From contig JAFVEX010000028.1 of assembly GCA_017475785.1 (NCBI GenBank), positions 1 through 15,115 of the forward strand: a stretch of 15,115 bases of DNA, given 5' to 3'. Shown here one piece after another: positions 1 to 15,115 of this stretch. Under the pieces are notes generated by a model. It did no database searches. It had not been told where the DNA came from and saw nothing but the letters and a program-made list of their open reading frames with translations. The stretch's first letter is position 1; each line of letters starts with the position of its first letter. Position numbers and translations under genes: made by a program. The DNA comes from Eubacterium sp. (lineage in GTDB: Bacteria > Bacillota_A > Clostridia > Lachnospirales > Lachnospiraceae).

Positions 1-2009
1 AGAAGCGCGAGGACGGCGCGCGCAGAAGACCTGCGAAGCCCGACAACAGAGCTGCTGCGCCCGCGCCGGATGTCAGCGGCGCGAAGCAGGGGCGCGGCGG
101 CCGCGGTGATAAGGACAAGGATAAGAACAAGTCCCTGCGCAAGGAAAACAAATTTACAAACGACCGCGCGAACAGCCGCGGAAAACGCGGCAAGCAGGCC
201 GAACAGCCCGCTATGACCAAACCTGTACGGAAAAAGGAAGAAAAGAAGGTCGAGAAGGTCAGAGAGATTCAGATTCCGGAAAAGCTGACGATCAGAGAGC
301 TTGCGGAAAAGATGAAGGTCCAGGCCTCCGCGATCGTCAAGAAGCTGTTCATGGAAGGCCTGATGGTAACGGTCAACCAGGAGATCGACTTCGACAAGGC
401 GGAAGAGATCGCGATGGATTACGATATCATCGCGGAGCATGAGGAGAAGGTCGATGTCATTGCTGAGCTTCTGAAGGACGAAGAAGACAACGAGGAAAAA
501 CTGATCACAAGGCCGCCGGTCGTCTGCGTCATGGGACACGTCAACCATGGTAAAACATCGCTTCTGGACGCGATCCGTGACACGCATGTTACAGACCGCG
601 AGGCAGGCGGTATCACACAGAGCATCGGCGCATATGTAGTCGAGATCAATGGACAGAAGATCACGTTCCTGGATACGCCCGGCCACGAGGCGTTTACCGC
701 GATGCGTATGCGCGGCGCGAACTCTACGGATATTGCGGTTCTTGTCGTCGCCGCAGACGACGGCGTCATGCCGCAGACTGTCGAGGCGATCAATCACGCG
801 AAGGCAGCCGGCGTCGAGATCATCGTCGCAATCAACAAAATTGATAAGCCGAACGCGAATGTCGAGCGTGTCAAACAGGAACTCTCAGAGTACGAGCTGA
901 TTCCGGAGGACTGGGGCGGCAGCACGATATTTGCGCCTGTCTCCGCAAAGTCCCAGGAGGGTATTGACAACCTGCTCGAGATGATTCTGCTGACGGCAGA
1001 GGTGCTTGAGCTGAAGGCTGACCCGGACCGCAAGGCCCGCGCGCTGGTTCTTGAGGCGAAGCTGGATAAGGGCAAAGGTCCTGTCGCGAGTGTTCTCGTT
1101 CAGAAGGGAACCCTGCGTGTCGGCGATTACATTGCCTGCGGCGCGGCGTCCGGGCGCGTGCGCGCGATGATGGATGAAAACGGCCATCAGGTCAAGGCTG
1201 CCGGTCCTTCCAGACCGGTTGAGGTACAGGGTCTCTCAGAGGTGCCGAACGCCGGTGAAGTCCTGGTTGTCACAGACACAGACAAAGAAGCAAAGAATAT
1301 CGCCGCGACATTCGTTACAGAGAGCAGGAACAAGCTGCTTGAGGAGACGAGGTCCAGAATGTCCCTGGATGATCTGTTCAGCCAGATTCACGAGGGCGAT
1401 GTCAAGGAACTGAACATTGTCGTCAAGGCAGATGTACAGGGCTCCGTAGAGGCAGTCAGACAGTCTCTGGAAAAACTGTCCAACGAAGAGGTCGCTGTCA
1501 AGATCGTGCACGGCGGCGTCGGAGCGATCAATGAGTCAGATGTGACGCTGGCAGCTGCTTCCAACGCGATTATCATCGGTTTTAACGTGAATCCTGACGC
1601 GACAGCCAAGGCAATCGCGCAGCAGGAGAAGATAGACGTGCGCCTGTACAAGGTTATTTACAAGGCGATCGAAGACGTAGAAGCCGCAATGAAGGGCATG
1701 CTTGCGCCGCTGATGGAGGAGAAGATCCTAGGCCACGCGGAAATCCGCCAGCTCTTCCGCGCTTCCGGTGTCGGAACCATTGCCGGAAGCTATGTGCTTG
1801 ACGGCACCATCGAGCGCGGATGCATGGTCAGAATCATGCGCGGCAATAAAAAGGTATTTGAAGGCAATCTCGCTTCTCTGAAGCGCTTCAAAGACGACGT
1901 CAAGGAGGTTCGCAGCGGCTTTGAGTGCGGACTTGTGTTTGAAGACTTTAATGACGTCGAAGAATTTGACAAGGTCGAGGCGTACAAGATGGTCGAGGTG
2001 CCGCGCTGA
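1..2009 (+). CDS. infB: Translation initiation factor IF-2, 5'-truncated by the window edge
   Basis: IF-2 is the GTPase that places initiator fMet-tRNA on the 30S subunit and promotes 50S joining. The frame is open from base 3 with no stop, so the ATG at 213 is internal and the true start lies upstream; 668 residues are visible. The first ~85 are a Lys/Arg/Gly-rich linker typical of IF-2. An IF2_N-type domain ([10 protein letters not shown]) follows around 305-430. The G domain starts near 520 with G1 GHVNHGKT, G2-region [11 protein letters not shown]3 DTPGH and G4 NKID. The beta-barrel and fMet-tRNA-binding C-terminal domains run to the stop. Oddity: the G1 motif has Asn (codon 543-545) where translational GTPases normally have Asp. 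It is followed 14 bases later by rbfA, as in the usual nusA-infB operon. Identity is certain; only the N-terminus is missing. Confidence 0.97.
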
Positions 2010-2023
2010 CAGAGGTCAGAATT

Positions 2024-2431
2024 ATGAGAAAAAACAGTGTAAAAAACAATCGAATCAATGACGCGGTCATGCGGGAGCTGTCGGAGATTATCCGCGCGGA
2101 GCTGAAGGATCCCCGCATCGAGCCGATGACATCGGTCACGGCGGCAGAGGTTGCGCCGGATCTGAAGACCTGCAAGGTCTACGTCAGTGTGCTGGGGGAC
2201 GCGCAGAAAAAAGCCCGGACACTGGAAGGTCTGGAGCGCTCCCGCGGGTTCATGCGCCGCATGCTGGCGCAGAATCTCAATCTGCGCCACACGCCGGAGC
2301 TGATTTTCCGTCTGGATGAGTCGATTGAGTACGGAAACCACATGTCACAGCTGAGTGATGAGGTCGTCGGCCAGGACCGCTTGACACAGGAGAGGCGTGA
2401 CAGTCAGGGGGATCAGGATGAAAACAATTAA
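2024..2431 (+). CDS. rbfA: Ribosome-binding factor A (30S maturation)
   Basis: This 135-residue protein is the usual size for RbfA, a KH-like factor that binds the 30S subunit and helps 16S rRNA 5'-end maturation. Family features seen: the N-terminal basic helix with RINDAVMRELSEIIRAEL, then LKDPRI, the MTSVTAAEVAPDLKTCKVYVSVLG strand region (residues ~36-60, quoted only in outline), and the C-terminal RHTPELIFRLDESIEYG. The ATG at 2024 has AGAGG about 8 bases upstream. It sits between infB and nrnA, the conserved order. Its last 14 bases overlap the start of nrnA, suggesting translational coupling. The tail (GDQDENN) is encoded in that overlap and is not conserved in the family. Confidence 0.95.
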   Translation: MRKNSVKNNRINDAVMRELSEIIRAELKDPRIEPMTSVTAAEVAPDLKTCKVYVSVLGDAQKKARTLEGLERSRGFMRRMLAQNLNLRHTPELIFRLDESIEYGNHMSQLSDEVVGQDRLTQERRDSQGDQDENN

Positions 2432-3419
2432 TGTCAGTACAATTGCTTCATTTCTGGACGGAGTCCGGAGCATTGCCATTGCCGGGCACGTTAACCCGGA
2501 CGGCGACTGTGTCGGTTCCTGCATGGCGATGTACTTGTATCTGACGGAAAACTACCCGCAGATTCATACGGACGTCTACATGCAGAAACCGAAGGATTCA
2601 CTCTGCTGCCTGAAAGGAATGGATCAGATCCGCACAGAATGCGGCGCCGACGCTTCTTACGACCTGCTGATTCTGCTGGATATCAGCAGCACAGACAGGA
2701 TCGGCGTCGCCGGCAGCCTTCTGGAAAAGACGGAGCGTGTGCTCTGCCTGGATCATCATAAGACAAACGAGGGAAGCTACACCTGGTTCTACAACGATCC
2801 GGACGCGAGCTCTGCCTGCGAGGTGATCTGGCGCTTTTTAGAGGAGGACAGGGTCTCTCTGGCCTGCGCGGAGGCGCTTTACCTCGGAATTGCCCACGAC
2901 ACAGGTGTTTTTCAGTATCAGAGTACGTCTCCAGAGACAATGCGGATCGCGGCGAAGCTGATGGAGAAGGGGGTTCGTTTTACAGAAATCCTCGATAAGA
3001 CATATTATCAGAAGACCTACGCGGAGAACCAGATTCTCGCGCGGGCGCTGATGGAAAGCTTTACGCTCTATAACGGGCAGGTTATTGTCACTGCGATCAA
3101 ATCAAAGACAATGAAGTTTTACGGACTTCATCCAAAGGATATGGACGGGATCGTAAACCAGCTGCGCAATACGGAAGGCGTCGAGGTCGCGATCTTTATG
3201 TATGAGACAGCCTGGCTCACCTATAAGGTAAGTCTGCGCTCGCGGACCTGGCTCGATGTCAGCAAGGTGGCGGCAGCTTTCGGCGGGGGCGGTCACAAGC
3301 ACGCCGCAGGCTGTACAATGGAAGGCATGCACCGCGACGTCATCAATAACCTGTCTGATGAGTTGTTCAAACAATTTGAAGCACACAGTGCCGCGGCCGC
3401 TGAAGCAGCAGCGGAATGA
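2418..3419 (+). CDS. nrnA: DHH/DHHA1 phosphoesterase, NrnA-type (oligoribonuclease / pAp phosphatase)
   Basis: A 333-residue DHH-family protein. NrnA enzymes degrade 2-5-nt RNAs and dephosphorylate pAp, using Mn2+ in the cytosol. Visible metal-binding motifs: GHVNPDGDCVGS (His24, Asp28, Asp30), LLILLDISSTDRIG (Asp88), the signature LDHHKTN (112-114), and AHDTGVFQY. The C-terminal DHHA1 substrate-binding domain has KVSLRSR and GGGGHKHAAG. I chose ATG 2418, which has AGGGGG at 2406-2411; a GTG at 2397 in the same frame adds seven residues, but its Shine-Dalgarno is only about 4 bases away. The gene overlaps rbfA by 14 bases and ends 4 bases before truB, as expected for the infB operon. The C-terminus ends in an Ala-rich tail. 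Substrate preference cannot be read from sequence. Confidence 0.93.
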   Translation: MKTINVSTIASFLDGVRSIAIAGHVNPDGDCVGSCMAMYLYLTENYPQIHTDVYMQKPKDSLCCLKGMDQIRTECGADASYDLLILLDISSTDRIGVAGSLLEKTERVLCLDHHKTNEGSYTWFYNDPDASSACEVIWRFLEEDRVSLACAEALYLGIAHDTGVFQYQSTSPETMRIAAKLMEKGVRFTEILDKTYYQKTYAENQILARALMESFTLYNGQVIVTAIKSKTMKFYGLHPKDMDGIVNQLRNTEGVEVAIFMYETAWLTYKVSLRSRTWLDVSKVAAAFGGGGHKHAAGCTMEGMHRDVINNLSDELFKQFEAHSAAAAEAAAE

Positions 3420-3423
3420 CCAT

Positions 3424-4353
3424 ATGATCAACGGAATTATTAACGTCTATAAGGAACCGGGATTTACCTCCCACGATGTGGTCGCAAAGCTGCGCGGCAT
3501 TACGAAACAGAAAAAAATCGGGCACACAGGCACGCTTGATCCGGACGCGGCAGGCGTGCTTCCCGTCTGTCTGGGGCGCTCGACAAAAGCGGCCGGGCTC
3601 CTGACAGATGAGCGAAAGACGTATCAATGTGTATTGCTGCTGGGCAAAGTGACGGATACGCAGGACGCAGGCGGAAATCTGCTCCGGGAGTGTACGACAG
3701 AGGGGATCAGTGAGAGCCGGGCGCGGGAGGTCATCCTCTCGTTTCTGGGACCGCGCATGCAGATTCCCCCGATGTATTCTGCCCGCAAAATCAGCGGAAA
3801 ACGTCTCTATGAGCTGGCCCGCGAGGGCAAGACAGTGGAGCGGGAGGCGCGTCCCGTGGTTTTCTATCGGATAGATATTCTGGAGACAGCATTGCCGCGC
3901 GTCACATTTTCTGTCACATGTTCCCGCGGTACATATATCCGGACGCTGTGCAATGATATCGGAGAGGCGCTTGGCTGCGGCGGGTGTATGGAGCACCTGG
4001 TGCGCACGCAGGTCGGCCCTTTTAGTCTGAATGACGCGCGAAAACTGGCGGAAATTGAGCAGCTGGCGGCGGATGGGACACTGGATCTCTGCGTGCAGCC
4101 GGTCGATCAGCTGTTTGAGGATCTGAAAGCGCTGCGCGCGCTGCCAGAGGGAGACCGCCTGCTCCACAACGGAAATCCGGTCGTGCCGGAACTGCTGGAA
4201 GAAGCCAGCCGCCTCACGCTGGAGCAGGAGGAGGCACCTCCGGAATCTGCAGGCAGGTACCGGATGTACGATTCCACAGGTGTGTTTGTCGGCCTTTTCT
4301 CCAGAAAGGGGAGCTGCCTGAGGCCGGAGACAATGTTTTATGAAAGACCGTAG
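3424..4353 (+). CDS. truB: tRNA pseudouridine-55 synthase
   Basis: TruB isomerises U55 in the T-loop of almost all elongator tRNAs. The 309-residue length is normal. Family motifs in order: INVYKEPGFTSHDVVAKLRG at the N-terminus; GHTGTLDPDAAGVLP with catalytic Asp39; YSARKISGKRLYELAREG, the substrate-binding Tyr motif; and CSRGTYIRTLCNDIG. A PUA-like C-terminal segment follows (roughly residues 245-309, including YDSTGVFVGLFSRKG). The start at 3424 follows the nrnA stop by only 4 bases and has no strong Shine-Dalgarno, so it is probably reached by ribosomes finishing nrnA. The frame stays open further upstream inside nrnA, but those codons match no TruB sequence. Confidence 0.96.
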   Translation: MINGIINVYKEPGFTSHDVVAKLRGITKQKKIGHTGTLDPDAAGVLPVCLGRSTKAAGLLTDERKTYQCVLLLGKVTDTQDAGGNLLRECTTEGISESRAREVILSFLGPRMQIPPMYSARKISGKRLYELAREGKTVEREARPVVFYRIDILETALPRVTFSVTCSRGTYIRTLCNDIGEALGCGGCMEHLVRTQVGPFSLNDARKLAEIEQLAADGTLDLCVQPVDQLFEDLKALRALPEGDRLLHNGNPVVPELLEEASRLTLEQEEAPPESAGRYRMYDSTGVFVGLFSRKGSCLRPETMFYERP

Positions 4354-4423
4354 GACCAGGCGTGACCGGCATACACGGGCGGGAACACCGGCAGACAAAA
4401 ATATTAGCGAGTAGATACAGGAC

Positions 4424-5356
4424 ATGAATTATCTTAAGGAATTATCAGCATACAGAAACGCCGCGCCATCTGTGGTGACGCTGGGCAAATTCGACGGCGT
4501 GCATCTTGGCCATCGCCTGCTCCTTTCCAGTGTGCTGGAGAGCGGACGCCGGGAAGGTCTGGAAACCGTTGTCTTTACATTTGACGTGTCTCCTCAGGCG
4601 AAGCTCGGCGCGTCGCAGGCAAAATCGCTGATGACAAACCAGGAGCGGTTTTCTGTGCTGCAGCAGCTTGGCATTCAGACCCTGATCGAGTGCCCCTTTA
4701 CGAAGGAAATACAGATGATGACCGCAGAGGCGTTCGTGCGGGAAGTGCTTCTGAATCTGCTGCACGCCTCAAAGGTAGTTGTGGGAGATGATTTTCACTT
4801 TGGCCGCGGCCGCGCCGGAAGTCCGGAATTTCTGCAGAAAATGGCAGAGACACTTCCCTTCAGGGTTCTGGTGATCGGCAAACGAAAGGATGCGGTAACC
4901 GGCAGAGAAATCAGCAGCACGTGGGTTCGGGAAGAACTGCTGGACGGCCAGATCGAGACCGTAAACCGGCTGCTGGGCGAGCCGTATTTTCTGCTGGGTG
5001 AAGTGGTGCACGGCCGCGCGCTTGGCCGCACGCTTGAGATACCGACGATCAACCAGATTCCGCGGCCAGATAAGCTGCTGCCGCCAAACGGGGTGTATTT
5101 CAGCCGCACCAGAATTAATGAAAAGACCTGGGACGGCATCACCAATATCGGCACGAAGCCGACGGTAAACGGAGAAGCAGTGACGGCTGAGACACATTTG
5201 TTTGACTGCGATGAGGATCTGTACGGGAAGACGGCGCGCGTGGAACTGCTGAGATTCCACCGGCATGAGCAGAAATTTTCATCGGTTCAGGCGCTGAAGG
5301 AGCAGATGCTCTCGGACATCCGGAGCGCCCGTGATTTCTTGACTGTGAAACTTTAA
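4424..5356 (+). CDS. ribF: Bifunctional riboflavin kinase / FMN adenylyltransferase
   Basis: RibF phosphorylates riboflavin to FMN and adenylates FMN to FAD. The 310-residue protein has both halves. The N-terminal nucleotidyltransferase has GKFDGVHLGH (residues 21-30), VVGDDFHFGRGRAG, and the ISSTWVRE motif that follows the ATP-binding fold. The C-terminal kinase has GRTLEIPTIN (the PTxN Mg-ATP motif), LLPPNGVY, GITNIGTKPTV, ETHLFD and the closing RFHRHEQKFSS region. It follows truB after a 70-base gap in which I see no convincing promoter or terminator; its Shine-Dalgarno is weak (CAGGA directly before the ATG). In many Firmicutes the next gene is rpsO; here it is yerC with its own promoter. 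Confidence 0.96.
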   Translation: MNYLKELSAYRNAAPSVVTLGKFDGVHLGHRLLLSSVLESGRREGLETVVFTFDVSPQAKLGASQAKSLMTNQERFSVLQQLGIQTLIECPFTKEIQMMTAEAFVREVLLNLLHASKVVVGDDFHFGRGRAGSPEFLQKMAETLPFRVLVIGKRKDAVTGREISSTWVREELLDGQIETVNRLLGEPYFLLGEVVHGRALGRTLEIPTINQIPRPDKLLPPNGVYFSRTRINEKTWDGITNIGTKPTVNGEAVTAETHLFDCDEDLYGKTARVELLRFHRHEQKFSSVQALKEQMLSDIRSARDFLTVKL

Positions 5357-5367
5357 TGTGCTAAAAT
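5339..5367 (+). promoter_or_regulatory. Sigma-A-type promoter for yerC, inside the end of ribF
   Basis: TTGACT at 5339-5344 and TAAAAT at 5362-5367 are separated by exactly 17 bases, and TG at 5359-5360 gives an extended -10. This is close to the Firmicutes sigma-A consensus. Transcription would start near 5374 and give a leader of about 83 bases before yerC. The -35 box and part of the spacer overlap the last codons of ribF. Confidence 0.75.
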
Positions 5368-5394
5368 CCTGAGTAGACAGAAGGTTCCTGACAA

Positions 5395-5419
5395 ATCAAA
5401 TTATTGATGGATTCAATCA
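5395..5419 (+). promoter_or_regulatory. Possible operator in the yerC leader
   Basis: Two overlapping dyads lie about 20-45 bases after the predicted start: ATCAA-N4-TTGAT (5395-5408) and ATTGA-N5-TCAAT (5403-5417). TrpR-family repressors bind palindromes of about this size and often control themselves, so this could be a YerC autoregulatory site. The region is AT-rich, so chance symmetry is a real alternative. Confidence 0.25.
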
Positions 5420-5456
5420 GTGCTTTCCGGAAAAGAATGATCATTCAGGAGGAATC

Positions 5457-5756
5457 ATGGGAAAAGATATTCACACAGAGGCAGTCAATGAGTTGTTCCG
5501 CGCGGTATTGACACTGGAGACCATTGAAGAGTGTTATACATTTTTTGAGGACGCGTGCACCATCAATGAGCTGCTGTCTCTGTCACAGCGGTTCGAGGTG
5601 GCCAGAATGCTGAAGCAGAAAAAGACCTATCTGGAAATCTCCCGGAAGACGGGCGCTTCCACAGCGACGATCAGCCGTGTAAACCGCTCGCTGATTTACG
5701 GGAATGACGGCTATGACCTCGTTCTGAAAAGAATGGGAGAAAATCTGCCAGAATAA
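5457..5756 (+). CDS. yerC: YerC/YecD-type TrpR-fold transcriptional regulator (HisR candidate)
   Basis: A 99-residue all-helical protein of the YerC/YecD branch of the TrpR superfamily. The segment LSLSQRFEVARMLKQKKTY leads into a helix-turn-helix, LEISRKTGASTATISRVNRS (about residues 61-81), matching TrpR-like repressors. Members of this group have been called HisR from comparative genomics of Gram-positive histidine genes, with histidine as the likely signal; that is established for relatives, not shown here. The start has AGGAGG at 5447-5452 and a strong promoter upstream. The histidine genes hisH and hisF lie about 950 bases downstream, which fits such a role. Its last 86 bases overlap the 3' end of the convergent transporter gene. 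Confidence 0.88.
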   Translation: MGKDIHTEAVNELFRAVLTLETIEECYTFFEDACTINELLSLSQRFEVARMLKQKKTYLEISRKTGASTATISRVNRSLIYGNDGYDLVLKRMGENLPE

Positions 5757-6633
5757 TTGCGGCCATCATCAGGACGCAGCCAAAGCGCTCGCGCACGCTG
5801 AAAATCTGCCCGAGGAACAGCCAGCCGGAAACCGCGCTGACGCAGGATTCCATGCTCATCAGCAGAGAGGCGACAGAAGGATTGAGCCCCTCCTGGCCGA
5901 TGATCTGCAGGGTGTAGCCGATTCCGGCCGAAAAGATTCCCGAGTAGCAGAGCGGGAGCCAGGCTGCCGGGATTGCGTCCAGGTGAAAGCGGTTCCGCTC
6001 AAGAAACAGCACAAACAGCATGGACAGCGCGCCGGCGAAGAAGAACTGGACGCAGGCCATGCGGACACCGTCTGTCTTTGGCGCGTAGTGGTCAATCACA
6101 AGAATGTGGACAGCAAAAACAAAAGCACAGAGAAGCGTGAGAAAATCTCCTTTTCCGACGGAGAAGCCTTCTTTTACAGAAATCAGGTACAGGCCGGCGA
6201 GGGCGATGGCGACTGCCAGCCAGATAACTTTTGATACATTCCTGCCCAGTGCCAGTGAAATCACGGGAACCAGGATAATATAGAAGGCAGTAATGAAGCC
6301 GGATTTTCCGGCTGTCGTGTACTGAATACCGATTTGCTGGAGAGAACTGGCCGCGAAAAGGCAGATCCCGCAGAGAACGCCGCCTTTCAGATACAGGCGG
6401 CTGCCTGTTTTCTGCGGCAGATCGCCGCGCCTGCTGCCGCCAGTGCCGCGCGCGGCGTGTTTTTGGCGAATCAGGATGACCGGGATCAGGACGCAGCCGC
6501 CCATCAGCAGGCGCAGTCCGTTAAAGGTAAATGGTCCCAAGTAGTCCATTCCGACGCTCTGGGATACAAATGAGATCCCCCAGATTGTGGCGGTCAGAAG
6601 CAGCAGTAAAGAGTTTCGTATTTTCAGATTCAT
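5671..6633 (-). CDS. EamA-domain (DMT superfamily) transporter, ten membrane helices
   Basis: A 320-residue membrane protein with two EamA repeats, each of about five hydrophobic helices. Seen: the first helix with LTATIWGISFVSQSVG, GPFTFNGLRLLMGG, SSLQQIGIQYTTAGKSGFIT and TAFYIILVPVISLALG ending repeat one, and in repeat two SAGIGYTLQIIGQ and NPSVASLLMSMESCVSAVSG. These are DMT (drug/metabolite) exporter hallmarks; the substrate is unknown. The ATG at 6633 has GGAGGG/AAGG before it on this strand; the open frame extends 30 codons further upstream, but they are not membrane-like. After the last helix (ILADF) a ~27-residue polar tail is encoded entirely inside the 3' end of yerC on the other strand. 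It is divergent from hisH and has its own promoter. Confidence 0.9.
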   Translation of the reverse strand: MNLKIRNSLLLLLTATIWGISFVSQSVGMDYLGPFTFNGLRLLMGGCVLIPVILIRQKHAARGTGGSRRGDLPQKTGSRLYLKGGVLCGICLFAASSLQQIGIQYTTAGKSGFITAFYIILVPVISLALGRNVSKVIWLAVAIALAGLYLISVKEGFSVGKGDFLTLLCAFVFAVHILVIDHYAPKTDGVRMACVQFFFAGALSMLFVLFLERNRFHLDAIPAAWLPLCYSGIFSAGIGYTLQIIGQEGLNPSVASLLMSMESCVSAVSGWLFLGQIFSVRERFGCVLMMAAIILADFLPFFSERGHSRHSRKSASGLHG

Positions 6634-6643
6634 AGACCTTCCC

Positions 6644-6673
6644 TCCGATGGAGTATGATAACAGACTATCGGA
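6644..6673. promoter_or_regulatory. Inverted repeat in the divergent transporter/hisH spacer, possible operator
   Basis: TCCGAT (6644-6649) and ATCGGA (6668-6673) are perfect reverse complements 18 bases apart. An inner imperfect dyad, AGTaTGaTAaCAgACT, occupies 6652-6667 (six of eight pairs match). It covers the transporter -10 and a TATGAT (6654-6659) that could be a weak plus-strand -10 for hisH. A regulator binding here could act on both genes; YerC is the obvious neighbour to test. No consensus was available to score it. Confidence 0.3.
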
Positions 6674-6683
6674 CAGGGATCAA
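6655..6683 (-). promoter_or_regulatory. Promoter for the EamA transporter gene
   Basis: On the minus strand TTGATC (plus 6678-6683) and TATCAT (plus 6655-6660) are separated by 17 bases, about 22 bases before the start codon at 6633. This is a good sigma-A-like match. The -10 lies inside an inverted repeat (see the operator candidate). Confidence 0.6.
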
Positions 6684-6709
6684 GCGAAGAATCAGGCAGG
6701 GAGAGACAA

Positions 6710-7321
6710 ATGATCGGGATCATCGACTACGATGCAGGAAATATCAGAAGCGTCGAAAAGGCGCTTCATTATCTTGGTGAAGATGCCGTACTGACCAGGG
6801 ATCCTGACGTGCTCAGGGAGGCGAGAGGCGTCATTTTGCCCAGCGTAGGCAGCTTTGGCGACGCGATGGATAACCTGAAGAAATTCGGGCTGATTCCGGT
6901 GATTGAGGAAATTGCCGCGTCAGATAAGCCGTTTATCGGGATCTGCCTGGGACTTCAGCTGCTGTTTGAAGAGAGCGAGGAGAGCCCGGGAGCTGCAGGG
7001 CTTGGAATCCTGCAGGGAAAGATTCTCCGGATTCCTGACACGCCCGGCCTGAAAATTCCGCACATGGGCTGGAATGCCCTCCATCTGCAGAATGAAGGGC
7101 GTCTGTTTCAGGGAATTCCTGAGGAAACGTATGTGTATTTTGTCCACAGCTACTACCTGAAGGCGGCTGATCCGCAGATTGTCAGGGCGACGACACAGTA
7201 CGGGACGGAGATACACGCGTCTGTGGAACAGGGAAATGTGTTTGGATGCCAGTTTCATCCGGAGAAGAGCTCGGACCGGGGACTGGAGATGCTGCGGAAT
7301 TTCGCGGCTCTTTGCAGGTAA
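6710..7321 (+). CDS. hisH: Imidazole glycerol phosphate synthase, glutaminase subunit HisH
   Basis: HisH hydrolyses glutamine and passes ammonia to HisF in histidine biosynthesis. This is a class I glutamine amidotransferase of 203 residues, normal size. Seen: MIGIIDYDAGNIRSV at the N-terminus, nucleophile Cys79 in GICLGLQLLFEESEE, HMGWN, the YFVHSYY motif and the catalytic His-Glu in CQFHPEKSSDRG. One deviation: the oxyanion-strand motif usually written PGVG reads PSVG (Ser45). The start has AGGGAGA at 6698-6704. HisF follows after 6 bases, giving both subunits in a fixed ratio; hisA and the other pathway genes are not in the window. Confidence 0.96.
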   Translation: MIGIIDYDAGNIRSVEKALHYLGEDAVLTRDPDVLREARGVILPSVGSFGDAMDNLKKFGLIPVIEEIAASDKPFIGICLGLQLLFEESEESPGAAGLGILQGKILRIPDTPGLKIPHMGWNALHLQNEGRLFQGIPEETYVYFVHSYYLKAADPQIVRATTQYGTEIHASVEQGNVFGCQFHPEKSSDRGLEMLRNFAALCR

Positions 7322-7327
7322 AACATT

Positions 7328-8101
7328 ATGTCAGAAAATAAATTTACAAAACGAATTATTCCGTGCCTGGACGTGCACGCCGGCCGCGTCGTAAAAGGGG
7401 TTAATTTCGTAAATCTGCGCGACGCCGGAGACCCGGTGGAAATCGCGAAGGCATATGACCGCGCCGGAGCGGACGAGGTCACCTTTCTGGACATCACGGC
7501 TTCCAGTGACAACCGCGCGACGGTCGTCGACATGGTGCGTCAGGTAGCCGCAAATGTGTTTATTCCGTTTACTGTCGGCGGAGGAATCCGCACAGTAGAT
7601 GATTTCCGCCTGCTGCTGAGGGAAGGGGCAGACAAAATATCAGTCAATTCTGCCGCTATCATGAACCCGGATCTGATCAGCGAAGCCGCATATAAATTCG
7701 GCAGCCAGTGTGTCGTGGTCGCGATCGACGCGCGCCGCCGCGCGGACGGAAGCGGATGGACTGTCTATAAGAATGGCGGGCGGGTCGACATGGGTCTGGA
7801 CGCCATAGAGTGGGCCATTCAGGCAGAAAAGCGCGGGGCAGGAGAGATTCTGCTGACAAGTATGGACTGTGACGGGACGAAGGCGGGATATGATATCGAG
7901 CTGACAAGGAAAGTCGCCGACGCGGTCGGAATTCCCGTAATCGCCTCCGGCGGCGCGGGGACGCTCGATCACTTTCGCGAAGTGATGACGGACGGCGGCG
8001 CGGACGCTGCGCTCGCCGCTTCGCTGTTTCACTACAAGGAGCTGGAGATCTGCGAAGTAAAGCAGTATCTGCGTGAAAATGGCGTATCAGTGCGAATATA
8101 A
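7328..8101 (+). CDS. hisF: Imidazole glycerol phosphate synthase, cyclase subunit HisF
   Basis: HisF is a (beta/alpha)8 barrel that joins ammonia from HisH to PRFAR, giving imidazole glycerol phosphate and AICAR. Length 257 is normal. Catalytic Asp15 lies in [15 protein letters not shown] and catalytic Asp134 in VVAIDARR. Phosphate-binding loops are visible as [13 protein letters not shown] and [11 protein letters not shown], and the loop [13 protein letters not shown] is recognisable, with Cys where many homologues have Arg or Gln. It starts 6 bases after hisH, with AGGT at the hisH stop as a weak ribosome-binding site, so the two are likely coupled. ung follows after 15 bases. Confidence 0.97.
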
Positions 8102-8116
8102 AAAGGAGAATGCGAG

Positions 8117-8791
8117 ATGCCGCCGATTACTGGTGCGTGGGAGGAGGCGCTCCGGCCGGAGTTCCGCAAACCCTACTACAAAAAGCTGTTTGAGACAGTG
8201 GGCCATGAATACCGCACAAAAGCGGTTTATCCCCCTGCAGACGAGATCTTTAACGCGTTTCATCTTACGCCGCTCGGGCAGGTGAAGGTGGTGATCCTCG
8301 GGCAGGATCCCTATCACGAGCCGGGACAGGCGGAGGGGCTGTGCTTTTCAGTAAAGCCCGGCGTCCAGATCCCGCCCTCTCTGGTGAATATTTATCAGGA
8401 GCTGCACGACGATCTCGGCTGCGCGATTCCAGACCACGGGAGCCTGGTGAAGTGGGCAGAGCAGGGCGTGTTGCTTCTGAATACTGTCCTGACCGTGCGC
8501 GCGCATCAGGCGAATTCACACAGGGATATCGGCTGGGAACAGTTTACGGATGCCGCGATCAGAATTGTTGAAGAACAGGACAGGCCGATCGTGTTTATTC
8601 TCTGGGGACGTCCTGCCCAGCGCAAAGCTGCGATGATCACCAATCCGAAGCATCTGGTGCTTCAGGCACCGCATCCGAGTCCGCTCTCGGCCTACAGAGG
8701 GTTCTTTGGGAGCAGGCCTTTTTCAAAAGCAAATGATTTTCTGCAGGCAAACGGGGTAAAACCTGTTGACTGGCAGATTGAGCCGATTTGA
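8117..8791 (+). CDS. ung: Uracil-DNA glycosylase, family 1
   Basis: Ung removes uracil from DNA to start base-excision repair. The 224-residue protein carries the family 1 motifs: LGQDPYHEPGQAEGLCFS with the water-activating Asp64, LLLNTVLTV, NSHRDIGWEQFTD, and HPSPLSAYRGFFGS with the catalytic His and the DNA-intercalating loop. ATG 8117 has AAGGAG at 8103-8108 with good spacing. It sits 15 bases after hisF and is probably transcribed with it, although the two have no metabolic link. A small hairpin (8792-8820) follows without a T-run. Confidence 0.97.
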   Translation: MPPITGAWEEALRPEFRKPYYKKLFETVGHEYRTKAVYPPADEIFNAFHLTPLGQVKVVILGQDPYHEPGQAEGLCFSVKPGVQIPPSLVNIYQELHDDLGCAIPDHGSLVKWAEQGVLLLNTVLTVRAHQANSHRDIGWEQFTDAAIRIVEEQDRPIVFILWGRPAQRKAAMITNPKHLVLQAPHPSPLSAYRGFFGSRPFSKANDFLQANGVKPVDWQIEPI

Positions 8792-8820
8792 GGAAGCACT
8801 GGACGAAACCAGAGACTTCC
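8792..8820 (+). other. Small hairpin between ung and the flippase gene
   Basis: GGAAG (8792-8796) pairs with CTTCC (8816-8820), and inside it CTGG (8799-8802) pairs with CCAG (8809-8812) around the loop ACGAAA. It begins right after the ung stop. No T-run follows (an A-run does), so it is not a convincing terminator. Confidence 0.35.
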
Positions 8821-8850
8821 CGATAAAAAAAGCAGGTTCAACAGATTATT

Positions 8851-10476
8851 ATGGCTAAACGAAATACACTCGTCAAAAATGCGTCGATCCTGATGGTTGC
8901 CACCATGATCTCACGCATCATAGGGCTGATTTACCGCAGGCCGCTTGGCAGAGTTCTCGGCGCGGTTGGTCTGGGCTATTATGGAATTGCGAGCAGTCTT
9001 TACAGCATATTGCTGCTGATATCTTCCTACAGCATCCCCATGGCCGTCTCCAAGATCGTCTCGGAGCGGCTGGCACTCGGACAGTACAAGAACGCGCAAA
9101 AGGTTTTCCGCGGCGCGCTGATGTACGCGGCTCTTGTCGGCGGCGTGACGGCGCTGGTGGCGTTCTTTGCGGGCGGACTTCTTCTTCCGCAGAACCAGCC
9201 AAACGCGCTGCCCGCTCTGCGGATGCTGGCGCCGACGATCTTTTTGTCGGCGATCCTCGGCGTGCTGCGCGGCTATTTTCAGGCACATCACACCATGACG
9301 CCCACCTCTGTCTCGCAGATTGCGGAGCAGATCGTCAACGCGATCGTCAGTGTCGCGGCAGCCTGGCTGCTGATCCGGCATTTTGCGCCTGGCGGCGGCA
9401 TTCCGGCGGCAATTTACGGTTCCGTGGGCGGCACGATGGGAACCGGGGCAGGCGTGCTGACAGGCCTTTTGTTCATGCTCTTTGTCTATCTGCTGAACCG
9501 GGGATATTTTAAGCGGGAGAGAAAGCGCGACCCGCACGGCGGAGATGAGACCTATCAGGATGTGTTCCGCGTCATTTTCCTTATGATCACGCCGATCATT
9601 TTTACGACCTTTGTCAACAATGCAGGGACGTATCTGGATGTACGTCTGTTTTCCACAATGCAGGGATGGAAGGGAATTAATGCAGAATCCATCATGGCTG
9701 CCTATGGAGAATACAGCAACTATTATCTGCCGGTGATCAACATTCCGCTCGCGCTGGCCTCTGCCAGCGCTTCTGCCATGATGCCGGAGGTCTCAGGAGA
9801 ATATGCCCTGGGAGATCTCGACCGCGCGAATCACCAGATTTCGCAGACGATCCGCCTGACGATGTTTCTTTGCATTCCGTCGATGGTCGGCCTGACGGTG
9901 CTTGCTTTTCCGATTATGGGCGTCCTGTTTCCGACCGCTACCGAGCTCGGCGCGAGGCTGCTGCTGACAGGTTCGCTTTTCGTTCTGTTCGGTGCGCTTT
10001 CGACTATCACGGCCAGTGTGCTGCAGTCAATCGGCCGGCAGAGGACGGCGCTGATTAACGCGGCGGTTTCGCTGATTCTCAATCTGGTGATCCTTGCCAT
10101 TATGCTGCTGATCGCCCCTGCGCTCGGAATATACACGGTCATGATTGCCAATCTGCTGTTCGCGGTATTCTATTCCATCCTGAACGGGCTGATGCTGCGC
10201 AAGCATCTTGGCTTCCGCAACGAGCTGAAGCAGACCTATCTGTTTCCGCTGCTCGCGTCCGCTGTGATGGGCGCGGCGGCATTCGGCATCTATCAGCTCC
10301 TGTTTCATCTGACCAGGAGGCCTTCTGTCGCGGTGATCATCGCGATTATCATCGCGGTTCCGGTGTATCTGGTTCTTTATGTGGTGGTCTCTGGAACGAC
10401 ACGCGAAGAAATGCTGCATTTTCCGATGGGGTCAAAGATCGTCCGGGCACTTGAGATGCTCCGGGTATACCGATGA
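8851..10476 (+). CDS. MOP-superfamily flippase, SpoVB/YtgP (MurJ-like) group
   Basis: A 541-residue integral membrane protein with about 14 hydrophobic helices. The N-terminus (KNASILMVATMISRIIGLIY, then LGRVLGAVGLGYYGIASSLY) and the motif SSYSIPMAVSKIVSERLALG match the polysaccharide-biosynthesis/SpoVB branch, which flips undecaprenyl-linked sugars. The close length to B. subtilis YtgP (a lipid II flippase) and the central region (NIPLALASASASAMMPEVS) favour a peptidoglycan-precursor role, but a spore-cortex SpoVB paralogue or another glycan flippase is possible. The start is supported by the family N-terminus; the ribosome-binding site is weak. It is probably expressed with ung, 59 bases upstream, since I see no clear promoter in the gap. 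Confidence 0.88.
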   Translation: MAKRNTLVKNASILMVATMISRIIGLIYRRPLGRVLGAVGLGYYGIASSLYSILLLISSYSIPMAVSKIVSERLALGQYKNAQKVFRGALMYAALVGGVTALVAFFAGGLLLPQNQPNALPALRMLAPTIFLSAILGVLRGYFQAHHTMTPTSVSQIAEQIVNAIVSVAAAWLLIRHFAPGGGIPAAIYGSVGGTMGTGAGVLTGLLFMLFVYLLNRGYFKRERKRDPHGGDETYQDVFRVIFLMITPIIFTTFVNNAGTYLDVRLFSTMQGWKGINAESIMAAYGEYSNYYLPVINIPLALASASASAMMPEVSGEYALGDLDRANHQISQTIRLTMFLCIPSMVGLTVLAFPIMGVLFPTATELGARLLLTGSLFVLFGALSTITASVLQSIGRQRTALINAAVSLILNLVILAIMLLIAPALGIYTVMIANLLFAVFYSILNGLMLRKHLGFRNELKQTYLFPLLASAVMGAAAFGIYQLLFHLTRRPSVAVIIAIIIAVPVYLVLYVVVSGTTREEMLHFPMGSKIVRALEMLRVYR

Positions 10477-10530
10477 AGACTGATCATAATTCCGCTCCAT
10501 TCTGAAGATAGCAGGAACAAAAAGAAATGC

Positions 10531-10559
10531 TTCCAAACAGAAAGTGCATGTGCTATACT
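10531..10559 (+). promoter_or_regulatory. Promoter for scfA, extended -10 type, with overlapping dyad
   Basis: TATACT at 10554-10559 is preceded by TGC (extended -10). A weak -35, TTCCAA, lies at 10531-10536 with a 17-base spacer. The -10 lies inside a perfect dyad TGCTAT-ACT-ATAGCA (10551-10565). Transcription would begin near 10566, some 28 bases before the scfA start. Confidence 0.6.
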
Positions 10560-10578
10560 ATAGCAAGCGAATCAAAAA

Positions 10579-10586
10579 AAGGAGGT
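10579..10586 (+). promoter_or_regulatory. Strong ribosome-binding site that fixes the scfA GTG start
   Basis: AAGGAGGT is a full anti-16S match, 7 bases before GTG 10594. It supports high translation of this very small gene and shows that the non-ATG start is real. Confidence 0.85.
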
Positions 10587-10593
10587 AATCCCT

Positions 10594-10743
10594 GTGAAAC
10601 ATATTAAGACATTAAACACCAAAAGCCTTCAGTGTACTGTAAAAAAAGGCGGATGCGGCGAGTGCCAGACATCCTGCCAGTCCGCGTGCAAGACATCCTG
10701 TACAGTCGGAAATCAGGTATGTGAGCAGAAGAAAGCAGAGTAA
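10594..10743 (+). CDS. scfA: SCIFF ranthipeptide precursor (six-cysteine-in-forty-five family), with a seventh Cys
   Basis: A 49-residue GTG-started peptide. The leader MKHIKTLNTKSLQ and the core KGGCGECQTSCQSACKTSC followed by TVGNQVCE are the SCIFF signature, so recognition is firm. SCIFF is made by nearly all Clostridia and is cross-linked by its radical-SAM partner. In the Thermoanaerobacter homologue the thioether joins Cys32 to Thr37, and both residues are present here at those numbers. The six standard cysteines are 21, 24, 28, 32, 36 and 43; an extra Cys14 lies at the leader-core junction. The gene has its own promoter, a strong ribosome-binding site, and scfB downstream. Its size and GTG start make it easy to miss. 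Its biological role is unknown in the family. Confidence 0.95.
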   Translation: MKHIKTLNTKSLQCTVKKGGCGECQTSCQSACKTSCTVGNQVCEQKKAE

Positions 10744-10757
10744 ACAGAAGGTTTTGA

Positions 10758-10772
10758 AAACGAGCTTCGTTT
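10758..10772 (+). other. Short hairpin just after scfA
   Basis: AAACGA (10758-10763) and TCGTTT (10767-10772) are perfect complements around a 3-base loop, 14 bases after the scfA stop. No T-run follows. It is the first of three stems in the scfA-scfB spacer. Confidence 0.4.
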
Positions 10773-10785
10773 GAATGACGCATGG

Positions 10786-10829
10786 ATGAGGTGTTTTGGT
10801 GCTTCTGATGACGCACCGGGACACCTCAT
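10786..10829 (+). promoter_or_regulatory. 17-bp intercistronic hairpin between scfA and scfB
   Basis: ATGAGGTGTTTTGGTGC (10786-10802) pairs over its whole length with GCACCGGGACACCTCAT (10813-10829) around a 10-base loop. Three of the 17 pairs are U-G wobbles on the plus-strand RNA and would be mismatches on the other strand, so the structure belongs to the scf transcript. No T-run follows (ATTGACGTC), so it is not a standard terminator. A stem here could protect the 3' end of scfA mRNA or reduce passage into scfB, giving much more peptide than enzyme. Confidence 0.7.
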
Positions 10830-10841
10830 ATTGACGTCTGG

Positions 10842-10871
10842 ATGAATCAGCGATTCGCTGGTTTGATTCAT
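10842..10871 (+). promoter_or_regulatory. Hairpin ending at the scfB ribosome-binding site
   Basis: ATGAATCA (10842-10849) and TGATTCAT (10864-10871) are perfect complements. An alternative inner stem, CAGCG-ATT-CGCTG (10848-10860), competes with it by two bases. The 3' arm ends one base before the scfB Shine-Dalgarno (10872-10877), so folding could affect ribosome access. Confidence 0.5.
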
Positions 10872-10884
10872 GGGAGGAAATAGA

Positions 10885-12279
10885 TTGGTACATCTGTACA
10901 GGAATAATCAGTATAACATGGTTCTGGATGTCTGCAGCAGCGCGGTGCACGTCGTAGATGACGTCGTCTATGATGTGCTGGAAGTACTCTGCGGAATGGA
11001 AGAAACCGCGCTGGCGGGCGGGATCGGCACAGAGACTGTGCTCGGACTGGTGACGGAAGCGCTGGCGGGAAAATATCCAGAGCAGGAAATCCGTGAGGCG
11101 TGCGAAGAATGTGAAGCGCTCCGCGCCGCAGGCATGCTGTTTACGGAGGATGAATACAGGCCGGCTATTGAGGAATTTTCGCAGCGCGAGACAGTTGTAA
11201 AAGCCCTGTGCATTCACATCGCCCATGACTGCAATCTCGCCTGCCGGTACTGTTTTGCCGAGGAGGGCGAATACCACGGGCGCCGCGCGCTGATGTCGGC
11301 CGGCACCGGGCGGCAGGCACTGGATTTTCTCGTGGCGAATTCCGGAAACCGGCGGAATCTGGAGGTTGATTTCTTCGGCGGGGAGCCGACTCTGAACTGG
11401 CCGGTCGTGAAAGAACTGGTTCAATATGGAAGATCACTGGAAAAAGCACACGACAAGCGGTTCCGCTTTACGCTTACGACAAACGGGATTCTTTTGAATG
11501 AGGAGATCATGGAATTTTGCAACCGTGAGATGAGCAATGTCGTATTGAGCATCGACGGGCGGCAGCAGACAAACGACAGAATGCGCCCGTTCCGGGGAGG
11601 GCAGGGAAGCTACGCAGTGATCGTTCCGAAGTTCAGGAAATTCGCTGACAGCCGGAATCAGACGAATTATTACGTGCGCGGAACGTTCACACATTACAAC
11701 CTGGACTTTGCCGCGGATGTCCTGCACCTGGCGGATCTCGGTTTTCAGCAGATCTCTGTGGAGCCGGTTGTCGCTCCGCCGGAGATGGATTACGCGATCA
11801 GAGAGGAGGATCTTCCTCTCATCATGGAGCAGTATGACCTGCTCGCAAAGGAAATCATCCGCAGACACAAGGAAGGCCGTCCGTTTAATTTCTTCCACTT
11901 TATGATTGATCTGGAAGGCGGACCCTGTGTATACAAGAGGCTCTCGGGGTGCGGCTCAGGGACGGAATACCTGGCTGTAACGCCCTGGGGAGATCTGTAC
12001 CCGTGCCATCAGTTTGTCGGAATTGACTCATTCTGCATGGGAAATGTACGCGATGGTGTGTGCCGGCAGGATCTTGTCGGGCAGTTTAAGCGCTGCAATG
12101 TCTACGCAAAGAAGGAATGTGCCTCCTGCTTCTCCAGATTTTTCTGCAGCGGCGGCTGCGCGGCCAACGCGCATCACTTTACTGGTGATATCAACGGAAA
12201 TTACGAAATCGGGTGTGCCATGCAGAAGAAGCGAGTAGAGTGCGCACTGATGATAAAAGCCGCGCTGGCTGACGATTAA
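10885..12279 (+). CDS. scfB: SCIFF radical-SAM maturase (thioether-forming, SPASM domain)
   Basis: This enzyme uses SAM and iron-sulfur clusters to form the Cys-Thr thioether in SCIFF. The TTG start at 10885 is chosen because GGGAGG (10872-10877) precedes it and the N-terminus then reads (M)VHLYRNNQYNMVLDV, matching family members; the in-frame ATG at 10870 overlaps that ribosome-binding site. The protein has 464 residues. Residues 1-95 form the peptide-binding (RRE-like) region. The SAM cluster is CNLACRYC (Cys116, 120, 123); FFGGEPTLN follows at about 163-171. The C-terminal SPASM part has twelve cysteines (348, 356, 374, 384, 393, 404, 412, 415, 421, 425, 444, 453), enough for two auxiliary clusters. 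Its last 22 bases are the first unit of a triple repeat. Confidence 0.95.
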   Translation: MVHLYRNNQYNMVLDVCSSAVHVVDDVVYDVLEVLCGMEETALAGGIGTETVLGLVTEALAGKYPEQEIREACEECEALRAAGMLFTEDEYRPAIEEFSQRETVVKALCIHIAHDCNLACRYCFAEEGEYHGRRALMSAGTGRQALDFLVANSGNRRNLEVDFFGGEPTLNWPVVKELVQYGRSLEKAHDKRFRFTLTTNGILLNEEIMEFCNREMSNVVLSIDGRQQTNDRMRPFRGGQGSYAVIVPKFRKFADSRNQTNYYVRGTFTHYNLDFAADVLHLADLGFQQISVEPVVAPPEMDYAIREEDLPLIMEQYDLLAKEIIRRHKEGRPFNFFHFMIDLEGGPCVYKRLSGCGSGTEYLAVTPWGDLYPCHQFVGIDSFCMGNVRDGVCRQDLVGQFKRCNVYAKKECASCFSRFFCSGGCAANAHHFTGDINGNYEIGCAMQKKRVECALMIKAALADD

Positions 12280-12323
12280 AGCCGTGCTGGCTGACGATTA
12301 AAGCCGTGCCGGCTGACGATTAA
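12258..12323 (+). repeat. Three tandem 22-base units covering the 3' end of scfB
   Basis: Units at 12258-12279, 12280-12301 and 12302-12323 differ at only one or two bases. Each contains CTGGCTGACGATTAA or the CCGG variant. The first unit encodes the last scfB residues and its stop, so the copies restate the gene end. The unit is not a multiple of three, so the extra stops fall in other frames. The last unit plus the following bases can fold: GTGCC (12306-12310) with GGCAC (12327-12331), continued by GCT/AGC with one bulge. Only TTT follows, so it is a weak terminator at best. Confidence 0.9.
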
Positions 12324-12347
12324 AGCGGCACAATTTAAAAAAAACAG

Positions 12348-12376
12348 TTGAGAAACCGGACAAAGTTGTTTATTAT
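12348..12376 (+). promoter_or_regulatory. Sigma-A-type promoter for secDF
   Basis: TTGAGA at 12348-12353 and TATTAT at 12371-12376 are 17 bases apart in an AT-rich stretch that stands out from the GC-rich surroundings. The start would be near 12383, giving a leader of about 93 bases. Confidence 0.7.
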
Positions 12377-12403
12377 ATTTTAGTTGGAGTAAACTCTGAA
12401 TAT

Positions 12404-12444
12404 GGAGATCTCCGGCGCGCATGCAGAAGCATCGGGTTCTGCAT
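12404..12444 (+). promoter_or_regulatory. Hairpins in the secDF leader
   Basis: A perfect palindrome GGAGATCTCC (12404-12413) is followed by a stem of ATGCAGAA (12421-12428) with TTCTGCAT (12437-12444) around an 8-base loop. Both lie between the promoter and the secDF start. No T-run follows either. The secDF ribosome-binding site (AGGAG 12460-12464) lies outside the stems. Confidence 0.4.
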
Positions 12445-12475
12445 AAAGAAGTCACTTACAGGAGTAAATGAGGTC

Positions 12476-14800
12476 ATGAAGAAAAAACAAAGTATTATCG
12501 CATTAATCATTATGCTGGCTCTGACCGCGCTGCTCGGCTATACAGTTATTTTTGGCTGGGGAGAGAATCACACCGGAAGCGCGCGGCACATTCACACCGG
12601 CCTTGATCTGGCCGGAGGCGTCAGCATTACGTATGAGGCGACAGAGAGCAATCCCTCCAGCGAGGATATGGCAGACACGGTCTTCAAGCTCCAGCAGCGT
12701 GTTGACCAGTACAGCACCGAGGCGCACGCGTACAGACAGGGACTTAACCGTATCGCGGTTGAGATTCCCGGCGTCAGTGATGCTAATACGATTCTGGAAG
12801 AACTCGGAAAACCGGGCTCTCTGGAATTTCAGGATGAGGATGGAAACGTCGTTCTGGAAGGAACAGATGTAGCCGGCGCAGAAGGCGTGGCGACACAGAA
12901 CCAGACGACAGGCGAGCATCAGTACATTGTTGAGTTGACGCTGACCTCTGAGGGCTCCACAAAATTTGCGGACGCGACAGGTGAAAACGTCGGCAAGCGG
13001 ATCGCCATCGTATATGACGGGGAAGTGATCAGCAACCCGACCGTGCAGCAGAAGATTACCGGCGGCAAGGCACAGATCACAGGTATGAGTACGATCGAGG
13101 AGGCGAAGAACCTTGCCTCGAATATTCGTATCGGTTCACTTTCCCTGGAGCTCCGAGAGATTTATTCCAATGTCGTCGGCGCGCAGCTTGGCCAGGACGC
13201 GCTTTCCACAAGCGTAAAAGCAGGTATCATCGGTATCGCGATTGTCATCCTTCTGATGATCGTCCTGTTCAGGATTTCCGGTCTCGCGGCCGGCTGGGCA
13301 CTGATCCTGTTCACGCTTCTGGACGTGGCCATGATCAACGCGTTTGAGATTACGCTGACGCTGCCTGGTATCGCAGGTGTCATCCTGACGATTGGTATGG
13401 CAGTGGACGCAAACGTCATCATCTTTACCCGCACAAAGGAAGAAATCGGCGCGGGAACAAGCATCCGGGGCGCGATCCGCGCCGGCTACAGCAAGGCGTT
13501 CTCCGCAATTCTGGACGGAAATGTCACGACGCTGATCGCGGCGGCAGTGCTGGCGATTCTGGGCACCGGTACCATTAAAGGATTTGCGTACACGCTGGCG
13601 ATGGGTGTTATTATTTCCATGTTCAGCGCGCTGGTGCTTTCCCGTCTGTTTGTCAACATCTTCTACGGACTCGGCGCGAAGGATGAAAAATACTTTGGCA
13701 GAATCGGCGCCCGCACAGCGAAAAATATCGTAGGCAAACGTGTGATCGCGTTTACCCTCTCCATTATTCTGATCGCCCTCGGCCCGATCGGCATGGCGGT
13801 CAACAATGCGCGCAGCGGACGAGCGGTCAATTACAGCCTTGACTTTATCGGCGGAACTGCCACAACGGTAGATTTCGGAGAGGACGTCAGCCTGTCCGAT
13901 CTTGACGCAAAGGTTCAGCCGGTTGTGCAGGATGTGACCGGAGACGCCAACATTCAGTTCCAGAAGGTGACATCCTCTAATCAGGTCATCATCAAGACCA
14001 GAGAGCTGTCCGTCGATGAGCGTGAGCAGCTGAACACAGCCCTCGCTGACAATTTTGAAAAGGTCAACGCCGATACCATTACCGCAGAGAATATTTCTTC
14101 GATCATCAGTGGAGAAATGCGCACAAACGCAGTGCGCGCCGTCATTATCGCGATTATCCTGATGCTCTTGTATATCTGGATTCGTTTCCGCGACCCGCGG
14201 TTTGCGACGGCGGCAGTTATCGCGCTGGCGCACGATATTCTGATCGTATTCATGTTCTATGTCGTCTCCCGGTTCTCCGTCGGAAGTACGTTTATCGCGG
14301 TCATGCTGACGATACTGGGATACTCGATTAACGCAACAATTGTCGTATTTGACAGAATCAGGGAATCCATGAACGCCCGCGGCGTCAGTCTGGCGAATAC
14401 AGTCAACCAGGCCGTCACAGATACGATGACGAGAAGTATCTATACATCCCTGACAACACTGATCACACTGGTCGTGCTGTACATTATGGGAGTCCCGTCC
14501 GTCAAAGAGTTTTCACTGCCGATCATTATCGGTATTATCGCAGGTACCTATTCGTCCGTCCTGATCGCTTCTCCGGTCTGGTACACCTTTAAGACGAAGA
14601 TCGGAAAGAACCGCGTAATCGATGTTCCTGCATCCGCACCCGCAGCCAGGGCGGCACAGACCCCTGAGCCGAACGAAGCTGTACAGAAGGCAGCCTCGGA
14701 CACAGCGAATCATGTCAGCGCCGGGGAGGGCAAGAAGCAGAAGAAAGACCGCAGTGAGCTGCAGAGCATTAAGCCGAAACGCGGACGCAACCGCAGATGA
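12476..14800 (+). CDS. secDF: Fused protein-export subunits SecD-SecF
   Basis: SecDF is a membrane RND-family protein that uses the proton gradient to pull preproteins from SecYEG. The 774-residue single chain joins SecD and SecF, as in B. subtilis. SecD part: a first helix, GLDLAGGVSITYEA, the P1 periplasmic domain (about residues 30-245), and helix 4 with GMAVDANVIIFTRTKEE carrying the conserved Asp311. SecF part: NYSLDFIGGT (from about 463), IALAHDILI, and helix 10 with GYSINATIVVFDRIRE. Oddity: Ala620 stands where E. coli SecF has Asp213 (T. thermophilus Asp637). The ~65-residue C-terminal cytosolic tail is Ala-rich and then strongly basic (GEGKKQKKDRSE, KPKRGRNRR). It has its own promoter, and two hairpins follow the stop. 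It lies next to scfAB, a common clostridial arrangement. Confidence 0.97.
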   Translation: MKKKQSIIALIIMLALTALLGYTVIFGWGENHTGSARHIHTGLDLAGGVSITYEATESNPSSEDMADTVFKLQQRVDQYSTEAHAYRQGLNRIAVEIPGVSDANTILEELGKPGSLEFQDEDGNVVLEGTDVAGAEGVATQNQTTGEHQYIVELTLTSEGSTKFADATGENVGKRIAIVYDGEVISNPTVQQKITGGKAQITGMSTIEEAKNLASNIRIGSLSLELREIYSNVVGAQLGQDALSTSVKAGIIGIAIVILLMIVLFRISGLAAGWALILFTLLDVAMINAFEITLTLPGIAGVILTIGMAVDANVIIFTRTKEEIGAGTSIRGAIRAGYSKAFSAILDGNVTTLIAAAVLAILGTGTIKGFAYTLAMGVIISMFSALVLSRLFVNIFYGLGAKDEKYFGRIGARTAKNIVGKRVIAFTLSIILIALGPIGMAVNNARSGRAVNYSLDFIGGTATTVDFGEDVSLSDLDAKVQPVVQDVTGDANIQFQKVTSSNQVIIKTRELSVDEREQLNTALADNFEKVNADTITAENISSIISGEMRTNAVRAVIIAIILMLLYIWIRFRDPRFATAAVIALAHDILIVFMFYVVSRFSVGSTFIAVMLTILGYSINATIVVFDRIRESMNARGVSLANTVNQAVTDTMTRSIYTSLTTLITLVVLYIMGVPSVKEFSLPIIIGIIAGTYSSVLIASPVWYTFKTKIGKNRVIDVPASAPAARAAQTPEPNEAVQKAASDTANHVSAGEGKKQKKDRSELQSIKPKRGRNRR

Positions 14801-14802
14801 TT

Positions 14803-14820
14803 TGGCTGGAGGGCCAGCCA
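14803..14820 (+). other. Hairpin right after the secDF stop
   Basis: TGGCTGG (14803-14809) and CCAGCCA (14814-14820) form a perfect 7-bp stem with the loop AGGG. TTGTGTT follows, so it could assist termination, but the main terminator is the next hairpin. Confidence 0.55.
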
Positions 14821-14831
14821 TTGTGTTGCAG

Positions 14832-14867
14832 AATTCCGGGAGACGCATTGCGTCTTCCGGAATTTTT
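14832..14867 (+). terminator. Intrinsic terminator of secDF
   Basis: AATTCCGGGAGACGC (14832-14846) pairs with GCGTCTTCCGGAATT (14850-14864), a 15-bp stem with one G-U pair and a 3-base loop, ending in a run of five T (14863-14867). The T-run lies on the plus-strand side only, so it stops the secDF transcript. Confidence 0.8.
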
Positions 14868-14880
14868 GAAATTGAAGTTT

Positions 14881-15092
14881 GTCGGGATCAGCAGGGTGAC
14901 GAATTCAGTTTCCTCGTCTGCCCGCGAAAAGACCATCGAACCGCAGGCTAACCGTCTGTAGGCGTGCGGCCAATTCATCAAAGGCGACGATTCATTGCCC
15001 GCACGCTGACAGACGCTAAGTCTCCGTTTCTCCGATCTTTTCAGCAAGGGCATCCTCGGAAGCTGAAATTCGTCTTAATATGCCATCCCGAC
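14881..15092 (+). ncRNA. Possible structured RNA, extended rod of ~212 bases, unidentified
   Basis: No protein is supported here, but nested arms pair in order from the outside in. (1) GTCGGGAT 14881-14888 with ATCCCGAC 15085-15092. (2) 14898-14913 with 15058-15074: 16 pairs and one bulge. (3) TGCCC 14919-14923 with GGGCA 15048-15052, then GC/GC and GAAAAGA 14926-14932 with TCTTTTC 15036-15042. (4) A 63-base terminal hairpin, CGTCTGT 14953-14959 with ACAGACG 15009-15015 and GCGTGCGG 14962-14969 with CCGCACGC 14999-15006. G-U pairs at 14961/15007 and 14909/15062 favour the plus strand. I see no promoter directly before 14881 and recognise no Rfam family. A 6S-like rod, the leader of a gene beyond the window, or a palindromic mobile repeat are all possible. 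Confidence 0.4.
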
Positions 15093-15114
15093 TGCACCCG
15101 CCGTAGGGCTGCAG
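15092..15114 (+). other. Hairpin at the window end
   Basis: CTGCA (15092-15096) with TGCAG (15110-15114) and CCC (15097-15099) with GGG (15106-15108), with one bulged C, form a stem that starts where the large rod closes. Whether a T-run follows cannot be seen. Confidence 0.35.
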
Positions 15115-15115
15115 A

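What the first reader, a model, noticed from the sequence alone, without database searches (positions are those of the whole stretch)
14881..15092. Possible undescribed rod-shaped RNA downstream of secDF
After the secDF terminator, 212 bases without a credible gene contain at least five sets of complementary arms in perfect nested order (outermost 8 bp; then 16 bp with one bulge; 5+2+7 bp; a 63-base terminal hairpin with 7+9 bp). This degree of nesting is hard to explain by chance. The two wobble pairs in the main stems suit plus-strand RNA. The overall shape (closing stem, internal bubbles, long apical stem) resembles 6S RNA, and in B. subtilis the 6S gene bsrA lies in the wider secDF-recJ-relA-aspS neighbourhood, but I see no conserved 6S sequence. 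The lack of a nearby promoter also allows a leader of the next gene.
Basis: partly seen in the sequence, partly recalled or inferred. Interest (0 to 1): 0.7.

Follow-up and report, generated by a model that had tools for sequence, protein, structure and literature searches.

The report
Dispersed foldback DNA repeat behind secDF
The strongly folding stretch after secDF looks like one copy of a family of small hairpin-shaped DNA repeats scattered between genes in a group of gut bacteria, probably a mobile element rather than a dedicated RNA gene such as 6S.

Summary
In detail: window 14881-15092 folds far better than shuffled sequence (+ strand z -8.8, - strand z -10.6) and has no Rfam match. 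But it is not a single-copy RNA gene. Its core (14913-15042) is a dispersed repeat: a covariance model finds 27 distinct places in three of five genomes of a gut Lachnospiraceae genus and no others in 299 family and 295 order genomes (strict filters). Related full elements are 66-568 bp with inverted ends AAATCGGGGTTTGTCGG, present or absent at orthologous sites, often between a stop codon and the next gene, sometimes inverted at one site. A like end lies at window 14869; the element probably continues past 15115. Structure is kept by two-sided changes in 15 of 35 pairs. The window's minus strand folds better, with tandem G.A loops (25 of 25 copies). Best reading: a MITE/REPIN-like foldback mobile repeat, moved in trans through its folded strand (inferred). 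No partner enzyme or clean target duplication was found; RNA data were not available.

The parts
14832..14867 (+). secDF terminator-like hairpin with T-run (neighbour, not part of the element)
   Evidence: read from the sequence; the same hairpin underlies the two top chance-level Rfam hits; no terminator scan was run
14869..14886 (+). left terminal-repeat-like end AAATTGAAGTTTGTCGGG (3 mismatches to AAATCGGGGTTTGTCGGG)
   Evidence: the only such hit in the window; 2 hits in total in 200 shuffled windows
14881..14888 (.). 5' arm of the closing helix, GTCGGGAT
14913..15042 (-). rod III core, the dispersed structured repeat; better-folding strand is minus
   Evidence: 129 bits, E 4.4e-27; the window is one of the 11 sequences from which the model was built; BLAST copies
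14933..14942 (-). one side of the conserved tandem G.A internal loop (GGTTCGATGG on minus)
15028..15033 (-). other side of that tandem G.A loop (GGAGAA on minus)
14973..14994 (-). apical hairpin with conserved tandem G.A (TGAATC...GATGAAT on minus)
   Evidence: loose motif found in 15 of 18 copies looked at
15085..15092 (.). 3' arm of the closing helix, ATCCCGAC
15093..15115 (+). possible start of a further arm of full elements (TGCAC...GGCTGCAG); element probably continues past the window end
   Evidence: short alignments to L003, L046, L051, L077; BLAST of the whole stretch 14869-15115 against the L063 element gave no match at 1e-3

Best explanation
The feature is a copy of a family of small dispersed foldback elements found in one genus. 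Full elements have terminal inverted repeats (type A AAATCGGGGTTTGTCGG or type B AAGGGGGCTTTTAATGAGTTCGC) around one or more nested, imperfect hairpin modules; the window shows rod III and, probably, the start of a next arm. Shown: dispersal, terminal repeats, presence or absence at orthologous sites, inversion or module change at fixed sites, two-sided covariation in rod III, and one better-folding strand with recurrent tandem G.A loops. Inferred: copies spread when that strand is exposed as single-stranded DNA and its hairpin with fixed mismatches is recognised by an enzyme encoded elsewhere, as for REP hairpins; insertion is tolerated mainly between a stop codon and the next ribosome site, where the hairpins become part of the operon transcript.
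For: Dispersed copies: matches at E below 1e-7 in G001, G002 and G003; G004 only at E 0.17 and 0.58; 44 matches, which I collapse to 27 places, in 3 of 5 genus genomes. Terminal repeats: type A hits 48/15/5 in G003/G002/G001 and 0/1/1 in G004-G006, reversed-pattern control 1 in all six; type B 14 hits in G001-G003, 0 in G004-G006, control 0. 27 type-A-bounded elements of 66-568 bp. In one search, 9 of 11 filled sites have a single match across the junction in a sister genome; 7 were aligned base by base. Structure: 99.4% of cells paired, 15 of 35 pairs changed on both sides, covariation score 0.401 against shuffled mean 0.143 (0 of 500 as high) and at most 0.085 for slid partners. Strand: the modelled strand is more stable in 25 of 25 copies, mean 11.4 kcal/mol; G.U 56 against A.C 14. 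Same-site inversion: L046 against L089, flanks 99.6% and 95.8% identical, element inverted.
Against: No enzyme with these ends was found: none of 12 Y1-transposase loci carries type A or B ends; other transposase families were not searched. No consistent target-site duplication. Core copies are not AT-rich (GC 0.43-0.56). Intergenic flanks have diverged, so absence could be loss; one 'empty' site (L101) keeps a stretch like the terminal repeat, and two single matches (L071, L088) hold 36 and 51 extra bases. The window's right end is not seen, and no genome is held for the window itself, so its own copy number is unknown. Conserved mismatches and the G.U excess would also fit an RNA.
Confidence: 0.75

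Rival explanations
1. A transcribed structured RNA: the minus strand of rod III is the functional RNA fold (tandem G.A pairs, U.U pairs, G.U wobble), made as a multi-copy small RNA or antisense RNA.
For: Strand asymmetry in 25 of 25 copies, G.U 56 against A.C 14 and recurrent G.A tandems, two-sided covariation.
Against: Copies lie in both orientations and can be inverted at the same site; G.T and tandem G.A are also tolerated in folded single-stranded DNA (recalled). No promoter scan was run and no transcript data were available.
Confidence: 0.15
2. An operon-level mRNA element: the hairpin in the readthrough transcript acts as attenuator, stabiliser or RNase III site between co-transcribed genes.
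For: 21 of 27 type A elements lie between ORFs on the same strand by a longest-ORF heuristic, 10 of 27 with the upstream stop codon overlapping the terminal repeat by 2 nt; both strands of the window copy fold well. Precedent: Neisseria and pneumococcal repeats (passages of PMC2229807 and PMC3049150).
Against: The better-folding strand is antisense to the genes in 10 of 14 single-rod copies and sense in 2 (9 against 3 if L049 is read by its orthology with L038; several calls are near ties). Orthologous sites can lack the element. The position may only reflect where insertion is tolerated.
Confidence: 0.08
3. 6S RNA or another known RNA family.
For: Only the overall closed-rod shape.
Against: No gathering-threshold match in the window and no RF00013 at E up to 10 for 14780-15115; many copies per genome in relatives.
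Confidence: 0.01

Closest known systems
REPINs / REP sequences with RAYT (TnpAREP) transposases
   Same: Small dispersed extragenic hairpins; compensatory changes across the hairpin (passages of PMC3116915); conserved stem mismatches needed for enzyme activity on single-stranded substrates (passages of PMC8266576).
   Different: Much longer (66-568 bp), several nested modules, outer inverted repeats; none of 12 Y1 transposase loci carries these ends.
Bacterial MITE-like repeats: ERIC/RU-1, Correia/NEMIS, RUP, BOX
   Same: Small intergenic repeats, many with inverted ends, with strongly folding transcripts (passages of PMC2229807 and PMC3049150).
   Different: Core copies not AT-rich, no clean target duplication, interior modules inverted or changed at fixed sites, found in one genus only in the searches made. 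No sequence comparison with these families was run.
6S RNA (RF00013)
   Same: Long closed rod with internal loops.
   Different: No Rfam match; dispersed, multi-copy.

Membership tests
MITE (bacterial) | terminal inverted repeats | tested here: met
   in the family; in the window only a left end with 3 mismatches is seen
MITE (bacterial) | small and dispersed in many copies, no protein domain | tested here: met
   four ORFs over the window copy without Pfam match
MITE (bacterial) | highly base-paired | tested here: met
   window z-scores; other copies' energies without shuffles
MITE (bacterial) | AT-rich (listed in PMC3049150) | tested here: not met
   GC 0.43-0.56 for the core matches
MITE (bacterial) | target-site duplication | tested here: inconclusive
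   T precedes and A or G follows most of the 27 elements, but filled and empty sites give no clean duplication
MITE (bacterial) | autonomous partner with the same ends | tested here: inconclusive
   only Y1 transposases were looked at, none of 12 loci with these ends; contig breaks inside copies could hide one
REPIN/RAYT | Y1 transposase gene flanked by the repeat | tested here: not met
   12 of 14 Y1_Tnp matches had a locus, none with type A or B ends; the module sequences other than two motifs were not scanned there
REPIN/RAYT | GTAG tag at the REP foot | not tested
   not examined
6S RNA (RF00013) | covariance-model match | tested here: not met

The most novel reading that the evidence does not exclude
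A new class of invertible, modular foldback element: interchangeable nested hairpins with recurrent tandem G.A motifs, inserted at stop codons between operon genes, flipped at fixed chromosomal sites, and moved or flipped by a still unknown enzyme that reads the folded strand, with orientation possibly changing expression of the next gene.
Probability: 0.15. Interest if true: 0.7.

Novelty: new variant of a known kind. Interest (0 to 1): 0.42.

Why it matters
It accounts for an unannotated, strongly structured stretch in a little-studied gut genus. It gives a family with recognisable ends, filled and empty sites and same-site inversions, so how nested hairpin repeats spread and turn over in bacteria can be tested directly. 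It also warns that covariation plus strong folding, usually read as an RNA gene, can come from a dispersed DNA repeat.

Tried and rejected
Rfam at gathering score and at E<=10 (four hits, best E 0.099): nothing credible. Y1 transposases as partner: 14 matches in G001-G003, 12 loci scanned, no type A or B end. Viral contigs: the exact type A end gave 1 hit, L146, with no partner end within 1500 bases; two rod patterns gave 7 and 9 loci and a core-hairpin pattern 0; R1 matched none of these 16 loci, nor L001-L004, L063 and L030, at E<=1. Target-site duplication: none consistent. Papers: eight searches listed nothing that I recognised as this family by title or start of abstract; two searches listed no paper. 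Of the four papers cited I saw passages only; all others only as search listings.

Limits. The family and order scans scored few candidates per genome with stricter filters (G002 fell from 21 matches to 8), and their draws differ, so weak or diverged copies elsewhere could be missed. The counts use 30 of the 51 rows of an alignment fitted to the model (the better orientation of each place; 5 truncated). The 25 copies include near-identical ones and 11 that built the model. The 27 elements come from pairs of ends with up to 4 mismatches in the loci I had fetched; unpaired ends, many at contig edges, were dropped. In one search some sister genomes showed two pieces with bases between them (for example L084 in G003, L062 and L070 in G002, L066, L070 and L088 in G001), so those sites are not empty there. 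The short elements were not turned to a common strand, so no strand conclusion is drawn from them. One search found no element match between L038 and L054, nor between L063 and the window.

Full report
The 212 bases 14881-15092 form one long rod. The + strand reaches -97.2 kcal/mol (z -8.84, 0 of 200 shuffles as good) and the - strand -111 (z -10.55, 0 of 200). No Rfam family matches the window at gathering score; relaxed to E<=10 over 14780-15115 there are four hits, best E 0.099, none of them 6S. Four ORFs over the stretch have no Pfam match.

Neighbourhood. Ten window proteins were named by NCBIfam: infB, rbfA, an nrnA-like gene, truB, ribF, hisH, hisF, ung, a SpoVB/MurJ-like gene and secDF (nrnA and SpoVB are below their cut-offs). 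The closest SecDF relatives are L001 (Lachnospiraceae isolate FE2018), L002 and L003 (Eubacterium sp. MAGs from goat and roe deer jejunum), at 84-85% identity, and L004 at 69%. The gap between secDF and recJ is 81 nt in L001, 236 in L002, 418 in L003 and 173 in L004, and the rod model finds nothing in these four loci. So this rod is not a fixed feature of the locus.

It is a dispersed repeat. BLAST with 14870-15115 gave six matches of 130-139 bases at 73-76% identity in G001, G002 and G003, and shorter ones; the two G004 matches (E 0.17 and 0.58) look like chance. Eleven copies were aligned and a covariance model R1 was built on the window's minus strand. In the genus R1 gives 21, 18 and 5 matches in G002, G003 and G001, and none in G005 and G006. 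Because each rod is nearly a palindrome, many places match on both strands; I collapse the 44 matches to 27 places. In 299 genomes of the family only G002 and G001 match, in 295 of the order only G003; the draws differ and the filters were stricter. A 123-bp type A element searched by BLAST in 299 family genomes hits only G003 (2 places) and G001 (2 partial places, 63-66 of 123 bases at 88-92%).

Element anatomy. Full copies have terminal inverted repeats. Type A, AAATCGGGGTTTGTCGG with up to 2 mismatches, occurs 48 times in G003, 15 in G002, 5 in G001, 0 in G004 and once each in G005 and G006; the reversed pattern as control occurs once in all six. Type B, AAGGGGGCTTTTAATGAGTTCGC with up to 3 mismatches, occurs 14 times in G001-G003 and not in G004-G006. 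Pairing type A ends with up to 4 mismatches in the loci fetched gives 27 elements of 66-568 bp. By eye they hold nested hairpin modules in differing combinations: a core hairpin (GATGCCATTTTC...GAAAAGGCATC), a GCGGCTGC...GCAGCCGC arm and rod III. The window has a type-A-like left end at 14869 (3 mismatches in 18; 2 such hits in 200 shuffled windows). From about 15083 on it has short matches (11-27 nt, not tested against chance) to the following arm in L003, L046, L051 and L077, but 14869-15115 as a whole has no BLAST match to the L063 element at the same site in G003. I infer that the window holds the left part of a longer element. Several contigs end inside copies, so copy numbers are probably lower bounds.

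Gain and loss. Joined flanks of 11 filled sites were searched in G001-G004; nine have a single match across the junction in a sister genome, two of these with 36 and 51 extra bases. Some sites are split, hence not empty, in another sister. Seven were aligned base by base; intergenic drift hides the exact junction and no clean duplication is seen. One 'empty' site (L101) retains a stretch resembling the terminal repeat, so loss is as possible as gain there.

Position. By a longest-ORF heuristic, 21 of 27 type A elements lie between ORFs on the same strand, 4 between diverging and 1 between converging ORFs, and 1 has no right call; some calls are wrong (L003, where recJ follows on the same strand; L070, read on the wrong strand). 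In 10 of 27 the upstream stop codon overlaps the terminal repeat by 2 nt. The next start codon often follows within about 30 nt.

Same site, changed interior. At one site G003 (L046) and G002 (L089) have flanks 99.6% and 95.8% identical, yet the element is inverted (81.5% over 222 nt). At another, the rod of G001 (L038) and G003 (L049) is 90.5% identical over 74 nt but inverted, while the flanks are 75% and 83% identical; a weaker same-strand match (72% over 67 nt) reflects the palindrome. L047/L070 (410 and 123 bp) and L035/L053 keep the same orientation. L038 and L054 show no significant element match.

Structure and strand. On alignment A2 (10 distinct rows) 99.4% of cells are paired and 15 of 35 pairs change on both sides; the covariation score is 0.401 against 0.143 for shuffles (0 of 500) and at most 0.085 for slid partners; the count of further pair types is not unusual (180 of 500). 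RNAalifold prefers the minus-strand alignment (-50.3 against -36.5). Over 30 model-aligned rows, three tandem G.A/A.G motifs recur (first 19 of 24 and 19 of 25; second, less constant, 17 of 27 and 15 of 27; third 26 of 29 and 28 of 29), and G.U exceeds A.C, 56 to 14, over helix pairs and symmetric loop positions. In 25 of 25 copies the modelled strand folds better, mean 11.4 kcal/mol. Of 14 single-rod copies, the longest flanking ORFs make that strand antisense in 10 (the window with its left gene only), sense in 2, and 2 are not co-directional; several calls are near ties, and L049 would count as sense by its orthology with L038 (9 against 3). So the favoured strand is mostly not the mRNA strand.

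Mechanism. The pattern (a conserved fold with fixed mismatches on one strand, dispersal, presence and absence, inverted ends) fits a non-autonomous element recognised as folded single-stranded DNA. REP sequences are the precedent: compensatory changes across hairpins (PMC3116915) and stem mismatches that the enzyme needs (PMC8266576), both seen as passages. The enzyme here is unknown; Y1 transposases exist in all three genomes but none of 12 loci has these ends. A minus-strand RNA cannot be excluded.

Verdict. Real, conserved structure, but most likely a new variant of small dispersed foldback repeats; not shown to be an RNA gene, and not 6S.

Noticed in passing
window 10594-10743 and 10870-12279: A SCIFF ranthipeptide precursor (TIGR03973, 49 aa) followed by its radical SAM maturase (TIGR03974), upstream of secDF.
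   Followed up: partly
window 12247-12326: A 22-bp tandem repeat, 3.6 copies, at the end of and just after the maturase gene.
   Followed up: no
window 5457-5756: A small Trp-repressor-family protein (PF01371, 99 aa) just after ribF, overlapping the end of an EamA transporter ORF on the other strand.
   Followed up: no
L002 secDF-recJ gap and L076: Hairpins with arms GGAGACAGGGGACGG... sit inside or next to type-A-like ends, as if one repeat nests in another.
   Followed up: no
L093-L096: FE2018 (G001) carries arrays of other short hairpin repeats (GCATCCGCA and GCATGC types) next to type-A-like ends.
   Followed up: no
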